This document shows, in pieces, positions 1 through 50,759 of a stretch of 50,759 bases of DNA. The notes beneath the pieces are model-generated. The model worked only from the letters and a program-made list of their open reading frames with translations. It had not been told where the DNA came from and did no database searches. Each line of letters starts with the position of its first letter. Position 1 is the first letter of the stretch. The stretch comes from Acidobacteriota bacterium (GTDB lineage Bacteria > Acidobacteriota > Vicinamibacteria > Fen-336). The stretch covers positions 1 through 50,759 of the forward strand of contig QHVM01000025.1 of assembly GCA_003223555.1 (NCBI GenBank), in the 5' to 3' direction. Both the position numbers and the translations under genes were made by a program.

Positions 1-2609
1 ACTTCGAGGGCTTCCGGCAGACGGGCGGGGTCAACCGGCCGACGCTGTCCATTCCCTCGATGAAGGAGAGGAACGGCGACTTCAGCGACTGGCGCGACTC
101 GAGCGGCAACCTGATCCCGATCTACGATCCCGGCACCACGCGCGTCGTCAACGGCGTCGTGGTCCGCGACCCCTTCCCCGGCAATGTCATCCCGTCGAAC
201 CGCATCAGCCCGATCGCCCGGCAATTCCTCGGATTCCTTCCGACTCCCACCAGCGATGGTCCGCTCAACAACTACCTGGTGCCGACCGCGATCCCCGACA
301 CGATCCTGGCCGACAGCAACTATTACTTCGGCCGATTCGACACCTACATCGGCCAGAACGACCATCTCGCAATCTCTCTCTGGCACCAGCGCGCTCCGGC
401 GAAGTTCTTCTCGGCGCTTCCTCATGAGCTGGCCAGCGAGACCCTTTCCGACCCGCAGAATTCCTGGGTCAACCGCGCGAACTGGGACCATACCTTCGGG
501 CCGAACCTGCTCAACCACTTCGCGTTCGGCTACCTGAACCGCAACGAGGGCTACGGCTGCGTGAACGCTGACGCGGTGGACAAGCTGCCCAAGATCGCGG
601 GCGTGGCCAGCAACAACATCGGCCCCCAGATCCAGTTCAGCGACGGCTTCGCGCAGTGGGGATGCAACGCCGGCATCCCCGCCGGCAACATCACCACGAG
701 GCCGACCTACGTCGCCAACGACCTCATGACCTGGATCCGTAGCAGCCACACGATCAAGGGCGGCTTCGAGTACCGCAACATCGGAGGGAACATCCATTCC
801 AATGGCAACGAGTCGGGAAGCTTCGGCTTCGGCCGCGGCGCCACCGGCCTCCTCGGCGTCAACAGCGGCAGCCCGATCGCCAGTTTGCTGCTGGGCGCCG
901 TGGACAACGGGAACGTGACGTTCCGGTCGGTGAGCAACGCCTATCCGCGGCAGGCCGCCTACATCCTGCACCTGGGCGACACCTGGAAGGCGAGCAGCAA
1001 GCTGACGTTGAACTACGGCCTCCGCTGGGACTACTACACGCCCTCCAAAGAGAAGTACAACGTGATGTCGTTCTTCGATCCGAACGGCGCCAACCCCGGA
1101 GCCGGCGGGCGCCCCGGACGACTCGCGTTCGCGGGTACCGGCTACGGGGCGGCCAGCTACGGCGCCGACTATCCCGAGAAGCCCTATAAGAAGGCCTTTG
1201 CTCCGCGCCTTGGCGTCACCTACGCGATCAACCCCAAGACGCTCTTCCGCGCCGGGTGGGGGATCTTCTACGACCGCGCGTTCTATCCCGGCTGGGGAGG
1301 CGGCGTCAGCCAGGACGGCTTCAGCAGCACTCCTTCGTTCAGCAGCACGCTCGGCGGCCTGGAGCCGGCGTTCCTTCTGCAGCAGGGGTTCCCCCAGAAC
1401 TTCACGCGGCCGCCGTTCATCCAGTCCGACTTCCGCAATGGTCAGGGCATCTACTACCGGACACTCGACGCCAACGAGCGGCCCCGCTCGCACCAATGGA
1501 ACCTCACCCTGGACCGCGAGATCGCGAAGGGCTTCATGGTGGGCGCGGCATATGTAGGCAACCGGAGCACGCACCTGCCCTCCAACAACGACCCCCTGAA
1601 CGCGCTCGACCCCAAGCTGCTGTCGCTGGGCAACCAGCTCTACGACGAGTTCCAGCCGGGCCAGACGTCGCTCCACGGCGTGCCCGAGCCCTACCCGGGC
1701 TGGCGGGAGCAGATGACGGGTTGCGCTCCCTCGCTCGCCCAGGCGCTCTTGCCCTATCCGCAGTACTGCAGCAGCCTGCAGGGCGCGAACGAGAACCACG
1801 GCAAGTCCATCTACCATTCGCTCCAGGCCAAGGTCGAGAAGCGGTTCTCGGCCGGGACGTTCGTCCTCGTTTCCTACACGTGGTCGAAGCTGCTCACCAG
1901 CGGCACCGACAACATCCAGCGCGAATCCGTCACATGGAGTGGCTCTAGCGGCGTGATTTCGCCCTTCGAGCAGAGCCGCAACCGCTCTCTGGCTGCGGAC
2001 GACATCACCCACATCCTGTCGGCGGCGCTGGTGTGGGACCTCCCCTTCGGGAAGGGACGGAAACACCTCGACCGGGGAGGCGTGACCAACGCCGTGCTGG
2101 GTGGCTGGCAGTTCAACACGATCTTCCGGCACCAGTCGGGGACGCCGTACTTCTTCCGGTCCGGCTTCTGCAACGTGCCCGGCCAGTTCCGGGCCGCCTG
2201 CATTCCCGCCATCAGGTCGGGGGGAAACCCCTTCGCCCAGGACGTCGGGAGCTTCGATCCGGCCAAGGGTCCGCTCTTCAACAAGGACGCGTTCGAGTCC
2301 GTGGATGCGTTCAACTTCTACTACGGCACCGGCGCGCGCATCACGAGCTACCGGGGCCCCGGCTTCCGCAACCAGGACCTGTCGCTGATCAAGAACACCA
2401 GCCTGGGCGGCCGCATGAACCTCCAACTGCGGATCGAGGCCTTCAACCTCTGGAACTGGCACGTCTTCACGGGGTGCGGGGGAACGGACTGCTTCTCGGG
2501 CGATACCTCTGCCTTCACCGGCGACCTGGCGAGCCCGGACTTCGGCAAGTGGAACGGCCGGGTGACCGACCCGAGGCACATCCAGGTGGCCGTGCGCCTG
2601 GAATTCTAG
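1..2609 (+). CDS. Oar-like TonB-dependent outer-membrane receptor, 5' end missing
   Basis: The frame is open from base 3 to the stop at 2607-2609, so the gene begins before the window. The first residues (FEGFRQTGGVNRP) match the plug-to-barrel region of the large carboxypeptidase-regulatory-domain (Oar-like) TonB-dependent receptors that are greatly expanded in Acidobacteriota. The visible 869 or so residues are barrel: alternating aromatic and polar strands, LNYGLRWDYY, FRAGWGIFYDR, and the usual ending with a GGWQFNTIFRHQSGTPY segment and a last strand closing on an aromatic residue (VRLEF). It should span the outer membrane and import a large substrate with TonB-ExbBD energy; the substrate cannot be told from sequence. 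The N-terminal signal peptide, CarboxypepD_reg domain and plug lie outside the window. Confidence 0.9.
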   Translation, partial: FEGFRQTGGVNRPTLSIPSMKERNGDFSDWRDSSGNLIPIYDPGTTRVVNGVVVRDPFPGNVIPSNRISPIARQFLGFLPTPTSDGPLNNYLVPTAIPDTILADSNYYFGRFDTYIGQNDHLAISLWHQRAPAKFFSALPHELASETLSDPQNSWVNRANWDHTFGPNLLNHFAFGYLNRNEGYGCVNADAVDKLPKIAGVASNNIGPQIQFSDGFAQWGCNAGIPAGNITTRPTYVANDLMTWIRSSHTIKGGFEYRNIGGNIHSNGNESGSFGFGRGATGLLGVNSGSPIASLLLGAVDNGNVTFRSVSNAYPRQAAYILHLGDTWKASSKLTLNYGLRWDYYTPSKEKYNVMSFFDPNGANPGAGGRPGRLAFAGTGYGAASYGADYPEKPYKKAFAPRLGVTYAINPKTLFRAGWGIFYDRAFYPGWGGGVSQDGFSSTPSFSSTLGGLEPAFLLQQGFPQNFTRPPFIQSDFRNGQGIYYRTLDANERPRSHQWNLTLDREIAKGFMVGAAYVGNRSTHLPSNNDPLNALDPKLLSLGNQLYDEFQPGQTSLHGVPEPYPGWREQMTGCAPSLAQALLPYPQYCSSLQGANENHGKSIYHSLQAKVEKRFSAGTFVLVSYTWSKLLTSGTDNIQRESVTWSGSSGVISPFEQSRNRSLAADDITHILSAALVWDLPFGKGRKHLDRGGVTNAVLGGWQFNTIFRHQSGTPYFFRSGFCNVPGQFRAACIPAIRSGGNPFAQDVGSFDPAKGPLFNKDAFESVDAFNFYYGTGARITSYRGPGFRNQDLSLIKNTSLGGRMNLQLRIEAFNLWNWHVFTGCGGTDCFSGDTSAFTGDLASPDFGKWNGRVTDPRHIQVAVRLEF

Positions 2610-2631
2610 GGCCGGAGTTCGTCGTTCAACC

Positions 2632-2680
2632 GGCCAGGCTGGCGGGTCCTAGCGGGGTCCGCCGGCCTGGCCTTTTTCTT
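2632..2680 (+). terminator. Intrinsic terminator of the Oar-like receptor gene
   Basis: An 8-bp arm GGCCAGGC at 2632-2639, one mismatched base, then GGCGG pairs with CCGCC and GCCTGGCC at 2659-2672. TTTTTCTTTCTT follows directly. This is a classic rho-independent terminator about 22 bp after the receptor stop. It overlaps the last codons of the convergent TPR gene that ends at 2649. Confidence 0.8.
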
Positions 2681-3635
2681 TCTTGAGGGCGAGGAAGCGC
2701 TCGAGCGCTCGGTCGGCTCGTTCGACACTGCCACCGCGACGGTAGAGGCGGGCCAGGGCATAGTAAGGCTCGGGGTACGACGGGTCGAGCCGCGCCGCTT
2801 CTTCCAGCTCCTTGACCGCTTCGTCCGCCTGGCCCTTCTTCTCGAGCGCCACGCCGAGCCGGTAGTGACCCTGGGCGAAGCGCGGGTCGATGCGTACGGC
2901 CTCGCGGAAGAGCGGCTCCGCTTCCGGCAGCCGGTCGAGCCGCGCGAGCAGGAGGCCGAGGTTCAGCGGCGGCCACGGCGAGCGTGAGGTGGCTTCACGG
3001 TTGAGGCGCACCGCTTCCTGGTAGCTGCGGATTGCCTCGTCTTGCCGGCCGAGCGCCTCGTAGCTCAGGCCGAGGTTGTCGTGCCCCTTCACGAAGCGGG
3101 GGTCGAGCGCGATCGCCTGGAGCAGGCCGCTCACCGCGGCCGCGTACTGGCCGTCGTCGTAGTCGAGGCGCGCGCTCCAGTAGCGGTAGAGCGCATTGCG
3201 AGGGGCGGTCTGGGACAGCTTCTGCAGCTCGGGGCGCGCCCAGTCCCGGCGTCCCAGGACCACGTAGGACATGGCCAGCGTGAAGCGGCTGCGCTCGTCG
3301 AGCGGCGCCAGCACCTCCGCCTTCTTGAAGGCAATGGCGGCCCCGAAGTATTCGCGCTGCATGAAGCGGACTCCCCCCAGCAGCCGCAGGAGCTCCGGCG
3401 ATCGCGGGTTGCGCTTCGCCTCCTCGACGAGCATCGCCTGCGCCTGCTCGTAGGCGCCGCCCGCGAGCGCCTGCGCGATGAGCGCGCGGCGGTCCACCGC
3501 GAGGGCGGCCGCGTCGAGGTCGCGCGCGTCGAGGGGAGCGAAGCCGGGGTCGGGCCGGGGCGGCTCCTGCGCCGCCGCGGTCATGGCGGCGAGCGCCACG
3601 ACGCAGGCCGCCGAAACCGACGCCTCCCGCCTCAC
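2649..3635 (-). CDS. Secreted tetratricopeptide-repeat protein (second of a coupled pair)
   Basis: A 328-residue protein. The GTG start at 3635-3633 overlaps the stop of the upstream TPR gene (GTGA), so the two are translationally coupled. The N-terminus is a plausible signal peptide ending near AAMTAAAQ. From about residue 75 it is made of TPR units with the usual spacing, for example GHDNLGLSYEALGRQDEAI and GHYRLGVALEKKGQADEAV, ending in a short Lys-rich tail. TPRs form helical protein-binding scaffolds, so a periplasmic scaffold role is likely. No catalytic motif is visible. The 3' end lies inside the terminator of the neighbouring receptor gene. Confidence 0.8.
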   Translation of the reverse strand: MRREASVSAACVVALAAMTAAAQEPPRPDPGFAPLDARDLDAAALAVDRRALIAQALAGGAYEQAQAMLVEEAKRNPRSPELLRLLGGVRFMQREYFGAAIAFKKAEVLAPLDERSRFTLAMSYVVLGRRDWARPELQKLSQTAPRNALYRYWSARLDYDDGQYAAAVSGLLQAIALDPRFVKGHDNLGLSYEALGRQDEAIRSYQEAVRLNREATSRSPWPPLNLGLLLARLDRLPEAEPLFREAVRIDPRFAQGHYRLGVALEKKGQADEAVKELEEAARLDPSYPEPYYALARLYRRGGSVERADRALERFLALKKEKGQAGGPR

Positions 3636-4465
3636 CGCTGCTCCTCGATCTCGAGCCTCTGCTTCAGGGCAAGGGCGCCCGCGCTCTCGGGCACGAGCGC
3701 CAGCTCCAGCTCGATCTGCTTGCGCGCCTCGCCGTAGTTCCTCTGCTCCAGGTGGATCTGGGCGAGGGCCAGGTGGATCTCGGGCAGGCGCGGATCCGCC
3801 TGCGCCGCGCGCTCGAAGGCGCGCACGGCGAGGTCGGGACGGCCCTGAACGCGGTAGTTGTGGCCGAGCGCCTGGTAGATGCGCGCCGAGCCCGGGTCGA
3901 TCCCGCGCAGGCGCCGCATCGCCCATTCCGAGAGCCGCAGGTAGGCGCGGCCGAGCTGGTACGCGTATTCGGGATCGTCGGGCGCCAGCTCGCGCAGCGC
4001 CCGATACTGCTCGATCGCCGCCGTCGGATTGTCGGCGCGCGTGTAGGCGCGGGCGAGCTGCTCGCGGGCCAGGCGCTCCTTCGGCAGCAGCTTCACCGCG
4101 CGCTCCAGCTCCGCGGTCGCCTCTGCCACGCGGCTCAGGGCGAGGAGGCTCCCGCCGAGCACGACCCGCGGCGGCGCGTAGGCTGGGTCGAGCCGGATCG
4201 CCTCGCGGCATTCGGCCACCGCTTCGGCGTGCTTGCCTTGCTGCTGATAGACGATCGCGAGGTTGTTGTGGACGTACGCGCGGTTGCCGCCCTGCTGCAG
4301 CACCCGCCGGAACGCGGTCTCCGCCTCGTCCAGCTTTCCGGCCTTGAGGGCGTCGACACCCTGCGCGAAGAGCGCGTCGAGCGGCGCCGCGGGCTGGGCC
4401 GAGGATGGACGGCTGGTCACGACGAGGAGGGCGAATCCCAGGGCCGAGGCCGGAAAGTGGCGCAT
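3632..4465 (-). CDS. Secreted tetratricopeptide-repeat protein (first of a coupled pair)
   Basis: A 277-residue protein starting at ATG 4465 (MRHFPASALGFALLVV). It has a signal peptide with likely cleavage after SSAQ. About seven TPR units follow, for example AYVHNNLAIVYQQQGKHAEA and IYQALGHNYRVQGRPDLAVR. It overlaps the next minus-strand TPR gene by 4 bp. Its start is only 30 bp from the start of the divergent TPR gene at 4496, so all three TPR genes probably share one control region. Such clusters often flank TonB receptors or secretion loci, but no specific partner can be named here. Confidence 0.82.
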   Translation of the reverse strand: MRHFPASALGFALLVVTSRPSSAQPAAPLDALFAQGVDALKAGKLDEAETAFRRVLQQGGNRAYVHNNLAIVYQQQGKHAEAVAECREAIRLDPAYAPPRVVLGGSLLALSRVAEATAELERAVKLLPKERLAREQLARAYTRADNPTAAIEQYRALRELAPDDPEYAYQLGRAYLRLSEWAMRRLRGIDPGSARIYQALGHNYRVQGRPDLAVRAFERAAQADPRLPEIHLALAQIHLEQRNYGEARKQIELELALVPESAGALALKQRLEIEEQR

Positions 4466-4495
4466 GCGCGGATCCTCGGCGAGTATAGGACTGCG

Positions 4496-6052
4496 ATGGC
4501 GGTGAGAGAAACCATGCTCCTCCTCCTGTGCGCGGTGCCCGCGGCCGCCGCGCCGCCGACGCTGGCCGAGACCCTGGACCGCGCGCGGACGCTGCTGGAG
4601 CAGGGCGACCGGGTGCGGGCGCGGGCCGAGCTGATGCAGGCGCTGCGGGTCCATCCATCGCACCCCGTCGCCCTGAACTTCCTCGGCGTGGTCGAGGCGC
4701 AGGACGGGCACTATCAGGCGGCGGAAGCCCGCTTCCGCGACGCGATCCGTGCGGCGCCCCGGCTCACCGACGCGTACCTGAACCTCGGCCGTCTCTACCA
4801 GGAGAACGCGGCGGCGGATGCCGGCGCCCTGCGCAAGGCGCTCGACACGTACGACTCGCTGCTGCGCCACGAGCCCTCCCACCCGGAGGCCCTGTACCAG
4901 GGCGCCGTGCTCCTTCAGGCGCGGGGGGAGTTCGAGCGCTCGCTCGAGCGCGTGGCACGGCTGCCGGATGTCCAGCAGAAGCGGGCCCCGGTCCTGGCCG
5001 TGCGCTGCGCCGGCGAGGCGGGCCTGGGCCGTCGCGCCGAAGCAGACGAGGCCGGAAGCGCGCTCGTCGCCGCGCCCGACCTTGCCGAGATGGACCTTGT
5101 TTCGATCCTGCCCGTGCTCTCCGCCCACCAGCGCGACGACCTCGGCCTGCGTCTGCTGGAGGGCCTGCGTTCGCGCGGCCTCGCCTCCGCCGACGGCCTG
5201 CAGCGCCTCGGCGCCGCCTGCGAAGCGGCGGGGCGGCTGGATGACGCGCGGGAAGCGCTGGAAGCCGCGGCCGCCGCCGGCCCGGAGAGCGTGCCCATCC
5301 TCATGGCTCTCACCCGGGTCGCGCAAAAGGCCGGCGACCGGCGCGCTGCGCTCGGATACCTCGCCCACGCGCGCGACCTCGACCCGAAGGACGCGCGCAT
5401 CCATTTCCTCTTCGGCATGATCTGCGTCGAGCTGGACCTGGGCGTCGAGGCCTACAACTCGCTCAAGCAGGCGGCGGCGCTGGACCCCGAGAATCCGGCC
5501 GTCAACTATGCGATGGGAGCCGTTTGCCTGCAGCGCCGCGACCCGTCGGAGGCCGTGCCGTACTTCCGGAAGTATGCCGCCCTCGAGCCCCAGGACCCGC
5601 GGGGCGCGTTGGCCCTGGGCCTGGCCTGGTTCAAGGCCGGGGATTTCGCGTCGGCTCGTCCCGAGCTGGCGCGGGCCGCCGGCCGCGCGTCGACGGCCGC
5701 CGCCGCCAATTACTTCCTGGCCCGTATCGCCCGCGAGGAGAACGACGTCGAGCAGGCGCTGGCGCTGGTGGACCAGGCCCTGCAGGCGAAGCCCGACTAC
5801 GCCGACGCGTGGGCCGAGCGCGGGCTGCTGCACCTGCGGAAGCGGGAGCTGGGAGAGGCCGAGAAGGACCTGCGGCGGTGCCTGGAGCTGGACCCCGACA
5901 ACTATCTCGGCAACCAGCACCTGCTCGCGCTGTACCAGCGGAGCAAGGATGCCCGCCAGGAGGCGCAGGCGCACCGGCTGCACGAGCTGGAGTCGCTCCG
6001 CGAGCGGCAGGCCGAGGAGTTCCGGCGCGTGATCGAGGTCAGGCCCTACTGA
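4496..6052 (+). CDS. Secreted large TPR protein
   Basis: A 518-residue protein. ATG 4496 gives MAVRETMLLLLCAVPAAAA, and a second in-frame ATG at 4514 would give a shorter but still complete signal peptide, so the exact start is uncertain. The mature part is almost entirely TPR helix pairs from about residue 25 to 505, for example HPVALNFLGVVEAQDGHYQA and ADAWAERGLLHLRKRELGEA. A charged C-terminal helix (LRERQAEEFRRVIEVRPY) closes it. It is divergently transcribed from the coupled TPR pair. It is probably a periplasmic or envelope scaffold; nothing in it suggests enzyme activity. Confidence 0.82.
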   Translation: MAVRETMLLLLCAVPAAAAPPTLAETLDRARTLLEQGDRVRARAELMQALRVHPSHPVALNFLGVVEAQDGHYQAAEARFRDAIRAAPRLTDAYLNLGRLYQENAAADAGALRKALDTYDSLLRHEPSHPEALYQGAVLLQARGEFERSLERVARLPDVQQKRAPVLAVRCAGEAGLGRRAEADEAGSALVAAPDLAEMDLVSILPVLSAHQRDDLGLRLLEGLRSRGLASADGLQRLGAACEAAGRLDDAREALEAAAAAGPESVPILMALTRVAQKAGDRRAALGYLAHARDLDPKDARIHFLFGMICVELDLGVEAYNSLKQAAALDPENPAVNYAMGAVCLQRRDPSEAVPYFRKYAALEPQDPRGALALGLAWFKAGDFASARPELARAAGRASTAAAANYFLARIAREENDVEQALALVDQALQAKPDYADAWAERGLLHLRKRELGEAEKDLRRCLELDPDNYLGNQHLLALYQRSKDARQEAQAHRLHELESLRERQAEEFRRVIEVRPY

Positions 6053-6287
6053 CGGCGGCCGTCACGCTGATCGCCCGTCCCTTCGAGGTCAGGCAGCCGC
6101 TGCTCCAGCCGGCGATGTCGGTCTGGAGGCAGCCCTCCAGGTCGAGATCGGCGAGGACCTTCGCGGCCAGGTCGTCGTTTCCGCCAAGCGCGGCGGCGGC
6201 GATGCGCCTGATGGGCAGGGTTTCGGACAGGGCGATCCTTTCGGACCACGCCAGGGCTTCGAGCACCCGGAACGCTTCCGAGGTCAC
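6039..6287 (-). CDS. Small hypothetical protein, 82 residues
   Basis: The start is GTG at 6287 preceded by AGGAGG with a 6-nt spacer, a near-perfect Shine-Dalgarno site that supports a real gene. The protein is soluble and mostly helical (EAFRVLEALAWSERIALSE, AAAALGGNDDLAAKVLADLDLEGCLQTDI). I do not recognise a family. Its 3' end overlaps the convergent TPR gene by 14 bp. It lies downstream of the broken MFS gene on the same strand, with a 56-bp gap. Confidence 0.6.
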   Translation of the reverse strand: MTSEAFRVLEALAWSERIALSETLPIRRIAAAALGGNDDLAAKVLADLDLEGCLQTDIAGWSSGCLTSKGRAISVTAAVSRA

Positions 6288-6343
6288 TTCGAGCCTCCTG
6301 GGGGGATGACTATCGATTCAAGATAGCCCCGGCGGCGACGCCG

Positions 6344-7729
<1,386 letters not shown>

Positions 7730-7779
7730 GACCGCTTCCTATCACTTCGCCGTCCGGGCCGCCACCCGCTGTCCGGTCG

Positions 7780-7917
7780 GCCGCGACGGTCGAGCAGCCC
7801 TCTGGAATCGGCGAGGCGCCGGTGCCGCCGGTGGCGCCGGCGGTGCTGAACGCGGTCTTCGCGGCGACAGGCCGGCGGGTGCGCCACCTGCCGGTGCCTC
7901 CGGCCGACCTCGCCTGA
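7780..7917 (+). pseudogene. C-terminal remnant of a xanthine dehydrogenase / CoxL-like molybdopterin subunit
   Basis: In the frame ending at TGA 7915-7917 the translation reads [19 protein letters not shown] followed by [17 protein letters not shown]. This matches the extreme C-terminus of molybdopterin-binding aldehyde/xanthine oxidoreductase large subunits, whose relatives end G-x-GE-P-x-x-PPVAPA-x-x-NA-x-F-x-ATG-x-R. Nothing upstream in any frame continues the family, because the divergent MFS gene starts at 7729. Only about 40 of some 750 residues remain. The upstream boundary is approximate. The rest of the 7730-8042 gap holds no gene that I can support. Confidence 0.7.
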
Positions 7918-8042
7918 GGTCGGTGCGCTCTCGCGAGGGCTCGGCGGGACCACCATTAATTAAGGATGCTCGGCCCCTGTGATGGCCGACATTGCCCCGC
8001 CTCGGGACTTGAGCTATTCAGGGAGCCCTCAGGAGGGGCTTC

Positions 8043-9500
8043 ATGCGCACGATGCGAGTCCTGGCGGGCCTGGCGATGGCGATGGCGATGGCACGGCCCG
8101 GCGGCGCCCAGACGGCGGCCCCGGCCACCGGCGATCCCGCCCTCCTGAAGAAGAGCTGCGACAAGGGCAACGTCGTCGACTGCTACACGCTGGCCTCGAT
8201 GCATCGCCGCGGGGAAGGGGCGCCCAGGGACCCGTCCCGCGCGGCCGGATTCCTGAAGAAGGCCTGCGAAGGCGGACACAGCCGCGCCTGCCTCGACCTG
8301 GCCGCCATGCACCGGGCCGGCGAGGGAGTCTCGCGCGACGTCAACCGCAGCGTGGTGCTCCTGAAGAAGGCCTGCGACCTGCGTGAAGGAGACGGCTGCC
8401 TCCAGCTCGGCCTGATGCAGCAGGAGGGCCGGGACGTGCCCAAGGACCTGGGCGAGGCGGCAGCCTTCCTGCAGCGGGCCTGCGAGGCGGGCCTGGCGCG
8501 GGGCTGCGGCGCCCTGGCCCCGATGTACCTCGACGGCGTCCGCTTCCCTCGCGACCCGGCCAGGGCCACGACGCTCCTGAGGAAGGCTTGCGCCGGCGGG
8601 CACGGTGATTCTTGCGTGGCGCTCGGCCGGCTGCTGGCTGCCGGCGACGGCGCGCCGAAGGATGCCCGGGGCGCGGTCGCCCTCTACGGCAAGTCTTGCG
8701 ACGGCGGGCTGGCCCGCGGCTGCTACGAGCTGGGGCTCGCCCACGAGCGGGGCGATGGGGCGCCGAGAGACGGCGGCCGCGCGCTCGCGCTCTACGCGAA
8801 GGCGTGCGAGGCCGGCGAGCCGCGCGGCTGCCATGCCCAGGGACGGCTCCTCCGCGACGGCGTCGGCTCGGCGCGGGACCCCATCAAGGCGGCGGCCCTC
8901 TTCCGCAAGGCGTGCGACAACGGCGCGCCGGGCGGCTGCGTCGACCTCGGCCTCCTCACCGAGACCGGCCGTGGCCTGGCGAAGGACGTCGCCCTGGCGG
9001 CCTCGCTCTATCAAAAGGCCTGCTCCGGCCGCGACGCGCGCGGATGCCTGCAGCTCGGCCTGCTCTACCGCGGCGTGACCGGGATGGTGAACGATCCTGC
9101 CCGCGCGGCCGCGCTGTTCAAGGAGGCCTGCGACGGGGGTGACATGACCGGCTGCAGCACGCTGGCCGGGGCCTACGCGCGCGCCGAAGGCGTCGGCCGC
9201 GACGTGGACCAGGCCATGGTGCTCTACAAGAAGACCTGCGAGGCCGGCTTCGCCGCCGACTGCTACCACCTCGGCGTGCAGTACCAGCACAGCTTCGGCC
9301 GCTCACCGGACCTGGCCCACGCGGTTCCGCTCTACCAGAAGGCGTGCACCGCCGGCGCCGCCGGCGGCTGCTACGAGCTGGCCCTGCTTCACGAGTCGGG
9401 CCAGGGCGTGGCCAAGGACCACCCGCGGGCGATGGCTCTGCTGCAGCAGGCGTGCACGGCCGGAATGACCGACGCCTGCGCCAAGCTCAAGGGCCGCTAG
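8043..9500 (+). CDS. Secreted cysteine-rich Sel1-repeat protein (Hcp-like)
   Basis: A 485-residue protein with an N-terminal signal peptide (cleavage near GGAQTAA) and AGGAGG upstream of the start. ATG 8052 is an alternative start. It has 13 consecutive Sel1-like repeats of about 36 residues. Each carries a Cys-x7-Cys pair, for example SCDKGNVVDC, ACEGGHSRAC and ACTAGMTDAC, together with the Y/L-x-x-G-x-GV-x-(K/R)D turn. This pattern is that of Helicobacter cysteine-rich proteins, where each pair forms an intra-repeat disulfide. So it should be an oxidised periplasmic or exported alpha/alpha solenoid that binds proteins. It is flanked by a hairpin terminator at 9543 and the second TonB receptor. 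Confidence 0.88.
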   Translation: MRTMRVLAGLAMAMAMARPGGAQTAAPATGDPALLKKSCDKGNVVDCYTLASMHRRGEGAPRDPSRAAGFLKKACEGGHSRACLDLAAMHRAGEGVSRDVNRSVVLLKKACDLREGDGCLQLGLMQQEGRDVPKDLGEAAAFLQRACEAGLARGCGALAPMYLDGVRFPRDPARATTLLRKACAGGHGDSCVALGRLLAAGDGAPKDARGAVALYGKSCDGGLARGCYELGLAHERGDGAPRDGGRALALYAKACEAGEPRGCHAQGRLLRDGVGSARDPIKAAALFRKACDNGAPGGCVDLGLLTETGRGLAKDVALAASLYQKACSGRDARGCLQLGLLYRGVTGMVNDPARAAALFKEACDGGDMTGCSTLAGAYARAEGVGRDVDQAMVLYKKTCEAGFAADCYHLGVQYQHSFGRSPDLAHAVPLYQKACTAGAAGGCYELALLHESGQGVAKDHPRAMALLQQACTAGMTDACAKLKGR

Positions 9501-9542
9501 CCTCCGGCTAGAGCCAGGAGTCAAGAGCCGCGAGCGGGGGTT

Positions 9543-9571
9543 CAAGGGGGTGCGCCGCTAGCACCCCCTTG
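9543..9571 (+). terminator. Perfect 11-bp hairpin after the Sel1 gene
   Basis: CAAGGGGGTGC, a 7-nt loop, then GCACCCCCTTG. It stands 42 bp after the Sel1 stop and 32 bp before the next gene. It has no long T run. The G6/C6-like core resembles other intergenic hairpins in this window, so it may be a terminator or attenuator, or a degenerate member of that repeat group. Confidence 0.55.
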
Positions 9572-9603
9572 CTCAATGAGGACTTATACTCCGGCTCGGG
9601 ATC

Positions 9604-11847
9604 ATGCACGGCTTGGTGCTGCTCGCGTGGCTGGCCACGCCGCCGGCCGCTCCGTCGCGCGCGCTGCAAGGAGTGGTCGTCGATGCCGGCGGCGCGGCAG
9701 TCGCGGGCGCGCGGGTGTCGGTGCGGGCAGGCGGCGCGGAGGCCGCCGCGCAGACCGGTCCGGACGGACGCTTCTCGATCGCGTGGGACGAAGCCGCGGC
9801 CGCGGTCTCGGTCGATGCGGCCGGATTCGCTCCGTTCCGGCGACAGGTCGATCCGCGGCACGAGTCCGGGCCGCTCACGATCGTGCTCCGCCGCGCCTTC
9901 GCCGACGAGGTCACGGTCGCCGCCGCGCGCGTTCCCGAGCGGCTGGCCGAGACTCCGGCCAGCGTCGTCGTCCTCGGTCCCGCGACCCTCGAGCTGACCC
10001 CCGCCCTCGCGGTCGATGACGCGCTGCGTCAGGTTCCCGGCTTCACCCTGTTCCGGCGCTCCGGCAGCCGGACCGCCAACCCCACGTCGCAGGGCGCGTC
10101 GCTGCGCGGCGTGGGGGGCAGCGGGGCCAGCCGCGCGCTGGTCCTGGACGACGGCGTACCGCTCAACGACCCGTTCGGGGGCTGGGTGTACTGGAGCCGC
10201 GTGCCCCGCATCTCGCTCGAACGCCTGGAGGTGCTGCGGGGCGGCGCCTCCGACCTGTATGGCAGCGGCGCCCTGTCGGGCGTCGTCCATCTTATGCGGC
10301 GGCGGCCCGACCAGAGCCGGCTCGACCTCGACGCCAGCTACGGCTCGCAGGCGACGCCGGACGGCTCGGTGGCCGCCACGCTTCGCCGCGGCGCCTGGGG
10401 GCTGCGCGTGGATGCGACCTCGTTCGCGACCGACGGCTACGTCACGGTGGCGGCGGCCGATCGCGGGGCGGTGGACACGCCGGCCGCCTCCCGGCACCAG
10501 GGTATCGAGCTGGCGGCCGAGCGCGCCCCGCGGGCCGGAACCCGGCAATTCCTGGCCCTTTCCGCGTTCCATGAATCGCGCGACAACGGCACGCCCCTGC
10601 AGACGAACGACACCCGGCTGCGGCAGGCGGTCCTCGGAGGCGACTGGACCGCGGCGAGCGTCCTCAGCGTGCGGGCCTACGCCGGGGACGAGCTGTACCA
10701 CCAGACCTTCTCGACGATCGCGGCCGACCGGACGAGCGAGCGGCTGAACCGGCAGCAGCGCGTCCCCGCTCACGTCCTCGGAGCATGGGGCCAATGGAGC
10801 CGGGCGCTCGGCCGGCAGGTGCTCGTGGCCGGCGCGGACATGCGGCGGGTGGAGGCGACGAGCGAGGAAGTGGTGTTCGCTCCGGGCCCCGGGCCCCTGG
10901 TCGGCAACGAGGGCCGCCAGCTCGACGCGGGCCTGTACGCCGAGGACCGGCTGGGCCTCGGCCGATTCGCGGCCACCGCCGCGCTACGCATCGACCGCTG
11001 GGCCCAATCGGGCGAGCGGCGCAGTCCAGGGGCGCCGGCGGCGTCCCTTCCGGATCATGACGAGAATGCCCTGAGCCCCCGCCTCTCGCTCCGCTACCAG
11101 GCCGTTCCGTGGCTTTCGCTCACCTCTTCCGCCTATCGATCGTTCCGGGCGCCGACCCTCAACGAGCTGTACCGTCCTTTCCGTCTCGGCAACGTGCTGA
11201 CCCTCGCCAACGACGCCCTGCGTGCCGAGCGGCTGTCCGGCGTCGAGGTGGGAGGGCTGGCGCGCGCGCGACACGGCGGCCGGTCGCTGCGCGTCAACGG
11301 CTTCTGGAACGAGGTGCACGACGCGGTCACGAACGTGACGCTGTCCACGACGCCCGCCCTCATCACCCGGCAGCGGAGCAACGTCGCCCTCATCCGTGCG
11401 CGCGGGATCGAGGCCGACGCCGACGCGCGCCTCGGCGGCCGGCTCGCGGCGTCGGCGTCCTGGCTCTTCGTCGACTCCACGGTCGTCTCCGCGACCCCGA
11501 CCGCGCTGGCGGGGCTGAGGGTCGCGCAGGTCCCGCGCCACCAGGGCAGCCTGAGCCTGCGCTACGCCGGTCCTGCCTTGCGCGCCGGGCTCCAGCTCCG
11601 CTTTGCGGGCGGGCAATTCGACGACGACCTCAACCAGTTCGCGCTGGGCCGGGCCACCACGCTGGACCTGCTCGTCGCGCGGCCGGTCCGCCGCGAGCTG
11701 GAGCTTTACGCGGCGGCCGAGAACCTCTTCGATGCGCGGTACGACATCGGCCGCACGTCCCTGCGCACGGTCGGCCCGCCGCGCTCCGTGCGGGCGGGCA
11801 TCCGGCTCCACCTCCCGGCACGGCCGTCCATCGCCGACGGCTTGTAA
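9604..11847 (+). CDS. TonB-dependent receptor with N-terminal carboxypeptidase-regulatory-like domain
   Basis: A 747-residue protein. A short signal-like N-terminus is followed by a CarboxypepD_reg-like beta sandwich (about residues 22-100, GVVVDAGGAAVAGARVSV and TGPDGRFSI). The plug domain follows (about 105-225) with ETPASVVVLGP, DDALRQVPGF, SLRGVGGSGASRALVLDDG and RLEVLRGGASDLYGSGALSG. The 22-strand barrel begins near 230 and ends with YAAAENLFDARYDIGRT and a final strand through RAGIRLHLP. It should import a TonB-dependent ligand, perhaps a siderophore, cobalamin or glycan. It is smaller than the Oar-type receptor at the left edge and belongs to a different subgroup. The ligand is not deducible. 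Confidence 0.9.
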   Translation: MHGLVLLAWLATPPAAPSRALQGVVVDAGGAAVAGARVSVRAGGAEAAAQTGPDGRFSIAWDEAAAAVSVDAAGFAPFRRQVDPRHESGPLTIVLRRAFADEVTVAAARVPERLAETPASVVVLGPATLELTPALAVDDALRQVPGFTLFRRSGSRTANPTSQGASLRGVGGSGASRALVLDDGVPLNDPFGGWVYWSRVPRISLERLEVLRGGASDLYGSGALSGVVHLMRRRPDQSRLDLDASYGSQATPDGSVAATLRRGAWGLRVDATSFATDGYVTVAAADRGAVDTPAASRHQGIELAAERAPRAGTRQFLALSAFHESRDNGTPLQTNDTRLRQAVLGGDWTAASVLSVRAYAGDELYHQTFSTIAADRTSERLNRQQRVPAHVLGAWGQWSRALGRQVLVAGADMRRVEATSEEVVFAPGPGPLVGNEGRQLDAGLYAEDRLGLGRFAATAALRIDRWAQSGERRSPGAPAASLPDHDENALSPRLSLRYQAVPWLSLTSSAYRSFRAPTLNELYRPFRLGNVLTLANDALRAERLSGVEVGGLARARHGGRSLRVNGFWNEVHDAVTNVTLSTTPALITRQRSNVALIRARGIEADADARLGGRLAASASWLFVDSTVVSATPTALAGLRVAQVPRHQGSLSLRYAGPALRAGLQLRFAGGQFDDDLNQFALGRATTLDLLVARPVRRELELYAAAENLFDARYDIGRTSLRTVGPPRSVRAGIRLHLPARPSIADGL

Positions 11848-11876
11848 GAACAACCCTCTTCCCTCGCGGTTGAGAA

Positions 11877-11892
11877 GGGCACGAGTGTTGCA
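11877..11892 (+). promoter_or_regulatory. Sigma-54-type promoter upstream of the Lys/Asp-rich small gene
   Basis: GGGCACGAGTGTTGCA. GG at 11878-11879 and GC at 11890-11891 are separated by exactly 10 nt, with GGCACG and TTGCA both intact relative to TGGCACG-N4-TTGCW. The predicted start point is near 11903, about 50 nt before the ATG at 11953. Confidence 0.6.
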
Positions 11893-11952
11893 ACGACTCT
11901 GGGTGCGGGCGGAGTGTCGGCATCGCTTGCCCGTTTTCGAAGGGGAGGAAAC

Positions 11953-12183
11953 ATGGCCGAGATGGACGATCGGAAGCAGGCCGGATCGGACAAGGACAAG
12001 GACAAGGACAAGGACAAGGATCGCATGGGCGGGCAGCGGGGTACCGGCCCGGGCTCGCAACAAGGACAGCAAGGCAGTGGTCGGGGCGGTCAACAGGGCG
12101 GACAACAAGGGCAACAGCAGAAGCCCGGACAGGGCTCGGGCTCGAGCGGATCCGGCGGAACGGGAAAGAGCGGGAACAGGTAA
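11953..12183 (+). CDS. Low-complexity hydrophilic small protein (Lys-Asp and Gln-Gly repeats)
   Basis: A 76-residue protein starting at ATG 11953, preceded by GGGGAGGAAAC. After MAEMDDRKQAGS it contains a run of alternating Asp and Lys residues encoded by tandem copies of GACAAG. The rest is Gly/Gln/Ser (GGQQGGQQGQQQ, GSGSSGSGG). It is fully hydrophilic and predicted to be disordered, in the manner of desiccation- or stress-protective proteins; that role is inference. No domain is recognisable. A sigma-54-type site lies upstream and another lies just after the gene. Confidence 0.6.
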   Translation: MAEMDDRKQAGSDKDKDKDKDKDRMGGQRGTGPGSQQGQQGSGRGGQQGGQQGQQQKPGQGSGSSGSGGTGKSGNR

Positions 12184-12228
12184 TCCGGTCGCGAACGCGG
12201 CGTCCCGCTTGCCGGGGCGCCGCGCCTC

Positions 12229-12244
12229 TGGCACCGTGCTTGCT
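12229..12244 (+). promoter_or_regulatory. Sigma-54-type promoter upstream of the PQQ dehydrogenase remnant
   Basis: TGGCACCGTGCTTGCT matches the -24/-12 consensus at TGGCAC and TTGCT, with GG-N10-GC spacing (12230-12231 and 12242-12243). The predicted start point is close to the annotated start of the pseudogene at 12257, so the intact gene may have begun slightly further downstream. Confidence 0.6.
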
Positions 12245-12256
12245 TGAGCCGGTGCC

Positions 12257-12937
12257 GTGATCCATGAGTCGGTAGCCGGGGGAGCGCGGGTCGTTCGCTT
12301 CCGCTTCGAGTTGCTGGCGTCGTGGCTCATCGTCGCCCTCGCCCTCTCCGGACTCGGCTGCGAGAGACGGCGCGCTCCTTCACCTCCACGCGCCTCGCGG
12401 CCGCTGGCCGCCGGTGCGGCTGCGGCGTCGGCGGACGACGGCCAGTGGCCGATGCCGGCGCACGATTACGCGGCCACGCGTTACAGCGCGCAGGACCAGA
12501 TCAACGCCGGCAACGTCTCGACTCTGAAGCTCGACTGGACCTTCTCCACTGGCGTCCTCAAGGGTCACGAGGCCGCTCCCCTGGTCGTCGGCGCCACGAT
12601 GTACATCGTGACGCCCTATCCCAACATCCTCTATGCGCTCGACCTGCGCCGGCCGGGCGGTCCGCTGAAGTGGGTCTACAGGCCGAAGCCGAGCGCCGCC
12701 GCGCAGGGCGTGGCCTGCTGTGACGTCGTGAACCGCGGCGCGGCCTGGGCCGACGGCAGGATCTTCTACAACACGCTCGACGATCACACCGTGGCGCTCG
12801 ACGCGGAGACCGGGAAGGAGCTGTGGAAGACCCAGGTCGGAGACATCAACCACGGCGAGTTCGGGGTGCGAGGCTGGCTCGCCGCCCTCGACGCCGGGAG
12901 CGGGCGCCTCGTCTGACGCGCGTACAGCACGGGGCCG
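12257..12937 (+). pseudogene. PQQ-dependent alcohol dehydrogenase, internally deleted and truncated
   Basis: A lipoprotein-like N-terminus (LALSGLGCE) is followed by the first blades of a quinoprotein methanol/ethanol dehydrogenase: ATRYSAQDQINAGNVSTLKL, APLVVGATMYIVTPYPN and the PQQ-contacting vicinal cysteines in GVACCDVVNRG. After GDINHGE the normal strand of some 20 residues (in relatives TITMAP...GGE) is missing, and the reading resumes at FGVRGW. The lost piece is bounded by what would be two GGCGAG copies. Then the Trp codon after SGRLV is TGA (12914-12916), yet the frame continues as RAYSTGP before homology stops at 12937. Only about 220 of some 600-700 residues remain. The enzyme would have oxidised alcohols in the periplasm. 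It cannot be functional as written. Confidence 0.82.
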
Positions 12938-12945
12938 GCCGCCTC

Positions 12946-13140
12946 GTGCAGGCCTTCGACTCCGGCACCGGAGTGAGCGACGGCGCGCCGCTGCGGATCC
13001 CGCTGGCGAAGGTCGGCGAGGTCGGCATCGACGTCTCGGTGGACGTCGATGGAGAGCAGACGCGGGCCTGGGACTGGGAGAAGTGGCTCCGCCGTCACGT
13101 CATCGGCCGGATCCCGGCGGGGAAGCGCGGAAGTGAGCGG
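12946..13140 (+). pseudogene. Small ORF abutting the PQQ remnant; start lost or GTG, end out of frame
   Basis: From GTG 12946 the frame reads VQAFDSGTGVSDGAPLRIP, then a Val/Asp-rich strand and DWEKWLRRHVIGRIPAGKRG, a sensible compact domain with normal composition. It has no ribosome site of its own and begins at the point where the PQQ dehydrogenase homology ends. After GKRG the same frame runs as an Arg/Ala-rich shadow inside the next gene to 13449. A one-base indel near 13125 would instead end it at the TGA overlapping the next start, as a coupled pair. I do not recognise the family. It may be intact, truncated or frameshifted. Confidence 0.4.
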
Positions 13141-13426
13141 ACGCGAGGTGCACCTCGAGCTGCTGCTCGGCCGGCGCGTGCTCGCCACCAACGGCCATCC
13201 CGTCGGGCGACTGGAGGAGGTGCGGGCCGAGAGGCACGGCGCGGGCTGCTTCGTGACGGAGTGCGTCATCGGCCCGGCCGGCCTCATGGAGCGGCTGTCG
13301 GCGCGTCTGCTGCCGTCCGCGGTCACGCGCCGCGGCTTCGTCGCGCGTTGGGAACAGATCGACCTCGGCGACGCGGAGCATCCGCGCCTGCGCTGCCCGG
13401 TCGAGGAGCTGAGGCGAGGGCCCTGA
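13133..13426 (+). CDS. PRC-barrel-like small protein
   Basis: A 97-residue protein starting at GTG 13133 with GGGGAAG 9 nt upstream. The core LELLLGRRVLATNGHPVGRL followed by EEVRAER resembles the PRC-barrel fold (a G-x-x-V-x-D-x-x-G-x-x-(I/V)G-x-(V/L)-x-(D/E) pattern). A second half ITHIS-like stretch is absent; instead it has GPAGLMERLSARLLP and WEQIDLGDAEHPRLRCPVEEL. PRC barrels bind RNA or proteins and often accompany stress genes. It probably forms an operon with the ORF just upstream. Family assignment is by pattern only. Confidence 0.6.
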   Translation: MSGREVHLELLLGRRVLATNGHPVGRLEEVRAERHGAGCFVTECVIGPAGLMERLSARLLPSAVTRRGFVARWEQIDLGDAEHPRLRCPVEELRRGP

Positions 13427-13455
13427 GCGGGAACGATCGTCCGCGCTGATCGCCG

Positions 13456-13471
13456 CGGCACGGCCGTTGCA
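13456..13471 (+). promoter_or_regulatory. Sigma-54-type promoter upstream of the 65-residue orphan
   Basis: CGGCACGGCCGTTGCA carries intact GGCACG and TTGCA with GG (13457-13458) and GC (13469-13470) exactly 10 nt apart. The predicted start point is near 13482, giving a leader of about 16 nt that just accommodates the GGAGG ribosome site before ATG 13498. This is the best-placed such site in the window. Confidence 0.65.
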
Positions 13472-13497
13472 TGCCTCCGCAGTGGACGGAGGACGCC

Positions 13498-13695
13498 ATG
13501 AGTCGGCCAGAACGAGAATTCCTCAACGGTTTCCAGAAAGCCGCTCTCTTGACCCAGCAGGTGCGGGCATTCCCGCCCAGCTATACCAGCCCACGCGACT
13601 ACGTGAGGGACGTGGCCCGGCTCATGCTGGGCACCGATGACTTCGTCGGACGCGGTCTCGCGGCCGGATGCCTGTCGGCGGTCGGGGAGACCTGA
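13498..13695 (+). CDS. Small orphan protein, 65 residues
   Basis: Start ATG 13498 is chosen because GGAGG sits 6 nt upstream; an in-frame ATG at 13471 lies within the putative -12 element and is rejected. The protein (MSRPEREFLNGFQKAALLTQ...) is amphipathic and helical, with FPPSYTSPRDYVRDVARLML in the middle and a Gly-rich end. No family is recognised. The short leader from a sigma-54-type promoter suggests a regulated single-gene unit. Confidence 0.55.
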   Translation: MSRPEREFLNGFQKAALLTQQVRAFPPSYTSPRDYVRDVARLMLGTDDFVGRGLAAGCLSAVGET

Positions 13696-13839
13696 AGGAC
13701 ATCGGAATACGTTTCCTGGCATCGTGACGTAGCCTAGCGGCTCCCGCCGGCCGGGCGGCGGGTAAGCGTTGTCCCTGGCTTGGGCCGCCGCGCGGGCTCG
13801 GGTATGCTGCGCGCGTTCTCCAGCCGGGAGCTCTTCACG

Positions 13840-15237
13840 ATGGCGCGTAGGACAGGCAGCGTCCCGCCGGCCGGTCCGCTGGCGCGGATCGGGCTGGCCA
13901 TGGTCCTGCTCGGCCTGCTCGCGGCGTCTCTCGGCTGGCTGCTCGGAGCGCCGCCCGCCGCTTTCGCGGGGCGTCTCGTCGCGCTGGCCGGCCTCGTCGC
14001 CTACGGCCTCCACCGGCGCTCGCTCACCACCTGGATCCTGGTCGCGATGGCGGTGGGGGCCGAGATCGGCCACGACTGGCCAGCGGCGGGCGTGAACGCG
14101 CGCGTGCTGAGCCTCATCTTCCTGCGCATGATCAAGACGATCATCGCGCCGCTTCTCTTCGGGACGCTGGTGGTCGGCATCGCCGGCCACTCGAACCTCC
14201 GGCAGGTCGGGCGCATGGGGATCAAGGCCCTCGTCTACTTCGAGGCAGTGACAACCATCGCGCTCTTCATCGGGCTGGCCGCCATCAACCTGACGCGGGC
14301 GGGTGTCGGCGTCCAGCCTCCGTCGGCCCTGCCCTCGGCCGACGTCACCGGCCGCAAGCAGTCCGCCTCCGACGTGCTGCTCCACGTCTTCCCCGAGAAC
14401 GTGGCCCGGTCGGTGGCCGAGGGGGAAGTGCTGCAGATCGTCGTCTTCAGCGTGCTGTTCAGCATCGCGCTGGCGACCATCAGCGAGGCGCGCCGGCGGC
14501 CGATGCTGGCCTTCTGCGAGAGCCTGTCGGAGACGATGTTCAAGTTCACCAACATCGTCATGTACTTCGCCCCCGTCGGCGTGGGGGCGGCCATCGCCTA
14601 CACGGTCGGGCACATGGGCCTGGGCATCCTGGTGAACCTCTTCAAGCTGCTCGCGACCCTCTACCTGGCCCTGACCGCGTTCCTCCTGCTCGTGCTGCTG
14701 CCGATCGCGCTGGCCGCCCGGCTGCCGCTGCGCCGCTTCGTGGGAGCGGTGGCCGAGCCGGTCTCGATCGCGTTCGCGACCACCAGCTCGGAAGCGGCGC
14801 TGCCGCTGGCCATGGAGAAGATGGAGGAGCTGGGCGTCCCCCGCCCGATCGTCGCCTTCGTGATGCCGACCGGATACAGCTTCAACCTCGACGGGTCGAC
14901 GCTCTACCTGGCCCTGGCCTCGATCTTCGTGGCCCAGGCGGCGGGCATCCACCTCGGCCTTGGCCAGCAGCTCGTGATCGTCTTCACCCTGATGCTGACG
15001 AGCAAGGGCGTGGCGGGCGTGCCCCGGGCGACCCTGGTGATCCTGCTGGGGACGGCGGCCTCGTTCGGCCTGCCCGAGTGGCCCATCCTGGCCATCCTGG
15101 GCATCGACGAGCTGATGGACATGGCGCGCACGTCGGTCAACGTCATCGGCAACTGCCTGGCCACGGCGGTCGTCGCGCGGTGGGAGGGGGAGTTCGGGCC
15201 CGTGCCGGTCGAGGCTCGAGCCCGCTCCTCACTGTGA
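13840..15237 (+). CDS. Dicarboxylate/amino acid:cation symporter (DAACS, SDF family)
   Basis: A 465-residue membrane protein from ATG 13840 (GGGAG about 9 nt upstream; ATG 13804 is an alternative). After two or three N-terminal helices come the family signatures: SLIFLRMIKTIIAPLLFGTL, the serine-rich re-entrant loop FATTSSEAALPLA, the substrate/cation motif GYSFNLDGSTLYLA (NLDGS in place of the more usual N-x-DGT) and SKGVAGVPRATLV. Its length is normal for GltP/DctA transporters. It would import C4-dicarboxylates or acidic amino acids with H+ or Na+. The specificity is not decided by what I can see. It has its own transcription unit. Confidence 0.9.
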   Translation: MARRTGSVPPAGPLARIGLAMVLLGLLAASLGWLLGAPPAAFAGRLVALAGLVAYGLHRRSLTTWILVAMAVGAEIGHDWPAAGVNARVLSLIFLRMIKTIIAPLLFGTLVVGIAGHSNLRQVGRMGIKALVYFEAVTTIALFIGLAAINLTRAGVGVQPPSALPSADVTGRKQSASDVLLHVFPENVARSVAEGEVLQIVVFSVLFSIALATISEARRRPMLAFCESLSETMFKFTNIVMYFAPVGVGAAIAYTVGHMGLGILVNLFKLLATLYLALTAFLLLVLLPIALAARLPLRRFVGAVAEPVSIAFATTSSEAALPLAMEKMEELGVPRPIVAFVMPTGYSFNLDGSTLYLALASIFVAQAAGIHLGLGQQLVIVFTLMLTSKGVAGVPRATLVILLGTAASFGLPEWPILAILGIDELMDMARTSVNVIGNCLATAVVARWEGEFGPVPVEARARSSL

Positions 15238-15247
15238 TCCGGCCCCG

Positions 15248-15397
15248 TCAGACCGCGGGCCGGCGGCCCGTGATGAGGTTGATCAAGAAGACCACCACGG
15301 CGACCACGAGCAGCAGGTGGATGAGCCCTCCGCCGACGTGTGCGACGAGGCCGAGCAACCAGAGCACGAACAAGATCCCAATGATCGTCCAGAGCAT
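15248..15397 (-). CDS. Lmo0937-family small membrane protein
   Basis: A 49-residue ORF starting at ATG 15397 with GGGGAGGG just upstream. It reads MLWTIIGILFVLWLLGLVAH, a Gly turn, a second hydrophobic helix and the basic ending TGRRPAV. This matches the two-helix hairpin proteins of the Lmo0937 family (DUF5670), which are often annotated as stress-associated inner-membrane peptides. A consensus sigma-54-type site lies 43 bp upstream of the start. The gene is convergent with the symporter, 10 bp from its stop. Confidence 0.8.
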   Translation of the reverse strand: MLWTIIGILFVLWLLGLVAHVGGGLIHLLLVVAVVVFLINLITGRRPAV

Positions 15398-15439
15398 GTG
15401 AGCCCTCCCCGGCGCCGATGCTGCGCCTGGAGTGGAATA

Positions 15440-15455
15440 AGCAACTTCCGTGCCG
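15440..15455 (-). promoter_or_regulatory. Sigma-54-type promoter for the Lmo0937-family gene
   Basis: On the minus strand the site reads CGGCACGGAAGTTGCT. GGCACG and TTGCT are complete and the GG-N10-GC spacing is exact. The predicted start point near 15430 leaves a leader of about 33 nt. It points away from the histidine kinase gene at 15494. Confidence 0.65.
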
Positions 15456-15493
15456 TCAGGAAGATGTAGAATCGCTCACCTTCTCCGGGTGAC

Positions 15494-18400
15494 GTGGTGG
15501 GACCTTCCGGCCGGTGGTCGGCAACCCGGGCCCGTTCCTGGTGGCTTCCGGTGGGAATCGCCGTCGTGGGCCTCGCGGCGGCCCTTCTCCTGTGGCGGTC
15601 GCTGCGCTCGTTCGAAAGGACCGAGCTGATCCTGCTCAGCGCGGCGCAGGCGCGAAGCACGGCGAGCGAGCTCCAGAAGGGCATGCAGATCCGCGTCGAC
15701 GCCTTCGTGCGCATCGGCCGGGCCCACTGGCGCGCGCTCCGCGATGGCCAGCCTTGGGAGGTGCAGATCATCGGCCTGGAGTCGACACTCTGGGTCGAGC
15801 CGTCGGGGATCGTGGCCCGTGCGGCGCCGGCCGAAGGGCCGGACCTCGCCGGGGCCGACCTGACGGCGCGCGAGGACGATCGCCGCGCGCTGCTCGAGGC
15901 CGGCCGGAGCGGTCAGCCCCTGGCGACGCGGTCGATCCCGCAGCCGGCCGCGGGCACGGCGTTCCACGTCGTGGTCCCCATATCGGGGGACGGGCGGCTC
16001 CAGGGGTTCGTCGTCGGAGTCTTCTCGGGAGAGGCACTCTTTCCGGTGGTGCTGCCGCCCGGCGCCGCCCCCGACTGGGCCACCGTGGTGGTGGACGGCG
16101 ATCGCGAGCTGTACCGCCGAGGCTCTCCGACGGGCGGCCGGTGGCTCGCCGAATCGCCCGTGACGGTCCTCGGCACGGTGCGGCGCGTGCGGGCCGGCCC
16201 GCGCCCGGAGCTGCTCGCGCACCTGCGCAGCTTCCTGCCCGGGGTCGTGCTCGCGACCGGCGGCGTGATCGCCCTCCTGCTCGCCGCCTCGGTCGGCCTC
16301 GCGCAGTCGGCGCGGCGGCGGGCCCGCAGCGCCGAAGAGGCCGAAGCGACCGTACGCGCCAGCGAGGCCCGCTTCCGGGACGTCCTCGACGCGGCGCTCG
16401 ACGCGGTCGTCATGATGGATTCGGGCGGACGGGTCGTCTCCTGGAACCGCCGGGCCGAGACGATCTTCGGCTTCACCCGCGCGGAGGCGCTCGGCCGCCG
16501 GCTGGCCGAGCTGATCATCCCCCACCGCTACCGCGAGGCGCATGCCCGCGGGCTGGAGCGCTTCCTCGCGACCGGCGAGGGGCCCGTCATCGACCGGCGC
16601 ATCGAGCTGAGCGCCTTGCGGCGCGACGGCTCGGAGTTCCCCGTCGAGCTGACCGTCGCGGCGCTCGAGCAGAGCGGGGCCCTGCTCTTCAGCGCTTTCG
16701 TCGCGGACATCACCGAGCGCCGCCGGGCGGAGCAGGATCTGCGGGCGGCCCAGGAGCGGCTGGCCCACGTCGTCGCGTCGAGCCCCGCGGTGCTCTACTC
16801 GCTCAAGGTCGAAGGCGGGACGCTGGCGACGCCGGCCTGGGTCAGCGAGAACGTGGAGCGGCTGCTCGGCTACTCCGTCGAGGAAGTCCTCGACCCGGGC
16901 TGGTGGGCCGCTCGGGTCCATCCCGAGGACCAGCCGCGGGTGCTGCGGGAGGAGGCCATCCTCCTCACCGAGGGGTACGTGACCCACGAGTACCGCTTCC
17001 GCCACAAGCAGGGCGGCTACCGCTGGCTCCGGGCCGAGCTGCGCCTTCTGCGGGACGCCGCCGGCCACGCCGTGGAGGCCATCGGCTCGTGGTCCGACAT
17101 CACCGCGCGCAAGGAGGCCGAGCTGAGGTTGCAGGAGAGCGAGGAGCAGTACCGCCTGCTCTTCGACAGCAACCCCCATCCCATGTGGGTCTACGACGAC
17201 GAGACCCTGGCGTTCCTCGCCGTCAACGACGCGGCCGTGCGCCACTACGGGTACTCCCGCGAAGAGTTCTCGGCCATGACCCTCCGCGACATCCGCCCCG
17301 CCTCGGACGTCCCGGTCCTGGAAGAGCAAGTGGCGCGGCGGCGGGAAGCCGCTCGCGAGCCCTTCTCTTCTCCCCGCGTCTGGAGGCACCGCAAGAAGGA
17401 CGCAGCGGTCATCGACGTGGAGATCTCCTCGAGCCCGATCACCTTCCGCGGCCGCCCCGGGTGGCTCGCGCTCGCCGCCGACGTGACGGAAAAGAAGCGG
17501 CTGGAAGCACAGCTGCTCCAGGCGCAGAAGATGGAATCGGTCGGCCGGCTGGCCGGCGGCGTCGCCCACGACTTCAACAACTTGCTCGGCGTCATCACCG
17601 GCTACGGGGACCTGCTCCAGAGGGAGATCGGGCCGGAGCATCCGGGCTTCCACCGCGTCGAGGAGATCCGGAAGGCAGCCGAGCGGGCGGCGGTGCTCAC
17701 CCGCCAGCTCCTCGCCTTCAGCCGCAAGCAGGTGCTCGAGCCGACGGTGCTCGACCTCAACGTCGTGGTGTCGGACACCGAGAACATGCTCCGCCGGCTC
17801 ATCGGAGAGGACGTCCAGCTGGTCACGGTCCTGGCCGGCGGGCTGGGGCGCGTGAAGGGCGACCGCGGTCAGCTCGAGCAGGTGATCGTCAACATGGCCG
17901 TCAACGCCCGCGACGCCATGCCGCAGGGCGGCAAGCTGATCATCGAGACCGCCGACGTCGACCTCGACGAGAAATATGCCCGCACCCGGTCCGACGCCAG
18001 TCCCGGCCCGCACGTGATGCTGGCCGTCAGCGACACCGGCCACGGGATGGACGCCGAGACGCGCTCGCACCTGTTCGAGCCGTTCTTCACCACCAAGGAG
18101 CCGGGCAGGGGGACCGGCCTCGGGCTGGCCACCGTGTACGGCATCGTCCGCCAGAGCGGCGGCCACGTGATGGTCTACAGCGAGCCGGGCCAGGGCACGA
18201 CGTTCAAGGTCTACCTGCCGCGCTTCGAGGGCATGGCCAGGCCGGCTGAGGCGTCGGCCACCGCCGAAGGGGCGCCCTCGGGCGTGGAGACGATCCTGCT
18301 CGTCGAAGACGAGGCGTCGCTGCGCGTGCTGATCCTCGAGATCCTGGAGTCGGCCGGATACCGCGTGCTGGAGGGGCCGACGCCCGAGGAGGCCTTGACC

Positions 18401-18670
18401 CTCGCGGGCGCCCACGCGGAGCCGATCCACCTCGTGCTGACCGACGTCGTCCTGCCCCGGATGAGCGGACGGCAGATGGCCGAGTCCCTGCAGTCGTCAC
18501 GGCCCGACACCCGCGTGCTGTTCATGTCCGGTTATACCGACGACGCCATCAGCCACCACGGCATCCTGGAGACGGGCGTGCACTTCCTGCAGAAGCCCTT
18601 CACGACCGATGCGCTGCTCCGCAAGGTACGGGACGTCCTGGACGCCCCGGTCGGGGTGGGCCCGAGTTGA
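15494..18670 (+). CDS. Membrane hybrid histidine kinase with three PAS domains and a C-terminal receiver
   Basis: A 1058-residue protein. GTG 15494 is the first of two adjacent GTG codons, so the start is tentative. TM1 is near residues 15-35, then an extracytoplasmic sensor (about 40-245) and TM2 near 248-270. PAS domains follow at about 290-415 ([11 protein letters not shown] end), 425-545 (the PAC end [11 protein letters not shown]) and 550-675 ([11 protein letters not shown] end). The HisKA domain has the [14 protein letters not shown] box with phospho-acceptor His692. The HATPase has [18 protein letters not shown] and [12 protein letters not shown]. The receiver (about 935-1050) has acceptor Asp984 in [11 protein letters not shown]. 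It should autophosphorylate on an unknown signal and pass phosphate to its own receiver. It overlaps the downstream REC-GGDEF gene by 4 bp, which suggests a shared pathway. Confidence 0.92.
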
Positions 18671-19674
18671 AGATCCTGCTCGCGGAGGACGCCCGCTTCG
18701 CCCGCCACCTGCTCCAGGGCGCCCTGGCCGGCTGGGGCTACGAGGTCATCCTGGCCGAGGACGGGGAGCAGGCCTGGCAGGCCCTCCAGGGGTCCGAGGC
18801 CCCCTCCATCGCCCTCCTCGACTGGGTGATGCCGGGGCTCGACGGGCTGGAGGTCTGCCGCCGGGTGCGCCAGGCGGGGCGCGAGCCGTACGTCTACATC
18901 ATCCTCCTCACCGGCCGTGATCGGCCGCAGGACGTGGTCGAGGGGCTGGCGGCGGGCGCCGACGACTACCTGAGGAAGCCGTTCGACAACCTGGAGCTGG
19001 AGGCGAGGATCCGCACCGGACGGCGCATCGTCGAGCTGCAGGTGGAGCTCATCGCCGCCCGCGAGGCGCTCCGCGAACAGGCCACCACCGATCCGTTGAC
19101 CGGCCTCGCCAACCGGCGCACGATCCTGGAGACGCTGGGCAAGGAGCTGGAGCGCTCCCGTCGGTCGGCGGCCGCGTGCTCGATGATCTTCCTCGACTTC
19201 GACCACTTCAAGCAGATCAACGACACGTACGGCCACGCGGGCGGGGACTCCGTCCTCCGCCAGGCCGCGGCCGCGATGCGGGCCATCCTCCGTCCCTACG
19301 ACCTGCTGGGCCGATATGGAGGAGAGGAGTTCGTGGCCGTGCTGCCGGGGTGCGACGCGGCGGGCGCGCGGGCGGCGGCGGAAAGGCTCCGGGAACGCAT
19401 CGCGGCGACCGCCATCCCGGTCGGCAAGACCAGCCTGCGCGTCACCTGCAGCGTGGGCGTGGCGGTCGCCGACGCGAGGACCGGCTGGGAGCGTGACGGA
19501 GTCCTCAGCGCGGCCGACGCTGCGTTGTACCGGGCGAAGCGGGCCGGGCGCGACCGCGTCGTCGTGGCCGGGGCGGACGAGCCTGCCGCCCCCGGCCCGG
19601 CCGCCGACGCGGAACCTCCCCGGCCGACTTCCGCGCCGCGGCGTCCGGCCTCCCGGCGGCGGCCCGCCCGATGA
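18667..19674 (+). CDS. Response-regulator diguanylate cyclase (REC-GGDEF)
   Basis: A 335-residue protein with TTG start at 18667 inside the stop of the upstream kinase (TTGA), so coupled to it. The receiver domain (1-120) has phospho-acceptor Asp52 in LLDWVMPGLDG and the KPF lysine. A linker helix leads to a GGDEF domain (about 140-300) with DPLTGLANRR, FLDFDHFKQINDTYGH and an active-site GGEEF at 218-222. An allosteric I-site RPYD (209-212) lies exactly five residues before it, so it should be an active, product-inhibited c-di-GMP synthase. The C-terminal 35 residues are a Pro/Arg-rich tail. The neighbouring kinase is the obvious phosphodonor candidate. Confidence 0.92.
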   Translation: MKILLAEDARFARHLLQGALAGWGYEVILAEDGEQAWQALQGSEAPSIALLDWVMPGLDGLEVCRRVRQAGREPYVYIILLTGRDRPQDVVEGLAAGADDYLRKPFDNLELEARIRTGRRIVELQVELIAAREALREQATTDPLTGLANRRTILETLGKELERSRRSAAACSMIFLDFDHFKQINDTYGHAGGDSVLRQAAAAMRAILRPYDLLGRYGGEEFVAVLPGCDAAGARAAAERLRERIAATAIPVGKTSLRVTCSVGVAVADARTGWERDGVLSAADAALYRAKRAGRDRVVVAGADEPAAPGPAADAEPPRPTSAPRRPASRRRPAR

Positions 19675-20546
19675 CGGAAGCGCCCAGCTATCGTCCGCTC
19701 CTCGACTCGGTCGCCCTGCGTCTGCGGCTCGACGAAGAGGTGGCCCGGGTGCGCCGTGCCGGCGGGTTCCTCTCCCTGGCCGCCATCCGCGTCGAGCCGG
19801 GCCCGAAGGCCCCTCCCGCTGCGGAGAGCCGGCTCTCACGAGTGGCCCGGCGCCTTCGCAGCTCCATCCGCCTCCATGACGTGATCGCGGCCCGCGGATC
19901 CAGCCTCCTGCTGCTCATGCCCGAGACGACCGGCCGGGAGGGCGTCCGGGCCGCGGAGCGCCTGCTGGCGCTCGTCCGCCAGGTCGACTCGCAAGAGGGA
20001 AGCGAGCCGCCCCGGCGGGACTCGGCCGGGGTGGCCGCGGTCTACGGCGAGGTGGAAGGCGGCGGAGCGGCGCTGCTCGCGGCCGCCGAGGAGGCACTGC
20101 TCCAGGCGGCGCCCGGGCAAGTGGTCCGCAGCCGCACGCTGGAGGGCCGGCCGCGGGTCCTGGTCGTGGATGACGACCCTGCGTTCGCGCGGGCCCTGTC
20201 CGATGCGATCTCGGAGCGCGAGTGGGAAGCGCACCCGTGCAGCGACGTGGCAGATGCCCGGCAGCGATCGCGGGACCGGACCTACAGTGGCTTCTTCATC
20301 GACCTCGTGCTGCCCGGCACCTCCGGCGTCGACATCCTCCGCGAGGCCGTGGCCGGCCAGCCGCGCCGGCCCGCCATCCTCATGAGCGGCCTCGACGCCG
20401 ACCACGGGACGATCGTGCACGCCCTGAGCCTGGGCCCGGTGATGTTCGTGCAGAAGCCGATATCCCCGGCGGACCTGGACGCCGCGCTGCAGATGCTCCG
20501 CGAGCTGGTCCCGGGCATGACGCGCCGCGCTCGCGGCGCGCCCTGA
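19671..20546 (+). CDS. Degenerate GGDEF-like domain fused to a receiver
   Basis: A 291-residue protein whose ATG overlaps the stop of the cyclase gene (ATGA). The first 150 residues follow the GGDEF fold pattern (SLAAIRVEPG, RLRSSIRLHDVIAARG, LLMPETTGREGVRAAERL), but the active loop reads ARGSSLLLLMPE where an enzyme has RxGGDEF, and no I-site is present. So it should not make c-di-GMP and may bind nucleotide or the neighbouring cyclase. The second half (about 158-285) is a receiver with VLVVDDDPAF, acceptor Asp211 in FFIDLVLPGTSG and the QKP lysine motif. It is the third gene of the kinase-cyclase operon. Confidence 0.85.
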   Translation: MTEAPSYRPLLDSVALRLRLDEEVARVRRAGGFLSLAAIRVEPGPKAPPAAESRLSRVARRLRSSIRLHDVIAARGSSLLLLMPETTGREGVRAAERLLALVRQVDSQEGSEPPRRDSAGVAAVYGEVEGGGAALLAAAEEALLQAAPGQVVRSRTLEGRPRVLVVDDDPAFARALSDAISEREWEAHPCSDVADARQRSRDRTYSGFFIDLVLPGTSGVDILREAVAGQPRRPAILMSGLDADHGTIVHALSLGPVMFVQKPISPADLDAALQMLRELVPGMTRRARGAP

Positions 20547-20571
20547 CTCCGAGGGCGCCGGACTCAGGGCG

Positions 20572-20587
20572 CGGCCCGGCCCTTGCA
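20572..20587 (+). promoter_or_regulatory. Possible sigma-54-type promoter upstream of the winged-helix-FHA gene
   Basis: CGGCCCGGCCCTTGCA has the GG-N10-GC spacing (20573-20574 and 20585-20586) and a full TTGCA, but the -24 half is only GGC. It is the weakest of the set. The predicted start near 20598 would give a 48-nt leader. Confidence 0.35.
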
Positions 20588-20645
20588 TCGACGGCCGAGC
20601 CCGCGGTGGTGTCCCGGGTGGACGCTGGCGCGATAATGCGAGCCG

Positions 20646-21293
20646 GTGGCGGTCCGCTTCGGGGCGTGCGTGCTCGACGCCGAGGCGCGGGAGCTGAGGC
20701 GAGGGGGGGTGCCCGTCCACCTCTCGCCGAAGGCCTTCGAGCTGCTCCTGGCGCTCGTCGGCAACCGCCCGCGGCCGCTGTCCAAGGCCGACCTGCATGG
20801 GCGGCTGTGGCCTTCGACGTTCGTCCACGAGGCGAACCTGCCCAACCTCGTCGCCGAGGTGCGGGCCGCCATCGGGGACGACGCGCGGCGGCCGCGGTTC
20901 GTGCGCACCGTCCACAGCTTCGGCTACGCGTTCGCCGGCCCCGCCGCGGAGGGGGAGCCGGCCCCGGCCAGCGACGCGCCCCATCCCTACGTCTACCGGC
21001 TGGTGGGCGATGCGGGCGCGGCCACCCTCGTCGAGGGCGAGCATCTGCTGGGGCGGCACCCCGATTCCGTCGTCGAGCTGCGCTCGGCCAGCGTCTCCCG
21101 GAAGCACGCGCGTCTGCGGGTGTCGCAGGGGCAGGCGGTCATCGAGGACCTGGGGAGCCGGAACGGCACGTTCGTGAGGGGTGAGCGCCTCAAGGGTCCG
21201 GCCCGGCTGGAAGACGGGGACGAGTTCACCCTGGGCTCGGTACGGCTCACCTTCCGCGTCCTGCGCGCCCCCGACTTCAGCGAGACGGCCTGA
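20646..21293 (+). CDS. Winged-helix DNA-binding domain fused to an FHA domain
   Basis: A 215-residue protein from GTG 20646. Residues 1-95 form an OmpR/CadC-type winged helix (LSPKAFELLLALV, LHGRLWPSTFV, FVRTVHSFGYAF). After a short Pro/Ala linker, residues 115-205 form a forkhead-associated domain with every core motif: LLGRHPDSVVEL, SVSRKHARLRV and DLGSRNGTFVRGERL. The FHA domain binds phosphothreonine, so this looks like a transcription factor controlled by a Ser/Thr kinase. The logic resembles mycobacterial EmbR but lacks the bacterial activation domain. No Ser/Thr kinase gene is in the window. It lies 99 bp after the kinase-cyclase operon. Confidence 0.88.
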   Translation: MAVRFGACVLDAEARELRRGGVPVHLSPKAFELLLALVGNRPRPLSKADLHGRLWPSTFVHEANLPNLVAEVRAAIGDDARRPRFVRTVHSFGYAFAGPAAEGEPAPASDAPHPYVYRLVGDAGAATLVEGEHLLGRHPDSVVELRSASVSRKHARLRVSQGQAVIEDLGSRNGTFVRGERLKGPARLEDGDEFTLGSVRLTFRVLRAPDFSETA

Positions 21294-21314
21294 GGCCGAG
21301 GGCGCCCGAAAAAC

Positions 21315-21851
21315 CTAGCGGGTCCGGGGGCTGCGATCCGGCAACGGTCCGCGGCGGCCGCCGTCCGGGTCGGTGACGGGCGTCTCGACCGCGTAGGAGA
21401 GCTCGCCGCTCACGGTGATCGACTCCACGCCCGGCCCCTCGTTCCGCAGCCAGAGCCGGTAGCCGCCGGCGGTCCCGGCGTAGTTGACCTCACCTTCCCG
21501 GTCGAGCTTGCCCCGGCTGGCGCCGCCTAGCCCCCGGGCCTGGCAGTCCTCGCCGGCATGGCGGTAGTCAGCGCAACCCGCGCTCGTGAGCACGGCAATG
21601 ACCGAGTTGTTGTCGTCGGTCCAGGCCACCCGCACGCTGAGCGTCCCGTCGTGGGGGAGGCTGAAGTCGACGAAGCGCACGCCACCCGCCTCGACGGCGT
21701 CGAACGTCTGGCTCAACACGCTCACGCGGTTGACGCCGTCCGCCCCGCCGGGTGCGGTCGGGGATCCTGCGCCGTTGCAGCCCACCAGGGCGCCTGCAGC
21801 AAGCGCGATGACGGCCAGGGGGCTCGCGATCCGAATCTTCCTATCCAGCAT
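21315..21851 (-). CDS. Putative lipoprotein, 178 residues
   Basis: ATG 21851 follows AAGGAG with an 8-nt spacer. The signal peptide LAVIALAAGALVGC ends in a lipobox, so Cys25 would be lipidated. The mature part is beta-rich (VRFVDFSLPHDGTLSVRVAW, GGYRLWLRNEGPGVESITV), reminiscent of the C-terminal pre-peptidase-like beta sandwiches of secreted proteins. It has two further Cys residues (AGCADY, EDCQA) that could pair. The tail is Pro/Arg-rich. Function is unknown. It is divergent from the secreted protein at 22051, with a 199-bp control region between them. Confidence 0.7.
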   Translation of the reverse strand: MLDRKIRIASPLAVIALAAGALVGCNGAGSPTAPGGADGVNRVSVLSQTFDAVEAGGVRFVDFSLPHDGTLSVRVAWTDDNNSVIAVLTSAGCADYRHAGEDCQARGLGGASRGKLDREGEVNYAGTAGGYRLWLRNEGPGVESITVSGELSYAVETPVTDPDGGRRGPLPDRSPRTR

Positions 21852-22009
21852 GTATGTCTCCTTCCAGCAAATGCGACCTCAGGCACTCTTCTCATGCCGC
21901 CCTTGAAGGCTCGTCTCGGGTGCCGCGCTGGCGACTGCCGGACAGGACGTCGGCGCACGGCGCTTGTTCGACCCGCGGGCCAGGACCTTGAAAAACCCTA
22001 GACTCGGGC

Positions 22010-22025
22010 TGGCATCCCCTTTGCT
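22010..22025 (+). promoter_or_regulatory. Sigma-54-type promoter upstream of the duplicated-domain secreted protein
   Basis: TGGCATCCCCTTTGCT matches TGGCA and TTGCT, with GG (22011-22012) and GC (22023-22024) exactly 10 nt apart. The predicted start point near 22036 leaves about 15 nt before ATG 22051. That is enough for the GGAGGT ribosome site. Confidence 0.55.
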
Positions 22026-22050
22026 AGTAACCCGCTGGAGGTCCTGAGCC

Positions 22051-23238
22051 ATGAAGGGAATCGTGTCCGTTCTAGCCGTCCTGACCCTGGCCGGCGTCGC
22101 GTCCGCGCAGCAGCCCCAGGTCTACACGCCCCCGGCCGCCGACCCCAGCGTGCCCACCTTCATGAATGCCGAGGTGGTGCGGGTGGATCCCTCCGGCCGG
22201 ACGATCACCTTCCGCAGCGAGAGCCGCGAGACGGTGCTGGCCGTGGAGGGGGAAGCCCTGAGCGGGCTTTCGCGGCTGCACCCGGGCGACCAGGTGATGC
22301 TGGGCTACCGGCTCGACACGCGCGACGGCCGCTCGACCCGGATCGTGACGAACGTACGCGCGGTCACGGCCAGCGCCGCCCTGCCGGTGAGCGCCGCGCG
22401 GTCGACGACCATCGAGAGCGTGCGCGTCGTGGCGCTCAACCCGTCGCGCCGGACGCTGACCGTCGATGATGGGACCGGCGCCCGGCACGTGTTGTCGGTC
22501 ACGGGGGACGCGGCGCGTGGGCTGCGGCGGTTTCACGCCGGCGACGAGGTCGTGCTGAGCTACCGGCCCGGCAAGGGCCGCACCCGCACCGTGACGCGCA
22601 TCGAAGCAGTAGGTGTCAGCGCGGGCGGGCCGGCGACCCAGGTCGGCACCGTGGTCCCGGCGGTGACGACATCGACGACGACCGCCACCACAACCACCGC
22701 GGTCGCGCCGGCAGCGGTCGTGGTGGAGCCGGCGGCCGCCGGCGGGATCCCGGTGGTCAACACGGCCTCCGGTCCGGCCGTGCTACGGACGGTGCCGAGC
22801 GTCCCCGCGCCCGCCCCCACGGTCAACATCGCCCTGCCACCCGCCACGGCGGGGACCACTCCCGAGAACGGCTCGGCAGCGGACGTGGAGGCGGTCCGGG
22901 CCCAGGGCGTACGAGACTTCCAGGCCGCCTCGTCGGTGCTGGCCCTCAAGGCGAACGAGATCGACGGCCTGTGGTTCCCCTTCAAGGACCAGTGCCTGGG
23001 CGGGACGACCCCCGCCGGGGCGACGTCGGCGACCGGGCGGGAGTGGTTCCTCCTGATGGCGCCGGGAAGCATCAAGCAACCCACGGACGACGCGTGCCGC
23101 CAGCGGCTGGCGGACCTGACCCGAGCCGCGGACCTGTTCGAGCAGCAGCTCGACATCGCGCGGGACGCGGCCCGCAAGGCCGACGTGCTGCCCGGCACGA
23201 TGAGAGACGTGCTCCAGCGCAACCGGCTGGACCGCTAG
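22051..23238 (+). CDS. Secreted protein with duplicated beta domain and Thr/Ala-rich linker
   Basis: A 395-residue protein with a clear signal peptide (MKGIVSVLAVLTLAGVASAQ). Two homologous beta domains follow, at about 36-108 (EVVRVDPSGRTITFRSESRE, LHPGDQVMLGYRL) and 118-190 (RVVALNPSRRTLTVDDGTG, FHAGDEVVLSYRP). They are an internal duplication of a small barrel. Residues 200-280 are a low-complexity Thr/Ala/Val/Pro linker. The C-terminal 100 residues are helical with two Cys (KDQC, DDAC) and a conserved-looking WFLLMAPGSIKQP. I do not recognise a named family. GGAGGT precedes the start. A hairpin terminator follows at 23248. Confidence 0.7.
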   Translation: MKGIVSVLAVLTLAGVASAQQPQVYTPPAADPSVPTFMNAEVVRVDPSGRTITFRSESRETVLAVEGEALSGLSRLHPGDQVMLGYRLDTRDGRSTRIVTNVRAVTASAALPVSAARSTTIESVRVVALNPSRRTLTVDDGTGARHVLSVTGDAARGLRRFHAGDEVVLSYRPGKGRTRTVTRIEAVGVSAGGPATQVGTVVPAVTTSTTTATTTTAVAPAAVVVEPAAAGGIPVVNTASGPAVLRTVPSVPAPAPTVNIALPPATAGTTPENGSAADVEAVRAQGVRDFQAASSVLALKANEIDGLWFPFKDQCLGGTTPAGATSATGREWFLLMAPGSIKQPTDDACRQRLADLTRAADLFEQQLDIARDAARKADVLPGTMRDVLQRNRLDR

Positions 23239-23247
23239 CGTCTCCCA

Positions 23248-23275
23248 CCCTGGGGGGACGCTGGTCCCCCCAGGG
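23248..23275. terminator. Perfect 12-bp hairpin between convergent genes
   Basis: CCCTGGGGGGAC, a GCTG loop, then GTCCCCCCAGGG. It lies 9 bp after the secreted-protein stop and 7 bp before the REC-KaiB stop, so it can serve both strands. There is no T run. Its G6/C6 core resembles the hairpins at 24537, 33944 and 44193. Confidence 0.6.
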
Positions 23276-23281
23276 GACGGC

Positions 23282-23974
23282 CTATTTCTTCCGGGGGACG
23301 CCGGCGTCCCTCAACCGCCGGCCGACGTGCTCTGGGTCGCTCAAGTCGCCGTTGATGCGCTCGGGGTCCGCGCCCTCGCGGCTGAGCAGGAGGGTCGGGG
23401 TGAAGCCGACGCGGTCGGCCTCGATCTTCGGCATGTCGGCGGAGACCTCGCGCACCTCGAACGACACTTGGGCGGAGTCGAACTCGGCGAGCAGCTCTTC
23501 GAGGATGCGCCGCGCCTCCAACGACGGCACGGACCCGGGGCTGACGTAGAGCAGCAGCTCGTAGTGCGACCCGGAGCGGGCGAGCGTGCTCGCCTGCCGG
23601 GCCAGCTCGACCCCACGGTGGATGTCGGCCATGAGGGCGGCGGGATCCAGCGGCTTGGTGAGGAAGGCGTCACATCCCGCCTGCCGGGCCGACTCCTTCG
23701 ACTGCTGGAAGCCGTGGCCGGTGAAGGCGATGATCCGGATGCTACGCGTCTCCGGGTCGGACTTGATCTGATGGGTCGCTTCCCAGCCGTCCAGCTCGGG
23801 CAGGGCCAGGTCCATCACGATCACGTCGGGCCGAAGCGCGCGCGCCTTCTCCACCGCCTCCCGCCCGTCGGCGGCCGTCTCGACCCTCCACCCGGCGGCG
23901 CGCAGGAAATGGGAGAACGCGTCGAGTGTGTCGGGCGTGTCGTCGACCAGGAGGACGAGCCGATCCCGTTCCAC
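23282..23974 (-). CDS. Response regulator fused to a KaiB-like thioredoxin-fold domain
   Basis: A 230-residue protein from GTG 23974. The receiver domain (1-125) starts VLLVDDTPDTLDAF and has acceptor Asp55 (VIVMDLALPELDG) and the TKP lysine (106-108). Residues 138-224 align along their length with the clock protein KaiB and the KaiB-like sensor of SasA: YELLLYVSPGSVPSLEARR, then FTPTLL (191-196) where KaiB has ATPTL, and ERINGDLSDPEHV (206-218) where KaiB has RRIIGDLSNREKV. So this is a REC-KaiB fusion. KaiB-like domains bind partners such as KaiC or kinases, and phosphorylation of the receiver could gate that. No kaiA or kaiC is in the window. It lies 20 bp after a coiled-coil gene, probably in one operon. 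Confidence 0.85.
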   Translation of the reverse strand: MERDRLVLLVDDTPDTLDAFSHFLRAAGWRVETAADGREAVEKARALRPDVIVMDLALPELDGWEATHQIKSDPETRSIRIIAFTGHGFQQSKESARQAGCDAFLTKPLDPAALMADIHRGVELARQASTLARSGSHYELLLYVSPGSVPSLEARRILEELLAEFDSAQVSFEVREVSADMPKIEADRVGFTPTLLLSREGADPERINGDLSDPEHVGRRLRDAGVPRKK

Positions 23975-23994
23975 CCTTCGAAGATAGGCGAGCG

Positions 23995-24480
23995 CTATTT
24001 CTTCCGCAACGGGGTCGCGCGGTTCGGCTTGGGAGCGGCCTTTCGCTGTTTCCGGGCGGCCCAGAAAGCCTCCAGGTCCCCCTGGCTGGCCGCGAAGGCC
24101 ATCGCGATGAGACGTGCCCGCTCCACCGGCCCGGCGTCCGGGGAAAGGGCCTTCGCCACCTGGACGGCCAGCGCCGCGAGCGGGTCGCCGCGGGCGGCGG
24201 CGGCCGCCTTGGCGCTGACCCGGAAAGGCGCCGCCAGGAGCGCCCCGGCCGCCTCCGCATCCTCGGCCAGCGCGGCGGCTCGCGCCCGCGCGAGGATCGG
24301 AGGCGCCTGCCGGGCCGCTTCCTCGCGGGCCGCCTTCTCCTTCTCCAGGGCGTCGCGGAGCGCATCGGCTTCGCGCCGGGCGCCGCGCAACTCTTCCAGC
24401 ACGCGCGGCAGCGCGTCGTTCACCAGGCGCTTGGCCTCCGCCTCCAGGGAGGCCAGATCGTGATCGCTGGGCGGCTTCAC
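23995..24480 (-). CDS. Coiled-coil hypothetical protein, 161 residues
   Basis: From GTG 24480 the protein begins KPPSDHDLASLEAEAKRLVN and forms a long heptad-rich helix to about residue 70 (LRGARREADALRDALEKEKA). An Ala-rich helical middle follows, then a basic tail (KQRKAAPKPNRATPLRKK). It is cytoplasmic, with no signal peptide. Nothing identifies a family. It is the first gene of the likely pair with the REC-KaiB protein, so it could be a partner of that regulator. That is an inference from position only. Confidence 0.6.
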   Translation of the reverse strand: MKPPSDHDLASLEAEAKRLVNDALPRVLEELRGARREADALRDALEKEKAAREEAARQAPPILARARAAALAEDAEAAGALLAAPFRVSAKAAAAARGDPLAALAVQVAKALSPDAGPVERARLIAMAFAASQGDLEAFWAARKQRKAAPKPNRATPLRKK

Positions 24481-24536
24481 GCTGGGAGTGTGGCACGAGG
24501 GCCGGCCATCGCGCGAGCCCCGTGCGGGGAAGGGGT

Positions 24537-24562
24537 CTGGGGGGACCGGACCGTCCCCCCAG
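24537..24562 (-). terminator. 10-bp hairpin downstream of the DUF6496 gene
   Basis: On the plus strand CTGGGGGGAC (24537-24546), a 6-nt loop, GTCCCCCCAG (24553-24562). On the minus strand it follows the DUF6496 stop by 9 bp. The flank AGCTGGGGGG and the following CCAGACCCC match the metK-linked repeat copy at 44191, so it looks like a reduced member of that family. Confidence 0.55.
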
Positions 24563-24571
24563 CTCGAGAAG

Positions 24572-24820
24572 CTACTTCTTGCGGCGGGAACGGCTGCCGC
24601 TCGACCCGCGCCGCGGGACCTTGCCGCCCGCCCGGCGCGCCTCCGACAGGCCGATCGCGATGGCCTGCTTCCGGTTCTTGACGGTCTTGCCCGACCGGCC
24701 CGACTTGAGCTGGCCGCGCTTCATCTCGTGCATGGCGCGCTCGACCTTCTGCGAAGCCTTCTGGCCGTACTTACGGCCGGAGCGACTGCGACTGCGACCG
24801 CCTGAATTCCTTTCAGCCAT
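24572..24820 (-). CDS. DUF6496-family small basic protein
   Basis: An 82-residue protein. ATG 24820 is chosen over the upstream in-frame codon at 24913 because AAAGGGGAG stands just before it. After a Ser/Arg-rich lead the core reads KYGQKASQKVERAMHEMKRG then LKSGRSGKTVKNRKQAIAIG and LSEARRAGGKVP. This is the DUF6496 signature, found in many soil bacteria. The protein is strongly basic and may bind nucleic acid, though its role is unknown. It has its own sigma-54-type promoter and is divergent from the hemerythrin gene, which also ends in a Ser/Arg-rich tail. Confidence 0.85.
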   Translation of the reverse strand: MAERNSGGRSRSRSGRKYGQKASQKVERAMHEMKRGQLKSGRSGKTVKNRKQAIAIGLSEARRAGGKVPRRGSSGSRSRRKK

Positions 24821-24870
24821 CTCGACTCCCCTTTCTTCGGTGCGGGGCCGATTGGCCCCCCTCAAATCGT

Positions 24871-24886
24871 TGCAAATCCCTGGCCA
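24871..24886 (-). promoter_or_regulatory. Sigma-54-type promoter for the DUF6496 gene
   Basis: On the minus strand TGGCCAGGGATTTGCA: TGGC and TTGCA match and GG-N10-GC spacing is exact. The predicted start is near 24860, some 40 nt before ATG 24820. It stands back-to-back with the site at 24908. Confidence 0.5.
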
Positions 24887-24907
24887 TGCCGCTGAGTCGC
24901 ATAACCG

Positions 24908-24923
24908 CGGCACATCGCTTGCT
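24908..24923 (+). promoter_or_regulatory. Sigma-54-type promoter for the hemerythrin gene
   Basis: CGGCACATCGCTTGCT carries GGCAC and TTGCT with GG (24909-24910) and GC (24921-24922) 10 nt apart. The predicted start near 24934 gives a leader of about 97 nt. Only 21 bp separate it from the opposing site at 24871. Confidence 0.5.
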
Positions 24924-25030
24924 TCGAAGCCGCGCGTCTGAAACGGCCATCTCGATGGAGCTTCGGGATCGGCGAATCACAAAAGCGCGGTGTCCATCCT
25001 GGCGGTGACAGGGAAGCGGGAGGGGCTGAG

Positions 25031-25642
25031 ATGAACGCGATCGAGCTGTTGAAGAAGGACCATCAGGAGGTGTCCGGACTCTTCGAGGAATACGAGGGAA
25101 CCGGGGAGGGCGCCGCGTCCAGGAAGGAAGAGCTGTTCGGGAAGATCAAGTCGGAGCTGGACGTGCATGCCGCGATCGAGGAGGAGATCTTCTATCCGGC
25201 CGCGAAGCAGGCCCCCAAGGGAGAAACGAAGGATCTCGTGCTGGAAGCCTTCGAGGAGCACAAGGAGATCAAGACGCTGCTCGGCGAGCTGGAGGCCATG
25301 GACGCCGAGGACGAGCGGTTCGACGCGAAGATGACGCTGCTGAAGGAGGACGTCGAGCATCACGTCGAGGAAGAGGAGGGCGAGCTGTTCCCGAAGGTCC
25401 AGAAGGCCCTCGGCCGCGACCGTCTCGAAGACCTCGGCCGCCAGATGGAGTCACGCCAGCAGTCCCTGGCGGGCGGGCGGGAGCAGGCAGAGGCGGCAGA
25501 AGCGGAAGAGGTGGGCGGGGGCGCGCCGTCCCCCCGGCGCCGCGTTCGCCGCGCCGCCGTGCCGCGCTCCTCGGCGCGAGCCTCCGGCCGCACGCGCTCG
25601 AGCCGGTCTCGCGGCCGCGGCCGCTCCCGCTCGCGGCGCTAG
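25031..25642 (+). CDS. Hemerythrin HHE-domain protein with a Ser/Arg-rich tail
   Basis: A 203-residue protein from ATG 25031 (GGGAGGGG upstream). Residues 1-145 form a four-helix hemerythrin bundle with the expected diiron ligands: His11 in KKDHQEV, His46 and Glu50 in DVHAAIEEE, His77 in EEHKEI, and His110/His111 in EDVEHHVEEEEGELFP. Such proteins bind O2 or sense oxygen, NO or iron. The last 42 or so residues are extremely basic and Ser/Arg-rich (SSRSRGRGRSRSRR), which is not part of the family and could bind DNA or RNA. Its stop overlaps the convergent kinase stop by 4 bp. Confidence 0.87.
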   Translation: MNAIELLKKDHQEVSGLFEEYEGTGEGAASRKEELFGKIKSELDVHAAIEEEIFYPAAKQAPKGETKDLVLEAFEEHKEIKTLLGELEAMDAEDERFDAKMTLLKEDVEHHVEEEEGELFPKVQKALGRDRLEDLGRQMESRQQSLAGGREQAEAAEAEEVGGGAPSPRRRVRRAAVPRSSARASGRTRSSRSRGRGRSRSRR

Positions 25643-27744
25643 TCGCGCGCCCCCAGGCTCGCCACCACGGCGACGAGCTCACGGGGATCGACGGGCTTGG
25701 CCATGTGGAACTGGAAACCGGCGCGGAGGGCCTCCAGGCGGTCCTCCGCGCGCGCGTAGGCCGTCAGGGCGGCGGCGGCGACGCGTCCGCCGCGCTCGGG
25801 CGGAAGCGCGCGGAGCCGGCGCACCAGGTCGTAGCCGTTCTGGCCGGGCATCTCGATGTCGCAGAGCAGGACATCGGGCGGCTCGACCTGGATGGCGGCC
25901 AGCGCCTCGGAGGCGGAGGCGACCGCCGCCACCCGAGCTCCACCTCGCGCGAGCACCGTGGTCAGGATCTCGCGGGTGTCGGCGTCGTCGTCGACGATGA
26001 GGACGCTCAGGCCCGTCACCGACGGCATCGGCGGTTCGACCGCCGTCGTGCCAGCTCCGTCCGCGGCCGGCGCGCTCAGCACGGGCAGCCTGACCTTGAG
26101 GCTCGCGCCCCGCCCCGGGCCGGCCGAGGCGGCCTCGAGCGTGCCTCCGTGCAGCTCGACGAGGTGCCGGGCGATGGCGAGGCCCAGCCCCAGCCCGCCG
26201 TGGCCCCGGGTGGTGGACCCATCCTGCTGCCGGAAGCGCTCGAAGATGTAGGGCAGGAAGTCCGCGCTGATCCCGATCCCGTTGTCTTCCACCACCACCT
26301 CCACCTGGGAGTCGACCCGGCCCAGGCGAACGCGGACCACGCCTCCCCGCTCGGTGAACTTCACGGCGTTGGTGAGCAGGCTCCAGAAGACCTGCCGCAA
26401 GCGATCGGCGTCGCCCGAGACCAGGCCGGCCGAGGCCTGGATCTCGGATTCGAGCCGGATCTGCTTGGCGTCGGCCGAGGGGCGCAGCGTGTCCAGGACC
26501 GCGGCGAGCACGCCGGCGAGGTCCAGCGGCTTCACGTCCAGCCGCAGGCTGCCCGTCACGATGCGGGAGACGTCCAGCATGTCGGCGATGAGCCGTGACT
26601 GGATGCGGGCGTTGCGATCGATCGTCTCCGCGGCGCGCCGCATGGCCTCGCGGTCCAGCTCCATGGTGCGGAGCAGGTGCGCCCAGCCCACGATGGCGTT
26701 GAGCGGAGTGCGGAGCTCGTGGGAGAGGGTGGCCAGGAAGTCGTCCTTGAGCCGGCTCGCCTCCTGCGCCTCGCGGTACAGCCGGGCGTTGTCCATGGCG
26801 AGGGCGGCAAGGTCGGCGAGGCTCTGGGCCAGGGCCAGGTCCTCGGGCCCGTAGCGACGTCCCGATTCGGCGGCGGCCAGCCACACCGCTCCGAGCGTCT
26901 GGCCCCGGGCCCCGAGGGGGGCGACCACCGCCGACCGGAAGGCGAGGGCGCGCAGCGCGGCCAGGTGCTGGTCGTCCTGGGCGGCGTCGCGCAGCGCCCG
27001 GTCGGGGATCTCGGCGAGCAGCTCCCCCTTTCCGCTGCGGATGGCGCGGCTGATGCCGGCCGGCGCGTCCGGACGGTCGGGGTGGCTCTGCTCGAGGGCG
27101 CGCATTCGCGCGGCTTTCACCGGATCGGCCACCTCGGCGGCCAGCCTCCGGATCCGTCCGCCCTCGGATACGTCGACTCCGCACGCGTCGGCCAGGGCCG
27201 GGACGGCCAGGCGCACGATGCTGGCCAGGGTGGCCTCGTAGTCGAGCGACGAGGCCAGGATCCGGCTGGCTTCGACGAGGAAGCCCACCCGGCCTTCGGC
27301 GCGCTGGGCGGCCTGCCGGGCGGCTCGCTCGGCGGCGAGCAGCTCGTCGTAACGCCGCAGGTGGCGGACCTCGGCCTCGACCTCGGCCGCCCGCGCGGCC
27401 GCGATCTCGAGCTGGGCCTTCATCTTGACCATCAGCTCGCGCTCCGAGAACGGCTTGACGAGGAAGTCGTTCGCCCCCGCTTCCAGGGCCTCGATGCGCG
27501 GCTGCTCCTCCGTGACGCCGGAGATCATGATCACCGGGAGCGCCTGCGTGCGCTCGTGGGCGCGCAGCTCGCGCAGCAGGCCCAGGCCGTCGAGCTGGGG
27601 GATGCGCAGGTCGACGACCGCCAGGTCGGGCGGGTGCTCGCGCGCCGTGCGCAGGGCCGACCGGCCGTCCTCCACCGCCAGCACATCCCACTGGTCGGAC
27701 AGGAGCAGCTCCAGGACGTGGCGGAACCGGGCATCGTCTTCCAC
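25639..27744 (-). CDS. Soluble REC-GAF-histidine kinase-REC hybrid; 5' start uncertain
   Basis: About 701 residues from GTG 27744. It contains an N-terminal receiver (1-115; VVDLRIPQLDG, VKPF), a coiled coil, a GAF domain (about 160-320), and HisKA with FLATLSHELRTPLNAIVGWA and His342. The HATPase has NAVKFTERGG, DNGIGIS and GGLGLGLAIARHL, and a second receiver (about 580-700) has LLCDIEMPGQNGYD. No membrane segment is present. The chosen GTG falls inside the receiver's first strand: codons upstream spell SRVLL, which belongs to the domain. No ATG, GTG or TTG exists further upstream in frame, while an ATT at 27823-27825 could start it. The kinase half is closely similar to the divergent gene at 27960, so they are paralogues. 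Confidence 0.85.
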   Translation of the reverse strand: MEDDARFRHVLELLLSDQWDVLAVEDGRSALRTAREHPPDLAVVDLRIPQLDGLGLLRELRAHERTQALPVIMISGVTEEQPRIEALEAGANDFLVKPFSERELMVKMKAQLEIAAARAAEVEAEVRHLRRYDELLAAERAARQAAQRAEGRVGFLVEASRILASSLDYEATLASIVRLAVPALADACGVDVSEGGRIRRLAAEVADPVKAARMRALEQSHPDRPDAPAGISRAIRSGKGELLAEIPDRALRDAAQDDQHLAALRALAFRSAVVAPLGARGQTLGAVWLAAAESGRRYGPEDLALAQSLADLAALAMDNARLYREAQEASRLKDDFLATLSHELRTPLNAIVGWAHLLRTMELDREAMRRAAETIDRNARIQSRLIADMLDVSRIVTGSLRLDVKPLDLAGVLAAVLDTLRPSADAKQIRLESEIQASAGLVSGDADRLRQVFWSLLTNAVKFTERGGVVRVRLGRVDSQVEVVVEDNGIGISADFLPYIFERFRQQDGSTTRGHGGLGLGLAIARHLVELHGGTLEAASAGPGRGASLKVRLPVLSAPAADGAGTTAVEPPMPSVTGLSVLIVDDDADTREILTTVLARGGARVAAVASASEALAAIQVEPPDVLLCDIEMPGQNGYDLVRRLRALPPERGGRVAAAALTAYARAEDRLEALRAGFQFHMAKPVDPRELVAVVASLGARD

Positions 27745-27959
27745 GAGCAGGACCCGGGAGCGGGCGGGGGCCGGCGGCGATGGGGAGGAGCTGGCCTGTG
27801 ACGTAGGAGAAGCCTCTCCGCGAATTGTAGGCGATCTCCGATCCGGGAAAAGGCCCTCCGCGCAGGCGGCCAGACGGCGGCGGCGAGGGATGCTACGTTG
27901 GACATGTAGCCGAGGACGCGGGGCGCGATGAGGGCGGAACGGACTGGCGCTCCTCGGAG

Positions 27960-30449
27960 GTGCGGTTGGCCCGCCGGTTGGACACGCGGCAAGTGTCGGA
28001 AGATCTGCTGAGGGCAGCCCTCGACACGCTGCCCATCCACGTGGCCGTGCTCGACGCGAACGGCACGGCGGTCGCGGTCAACGACACCTGGAACAGCTTC
28101 ACCGAGCCCCACCCCTTCATCGGGCAGCAGTACGGCGTGGGCACGCAGTTCCTCGAGTTGTGCCGGACCGAGATGCGCGACTGCCCCGAGGAGGCCCGGA
28201 AGGTGCTGGCCGGCCTGCGGGAGGTCCTGGAGCGCCGGCAGCAGCGCTTCGAGATGGAGTACGCGTGCCCGGACCCGGACGGGAAGGAGCGCTGGTTCCG
28301 CTTCCGCGCCCTGCGCTCCGAGCGGGGCGGGGGAGCGCGGATCATCCTCCTCCACGAGGACATCACCGAGCGCAAGCGGGCGGAGCGCGAGCTGCAGGAG
28401 CGCGAGCGGCTCTTCAGGCTGATGGCCGACACCACGCCCGGCCTGGTGTGGATGTGCGACGCCCAGCGCCGGTTCACCTACTTCAACCGGCGGTGGCTGG
28501 AGTTCCGCGGCCGCCGCATCGAGCAGGAGCGCGGCCGCGGGTGGATGGACGGCATCCATCCCGACGACCGCCGGCGCTCGGAGGAGGAGTTCACCGCGGC
28601 TTTCGCCGCCCAGCGTCCCTTCGAGCTGGAGTTCCGTCTCCTCCGCGCCGACGGCGAGCACCGGTGGCTCCTGGGCTCGGGGGCGCCGCTGTCCGACCCG
28701 GCGGGCCAGTTCGGCGGCCACATCGGCTCCTGCGTCGACGTCACCGACCGCCGCCGGGCGGAGGAGGCCTCCCGATTCCTGGCCGAAGCCAGCAACGTCC
28801 TGGCGTCCTCGCTCGACTACCAGACCACACTCGGCGCGGTGGCCCGCCTGGCGGTGCCGCAGATCGCCGACTGGTGCGCGGCCGACGTCCTGGGGGCCGA
28901 CGGGTCGCTCCAGCGCCTGGCGGTCGTCCACGCCGACCTGGGCAAGGTGGAGCTGGCCCGCGAGCTGGAGCGCCGCTACTCGGTAGACCTGGAAGCCGAC
29001 CGCGGCCTCCCGAACGTCCTGCGCACCGGCTATCCCGAGCTGGTCTCGGAGATCACCGACGAGCTGCTGGCCGAGATGGCCGGAGACGCGGAGCACCTGC
29101 GCATCCTGCGCAGCCTGGGCCTCCGCAGCTACATCATCGCGCCTCTCATCGCCCGCGGGCGGACCCTGGGCGCGCTGACCCTCATGACCGCCGAGTCGGG
29201 CCGCCGCTACGGGATGAGCGACCTCGCCTTCGCCGAGAACCTCGCCGGCCGGGCCGCCCTGGCGGTCGACAACGCCCGCCTGTACCGGGAAGCCCAGGAC
29301 CTGAACCGGATGAAGGACGAGTTCCTGGCCACCCTGTCCCACGAGCTGCGCACGCCCCTCAACGCCATCGTGGGCTGGGCCCACCTGCTCCGCGACGGCA
29401 AGCTCGACGAGGAGACGACCCAGAGGGCCATCGAGACCATCAACCGTAACGCGAAGGTCCAGAACCAGCTCATCGCCGACATCCTGGACGTGTCGCGCAT
29501 CGTCACCGGCAAGCTGCGCCTGAACCTGCGCCCGGTGGAGCTGCCGCCCATCGTGGAATCGGCGGTCGAGACCATGCGCCCGACCGCGGTGGCCAAGGGG
29601 GTGGGCCTCGAGACGCAGATCGACGCCGCCGGCGGGCTGGTGTCCGGTGACTCCGACCGCTTGCAGCAGGTGGTGTGGAACCTCCTTTCCAACGCCATCA
29701 AGTTCACCCCGCGGGGGGGGACCGTGAGGGTGAGGCTGGGCCGGGAGCGCTCGCACTCGACCATCGTCGTCGAGGACACCGGCGCGGGCATGGAGCCGCA
29801 CGTCATCCCCCGGATCTTCGAGCGGTTCATGCAGGGTGACTCCACCAGCACCCGCACCCACGGCGGCCTCGGGCTCGGCCTGGCCATCGTCCGCCACATC
29901 GTGGAGCTGCACGCGGGGTCGGTCGAGGCCTCCAGTCGCGGCCCCGGCCAGGGGTCCACATTCAAGGTCAGCCTGCCGACGGTCGCCGTGGCCGCCGACG
30001 CCGAGTCGGGCGACAGCGGCCGGCGGCGGGCGGGCGACGAGACGGGTGGAGGGCACGCGGCCACCCTGGAAGGGCTCACCGTGCTGGTCGTGGACGACCA
30101 CCAGGACGCCCGCGAGCTGATGACCGCGGTGCTACAGCAGCGCGGGGCGCGGGTGGTGGGCGCGGCCTCGACCGACGAGGCGCTGGAACTGCTGCGGACG
30201 GAGAAGCCCGACGTGCTCCTGAGCGACGTGGAGATGCCCGGCGAGGACGGCTACGCCCTCATCCGCACGATACGCGCGCTCGCCCCCGAGGAGGGCGGGC
30301 GGGTGCCCGCGGCCGCCCTCACCGCGTACGCTCGGCGGGAAGACCGGGTGAAGACCCTCCTGGCCGGCTACCAGATCCACCTCGCCAAGCCGGTGGCGCC
30401 CGAGGAGCTGGTCACCGTCGTCACCAGCCTGACCGGCCGCAGCGGCTGA
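27960..30449 (+). CDS. Soluble PAS-PAS-GAF-histidine kinase-REC hybrid
   Basis: An 829-residue protein from GTG 27960. PAS 1 is at about 15-145 (LPIHVAVLDANGTAVAVND, DITERKRAEREL) and PAS 2 at 150-275 (LVWMCDAQRRFTYFNRRWLE, VDVTDRRRAEEA). GAF is at 280-435 (VARLAVPQIADWCAADVLG). HisKA carries LSHELRTPLNAI with His461, the HATPase has NAIKFTPRGG, DTGAGME and GGLGLGLAIVRHI, and the C-terminal receiver has Asp756 in LLSDVEMPGEDGY. It has no transmembrane segment, so it senses a cytoplasmic or diffusible signal. It is divergent from its paralogue; the 215-bp space between them holds no other gene that I can support. Confidence 0.9.
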   Translation: MRLARRLDTRQVSEDLLRAALDTLPIHVAVLDANGTAVAVNDTWNSFTEPHPFIGQQYGVGTQFLELCRTEMRDCPEEARKVLAGLREVLERRQQRFEMEYACPDPDGKERWFRFRALRSERGGGARIILLHEDITERKRAERELQERERLFRLMADTTPGLVWMCDAQRRFTYFNRRWLEFRGRRIEQERGRGWMDGIHPDDRRRSEEEFTAAFAAQRPFELEFRLLRADGEHRWLLGSGAPLSDPAGQFGGHIGSCVDVTDRRRAEEASRFLAEASNVLASSLDYQTTLGAVARLAVPQIADWCAADVLGADGSLQRLAVVHADLGKVELARELERRYSVDLEADRGLPNVLRTGYPELVSEITDELLAEMAGDAEHLRILRSLGLRSYIIAPLIARGRTLGALTLMTAESGRRYGMSDLAFAENLAGRAALAVDNARLYREAQDLNRMKDEFLATLSHELRTPLNAIVGWAHLLRDGKLDEETTQRAIETINRNAKVQNQLIADILDVSRIVTGKLRLNLRPVELPPIVESAVETMRPTAVAKGVGLETQIDAAGGLVSGDSDRLQQVVWNLLSNAIKFTPRGGTVRVRLGRERSHSTIVVEDTGAGMEPHVIPRIFERFMQGDSTSTRTHGGLGLGLAIVRHIVELHAGSVEASSRGPGQGSTFKVSLPTVAVAADAESGDSGRRRAGDETGGGHAATLEGLTVLVVDDHQDARELMTAVLQQRGARVVGAASTDEALELLRTEKPDVLLSDVEMPGEDGYALIRTIRALAPEEGGRVPAAALTAYARREDRVKTLLAGYQIHLAKPVAPEELVTVVTSLTGRSG

Positions 30450-30456
30450 CCCAAGA

Positions 30457-31430
30457 TCAGAGGAAGCGCGCCAGCGAGAAGCGGCCCTTCGCCTCCAGCA
30501 GGGGCGCCCACAGGTCCCCGAGCTTGCCCACGCGATCGGGCACGTTGTCCATCCGGAAGTCCTCGATGGAGATCCCGCGCTCCACCTCCTTCCAGCTCAC
30601 CGGCGTCGAGACGGCGGCCCGCGGATGGGGCCGCACCGAGTAGACCGAGGCCAGCGTCCGTCCCCAGGCGTTCTGGTTGTAGTCGACCAGCACCCGGCCG
30701 GCCGGGCGCTTGGCGACGCGGTACTCGGCGGTGATGAGCCGCGGCTGCAGGGCTTCCAGGCTCTGCGCGAAGCGCTTGGCGAAGCCCCACACGTCGTTCT
30801 GGCTCGGCCCCCGCGCGATGGGCACGTAGACGTGGATCCCCCGGGAGCCGGTGGTCTTGGCGAAGGCCGGCATCCCGAGCGCGGCCAGGCCGTCCCGCAC
30901 GACGAGCGCCGCACCGGATCGAGGTCGAAGTGCACGTAGTCGGGCCGGTCCACGTCGTCGCAGCGCGCGTACCACTGGTTGAGGTCGATGCACCCGAGGT
31001 TCACGACCCAGAGGAGCGAGGGCAGGTCCTGGACCATCGGGAAGTCGATGACGTTCCCCGACGAGTGCTCGATCGAGCACAGCTCGATCCAATCCGGCCG
31101 CGGGGTCGGAGCCCGCTTCATGAAGAAGAACTCCCCGGCGGCGCCGTTCGGGTAGCGCTTCATGACCATGGCCCGGTCGCGGAGGTGGGGGAGCAGGACC
31201 GGGGCCACGTCGGCGTAGTACTGCAGCAGGTCGCGCTTGGCGAGGCCGAGCTCGGGCCAGAACCGCTTGCCGAGGTTGCTGAGGCGGACGGCGCGGGCGC
31301 CGAGCCGCACCTCCACCGTCTCGGTGTCCTTCGGGATGAGCGCGGGCGGCGGCGCTGCCCGGCGGCGGCCGGTCGCGGGGCCCCGCCGGCGGGAGGGATG
31401 CCGGTTCCGGGTCGCCCGCGGCCGGCTCAT
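30457..31430 (-). pseudogene. LigD-type polymerase/primase domain protein, frameshifted by a small deletion
   Basis: From ATG 31430 a basic N-terminus leads to VRLSNLGKRFWPELGLAKRD, MVMKRYPNGAAGEFFFMKRA, NVIDFPMVQDLPSLLWVVNL and DYVHFDLDPV, the archaeo-eukaryotic primase fold of bacterial LigD polymerase domains with its metal-binding D-x-D. At about 30908-30914 the frame changes. The downstream part AALVVRDGLAALGMPAFAKT, GSRGIHVYVPI and VSTPVSWKEV runs in another frame to the stop at 30457. Relatives have about 10-12 extra residues between DPV and ALVVRD, so an out-of-frame deletion fits. The family adds nucleotides during end joining, but no Ku or ligase domain is here. It overlaps the upstream gene by 4 bp. 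Confidence 0.85.
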
Positions 31431-32041
31431 GCCCGCGGCGCCAGGCGGGGCGGGCGGGAGCCGTGGCGCCGGGCCCCCTCGAGGCCCACGTACTCCAGCT
31501 CCCGTCCGGCGTCGACGCAGCGCAGGAGCAGGCCCCCCCGGCTCATGTCTCCCCGGCCGGCGAACTCGGCCGGGAAGCGCAGGGCGGGACCGAAGACCTT
31601 CAGCAGCAGGTCGACGTACTTGCCGGTGGCGACGCTGCCGAGGAGCACCACCTCGCACTCCGGTCCGGCGGCGGCGGCCACGATGCGGGCGTCGCGCATC
31701 AGCGGCCGGCAGTAGCGCGCGTCTTGCAGGTCGATCGAGCCCCGCGCGTAGCGGCGCAGCCGGGCCAGGGTCACCGGGAAGCTCGGCGAGCGCAGCCCCT
31801 CGTTGGCCGTGATGATGAGCACGCCCGGCACGCCCGGCGGGGGAGCCGCGAAGGCCTGGGCGTAGGCCAGTTTGCCGCGGAAATAGAGCCCGCTCAGGAA
31901 GCTGAACAGCTCGCCCAGCGGCACGCCCGGCCGGCGGCGGAGCTGGCGCGCGAGGGGAAACTGCGCCTGCTCGTTGAAGACGAGCTGCGCCCGCTCGCCG
32001 CCGCAGTGCGCAGGCGACAGGATGAAGATCCGATGCGCCAC
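31427..32041 (-). CDS. Conserved-looking hypothetical protein, 204 residues
   Basis: GTG 32041 gives AHRIFILSPAHCGGERAQLV. The sequence is well structured and typical of a soluble enzyme or binding protein: FSFLSGLYFRGKLAYAQAF, GVLIITANEGLRSPSFP, VVLLGSVATGKYVDLLL. The last part resembles a regulated-phosphate or nucleotide-binding loop (LLGSVATGKY) but has no strict P-loop. I cannot name the family. It is coupled to the LigD-type polymerase gene by an ATGA overlap. The region before its start holds the inverted hexamer-type repeat at 32072. Confidence 0.6.
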   Translation of the reverse strand: MAHRIFILSPAHCGGERAQLVFNEQAQFPLARQLRRRPGVPLGELFSFLSGLYFRGKLAYAQAFAAPPPGVPGVLIITANEGLRSPSFPVTLARLRRYARGSIDLQDARYCRPLMRDARIVAAAAGPECEVVLLGSVATGKYVDLLLKVFGPALRFPAEFAGRGDMSRGGLLLRCVDAGRELEYVGLEGARRHGSRPPRLAPRA

Positions 32042-32071
32042 GGAAGCAGAGTAAACCAGAAAGTTGCCCTT

Positions 32072-32180
32072 TTAACGCAGAGGGCGCAGAGGATGGCCAG
32101 CGTTGCCCGAGGACGCGGAGAGTGAATTCATTTTCTTTCTCTGCGTCCTCTCCGTTCGCTCTCCGCGTCCTCTGCGTTAA
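32072..32180. repeat. Inverted copy of the AACGCAGAG intergenic repeat
   Basis: TTAACGCAGAGG at 32072-32083 pairs with CCTCTGCGTTAA at 32169-32180. Degenerate units of the same theme (GGCGCAGAGG, GGACGCGGAG, CTCTGCGTCCTC) lie in between, making a long imperfect palindrome. It fills the gap between polX and the next minus-strand gene. Two further single-orientation copies occur at 41422 and 42749. Confidence 0.8.
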
Positions 32181-32185
32181 GAAGC

Positions 32186-33988
32186 TTATGGGACCGGCTT
32201 GACGGCCTGGCGGAAAGCCTCCGCGTCCAGGGTGTTCAGCACCTCGCCCTTGCGCACCCATCCGCGGCGGGCCATCGCCACCCCGTAGCGGAAGTTCAGC
32301 AGCGCGCGCACGGAATGGGCGTCGGTGGAGACGACGAAGCGCAGGCCGCGGGCCCGCGCCTCGCGCAGCCAACGCGGCTCCATGTCCAGGCGATGGGGAT
32401 CGCCGTTGACCTCGACCGCGGCCCGCGAGCCGGCCGCCGCGTCCAGCACCTCCTCCACCCGGCAGGCGATGGGCGGGCGGCTCCGAACGTAGCGGCCGAG
32501 AGCGTGGCCCCAGATCTTGAACACCGGCAGCCGCATGGCCCGCACCAGGCGGCGCGTCATCTCGTCCTCGCCCATGCGGTACCGGTTGTGGACGCTGGCG
32601 ATGACGACGTCGAGCTGTTCGAGGATGCGGTCCGGATAGTCCAGTCCGCCGTCGGCCAGGATGTCGCTCTCGGTGCCGCGCAGCAGGCGCACCTTCACCT
32701 TCTCCTGGGCGCGGGCGATGTCCTCCCACTGCCGCTTCAGCCGGTCCTCGGCGAGGCCGCCCGCGTAGTGCGCGGTCGGCGAGTGGTCGGTGATTGTGAT
32801 GTAGTCCATCCCCAGCTCCTGTGCCCCGCGCGCCATCTCTTCCACGGTGTGCTTGCCGTCCGAGTAGCTCGTGTGGCAGTGGACGAAGCCGCGGACGTCG
32901 TCCTCCTGCACGAGGTCTTGCGGGAGCGCGCCCGCGGCGGCCGCCTCCACTTCGCCTTCGTCCTCCCGCAGCTCCGGCGGGACGTACTGCAGGCCGAGCC
33001 GGAGGTAGAGCGCCGCCTCGTCGGGGACGGCCAGCGCCGCGCCGCCCGTCCGCCGCAAGGAGCGCGGCGAGAGCACGAGGCCCCTCGCCTGCGCCCGGGC
33101 CTGGAGCTTCGCGTAGTGCGCGGACGAGCCGGTCAGCCGCACGAGGGTCGGCGCGTGCTCGGCTGGCGCGACCGCTTCCAGCTCGGCCTGCACGCCGTCG
33201 GCGAGCCGGACGCGGCACCGGCCGGCCTCGCGCTCCACGACCGCCGCCACCTGTGGCATGCGGAGGAAATGATCGACCACCGCCTCCGCTTCCTGCGACG
33301 ACACCGCCAGCTCGAGGCGATCGACGGTCTCGCACTTGCGCCGCGCCTCCCCGGCCACGTCCACCCGCGATGCTTCCCGCGAGGCCTGCAGCCAGGCTTG
33401 CGCCGCTTCGCCGGCGCGTAGCGCCTCGGGGAGGAGCAGCGTCTGGCCGCGCGCCTCCAGCTGGGCGATGCCGTCCAGGATCTTCTTCTCCGTCTTCTCG
33501 CCGAACCCCTTCACCCCCCGCAGCTTGCCCGCCTCGGCGGCGGCCTTCAGCTCGGCCACGCTGCGCACGCCGAGGGCCCGATGCAGGACGGCGATGCGCT
33601 CGACGCTCAGGTGCGGGACCTGGACGAGGTCGAGGATCCCCGGCGGCAGCTCCGAGCGCAGCCGCTCGAGCAGCGGCGAGCGGCCGGTCCGATGCAGCTC
33701 GGCGATCTGGCCGGCCAGGGCGGGGCCGATGCCGCGCACTTCGGTCAGCCGGCCGTCGGCCACCAGGCGGGCGAGGTCTCCGGCGAGGGCCTCCACCGCG
33801 GCCGCCCCCCGGTGATAGGCGCGGGCCCGGTAGGGGTTTCCCCCCTTCACCTCGAGCAGGAGACCGATCTCCCTCAGCGCCGCCGCGACAGCGATGCGGT
33901 CCTTCGCTCGCTCGGGAGTGAATCCCTCGCTCGCTCTTTGAGCCGGGGGGCGCTGCGCGCCCCCCGAACCCCCATCGGAGGCGTTCAC
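32186..33988 (-). CDS. polX: PolX-family protein with intact PHP domain and degenerate polymerase site
   Basis: A 600-residue protein from GTG 33988, which overlaps the stop of the VKOR-DsbA gene. Residues 30-110 form the 8-kDa/HhH part (VAAALREIGLLLEVKGGNPY, LTEVRGIGPALAGQIAEL). Palm and fingers follow to about 345, and a PHP exonuclease domain fills 370-595 with HCHTSYSDGKHT, YITITDHSPTAH, RGTESDIL, IASVHNRYR and STDAHS all present. The polymerase acidic residues are not: where PolX has GSxRR...GDxD the protein reads VAGEARRKCETVDRLEL, and the third Asp is Glu in VQAELEAV. So repair nuclease activity is likely and nucleotide addition is doubtful. The first 30 residues are translated from a mobile-looking hairpin repeat. 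Confidence 0.87.
   Translation of the reverse strand: MNASDGGSGGAQRPPAQRASEGFTPERAKDRIAVAAALREIGLLLEVKGGNPYRARAYHRGAAAVEALAGDLARLVADGRLTEVRGIGPALAGQIAELHRTGRSPLLERLRSELPPGILDLVQVPHLSVERIAVLHRALGVRSVAELKAAAEAGKLRGVKGFGEKTEKKILDGIAQLEARGQTLLLPEALRAGEAAQAWLQASREASRVDVAGEARRKCETVDRLELAVSSQEAEAVVDHFLRMPQVAAVVEREAGRCRVRLADGVQAELEAVAPAEHAPTLVRLTGSSAHYAKLQARAQARGLVLSPRSLRRTGGAALAVPDEAALYLRLGLQYVPPELREDEGEVEAAAAGALPQDLVQEDDVRGFVHCHTSYSDGKHTVEEMARGAQELGMDYITITDHSPTAHYAGGLAEDRLKRQWEDIARAQEKVKVRLLRGTESDILADGGLDYPDRILEQLDVVIASVHNRYRMGEDEMTRRLVRAMRLPVFKIWGHALGRYVRSRPPIACRVEEVLDAAAGSRAAVEVNGDPHRLDMEPRWLREARARGLRFVVSTDAHSVRALLNFRYGVAMARRGWVRKGEVLNTLDAEAFRQAVKPVP
33901..33973. repeat. Two-hairpin dispersed repeat, copy 1, inside the 5' end of polX
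   Basis: The copy begins CCTTCGCTCGCTCGGGAGTG, contains an imperfect CGGGA/TCCC stem, and then a 10-bp hairpin CGGGGGGCGC-TGC-GCGCCCCCCG at 33944-33966, ending CCCCC. It matches the copy at 44151 at most positions. In polX it encodes residues in the range of 5-30, so it supplies a low-complexity N-terminal extension. Confidence 0.8.
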
Positions 33989-35481
33989 TGGACCTTGGGC
34001 AGCGGGGGCAGCCCGAGGCGGGTCGCTTCCTTGTCGACCGTCGCGACGAAGTCGTTGATGCGCGGTAGCCGCTTGCCGTTGATGAAGAGGGTCGGCGTAC
34101 CGCTCACGCCGCCCTCGCGGCCCTCCTCGATCTGGGCCGCCAGCCGCTCCTTCATCCGCCCCGAGGCCAGGCAGGTCTGCACCGCCGCGCCGTCCAGGCC
34201 GGCCGCGGCCGCGAGCTGGACGACGTCCTTCATCTCCGGCTTCTCGAGCTGGCTCGAGAAGACCTTGTCGTGGTACGGCCAGAACCCGTTCTGCTCCTGG
34301 GCGCACAGGCCGCCCATGGCCAGCCAGCACGCGCCCTCGTGGATCGTCTGCTTGACGTTCGGGTTGCACAGCGCGTCGAGCGGGTAGTTCTTGTAGTAGA
34401 GCGTCACGCGGTTCGCGGTCTGCGGGAGGTAGCCGGAGAAGGCGCCGGCGATGTTCTTGCAGAAAGGGCAGAGGAAGTCCGAGAACTCCACGACCTTGAC
34501 CGGACCCTGGGGGGCGCCCTTGGACGGGATCCCGTCCAGCTTCAGCGAGACGACCGGGGCGGCGTCGAACTCCCGGGCCGCCTTTTGGGCGAAGTACTGC
34601 TCGAGCTTCTTGGGATCGTCCAGGATCTCCTGGAGCCGCCGGGCCTGCTCGGTGGCGACCCGCGCCTCCTCCTGGAAGCGCTGGGCGTCGCTGCCCGCCT
34701 CCACCGGACGCGCCGGGGCGAGCGAGGGGGGGGGCGTGAACAAGGGCGTGCCGAGGATGGCGGCGGCCCGGCCCTTCTCGCGGCTGTCGAGCGCTTTCTC
34801 GGAGGCGTAGACGGCGGCGGCCAGGGCCAGGCTGGCCGACAGCCAGCCCGCGAAGACGAGCCGTCCGTCCCGCCGGGTGACCGCCTCACCCACCACGGCG
34901 CCGTCCCGCCGCGCGGGCAGCAGGAACGCGAGGGCCAGCGCGTTCAGCGCGTAGGTGAGGAGGCAGAGCCGGCAGAAGGCGTGGATCGCCACCACCTGCA
35001 CGCCAAGCAGCACCACGTCGGCGGCCAGCGCCACCACGAACGCGAGCAGGGCCAGGGCGGCGGCGGCATCGTGCGACTCGGCCCCGGCGAAGAGCGACAG
35101 CAGCAGCAGGCTCCCGACCGAGAGCGCGAAGAAGAGCCCGACCGCCGCCAGGGGCATGCCCCGCACCTGCGAGTAGCGGCTGCGGGCCACGGCCTCGCAC
35201 CCGCTCTGGGTCCCTTCGCCGCCGCAGATCTGGCTCACGGCCGCGGTGGCCCGCGGCTCTCCGTGGTGCTCGAGCAGGAGGAGCCCGGAGGTGGCGGCGC
35301 TGACCGCGCACACCAGCGCGGCGAGCAGGATGCGCGCGCGGCCGACGTGCGGACCCGGAGGCGCGGGGGCCGCGGCAGCGGGCCGGGCCGCCGGGACGGC
35401 TGGCGCCGGAGCCGGCGCCGGGGCGACCGCGGAGGCCGGCGGGACCTCCTCGGCGGCCGCCTTCTTCTTGAAGATGTCCAT
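33985..35481 (-). CDS. Vitamin K epoxide reductase-DsbA fusion (disulfide-bond formation)
   Basis: A 498-residue protein from ATG 35481. A Pro/Ala-rich cytoplasmic lead (1-48) precedes a four- or five-helix VKOR domain (about 50-225) with the loop pair Cys86 and Cys95 (ICGGEGTQSGCEAV) and the quinone-site pair Cys170-x-x-Cys173 (FCRLC). A periplasmic linker leads to a DsbA-like thioredoxin domain (about 315-490) with active site CPFC (338-341) in FSDFLCPFCKN and the cis-Pro loop GGVSGTPTLFING. The fusion would oxidise exported proteins and pass electrons to quinone, replacing DsbB plus DsbA. Cysteine-paired Sel1 proteins such as the one at 8043 are plausible clients. It is coupled to polX by a GTGA overlap. 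Confidence 0.92.
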   Translation of the reverse strand: MDIFKKKAAAEEVPPASAVAPAPAPAPAVPAARPAAAAPAPPGPHVGRARILLAALVCAVSAATSGLLLLEHHGEPRATAAVSQICGGEGTQSGCEAVARSRYSQVRGMPLAAVGLFFALSVGSLLLLSLFAGAESHDAAAALALLAFVVALAADVVLLGVQVVAIHAFCRLCLLTYALNALALAFLLPARRDGAVVGEAVTRRDGRLVFAGWLSASLALAAAVYASEKALDSREKGRAAAILGTPLFTPPPSLAPARPVEAGSDAQRFQEEARVATEQARRLQEILDDPKKLEQYFAQKAAREFDAAPVVSLKLDGIPSKGAPQGPVKVVEFSDFLCPFCKNIAGAFSGYLPQTANRVTLYYKNYPLDALCNPNVKQTIHEGACWLAMGGLCAQEQNGFWPYHDKVFSSQLEKPEMKDVVQLAAAAGLDGAAVQTCLASGRMKERLAAQIEEGREGGVSGTPTLFINGKRLPRINDFVATVDKEATRLGLPPLPKVQ

Positions 35482-35490
35482 CTCCCGAAT

Positions 35491-36213
35491 CTACTCAGCG
35501 CGCGCGAGGGGCGCAAGCCGGCCCCGGCGCCGGAAGGGCACGTCCAGCAGCAGGAAGGCGACGAGCGCGAGCGCGTCGGCGGCGGCGATGTAGACCGGCC
35601 ACGGGCCGAGCCAATCGAGCAGCGTGCGCGCGGCCGGCTTCCGGCAGAGGAAGAGGTAGTTCGCGTCCAGGGCGACGTCCGCCGCGCCCACGGCAACCGC
35701 GTAGGCGTTGGTGAGGAGCAGGACCCGCCATGGCGCGCCCGCGCGAGGACGGCAGCCGAACCCGAAGACGAGCACCGCCGCCGCGGCCACCACCAGGCCG
35801 TGAAGGGCGAAGAAGGAAATGAACGCCGGGTCGGGGAAGCCGTTGCGCACGTCCGGAGCGGCCATCGCCAGCGCCGTGCCCGCTCCCGCCCAGAAATAGA
35901 GCAGCTCGCAAGCCAGGGCCTGTCGCGTCCAGAGAGCGAAGACGGCCACCAGGATGAGCAGGTCGCAGACGTGGAGCGGGAGCAGGTCCAGCAGATCCAG
36001 CGTTCCCTGGCCGGCCCACTCGGCGAGCGTGGCGGCCGTGACGGTGACGAGCGCCGCGGCGAGCCCGAAGCGGACGGCGGCGGCCGAGCGTCCCTCCGGA
36101 TCGCGGCGGACGAGCCGCACGAGGCCGATCGCGAGAACGGTCGTGAGCAGGAGCGCGCCGAGGTGGCCGGGTCCGAACAGAACGAAGGGCCGCGCCTCCC
36201 CCACCGGCAGCAC
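35491..36213 (-). CDS. TIGR02206-like integral membrane protein (YwaF/TMEM164 type)
   Basis: A 240-residue protein with seven or so hydrophobic helices. GTG 36213 is chosen; upstream in-frame codons would overlap the divergent NADH dehydrogenase start. The N-terminus FVLFGPGHLGALLLT, followed by the DLLPLHVCDLLILVAVFAL helix, AFISFFALHGLVVAAAAVLV and LDANYLFLCRKP, fits the TP0381/YwaF family. In this family the conserved His and Cys (LPLHVCD) are thought to be functional, but the activity is uncertain. It ends 10 bp before the VKOR-DsbA start and may be co-transcribed with it. Confidence 0.8.
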   Translation of the reverse strand: MLPVGEARPFVLFGPGHLGALLLTTVLAIGLVRLVRRDPEGRSAAAVRFGLAAALVTVTAATLAEWAGQGTLDLLDLLPLHVCDLLILVAVFALWTRQALACELLYFWAGAGTALAMAAPDVRNGFPDPAFISFFALHGLVVAAAAVLVFGFGCRPRAGAPWRVLLLTNAYAVAVGAADVALDANYLFLCRKPAARTLLDWLGPWPVYIAAADALALVAFLLLDVPFRRRGRLAPLARAE

Positions 36214-36220
36214 AAGCGGG

Positions 36221-37477
36221 ATGCTAACGTGGGAAGACGTGAAAGACCCGCATGTCGTGATCGTGGGCGGCGGCTTCGCGGGCCTCGGCGCCGCGCGGGC
36301 CCTGCGCGCCGCCCCCGCGCGGGTGACCCTGCTCGACCGCCGCAACCACCACGTGTTCCAGCCCCTGCTCTACCAGGTGGCCACCGCGGGCCTGTCGGCC
36401 CCCGAGATCGCGGCCCCCCTGCGCCGCATCCTGCGGCACCAGGCCAACGTGACTGTGCTGATGGGCGAGGTGGTCTCGGTGGACGTGGGCCGCCGCACGC
36501 TCGTGCTGAGCGACAGCGAGATGGGCTACGACTACCTGGTCCTGGCCACCGGCGCGACGCATTCGTACTTCGGCCACGACGGCTGGGCGGCGCACGCCCC
36601 GGGCCTCAAGAGCATCGAGGACGCGCTCGAGATCCGGCGCCGCCTGTTCCTGGCCTTCGAGCGGGCCGAGCGTGAGGACGATGCCGGAGCCCGCGCGGCA
36701 TGGCTCACCTTCGTGGTCGTGGGGGGTGGTCCCACCGGTGTGGAGCTGGCCGGAACGCTGGCCGAGATCGCCCGCCACACGCTGACCCGGGAGTTCCGGC
36801 GGATCGATCCCTCCCGGGCGAAGGTCGTGCTCCTCGAGGCGGCCGATCGCGTCCTGCCGCCCTATCCGCCGGTCTTGTCGCAGAGGGCCCGGCGCCAGCT
36901 GGAAGGCCTCGGGGCCGAGGTCCGCACCGGCGCGCTCGTCACCGGCGTCGATGCGTCCGGCGTCGCTCTGGGATCCGAGCGCATCGCCGCCCGCACGGTG
37001 CTGTGGGCGGCGGGAGTGGCCGCCTCGCCCCTCGGACGCTCGCTCGGCGCCGCAGTGGACCGCGCCGGGCGGGTCAAGGTCGAGAGGGACCTCAGCCTGC
37101 CCGGCCGGCCCGAGGTGTTCGTCGCGGGCGACCTGGCGGCGTTCGAGCAGGACGGCCGGCCCATCCCCGGCGTCGCGCCGGCCGCCATGCAGATGGGCCG
37201 GCATGCGGGCGCCAACGTGCGGCGCGCCCTGGCCGGGCGGCCGCGGGCGCCGTTCCGCTACGTCGACAAGGGATCGCTGGCCACCATCGGGCGCAAGGCC
37301 GCGGTGGCCGACTTCGGCCGCGTGCACCTGTGGGGCCTGCCCGCCTGGCTGGCCTGGCTCGGGATCCACATCTTCTTCCTCATCGGGTTCCGCAACCGCC
37401 TGTTCGTCCTGCTCGACTGGGCGATGGCCTACCTGAGCTACGAGCGCGGCGCTCGCCTGATTCTCTTCGACGAATGA
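36221..37477 (+). CDS. ndh: Type II NADH:quinone oxidoreductase
   Basis: A 418-residue protein. ATG 36221 gives MLTWEDVKDPHVVIVGGG; GTG 36239 is an alternative that starts closer to the fold. FAD-binding VVIVGGGFAGLGAARAL is at the N-terminus, NAD-binding FVVVGGGPTGVELAGTLAEI is in the middle, and PEVFVAGDLAAF is the second FAD contact. The quinone-side motif GVAPAAMQMGRHAGANVRR is present. The C-terminus has the membrane-anchoring LPAWLAWLGIHIFFLIGFRN helix typical of bacterial NDH-2. It feeds electrons from NADH to the quinone pool without pumping protons. The SGNH hydrolase gene overlaps it by 4 bp. Only 7 bp separate it from the divergent membrane-protein start. Confidence 0.92.
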   Translation: MLTWEDVKDPHVVIVGGGFAGLGAARALRAAPARVTLLDRRNHHVFQPLLYQVATAGLSAPEIAAPLRRILRHQANVTVLMGEVVSVDVGRRTLVLSDSEMGYDYLVLATGATHSYFGHDGWAAHAPGLKSIEDALEIRRRLFLAFERAEREDDAGARAAWLTFVVVGGGPTGVELAGTLAEIARHTLTREFRRIDPSRAKVVLLEAADRVLPPYPPVLSQRARRQLEGLGAEVRTGALVTGVDASGVALGSERIAARTVLWAAGVAASPLGRSLGAAVDRAGRVKVERDLSLPGRPEVFVAGDLAAFEQDGRPIPGVAPAAMQMGRHAGANVRRALAGRPRAPFRYVDKGSLATIGRKAAVADFGRVHLWGLPAWLAWLGIHIFFLIGFRNRLFVLLDWAMAYLSYERGARLILFDE

Positions 37478-39348
37478 AACAAGCCACGGCGAGGCTGCTC
37501 CTCGTGGCGGAGGCCCTCCTCGCGCTGTGGCTCGTCCGCAACTTCTTCTACGTGACGACGTGGCGGCTCTACCTCGACGGGCGCGCCGCGGAGCGGAGCG
37601 GCTCGTCGGCCGCCCAGCGCTTCGAGGTGGAGGGCGGACGCGTCGTGCCGGAGATCCTCAGCCCCGCGGACGATCGCCTGCGCTTCACGCTACGCCTCGA
37701 GCGGCCCGCGACGCTCCGGTTCGAGGCACGACCCGGCGGCCGCGCGAGCTATGAGGTGGCCCTCGTGCGGGGAAGGGACCGGAAGATCGTCGCCCGCGGC
37801 GACGCCGGCCGGCCTTCGGCGGTGTCGCTGGCGCTTCCTCCCTTCGAAGGCGCGCTCGAGCTGGCCAACCATGGACCGTTGACCTGGGCCGACCTGCGGA
37901 TCGTCGGCCGGCTCCGGTTCGCGCTGCCTCTGGCCACGCTGGTGATGCTCGCCGGGCTGTCCCTCGCCCTGCCGCGCTGGGAGGGCTCGTTCGCCCCCGC
38001 GCTCTCGAAGCGCCAGCGCTCGGCCGCGCTCGAGACGGCACTCCTGCTCGGCGGCGCGCTGGGCGCGCTGGGCGCCGCGGAGCTGGCGCTGCGCGCGCTC
38101 GGCCCCCGGCTGGGCGCCGGCATGGCCGCGCAACGCCGCGACCTGGGCGAGGCCTGGCCCAATCCCCGCTGGCAGGAGACGAAGCGCTATGGCCTTCGGC
38201 TGCGCGCCGGGCTCGAGACGTTCGCCGAGGTGAGCCATGGCGACATCGTCTGGATGGGATTCGTGCCTCCCGAGGTGTCGCCCGCCCGGACACGCCGCTT
38301 CGCCTTCCACACCGACGCCGAGGGCTTCCGCAACGCCGCCGTGCGCGACCCCATCGCGGTGGCCGCCCTCGGCGACTCCTTCACCGACGCGATGACGCTG
38401 CCGGCCGAGCAGGCATGGCCCGCCCGGCTGGAGGCGCGCCTCGGCCGGCCGGTGCAGAACTACGGGACGGCCGGCTTCGGGCCCCAGCAGGAGGAGAGGG
38501 TCCTCTCCGACTTCGCCCTCCGCCATCGCCCGGGGGTGGCCGTGCTGGCCTTCTTCGCCGGCAACGACCTCTTCAACGCCGAGACCTTCGACGATCGAGA
38601 GCGCTCCGCGGGCGGCGCGCGCGAGCGCCCGCCGGGCTGGCGCCTCAAGGACACCGTCGCGCGCTTCGACGAGCTCTACGTGATGAGCCTCGTCCGCGCC
38701 GCGGGGCAGAGGCTGCAGGAGACCTGGCCGGGAACGGCGCCGGCGCGGGCGGATGGCGGGCCGGTCGAGCCGGACCTCGACCCGCTGCCGGCCGCGCCCG
38801 GCCAGCGCCCGTCGTTCGACCGCGGGATGTTCACGGTGCCGGTGGCCGGCCGCGCGCTCCGCGTCGCGCTCATGCCGCCCTACCTGGCGACGCTGCGTTT
38901 TCCGGCCGCCGAGCTGCGCGCGCGGCGCGGCTGGGCGCTGACCCGCCAGAGCATCGAGCGCATGCAGCGCCTCGGCCAGGCGAGCGGCGCGGAGCTGGTC
39001 GTGATGTTCGTCCCCTTCAAGAGCCAGGTCTATCTCCCGCTGCTCCGCAGGAGCTTCCCTCCGGACGAGCTCGATCGGGCCCTGCGCTTCTACTTCCGCG
39101 GCACCGGGAGCACGGTGCCTTCCCGGGCGCTGGCCGGCAACCGCCTCGCCCTCAACGGCCTCGTGCAGTCGTTCTGCGCCGAGCGCGGCATCCCCTTCCT
39201 CGACCTGACGCCGGCGCTGGAGGCCGAGGTGGAGCGCGGCCGCAACGTCTACTTCGCCGACGACGCCCACTGGAACGCCGCCGGGCACGAGGTGGCCGCC
39301 GCGGCGCTGGCCGAGTTCCTGCACGGCCGCGGCCAGCCGCGGCCGTGA
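37474..39348 (+). CDS. Membrane-anchored SGNH/GDSL-type hydrolase (AlgJ/AlgX-like)
   Basis: A 624-residue protein whose ATG overlaps the ndh stop (ATGA). A TM helix lies near residues 8-28 and another pair near 150-205. A beta-rich segment fills the space between them. The catalytic SGNH domain begins at about 290 with VAALGDSFTDAM (nucleophile Ser302), NYGTAGFGPQQEE and LAFFAGNDLFN, and closes with DAHWNAAGH (Asp597, His599). This matches polysaccharide O-acetyl esterase or transferase relatives of AlgX/AlgJ. A cell-surface glycan substrate is likely but unproven. It follows ndh by overlap and precedes the M13 peptidase. Confidence 0.82.
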   Translation: MKQATARLLLVAEALLALWLVRNFFYVTTWRLYLDGRAAERSGSSAAQRFEVEGGRVVPEILSPADDRLRFTLRLERPATLRFEARPGGRASYEVALVRGRDRKIVARGDAGRPSAVSLALPPFEGALELANHGPLTWADLRIVGRLRFALPLATLVMLAGLSLALPRWEGSFAPALSKRQRSAALETALLLGGALGALGAAELALRALGPRLGAGMAAQRRDLGEAWPNPRWQETKRYGLRLRAGLETFAEVSHGDIVWMGFVPPEVSPARTRRFAFHTDAEGFRNAAVRDPIAVAALGDSFTDAMTLPAEQAWPARLEARLGRPVQNYGTAGFGPQQEERVLSDFALRHRPGVAVLAFFAGNDLFNAETFDDRERSAGGARERPPGWRLKDTVARFDELYVMSLVRAAGQRLQETWPGTAPARADGGPVEPDLDPLPAAPGQRPSFDRGMFTVPVAGRALRVALMPPYLATLRFPAAELRARRGWALTRQSIERMQRLGQASGAELVVMFVPFKSQVYLPLLRRSFPPDELDRALRFYFRGTGSTVPSRALAGNRLALNGLVQSFCAERGIPFLDLTPALEAEVERGRNVYFADDAHWNAAGHEVAAAALAEFLHGRGQPRP

Positions 39349-39376
39349 TAGCGTGGGGAATCCCGCGAGGAGAACG

Positions 39377-41416
39377 ATGCGCCCATCCAATATTCCGTCC
39401 GCCGTGGCCCTGATCGTGCTGGCGGCCTGGCCCGTCCTGGCCCGGGCCGCCGATCCGGCCGTGCGGTTCGACCCGAGCGCCCTGGACCGGAGCGTGGCGC
39501 CGTGCGCGGACTTCTACCAGTTCGCCTGCGGAGGATGGCTGTCCCGAAACCCGGTGCCTCCCGACCGCGCCCGCTGGGACCGCTTCGCCGAGCTGGCCGA
39601 GCGCAACCAGACGGTCCTGCGCGGCATCCTGGAGAAGGTCTCGACCGCCGATGCTGGCCGCGATCCCGTCGACCAGAAGATCGGCGACCAGTATGCCGCT
39701 TGCATGGACCAGGCCGGCATCGAGGCCAGGGGCCTGGCCCCGCTGAAGCCGGGGCTGGACCGCATCGGCGCGGTCAAGGCCAGGGCAGAGCTGCCCGCGG
39801 TGCTGGCGTGGCTGCAGGACGAGGGCGTCAACGTGGCCTTCCGCTTCCATTCCCAGCCGGACTTCAAGGACGCCAACTCCGTCATCGCGGCCGCCGACCA
39901 AGGCGGGCTCTCGCTCCCCGACCGCGACTATTACCTCAAGGATGACGCCAAGTCGGCCGATCTCCGCGCGAAGTACCTCGCGCACGTGCAGAGGATGCTG
40001 GAGCTTTCCGGCGAGGATCCCGCGGCGGCCGCGGCCGACGCCCGCGCGGTGATGGACCTGGAGACGGCGCTCGCCCGGGTATCGCTGGAGCGGGTCAAGC
40101 GCCGCGAGCCCGCCAACATCTACCACAAGATGAAGGCGGAGGACCTGCAGGCGCTTACGCCCCACTTCGACTGGAAGGCGTACCTGGTCGCGATCTCGGC
40201 CCCCGCGCTGCCCGACCTGAACGTGGCCGTGCCGGACTTCTTCAAGGGCCTCGACGCGCAGCTCGACGCGACGCCGCTCGAGGCCTGGAAGGCCTACCTC
40301 CGCTGGCACGTCGTGCACGGCAACGCCGGCCTGCTGCCGGCGGCCTTCGTGGACGAGGACTTCGCCTTCTACGGGCGCGCCCTCACGGGAGCGAAGGAGC
40401 TGCGGCCGCGGTGGAAGCGGTGCGTGGCGATCGTCGACGACGAGATGGGAGAGGCGCTCGGCCGCCGCTACGTCGAGGCCACCTTCGGGGCCGAGGGCAA
40501 GGAGCGCACCTCGAGGATGGTGGCCGCGCTCGAAGCCGCGCTGGAGCGCGACATCAAGACGCTGCCCTGGATGACCGAGCCGACCAAGGTGCAGGCGCTG
40601 GCAAAGCTGCACGCCATCGCCAACAAGATCGGCTATCCCGACCGCTGGCGCGACTACTCCAGCCTGCGCGTCGTCCGCGGGGACGCCCTCGCCAACGACT
40701 GGCGGGCGGCGGAGTTCGAGTCGCGCCGGGACCGGGCCAAGATCGGCCGGCCCCTCGACCGCAGCGAGTGGGGCATGAGCCCGCCCACCGTAAACGCGTA
40801 CTACAACCCCCTGCAGAACAACATCAACTTCCCGGCCGGCATCCTCCAGCCGCCGTTCTACGACGTCGCGATGGACGACGCCGTCAACTTCGGTGGCATC
40901 GGGGCGGTGATCGGGCACGAGCTGACCCACGGCTTCGACGACCAGGGCCGGAAGTTCGCCGCCAACGGCGACCTGGCGGACTGGTGGACGGCCGAGGACG
41001 CCCGGGAGTTCGAGAACCGGGCCGCCTGCATCGCCGACGAGTACGCGGGCTTCACGGTGGCGGGGGACGTGCATCTCAACGGCAAGCTCACGCTGGGCGA
41101 GAACACGGCCGACAACGGCGGGCTGAGGATCGCCTACATGGCCTTGATGCAGACGCTGGCCGACGCCACCCGGAAGCCGGCCGCCGCCGTCATCGACGGC
41201 TTCACACCGGAGCAGCGCCTCTTCCTCGGCTGGGCCCAGGTCTGGTGCCAGAACGAGACCGAGGAAAGCGCGCGGCTGCGGGCCAACGTCGACCCGCACT
41301 CACCGGGACGCTATCGCGTGGACGGCGTGATGGCCAACATGCCGGAGTTCCAGCAAGCCTACTCCTGCAAGGCGGGAGACGCCATGGTGCGCGAGAACGC
41401 CTGCCGGGTCTGGTGA
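39377..41416 (+). CDS. M13-family (neprilysin-like) zinc endopeptidase
   Basis: A 679-residue protein from ATG 39377, preceded by GAGGAGAACG. It has a signal peptide (LAAWPVLARAAD). The N-terminal half carries the M13 lid with CADFYQFACGGWL and DRDYYLK. The zinc site is HELTH (514-518, in VIGHELTHGFDDQGR), with the third ligand Glu575 in GENTADNGG. NAYYNPLQNNINFPAGIL and the closing CRVW are standard. The length is typical. It should be an extracytoplasmic oligopeptidase. Several Cys pairs (MDQ-region, AACIADE, SCKAG) would be disulfides, again potential substrates for the VKOR-DsbA protein. Confidence 0.93.
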   Translation: MRPSNIPSAVALIVLAAWPVLARAADPAVRFDPSALDRSVAPCADFYQFACGGWLSRNPVPPDRARWDRFAELAERNQTVLRGILEKVSTADAGRDPVDQKIGDQYAACMDQAGIEARGLAPLKPGLDRIGAVKARAELPAVLAWLQDEGVNVAFRFHSQPDFKDANSVIAAADQGGLSLPDRDYYLKDDAKSADLRAKYLAHVQRMLELSGEDPAAAAADARAVMDLETALARVSLERVKRREPANIYHKMKAEDLQALTPHFDWKAYLVAISAPALPDLNVAVPDFFKGLDAQLDATPLEAWKAYLRWHVVHGNAGLLPAAFVDEDFAFYGRALTGAKELRPRWKRCVAIVDDEMGEALGRRYVEATFGAEGKERTSRMVAALEAALERDIKTLPWMTEPTKVQALAKLHAIANKIGYPDRWRDYSSLRVVRGDALANDWRAAEFESRRDRAKIGRPLDRSEWGMSPPTVNAYYNPLQNNINFPAGILQPPFYDVAMDDAVNFGGIGAVIGHELTHGFDDQGRKFAANGDLADWWTAEDAREFENRAACIADEYAGFTVAGDVHLNGKLTLGENTADNGGLRIAYMALMQTLADATRKPAAAVIDGFTPEQRLFLGWAQVWCQNETEESARLRANVDPHSPGRYRVDGVMANMPEFQQAYSCKAGDAMVRENACRVW

Positions 41417-41421
41417 GGCCG

Positions 41422-41478
41422 TGGCCAGCGTTGCCTTTGAACGCAGAGGTCGCGGAGAAAGACGGAGAGGACGCAGAG
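41422..41478. repeat. AACGCAGAG intergenic repeat, copy 2
   Basis: GAACGCAGAGGTCGCGGAGA and GGAGAGGACGCAGAGGACGG follow the M13 stop. The preceding TGGCCAGCGTTGCC also occurs inside the copy at 32072 (32094-32107), which shows that the two share more than the hexamer-like units. Confidence 0.75.
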
Positions 41479-41518
41479 GACGGAAAAGGAGCAGGGTCCG
41501 ACCGGTTATCCTGCGCGC

Positions 41519-41914
41519 GTGGCAGAGTACTTCGTCGTCTACAAGAAGGACGGCCGGGGCTGGCGCGCCGGGGTGCGTGGCTATCGCCGGGCCCGCGCCC
41601 GCGGGCGGACGATCCGCGTGACGCGGGTCCGGCTGCGCCGCGCGCTGGCGCTGCTGGTGCAGGACCCCGACGACATGGACTTCGTGGAGGACGTGCGCCT
41701 GCCCGGCGCGGCGCGGCGGCTCCTCGGCCGCCACTGGGCGTCGCGCCGCCGCCTGGCCGGCGCGCAGGCGCGGGCCGACGCCGCGGCCGGGGCCGCGCTC
41801 CAGGCCCTGAAGGACCTGTCGCTCGGCATCCGCGACGCCAGCGACCTCCTGGGCGTTCCGCCCCTGAAGCTGGCCCGGCTCTGGAAGACGCGCGCCTCGG
41901 ACCGGCTCGCCTGA
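41519..41914 (+). CDS. Small basic protein, HicB-like N-terminus with C-terminal helix-turn-helix-like end
   Basis: A 131-residue protein from GTG 41519. The start AEYFVVYKKDGRGWRAGVRG has the strand pattern of the HicB antitoxin fold (Y-x-V-x-Y-x-x-D-x-x-GW). The C-terminal helices LKDLSLGIRDASDLLGVPPL resemble a helix-turn-helix. No HicA-type toxin lies next to it, so an antitoxin role is unsupported. A DNA-binding regulator is another reading. It ends 7 bp before fpg and is probably co-transcribed with it. Confidence 0.55.
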   Translation: MAEYFVVYKKDGRGWRAGVRGYRRARARGRTIRVTRVRLRRALALLVQDPDDMDFVEDVRLPGAARRLLGRHWASRRRLAGAQARADAAAGAALQALKDLSLGIRDASDLLGVPPLKLARLWKTRASDRLA

Positions 41915-41921
41915 GAGGCGG

Positions 41922-42716
41922 ATGCCCGAGCTGCCCGAGGTCGAGACCGCGCGCCGCCTGGCCCGGCGGGTGCTGACCGGGCACCGCATCGTGGCGGTGG
42001 CGACCGTCGATGATCCCATCGTCTACGCCGGCGTGAGCCCTCGCCGCCTGGCCGCCGCGCTGAGGGGTCGGCGCGTGGAGGCGGTCGGCCGCAAGGGCAA
42101 GCACTTCTGGCTGGAGCTGGACCGGCGCCCCTGGCCGGCCTTCCACTTCGGCATGAGCGGGTCGCTGCGGGTCTACGGCGACGCTTCCGAGCGGCCCCGC
42201 TACTGGAAGCTCGAGCTGCAGAGCGAGGACGGCGCCCGGCTGGCGATCCGCGATCCCCGCCGTCTCGGCCGCATCCGGCTGCTGCGTGATCCGGCGCGCG
42301 AGCCGCCCATCAGCCGGCTGGGCTTCGACGTCCTGGAGGAGATGCCCGGGCCGCGCCAGCTCCACGGGCTGCTGTCGCGGCGGCGGGGACCCATCAAGGC
42401 GGTGCTGCTGGACCAGGGCCTCTTCGCCGGGGTCGGCAACTGGATCGCCGACGAGGCGCTCTACCAGGCCCGCATCAGCCCCCACCGGCCGGCCGCCAGC
42501 CTGAAGCCGGCCGAGGTCGCGCGCCTGCGCCGGCGGCTGGCGGCGATCGTCGTCCTGGCCGTGAGGGTGCTCGCGGCGGAGAAGGACCTCCCGCGCGGGT
42601 GGCTCTTCCACCGGCGCTGGAGCGACAGCCGCCCGCAGGGCCGCCGGGCCGAGCGCATTGTCCGCGAGACGATCGGCGGCCGCACCGCCGCCTGGGTCCC
42701 CAGCCGCCAGCGCTGA
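41922..42716 (+). CDS. Formamidopyrimidine/Nei-family DNA glycosylase with a zincless finger
   Basis: A 264-residue protein beginning MPELPEVETARRLARR: the catalytic Pro, Glu and a central Lys in GRKGKHFWLEL are present, with FHFGMSGSLRVYG, RDPRRLGRIRLL and the H2TH region GLFAGVGNWIADEALYQARI. The usual C-terminal zinc finger with four Cys is absent; instead the end reads WLFHRRWSDSRPQGR then IVRETIGGRTAAWVPSRQR, with no Cys at all. The retained GGRTAAWVP hairpin is the pattern of zincless-finger members such as plant Fpg and NEIL1. So it should excise oxidised bases such as 8-oxoguanine or formamidopyrimidine and nick the strand. Confidence 0.92.
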   Translation: MPELPEVETARRLARRVLTGHRIVAVATVDDPIVYAGVSPRRLAAALRGRRVEAVGRKGKHFWLELDRRPWPAFHFGMSGSLRVYGDASERPRYWKLELQSEDGARLAIRDPRRLGRIRLLRDPAREPPISRLGFDVLEEMPGPRQLHGLLSRRRGPIKAVLLDQGLFAGVGNWIADEALYQARISPHRPAASLKPAEVARLRRRLAAIVVLAVRVLAAEKDLPRGWLFHRRWSDSRPQGRRAERIVRETIGGRTAAWVPSRQR

Positions 42717-42748
42717 ACGCAGCCGTTCCGCGAGCGGCGTCGGCCTTC

Positions 42749-42795
42749 TAACGCAGAGGACGCAGAGAGGAACAGAGAGAACGCAGAGGAAAGTG
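42749..42795. repeat. AACGCAGAG intergenic repeat, copy 3
   Basis: TAACGCAGAGGACGCAGAGA, then GAACAGAGAGAACGCAGAGG. It lies 32 bp after fpg in the otherwise geneless space up to the metK stop at 42975. Confidence 0.75.
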
Positions 42796-42873
42796 GATAG
42801 GCAGCGATGTCGCGCAACGGTAACGGAGGGCGCGCGCGTGTCCCGGAGCGCGCGACTGGTTGATGGACCCGAT

Positions 42874-42907
42874 ATCGACCGCGCCGTCGTCAGACGACGC
42901 GGTCGAT
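42874..42907. terminator. Hairpin between convergent fpg and metK
   Basis: ATCGACCGC (42874-42882), a three-base bulge, GTCGTC, then GACGAC and GCGGTCGAT (42893-42907) form a long bulged stem. It sits between two convergent genes and can act on both strands. No T run follows. Confidence 0.5.
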
Positions 42908-42974
42908 CAGGACGGAGCGCGCGGAGTGGACACCACGCGCCCGGCCCTGAGGCAGCCTTGCGAGTTGGGGTGGC

Positions 42975-44141
42975 TCACGCCTCCCACGGCAGGCCGGGGC
43001 GGCCGAAGTGGCCATAGTTCGTCGTCCGCCGGTAGATGGGCCGCAGCAGGTCCAGGCGCTCGATGATGGCGGCGGGGCGGAAGTCGAAGCCGCGGACGAA
43101 GTCGGCCGCCGCCCCGGCGTCACCGGTCCCGAACGTGTCCACCAGGACGGCGATGGGCTGGGCGACTCCGATCGCGTAGGCGACCTGGATCTCGAGGCGC
43201 TCGGCGACCCCCGCCTGCACTGCCTGGCGAGCGACGTAGCGGCAGAAGTACGCCCCGCTGCGGTCGACCTTGGAGGGGTCCTTCCCGCTGAAAGCCCCTC
43301 CCCCGTGGCGCGCCGCGCCCCCGTAGGTGTCGACGATGATCTTGCGGCCGGTGACGCCGCAGTCGGCGGCCGGCCCGCCCTTCACGAAGCTGCCGCTGGG
43401 GTTCACGGTGAAGCGGGTGGAGCGGTCGAACCATCGGCCAAGCGCGCGGGGAGCGAGCACCGCCTCCACGTAATGCCGCACCACCGCGGCGTCGACCTCG
43501 GGCGCGTGCTGCGCCGAGACGAGGACCTCGGTGACGCGCGCGGGTTGGCCGCCCTCGTAGGCGACCGAGACCTGGGTCTTGCCGTCCGGACGGAGCCAGG
43601 GGACGGCGCCGGACCGGCGGTCTTCGGCGAGGCCCCGGGAAAGGGCGTGGGCGAGGAGGATCGGCAGGGGCATCCGCTCCGGCGTCTCGGCGGTGGCATA
43701 GCCGAACACGATGCCCTGGTCGCCCGCCCCCTGCTCGCCGACGTGGTTGGTCGTGGGATCGACGCTGCGGCCGATCTCCCAGCTCTGGCCGGTGAGGTGC
43801 TGGAGCACGTGGACGCCGCCGGCGTTGAACGGAGCGAGGGGATCGTCGTAGCCCAGCTCGCGTACCGCCTCGCGCACCAGGGGCAGGTGGTCCAGGACGG
43901 CGATGGAGCTGATCTCGCCGGCCAGGACCACGATGCCCGACTTGCAGAGGACCTCGCACGCCACGCGGCTCCTCCGGTCCAGCTCCAGGTACGCGTCCAG
44001 GATGGAATCCGCGATGTAGTCGCAGACCTTGTCGGGGTGGCCCTCCGCCACCGATTCGGAGGTGAGCACGAGGGTCGCCGGCCTGCCCCGGGGGCCGGCG
44101 ACGCTGGACCGCGCCGAGGTCGCTTCGCCGAGCGTGCTCAC
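42975..44141 (-). CDS. metK: S-adenosylmethionine synthetase
   Basis: A 388-residue protein from GTG 44141, whose codon overlaps the stop of the small upstream ORF (GTGA). Signatures: TSESVAEGHPDKVCDYIADS at the N-terminus, GEQGAGDQGIVFGYA for methionine/ATP binding and the phosphate loop GGGAFSGKDPSKVDRSGAY. It makes S-adenosylmethionine from methionine and ATP. Upstream on the same transcript lie a SAM riboswitch (44604-44693) and a hairpin over the ribosome site of the small ORF, so product feedback on expression is likely. A copy of the two-hairpin repeat lies just before its start. Length is normal. Confidence 0.95.
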   Translation of the reverse strand: MSTLGEATSARSSVAGPRGRPATLVLTSESVAEGHPDKVCDYIADSILDAYLELDRRSRVACEVLCKSGIVVLAGEISSIAVLDHLPLVREAVRELGYDDPLAPFNAGGVHVLQHLTGQSWEIGRSVDPTTNHVGEQGAGDQGIVFGYATAETPERMPLPILLAHALSRGLAEDRRSGAVPWLRPDGKTQVSVAYEGGQPARVTEVLVSAQHAPEVDAAVVRHYVEAVLAPRALGRWFDRSTRFTVNPSGSFVKGGPAADCGVTGRKIIVDTYGGAARHGGGAFSGKDPSKVDRSGAYFCRYVARQAVQAGVAERLEIQVAYAIGVAQPIAVLVDTFGTGDAGAAADFVRGFDFRPAAIIERLDLLRPIYRRTTNYGHFGRPGLPWEA

Positions 44142-44515
44142 GCCGCGTGGCCTTCGCTCGCGCGGGAGTGAATCCCGCGCTCGCTCTTCAAGCTGGGGGG
44201 TGCTCCGCACCCCCCAGACCCCCCGCTCGAGTGATTCCCGCGCGATGCTCCACATCTCTCGGACCCCCTGCGCCCGTCGAGGCGCAGGGACAGCGCGCAG
44301 CCGCGGGCGCTCGGGTACTCCCGCAGGACCTCGTCCCGGCGCGCGCGCGCCTCGGCCAGGTCCGCGGTGCCGAGCGAGAAGCGGATGCGCTCCTTCTGCC
44401 ATCCCGGCAGGTGCACGGTGAACGCGATCCACCAGCGGTGGCCGTTGCGCCAGAGGTGGTGGTCGGGATCGATCGGACGGGGATTCGAAGAGGGGAACGG
44501 CTGGCTCTGGGCCAT
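44138..44515 (-). CDS. Small Arm-domain-like protein between the SAM riboswitch and metK
   Basis: A 125-residue protein from ATG 44515 with GGAAGGAG upstream. Residues 15-75 (DPDHHLWRNGHRWWIAFTVH, RIRFSLGTADLAEARARRDE) follow the three-strand-plus-helix pattern of the Arm DNA-binding domain of tyrosine integrases, without any catalytic domain. From about residue 95 the sequence (SGGSGGCGAPPSLKSERGIH) is translation of the dispersed repeat, so the natural C-terminus was probably shorter. Its stop overlaps the metK start, which couples metK translation to this ORF. Function is unknown; its place directly after the riboswitch makes it the first gene controlled by SAM. Confidence 0.65.
   Translation of the reverse strand: MAQSQPFPSSNPRPIDPDHHLWRNGHRWWIAFTVHLPGWQKERIRFSLGTADLAEARARRDEVLREYPSARGCALSLRLDGRRGSERCGASRGNHSSGGSGGCGAPPSLKSERGIHSRASEGHAA
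44151..44223. repeat. Two-hairpin dispersed repeat, copy 2, before metK
   Basis: CCTTCGCTCGCGCGGGAGTG begins the copy. Stem 1 is GCGCGGGA-GTGAA-TCCCGCGC (44160-44180). Stem 2 is CTGGGGGGTGC-TCC-GCACCCCCCAG (44193-44217), then ACCCCCC. Relative to the copy at 33901, two base pairs of stem 2 change on both sides (C-G to T-A), so pairing is preserved. It is read in the same frame here as in polX. Confidence 0.8.
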
Positions 44516-44516
44516 G

Positions 44517-44542
44517 GTGTCTTCTCCTTCCGAAGAAGACAC
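44517..44542 (-). promoter_or_regulatory. Hairpin holding the ribosome site of the SAM-controlled small ORF
   Basis: GTGTCTTCT pairs perfectly with AGAAGACAC around an 8-nt loop, ending 1 nt before ATG 44515. The Shine-Dalgarno GGAAGGAG spans the loop and the start of the 3' arm, so folding would hide it. Just upstream on the transcript another perfect stem, GGCGCGGC-CGAAA-GCCGCGCC (44549-44569), could be the competing or linker structure. Confidence 0.65.
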
Positions 44543-44603
44543 CCGGAGGGCGCGGCTTTCGGCCGCGCCGGACAACTTCGTTGCCTCGTTCCGGCTCGAG
44601 GCC

Positions 44604-44693
44604 ACATCTCCCGTCGGCTCGTGCCGATCGGGACGGCACCTTGGGTTGCCCCCCCAGGTTGCCGGGCCCGCTTCCGCGGGTCTCTCCGGATGT
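44604..44693 (-). promoter_or_regulatory. SAM riboswitch (SAM-I/SAM-IV clan) upstream of metK
   Basis: On the minus strand P1 is formed by ACATC and GATGT at the two ends. Inside are the core elements GAGAG, a GC stem, CCCGGCAACC, then CAAGGTGCC, a stem ATCGGC/GCCGAC-like P4 and GGGAGATG. The pair CGGCAACC plus AAGGTGCC is the hallmark of the S-adenosylmethionine-binding core. The usual P2 kink-turn and pseudoknot are shorter than in classic SAM-I, so it may be a SAM-IV-like or variant form. It precedes the small Arm-like ORF and metK, and a sequestering hairpin covers the first ribosome site, so control is probably translational. Confidence 0.75.
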
Positions 44694-44701
44694 CGAAGAA
44701 G

Positions 44702-44730
44702 AATATGACTCCTCCCGAGGACGAATGCAA
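44702..44730 (-). promoter_or_regulatory. Housekeeping-type promoter of the riboswitch-metK transcript
   Basis: TTGCAT (-35) and CATATT (-10) on the minus strand are separated by exactly 17 nt. The start point would fall just before the riboswitch P1 stem, which fits a transcript that begins with the aptamer. Confidence 0.55.
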
Positions 44731-44787
44731 GCGCCGGCTTGTGTCATAGCCTGTGGTAGGCTCGTCGAGTCCCCCGAGGAGGACGCC

Positions 44788-46473
44788 ATGACGCTCGCCC
44801 CCCTGCGGCCGGCGGCGCTGGCCGCCCTCGCCCTGGGCCTGTCCGGAGCTACCGTGCTCGCGCAGGACGACCCTCACGCCGCCTGCGCGGCGATGGGGTG
44901 GGTGCCACGGGAGGTCCTCCAGCGGCCGGTGGGGCTGAGGGACGGCGCAGGAGCCCTCCACGACCCCGTCACCACCCGATCCCGGGAAGCCCAGGCGCTC
45001 TACGACCAGGGCGTCGCCTACCTTCATTCCTACGTCTGGATCGAGGCGGCCCGCTCGTTCAACGAGGCCCTGCGCCACGATCCCGACCTGGCCCTGGCGT
45101 ACATCGGCCTCAGCCGGGTCTACTCGGGCCTCGAAGATCCCGCGGACGCCCGCGCGGCAGCGCGGCGGGCCGAGGCTCTCGCCGCCGGCGTCAGCGCGCG
45201 CGAGCGGCGCCGCATCGGCCTGCGCGCGAAGCAGCTCGACGCGATGGACGACCCTCCCGACGCGGAGAAGCACGCCGCGTACAAGAAGGCCATCGACGAC
45301 GCCCTGGCCGCCGACGGGTCCGATCCCGAGCTGTGGCTGCTGCGCGGCAACGCCGAGGAGCGCTGGGCCTCCGGCCGCGGGCAGCGGGGCGAGGCGGCGT
45401 CGGTCCCCTTCTACGAGCGCGCGCTGGCCCTCGTCCCCGACCACTTCGCCGCGCACCATTACCTGGTGCACTCCTGCGAGAACGTCGGGCGCATCGACGA
45501 CGCGCTGCGCCACGGCGAGGCCTATGCCCGCCTCGCGCCCGCGGTCCCCCATGCCCGCCACATGTACGGCCACGACCTGCGCCGGGTGGGCCGGGTCGAG
45601 GACGCGATCGCCGAGTTCCGCCGGGCCTACGACCTGGAGATGGCGTACTACGCCGCCGAGAAGCTCCCGGCCGCGATCGACTGGCACCATCCTCACAACC
45701 TGGACCTGCTGGCCGGATGCCACCAGCACCAGGGCCAGATGAAGACGGCCGAGGCCTACATGCGCGAGTCGCTCGCGATCCCGGCGGTCACCGACGGCCG
45801 CGAGTTCAACAAGAAGGAGTGGGGGGTGTTCCTGCTCGCGCTGGGCCGCACCGACGAGGCGCTCGCCGCGGGGCGCGAGCTGGCCGGCGGACGCTGGCCG
45901 GCCACGCGCGCGGTCGGCCACGTGCTAGCCGGCCACGCGCTCGTCGCCACCGGACAGACCGCTGGCGCTCGCGAAGAGCTGGACGCCGCGGAGAGGGAGT
46001 CCCAGCAGCTCGGCAGCGGGGCCGCGGGCATCTCGCGCTCGTCGGTCGATCCCTACGTGGACGGCCTGCGCGGAGAGCTGCTCCTGCGCGAGGGCCGCCG
46101 GGCGGAGGCCGAGGAGCTGTTGAAGGACGTGGAGCGGAGGATCCGCGCGGTGCCGGGGCCGGACGCGTGGACCGAGGCGCTCTACCGCCTGGAGGCGGTC
46201 GCCCGCGCCGCCCGCGCCGCGGGGGACTGGGACCTGGCCGCCTATACCGCCGGCCAGATGCGGGACCACGACCCCGCCTACGCGGGCACCCATTACGCGG
46301 CGGGCCTCGTCGCCGAGCATCGCGGCGACGCCGCTGGCGCCGCGCACGAGTTCGCGGCCGCGGTGGCGCTCTGGAAGGACGCCGATCCCGACCTGCCCGC
46401 GCTGCGCGATGCCCGCGCCCGCGCGGGCCAGAGCGGCGTCCCGGCCCGGCCCACCGGAGGGTCCGCGCGCTGA
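44788..46473 (+). CDS. Secreted TPR protein upstream of metX
   Basis: A 561-residue protein. ATG 44788 is preceded by GAGGAGG, and MTLAPLRPAALAALALGLSG is a signal peptide ending near VLAQ. The N-terminal part has HAACAAMGWVPREVLQRP. TPR-like helices follow (AQALYDQGVAYLHSYVWIEA, ALAYIGLSRVYSGLEDPADA, AHHYLVHSCENVGRIDDALR). HARHMYGHDLRRVGRVEDAI and WHHPHNLDLLAGCHQHQGQM give an unusually His-rich middle that could bind metal. No catalytic motif is established. It overlaps the metX frame region by 4 bp if metX begins at the CTG 46470. Confidence 0.78.
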   Translation: MTLAPLRPAALAALALGLSGATVLAQDDPHAACAAMGWVPREVLQRPVGLRDGAGALHDPVTTRSREAQALYDQGVAYLHSYVWIEAARSFNEALRHDPDLALAYIGLSRVYSGLEDPADARAAARRAEALAAGVSARERRRIGLRAKQLDAMDDPPDAEKHAAYKKAIDDALAADGSDPELWLLRGNAEERWASGRGQRGEAASVPFYERALALVPDHFAAHHYLVHSCENVGRIDDALRHGEAYARLAPAVPHARHMYGHDLRRVGRVEDAIAEFRRAYDLEMAYYAAEKLPAAIDWHHPHNLDLLAGCHQHQGQMKTAEAYMRESLAIPAVTDGREFNKKEWGVFLLALGRTDEALAAGRELAGGRWPATRAVGHVLAGHALVATGQTAGAREELDAAERESQQLGSGAAGISRSSVDPYVDGLRGELLLREGRRAEAEELLKDVERRIRAVPGPDAWTEALYRLEAVARAARAAGDWDLAAYTAGQMRDHDPAYAGTHYAAGLVAEHRGDAAGAAHEFAAAVALWKDADPDLPALRDARARAGQSGVPARPTGGSAR

Positions 46474-46511
46474 CGGCCCGCCAGACCGTCCGCCTCCCCG
46501 GCCCCTTCCCG

Positions 46512-47558
46512 ATGCGCCACGGCGGGGTGTTGCCGCAGGTCGACATCGTCTACGAGACGTGGGGCCGGATCTCGCCCGCAAAGGACAACGTGGTCCTGCT
46601 CGTCACGGGCCTCTCCCCCGGGGCCCACGCCCGCTCGTCGGCGGGGGACCCGACGCCGGGCTGGTGGGAGGAGATGGTCGGCCCGGGCCAGGCCATCGAC
46701 ACGGAACTCTTCCACGTCCTCTGCGTCAACTCGCTCGGGAGCTGCCACGGCTCGACCGGGCCGGCGTCGGTCGACCCGGCGGGCGAGCGCTACCGGCTGA
46801 GGTTCCCGGTCCTGACCATCGAGGACATCGCCACCGCCGCCCACGCCGCCCTGGAGCGGCTCGGCATCACGCGGCTGCGCGCGGTGGTGGGCCCGTCGCT
46901 GGGCGGGATGACCGCCCTCGCCTACGCCATCTTGTTCCCCGAGGACGTGCGCGACCTGATCACGATCTCCTCCGCCACGCGCGCCACGTCCTTCGCCACC
47001 GCCATCCGCTCGCTGCAGCGGGAATGCATCCGCAGCGATCCCGAGTGGCGCGGCGGCGACTACCCGCCCGACGGAGGGCCCGAGACCGGCCTCCGCCTGG
47101 CCCGCAAGCTCGGCCTCATCACCTATCGCTCGGCCCGGGAGTGGCGGGAGCGCTTCGGCCGGGAGCGGATCACGGGGGCGTCGCCGGCCGAGATGTTCGG
47201 CCCCGAGTTCGAGGTGGAGGCCTACCTGGAGATGCACGCCCGCAAGTTCGCGGGAGCCTTCGACGCGAACTGCTATCTCTACCTCTCGCGGGCGATGGAC
47301 CTCTTCGACGTGGCCGAGCACGGCGGCTCGGTCGAGGCGGGCCTGGGCCGGATCCGGGCCGATCGCACGCTGGTGATCGGGGTCGAGACCGACTTCCTCT
47401 TCCCCATCGACCAGCAAGAGGAGATCGCGCGCATACTGGCCGGCGCCGGCCGCACCGTGAGCATGGTCCGCCTCCCGTCGATCCAGGGCCACGACTCGTT
47501 CCTCGTCGACATGGACCGGTTCTGCCCGGTCATCGGAGAGTTCCTACGGCGAGCGTGA
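46512..47558 (+). CDS. metX: Homoserine O-acyltransferase (MetX family)
   Basis: A 348-residue protein from ATG 46512, the first canonical start. Codons upstream in frame (LTARQTVRLPGPFP) look like family sequence and begin at CTG 46470, overlapping the previous stop, so a CTG start is possible. The alpha/beta-hydrolase fold shows YETWGRISPAKDNVVLL, NSLGSCHGSTGPASVDP, nucleophile Ser129 in GPSLGGMTALAYA and the His of IQGHDSFLVD. It acylates homoserine in methionine biosynthesis. The GSCxGSTGPAS loop is the version I associate with succinyl-transferring MetX enzymes, so the acyl donor is open. It pairs functionally with metK, although it is on the other strand. Confidence 0.9.
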   Translation: MRHGGVLPQVDIVYETWGRISPAKDNVVLLVTGLSPGAHARSSAGDPTPGWWEEMVGPGQAIDTELFHVLCVNSLGSCHGSTGPASVDPAGERYRLRFPVLTIEDIATAAHAALERLGITRLRAVVGPSLGGMTALAYAILFPEDVRDLITISSATRATSFATAIRSLQRECIRSDPEWRGGDYPPDGGPETGLRLARKLGLITYRSAREWRERFGRERITGASPAEMFGPEFEVEAYLEMHARKFAGAFDANCYLYLSRAMDLFDVAEHGGSVEAGLGRIRADRTLVIGVETDFLFPIDQQEEIARILAGAGRTVSMVRLPSIQGHDSFLVDMDRFCPVIGEFLRRA

Positions 47559-49498
47559 AGGGGATGGGCCTGCGGCCCGAGCGGAGCCGCCCCAGGGGGA
47601 GGGCGGGCTCCGCGCCCGAGGCGAAGCCGCGCATGAGCTCGGAGCGGCTGCGGACGATGCTGCCCGACCTGTGGGTGCTCGTACGGCCCCGGCGGTGGCT
47701 CCTCGCGGGCGGTCTCGGCCTCATGGCGATCAACCGCGTGGCGGGGCTCGTGCTGCCGGCGTCGACGAAGTACCTCATCGACGACGTCCTCGGCAAGGGG
47801 CACCGGCAGATGCTCCTCCCGCTGGTCGGGGCGGTGGTGGCGGCGACGCTCGTGCAGGGGCTCACGTCCTTCGCGCTGACCCAGCTCCTCTCCAAGGCCG
47901 CCCAGCGGCTCATCGCCGACATGCGCAAGCAGGTCCAGGCCCACGTCGGCCGCCTGCCGGTCGCCTATTACGACACCAACAAGACGGGAAGCCTCGTCTC
48001 GCGGATCATGAGCGACGTCGAGGGCGTCCGGAACCTCATCGGCACCGGCCTGGTGGAGTTCGCGGGCGGCCTTCTGACCGCCGTCCTCGCCCTGGTCCTC
48101 ATGCTGCGGATCAGCCCCGTCATGACCCTGGTCACGTTCCTCTCCCTCGGCGCGTTCAGCGTCGTCCTCTACCAGGCCTTCGGCGTCCTGCGGCCGATCT
48201 TCCGCGAGCGGGGGAAGATCTACGCGGAGGTCACCGGGCGGCTGACCGAATCGCTCGGGGGCGTGCGGGTGGTGAAGGGATACCACGCGGAAGCGCGGGA
48301 GGCCGAGGTGTTCGGGGGCGGTGTCGCGCGCCTGCTCGCCAACGTCCTCCAGACCCTGACCTCCACCTCGGTCATGGGGCTGTCTTCGACGATGCTCCTC
48401 GGCGTGGTCGGCGCGGCGGTGATGTACGTCGGCGCGCTGCAGATCCTCGCCGGATCGCTCACCCTGGGCGGCTTCTTCACCTATACGATGCTCCTCGGCT
48501 TCCTGGTCGCGCCGCTCTTCCAGATCGTGTCGATCGGCACCCAGCTCACCGAGGCCGTGGCGGGCCTCGAGCGGACGCGGGAGGTCCTCCGGGAGAGGCC
48601 GGAGGACCAGGACCCGCGCCGCACCGTGTCCCTGGGCCGGCTCCGGGGCGAGGTCGCCTTCGAGGACGTTCGCTTCGCGTACGAGCCGGGCCAGCCGGTC
48701 CTGAGGGGGATCTCCTTCCGCTCCCAGCCGGGGACGGTGACGGCGCTCGTCGGGCCTTCGGGCTCGGGCAAGTCGACGATCATCGCCCTCGTGGCGGCCT
48801 TCCACGTCCCCTCCGAGGGCCGGGTGCTCGCGGACGGCATCGACCTCGCCACCGTGCGGCTCGACTCCTACCGCACGCAGCTGGGCGTGGTCCTGCAGGA
48901 CACCTTCCTCTTCGACGGGACGATCCGCGAGAACGTCGCCTTTGCCCGGCCGGACGCCTCCGACGAGCGGGTGCTCGCCGCGTGCCGCACGGCGCGGGTG
49001 GACGAGTTCGCCGAGGGCTTCCCGGACGGCTACGACACCGTCGTCGGCGAGCGGGGCGTGAAGCTCTCCGGCGGCCAGCGCCAGCGCGTCTCGATCGCGC
49101 GGGCCATCCTGGCCGACCCGCGGATCCTCATCCTCGACGAGGCCACCTCCAGCCTCGACTCGGAGTCGGAGGCGCTCATCCAGGAAGGCCTCGCCCATCT
49201 GCTGCAGGGCCGCACCACGTTCGTGATCGCCCACCGGCTGTCGACCATCCGGAGGGCCGACCAGATCCTGGTGGTGGAGCTGGGCGAGATCATCGAGCGC
49301 GGCACCCACCGCGAGCTGCTCGACCGGGGCGGCCGGTACTACGAGATGTACACGAAGCAGCACGGCGTCGAGGCGAACCTCTTCCTGGCCCCGGGAGAGG
49401 GCGACAAGCCGCCGGAGGCGCCCAGCGAGCCGGCGCCCGCGGCGGCGCCGGCCGGCGGCGAAGGGCTGGGACGCCTGCTGCGGGGCGGCGGCGGCTAG
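47555..49498 (+). CDS. ABC exporter, MsbA/lipid A-flippase type half-transporter
   Basis: A 647-residue protein from GTG 47555, overlapping the metX stop (GTGA). ATG 47564 and ATG 47633 are alternatives, and the conserved part starts at MSSERLRTMLPDLWVLVRPR. Six TM helices fill about 40-345 with the coupling motif RLPVAYYDTNKTGSLVSRIM. The nucleotide-binding domain has Walker A GPSGSGKST (400-408), QDTFLFDGTIRENV, signature LSGGQRQR (from 504), Walker B ILILDEATSSLD and switch IAHRLSTIRRAD. It works as a homodimer exporting lipids or hydrophobic compounds. The C-terminus is a Pro/Ala/Gly-rich tail of 45 residues. Confidence 0.92.
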   Translation: MKGMGLRPERSRPRGRAGSAPEAKPRMSSERLRTMLPDLWVLVRPRRWLLAGGLGLMAINRVAGLVLPASTKYLIDDVLGKGHRQMLLPLVGAVVAATLVQGLTSFALTQLLSKAAQRLIADMRKQVQAHVGRLPVAYYDTNKTGSLVSRIMSDVEGVRNLIGTGLVEFAGGLLTAVLALVLMLRISPVMTLVTFLSLGAFSVVLYQAFGVLRPIFRERGKIYAEVTGRLTESLGGVRVVKGYHAEAREAEVFGGGVARLLANVLQTLTSTSVMGLSSTMLLGVVGAAVMYVGALQILAGSLTLGGFFTYTMLLGFLVAPLFQIVSIGTQLTEAVAGLERTREVLRERPEDQDPRRTVSLGRLRGEVAFEDVRFAYEPGQPVLRGISFRSQPGTVTALVGPSGSGKSTIIALVAAFHVPSEGRVLADGIDLATVRLDSYRTQLGVVLQDTFLFDGTIRENVAFARPDASDERVLAACRTARVDEFAEGFPDGYDTVVGERGVKLSGGQRQRVSIARAILADPRILILDEATSSLDSESEALIQEGLAHLLQGRTTFVIAHRLSTIRRADQILVVELGEIIERGTHRELLDRGGRYYEMYTKQHGVEANLFLAPGEGDKPPEAPSEPAPAAAPAGGEGLGRLLRGGGG

Positions 49499-49507
49499 AA
49501 GACGCGA

Positions 49508-50362
49508 TTGAAGCTCCCCGGGGCCGGCGTCGTCCTCGCCGCGGTCGCGGCCGCCGGAGAGCTGAGAGGCGCGGAGCGGCCCCGGATCGTCACCTCGCCG
49601 AACGAGGTCGAGTCGGCCGTGGTCGAGGTGGTCAGCATCCATGGCCGCGGCGGCCCGCGGACCCGGCACGGCTCGGCGTTCTACATCGGCGAAGCCGGGG
49701 ACCTGCTCACCTGCTTCCACGTCCTCGACCACATGCCGCGGGAGGACGCGCCACGGCTGCGGCTGGCCGACGGCCGGGAACGGCTCTTCGAGGTCGTCGA
49801 CGTGGACCGTGAGGTCGACCTCGCGCTCCTGCGTTCCGACGCGCCGGAGCGCTTCCTGGCCCTGGCGCCCGAGTTGCTGCCCGAGATCGGACAGCCGGCG
49901 CTCTTCGGCGGCCTGACGCGCCGCGAGGGCGACGTCCCGCCCTCGCCCCCGCTCTCGCTGCGGCGCTGCACCGTGGTCGCCCGGGGGTCGCGCCGGGCGC
50001 CCCGGGGGCATGGCGCGGTCCTCAATATCGAGCTGGACCAGATCGCCGACCCCGGCCACAGCGGGGGTCCCCTTCTCGCGGAAACGACGCTGGCGGTCAT
50101 CGGCGTGATGCGCGCGAACCTGGAGAGGGCGACGGGCGGGACAGCCGGGGCGAAGCCCGAAGGGCATGCCCTGGCGGTCCCCCTGATGTACGTGAGGCCC
50201 TTCGTGGCGAGAAATTTGAACCTTCCCAACGCCGCGTGCGTCTCACCGTCGGACAAACAGGAGGCAGAGGTATGCGCAAGGCATGGGTGGCGGGGATCGC
50301 GGTGCTGCTCGGGGCAGCCGTCAACGCCCCGGCCGACGAGTGGTCCCATCAGTACTCCCTGA
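49508..50362 (+). CDS. Trypsin-like serine protease (S1C/HtrA-like, no PDZ)
   Basis: A 284-residue protein from TTG 49508, 9 bp after the ABC exporter. It has a weak signal peptide (VVLAAVAAAGELRGAE). The catalytic triad is His71 in LTCFHVLDHM, Asp104 in REVDLALLRS and Ser185 in DPGHSGGPLLAE (GHSGGP for the usual GNSGGP). VVEVVSIHGRG and HGSAFYIG match the first barrel. No PDZ domain follows. The ORF runs 91 bp into the next gene as a low-quality tail, so its true end may be near 50220 with a frameshift; I cannot settle this. Confidence 0.8.
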   Translation: MKLPGAGVVLAAVAAAGELRGAERPRIVTSPNEVESAVVEVVSIHGRGGPRTRHGSAFYIGEAGDLLTCFHVLDHMPREDAPRLRLADGRERLFEVVDVDREVDLALLRSDAPERFLALAPELLPEIGQPALFGGLTRREGDVPPSPPLSLRRCTVVARGSRRAPRGHGAVLNIELDQIADPGHSGGPLLAETTLAVIGVMRANLERATGGTAGAKPEGHALAVPLMYVRPFVARNLNLPNAACVSPSDKQEAEVCARHGWRGSRCCSGQPSTPRPTSGPISTP

Positions 50363-50759
50363 AAGGCCGGCCGGAGCTGCACGTCACGACCGACGACGGC
50401 AGCGTGCGGATCGAGACCGGCGAGCGGCTCCAGATCGACGCCCGAGTGACGACCAGGGGCTGGCGCATCGGGCCGGACCAGGTCACCGTCACCGAGAGCC
50501 AGACCGGCGACCGCGTGGAGATCGAGGTCCGCGTGCCCCACGATCACTGGGGGCTCGACTTCGGGCACCGGTCGATCACGGTGACCTTGCAGGTGCCGCG
50601 GGACGTCGACCTCGACGTGCGGACCGGCGACGGGAGCGTGAGCGTCCAGCCCGTCTCCGGCCGCCTGCGTATCTTCACCGGCGACGGCAGCATCACCGCC
50701 GAGGGGCTGCAGGGCGACATCCGCCTCCATACCGGCGACGGACCGATCCGGGCCACCGC
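50272..50759 (+). CDS. DUF4097-family secreted beta-repeat protein, 3' end missing
   Basis: ATG 50272 follows AGGAGG with an 8-nt spacer. A signal peptide (MRKAWVAGIAVLLGAAVNAP) leads into repeats typical of DUF4097 beta-helix-like proteins: LHVTTDDGSVRIETG, VTLQVPRDVDLDVRTGDGSV, RLRIFTGDGSITAEGL and IRLHTGDGPI. The TGDG(S/P)(V/I) motif recurs at regular spacing. Such proteins often lie in envelope-stress or anti-sigma loci. The frame is open at the window end. Confidence 0.82.
   Translation, partial: MRKAWVAGIAVLLGAAVNAPADEWSHQYSLKGRPELHVTTDDGSVRIETGERLQIDARVTTRGWRIGPDQVTVTESQTGDRVEIEVRVPHDHWGLDFGHRSITVTLQVPRDVDLDVRTGDGSVSVQPVSGRLRIFTGDGSITAEGLQGDIRLHTGDGPIRAT

Follow-up and report, generated by a model that had tools for sequence, protein, structure and literature searches.

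The locus lies on the minus strand of the window, by which we mean the whole stretch of 50,759 nt analyzed here, from an Acidobacteriota bacterium of the class Vicinamibacteria. A promoter with the -35 element TTGCAT (44725-44730) and, after a 17-nt spacer, the -10 element CATATT (44702-44707) was recognized from the sequence and from relatives, which keep TTGC at the same place. It is followed by an aptamer of the SAM-I/IV class (44570-44693), by a GC-rich hairpin (44549-44569, seen in the sequence and in the fold) between the pseudoknot tail and a switch strand, and by a perfect hairpin (44516-44543) that covers the Shine-Dalgarno (SD) sequence GGAG (44527-44524) and reaches the ATG. Then come a small ORF of 125 aa (44138-44515), with an Arm-like core at about residues 15 to 80, and metK, encoding S-adenosylmethionine synthetase, with a GTG start (42975-44141; Pfam S-AdoMet_synt N, M, and C domains). 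The TGA stop of the ORF (44140-44138) overlaps the GTG of metK (44141-44139). This succession, from the promoter to the metK overlap, had been proposed in an earlier note made from the sequence, and all of it was present. In addition, a box, TATGACAC (44741-44748, minus strand), predicted to be an operator, lies 10 nt upstream of the -35 element, at a fixed distance from P1 of the aptamer. The folding energy of the whole leader was 5.7 SD below that of dinucleotide shuffles.

Aptamer class and alternative pairings of the leader

The aptamer almost certainly belongs to the SAM-I/IV class and is predicted to bind SAM. The earlier note had suggested covariance models as a check, and these were positive for RF01725 (SAM-I-IV), with a score in the window just under the cut-off, and negative for RF00162 (SAM-I). 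In an 801-nt search, RF01725 matched 44698-44567 with 38.3 bits (E = 1.6e-4). The curated gathering cut-off is 41.1 bits, and for this reason an Rfam scan of the window at the gathering threshold found nothing. The aptamer of a same-genus relative passed the cut-off with 41.5 bits, and other relatives scored up to 45.1 bits. The window aptamer was the sole RF01725 match in its own genome, even at E<=10, and RF00162 had no match in that genome while its controls matched. A custom RNA model built from the aptamers of 20 relatives scored the window aptamer, itself among the training sequences, at 111.7 bits (E = 2.8e-19).

The SAM-clan core of P1, P2, and P3 with its conserved junctions was found in the RF01725 alignment, over positions 1-99, and in pair counts. 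P1 is formed by 44693-44689 pairing with 44608-44604. P2 is one continuous helix, with no internal loop or kink-turn in two alignments and in the fold; in the window, one basal position of the helix is mismatched. The P4 hairpin (44634-44609) folds in the window; its stem is variable among relatives and lies outside the covariation counts. P5 (44602-44583) is present in the window and in the custom-model structure. The PK-2 pseudoknot joins the P3 loop (44651-44646) to the 3' tail (44575-44570); its pairs were 91.4% paired in 32 leaders, with two-sided changes in three of them. Weinberg et al. (2010, PMC2864571) reported the class from several phyla under the name SAM-I-IV-variant, and its anatomy, compared elsewhere with those of SAM-I and SAM-IV (PMC6890682), has the same core, unsplit P2, P3, P4, P5, and PK-2. 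The aptamer had been noted to look shorter than classic SAM-I. It does differ from SAM-I, but as a member of a separate class with a single P2, P4, P5, and PK-2 and not through truncation. The locus differs from the class as described in three features: the target, which is a standalone gene for an Arm-like mini-protein; a switch that sets the 5' strand of P1 against an SD-masking strand located far beyond the 3' end of the aptamer; and the TATGACAC box upstream. The leaders of three verrucomicrobial loci (L073, L074, and L076) are SAM-I/IV-like but strongly diverged and barely or not detected by Rfam, and may form a sub-class.

Computation yielded two alternative sets of pairings for the leader. 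Strand A (GACAUCCGGAG, 44684-44694) includes the 5' side of P1. It can form 11 pairs with strand C (CUCCGGGUGUC, 44538-44548), giving the ON structure. Alternatively, strand A pairs with strand B, the 3' side of P1, and strand C pairs through GGUGUC with strand D, the SD-masking strand (GACACC, adjoining the SD), giving the OFF structure. The latter, consisting of P1, P2, P3, PK-2, and the SD hairpin, was counted on 32 aligned leaders. Its pairs were formed in 90.8% of the cells of the alignment, versus 31-51% for slid registers, and 19 pairs had two-sided changes, versus 9.4 in shuffles. Covariation was seen for each of these elements; in the SD hairpin (fold of -23.1 kcal/mol, z = -3.1), 6 of the 9 pairs had changed on both sides across relatives. 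The A:C helix of 11 bp was paired in 86.5% of the cells, versus 36-53% for slid registers, in the same 32 leaders. Its CCGGAG half is mostly invariant, with few two-sided changes, which counts against the proposed switch. By eye, CACGAG opposite CUCGUG replaces CCGGAG/CUCCGG in the verrucomicrobial locus L073, a compensating change that lies outside the alignment counts. With ligand and pseudoknot energies left out, the window leader gave an ON minus OFF value of -4.2 kcal/mol, and the leaders with well-aligned helices ranged from about -6 to +3 kcal/mol. The two structures are thus nearly equal in energy, so that the energy of the ligand and the pseudoknot could tip the balance. Before strand D is made, A:C is preferred by 15.7 kcal/mol. 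In the proposed mechanism, SAM binding would close P1 (A:B) and leave GGUGUC to pair with GACACC (C:D), hiding the ribosome site. When SAM is absent, GACAUCCGGAG would pair with CUCCGGGUGUC (A:C), and the ribosome site would be free. The riboswitch is probably a translational OFF switch for the mini-gene, with this direction of switching.

The mini-protein and the distribution of the unit

The conserved core of the ORF is about 70 aa long. In an alignment of 33 members, H-H-L-W, N24, R43, R45, S-L, T50, A-R, and R-D are invariant. Compared with the same-genus relative, the core had a dN/dS ratio of about 0.04, and comparisons with other family members gave values below about 0.3; the mini-protein is under purifying selection. 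The end of the ORF, its last 25-30 codons or so, is formed by a dispersed repeat (44151-44229) with other copies in the window (33901-33973 and 24532-24567) and at many sites in its own and the sister genomes, and the length of 125 aa is therefore particular to this genome. This repeat is GC rich, with palindromic parts. In the sister genome, the ORF has 96 aa and still touches metK (junction TGATGA). The junction is TAATG in Verrucomicrobia bacterium IMCC26134, and an overlap or near-overlap of the stop with the metK start recurs in relatives without the repeat.

The mini-protein shares with the Arm domains of integrases (DUF6538 and Arm-DNA-bind_3; structures 3jtz and 3ju0) the pattern LW.NG..WW..FTV...R.RxSLgT.d...AR..RD. 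A beta-beta-beta-alpha fold, which would be like theirs, was predicted for it with moderate confidence (mean pLDDT of 66.7). Weak matches to DUF6538 were found in 31 of the 33 members, and to Arm-DNA-bind_3 in 8. The window ORF reached 22.6 bits with DUF6538, under the Pfam curated value of 27, and the matches were sub-threshold in all members listed individually. The protein was therefore filed as Arm-like and not as a member of the Arm domain family. A search with the mini-gene profile also matched the N termini of longer frames. For one of these, a 459-aa Phage_integrase protein, hhalign gave an E value of 1.2e-5 and a probability of 81% over its residues 11-52. Unlike integrases, the mini-protein lacks the recombinase catalytic domain: Pfam found no Phage_integrase match in the window ORF, and the frames of relatives are short. 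Also unlike the Arm domains of integrases, it stands under a SAM riboswitch. Foldseek with the predicted model gave no significant match in the PDB; 3jtz and 3ju0 were among the weak matches (Z of about 4; 4.2 for 3jtz), not above unrelated chains. A sequence search of the PDB found no match, and searches of NCBIfam and PHROGs found no meaningful one. We lean toward reading the mini-protein as a regulator that binds nucleic acid, and the most likely form of such a role is that of a DNA-binding regulator in SAM/methionine control.

An alignment built on the ORF core and run against GTDB genomes detected 35 loci, under titles of Acidobacteria/Vicinamibacteria, Planctomycetota, Deltaproteobacteria, and Verrucomicrobia, and nearly all were short standalone frames. 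The custom model placed an aptamer directly upstream of the small ORF in 41 of 46 loci, including loci outside the training set; these 46 sources include some genomes present under two identifiers and most of the 20 training sequences. RF01725 matched the verrucomicrobial L073 and L074 aptamers at the right place (E values of 0.026 and 0.064). Neither model found an aptamer at L076, L153, or L079, the last a doubtful member. RF01725 usually gave a single match, before the mini-gene, in each of the 27 mini-gene genomes searched, and a strong match to the mini-gene was found in 13 of 396 sampled genomes of the window's phylum. The near-constant coupling of riboswitch and mini-gene thus recurs in Acidobacteriota, Planctomycetota, 'Deltaproteobacteria' MAGs, and Verrucomicrobiota, that is, in at least three phyla. 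A search of openly accessible papers found none that links a SAM-I/IV riboswitch to an Arm-like protein.

Homologous small ORFs between riboswitch and metK were found in Vicinamibacteria and in Verrucomicrobia bacterium IMCC26134. The order of aptamer, masking hairpin, ORF, and metK was seen in six genomes of the window's family (G001, G003, G006, G009, G011, and G013) and in one of another family (G035). Among the loci compared, metK lies directly downstream of the mini-gene only in L045-L050, L065, and L073, and it lies upstream instead in L075. In the acidobacterial genome G024, the aptamer and the ORF are present and the next gene is not metK. At the other loci scanned with Pfam, the next genes are unrelated (PAC2, penicillin amidase, HTH, AAA, and others), except at L069, where a Cys/Met PLP enzyme follows. 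Since most lineages have the riboswitch and the ORF without metK, it is the mini-protein that stays constant as the target. The earlier note had proposed that SAM feedback on metK passes through the small ORF. The order of the genes here agrees with that, but the proposal does not extend to a general rule. A riboswitch followed by metK with the ORF absent was not seen: all metK-linked cases found carry the ORF. The description of the protein as unrelated is probably wrong: that it is so regularly found with a SAM sensor suggests a role in SAM/methionine control. In the window, metK is the following gene on the strand of the mini-gene and would be cotranscribed with it and coupled to it translationally. 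Because of the overlap, abundant SAM should lower the expression of both.

The upstream box and the role of the mini-protein

TATGACA or ATGACAC was found 50-71 nt (mostly 53-57 nt) before P1 in 36 of the 42 small-ORF loci, in several phyla. In shuffled upstream sequences, the box occurred in a mean of 0.27 loci, with a maximum of 3. Two loci, L048 and L050, carry TATGACGC. In genomes bearing the mini-gene, variants of the box also precede two riboswitches that belong to other genes. At L016, TATGTCAC stands at the box position. At L139, the second SAM-I/IV-like riboswitch of G062, the genome of L053, two tandem copies of ATGACAC lie upstream, and the riboswitch precedes a different gene. No box was found before the riboswitches L018, L020, and L138 or before any of the 10 riboswitches of family f3 (L002-L011), whose genomes lack the mini-gene. 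Four Luteitalea-like loci (L065, L146, L148, and L149) keep the mini-gene and the riboswitch and lack the box; the rest of the promoter core is conserved among these four. The window's genome holds only 8 exact copies of TATGACAC. None of the others precedes a recognizable methionine gene, and they fall within or close to unrelated frames, so that the idea of a wider regulon around TATGACAC was rejected for this genome. The extra box matches that were read in relatives looked random.

Given its fixed and conserved place, the box is probably acted on by a conserved factor at the DNA level. The mini-protein may be this factor and may act on its own promoter; that it binds TATGACAC is a tentative proposal. 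Given the Luteitalea-like loci and the lack of a box before other methionine genes, protein and box are linked by correlation only. Our main reading, to which we give a probability of roughly 0.7, is that a SAM-I/IV-class riboswitch turns off translation of a standalone Arm-domain mini-protein, whose gene is followed and overlapped by metK in this genome. The unit of riboswitch and mini-protein is real and conserved, and the role of the protein as a regulator is the hypothesis that we attach to it.

The locus could also be read as an ordinary metK riboswitch, with metK as the real target and the small ORF as a translated leader that relays regulation by translational coupling. In agreement with this, metK overlaps or closely follows the mini-gene in Vicinamibacteria family f1, and follows it in the Luteitalea-like family (at about 80 nt or more) and in a verrucomicrobium. 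However, at most of the other loci, in Planctomycetota, 'Deltaproteobacteria' MAGs, and G024, the riboswitch is followed by the ORF without metK behind it, and the conservation of the protein sequence across phyla is unexpected for a mere leader; we consider this reading unlikely. Far less probable still is that the mini-gene is a remnant of an integrase or mobile element lying by chance behind the riboswitch. The Arm homology and the dispersed repeat that ends the ORF here would fit such an origin, but the gene is standalone and of similar size over several phyla, is under strong purifying selection, keeps its place behind the same riboswitch, and had no match in 50,697 phage records. We rejected it on the grounds of this conservation.

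A stronger competitor, though one that we still hold to be rather improbable, concerns what the mini-protein acts on. It could act on RNA or on a protein partner such as MetK, and the box would then belong to another conserved regulator. Small beta-sheet-helix folds can also bind RNA. Such an action would fit two findings: in the window's genome, no other exact copy of the box precedes a methionine gene, and the Luteitalea-like loci keep the protein while lacking the box. Against it, the closest sequence relatives of the mini-protein are the DNA-binding Arm regions of integrases, the box and the mini-gene co-occur over phyla, and the mini-gene is not always near metK.

A DNA-binding mini-protein is the preferred form of the main reading. 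Its widest version, likewise tentative, is a multi-phylum control of SAM/methionine in which an mRNA leader senses SAM and a standalone Arm-domain protein recognizes TATGACAC both at the promoter of its own gene and at a small number of further promoters. MetJ, which has a ribbon-helix-helix fold, binds SAM itself. The mini-protein would resemble it as a small DNA-binding regulator of SAM/methionine genes that answers to SAM, with the difference that the sensor would be the mRNA leader and not the protein. If so, RNA would do the sensing in a MetJ-like loop, the SAM-I/IV riboswitches of several phyla would mainly govern a regulator and not an enzyme, and SAM feedback would reach genes without a riboswitch. 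An integrase Arm domain would have been recruited as a stand-alone regulator, and an unnamed protein family would gain a context that bears on function and a candidate DNA site. The pairing suggests an overlooked layer of methionine/SAM control.

Other arrangements of the same riboswitch class were seen as well. The riboswitches of family f3 are canonical and precede other small frames, for example one beginning MPHQQALAT, with no Arm-like ORF; at one of them (L006), the frame resembles aspartokinase. L016 (1501-1629, in G011) is a second riboswitch of the same design, with a masking hairpin, that lies directly before a metY-like (Cys/Met PLP) gene, named from its sequence, with no mini-gene between them.
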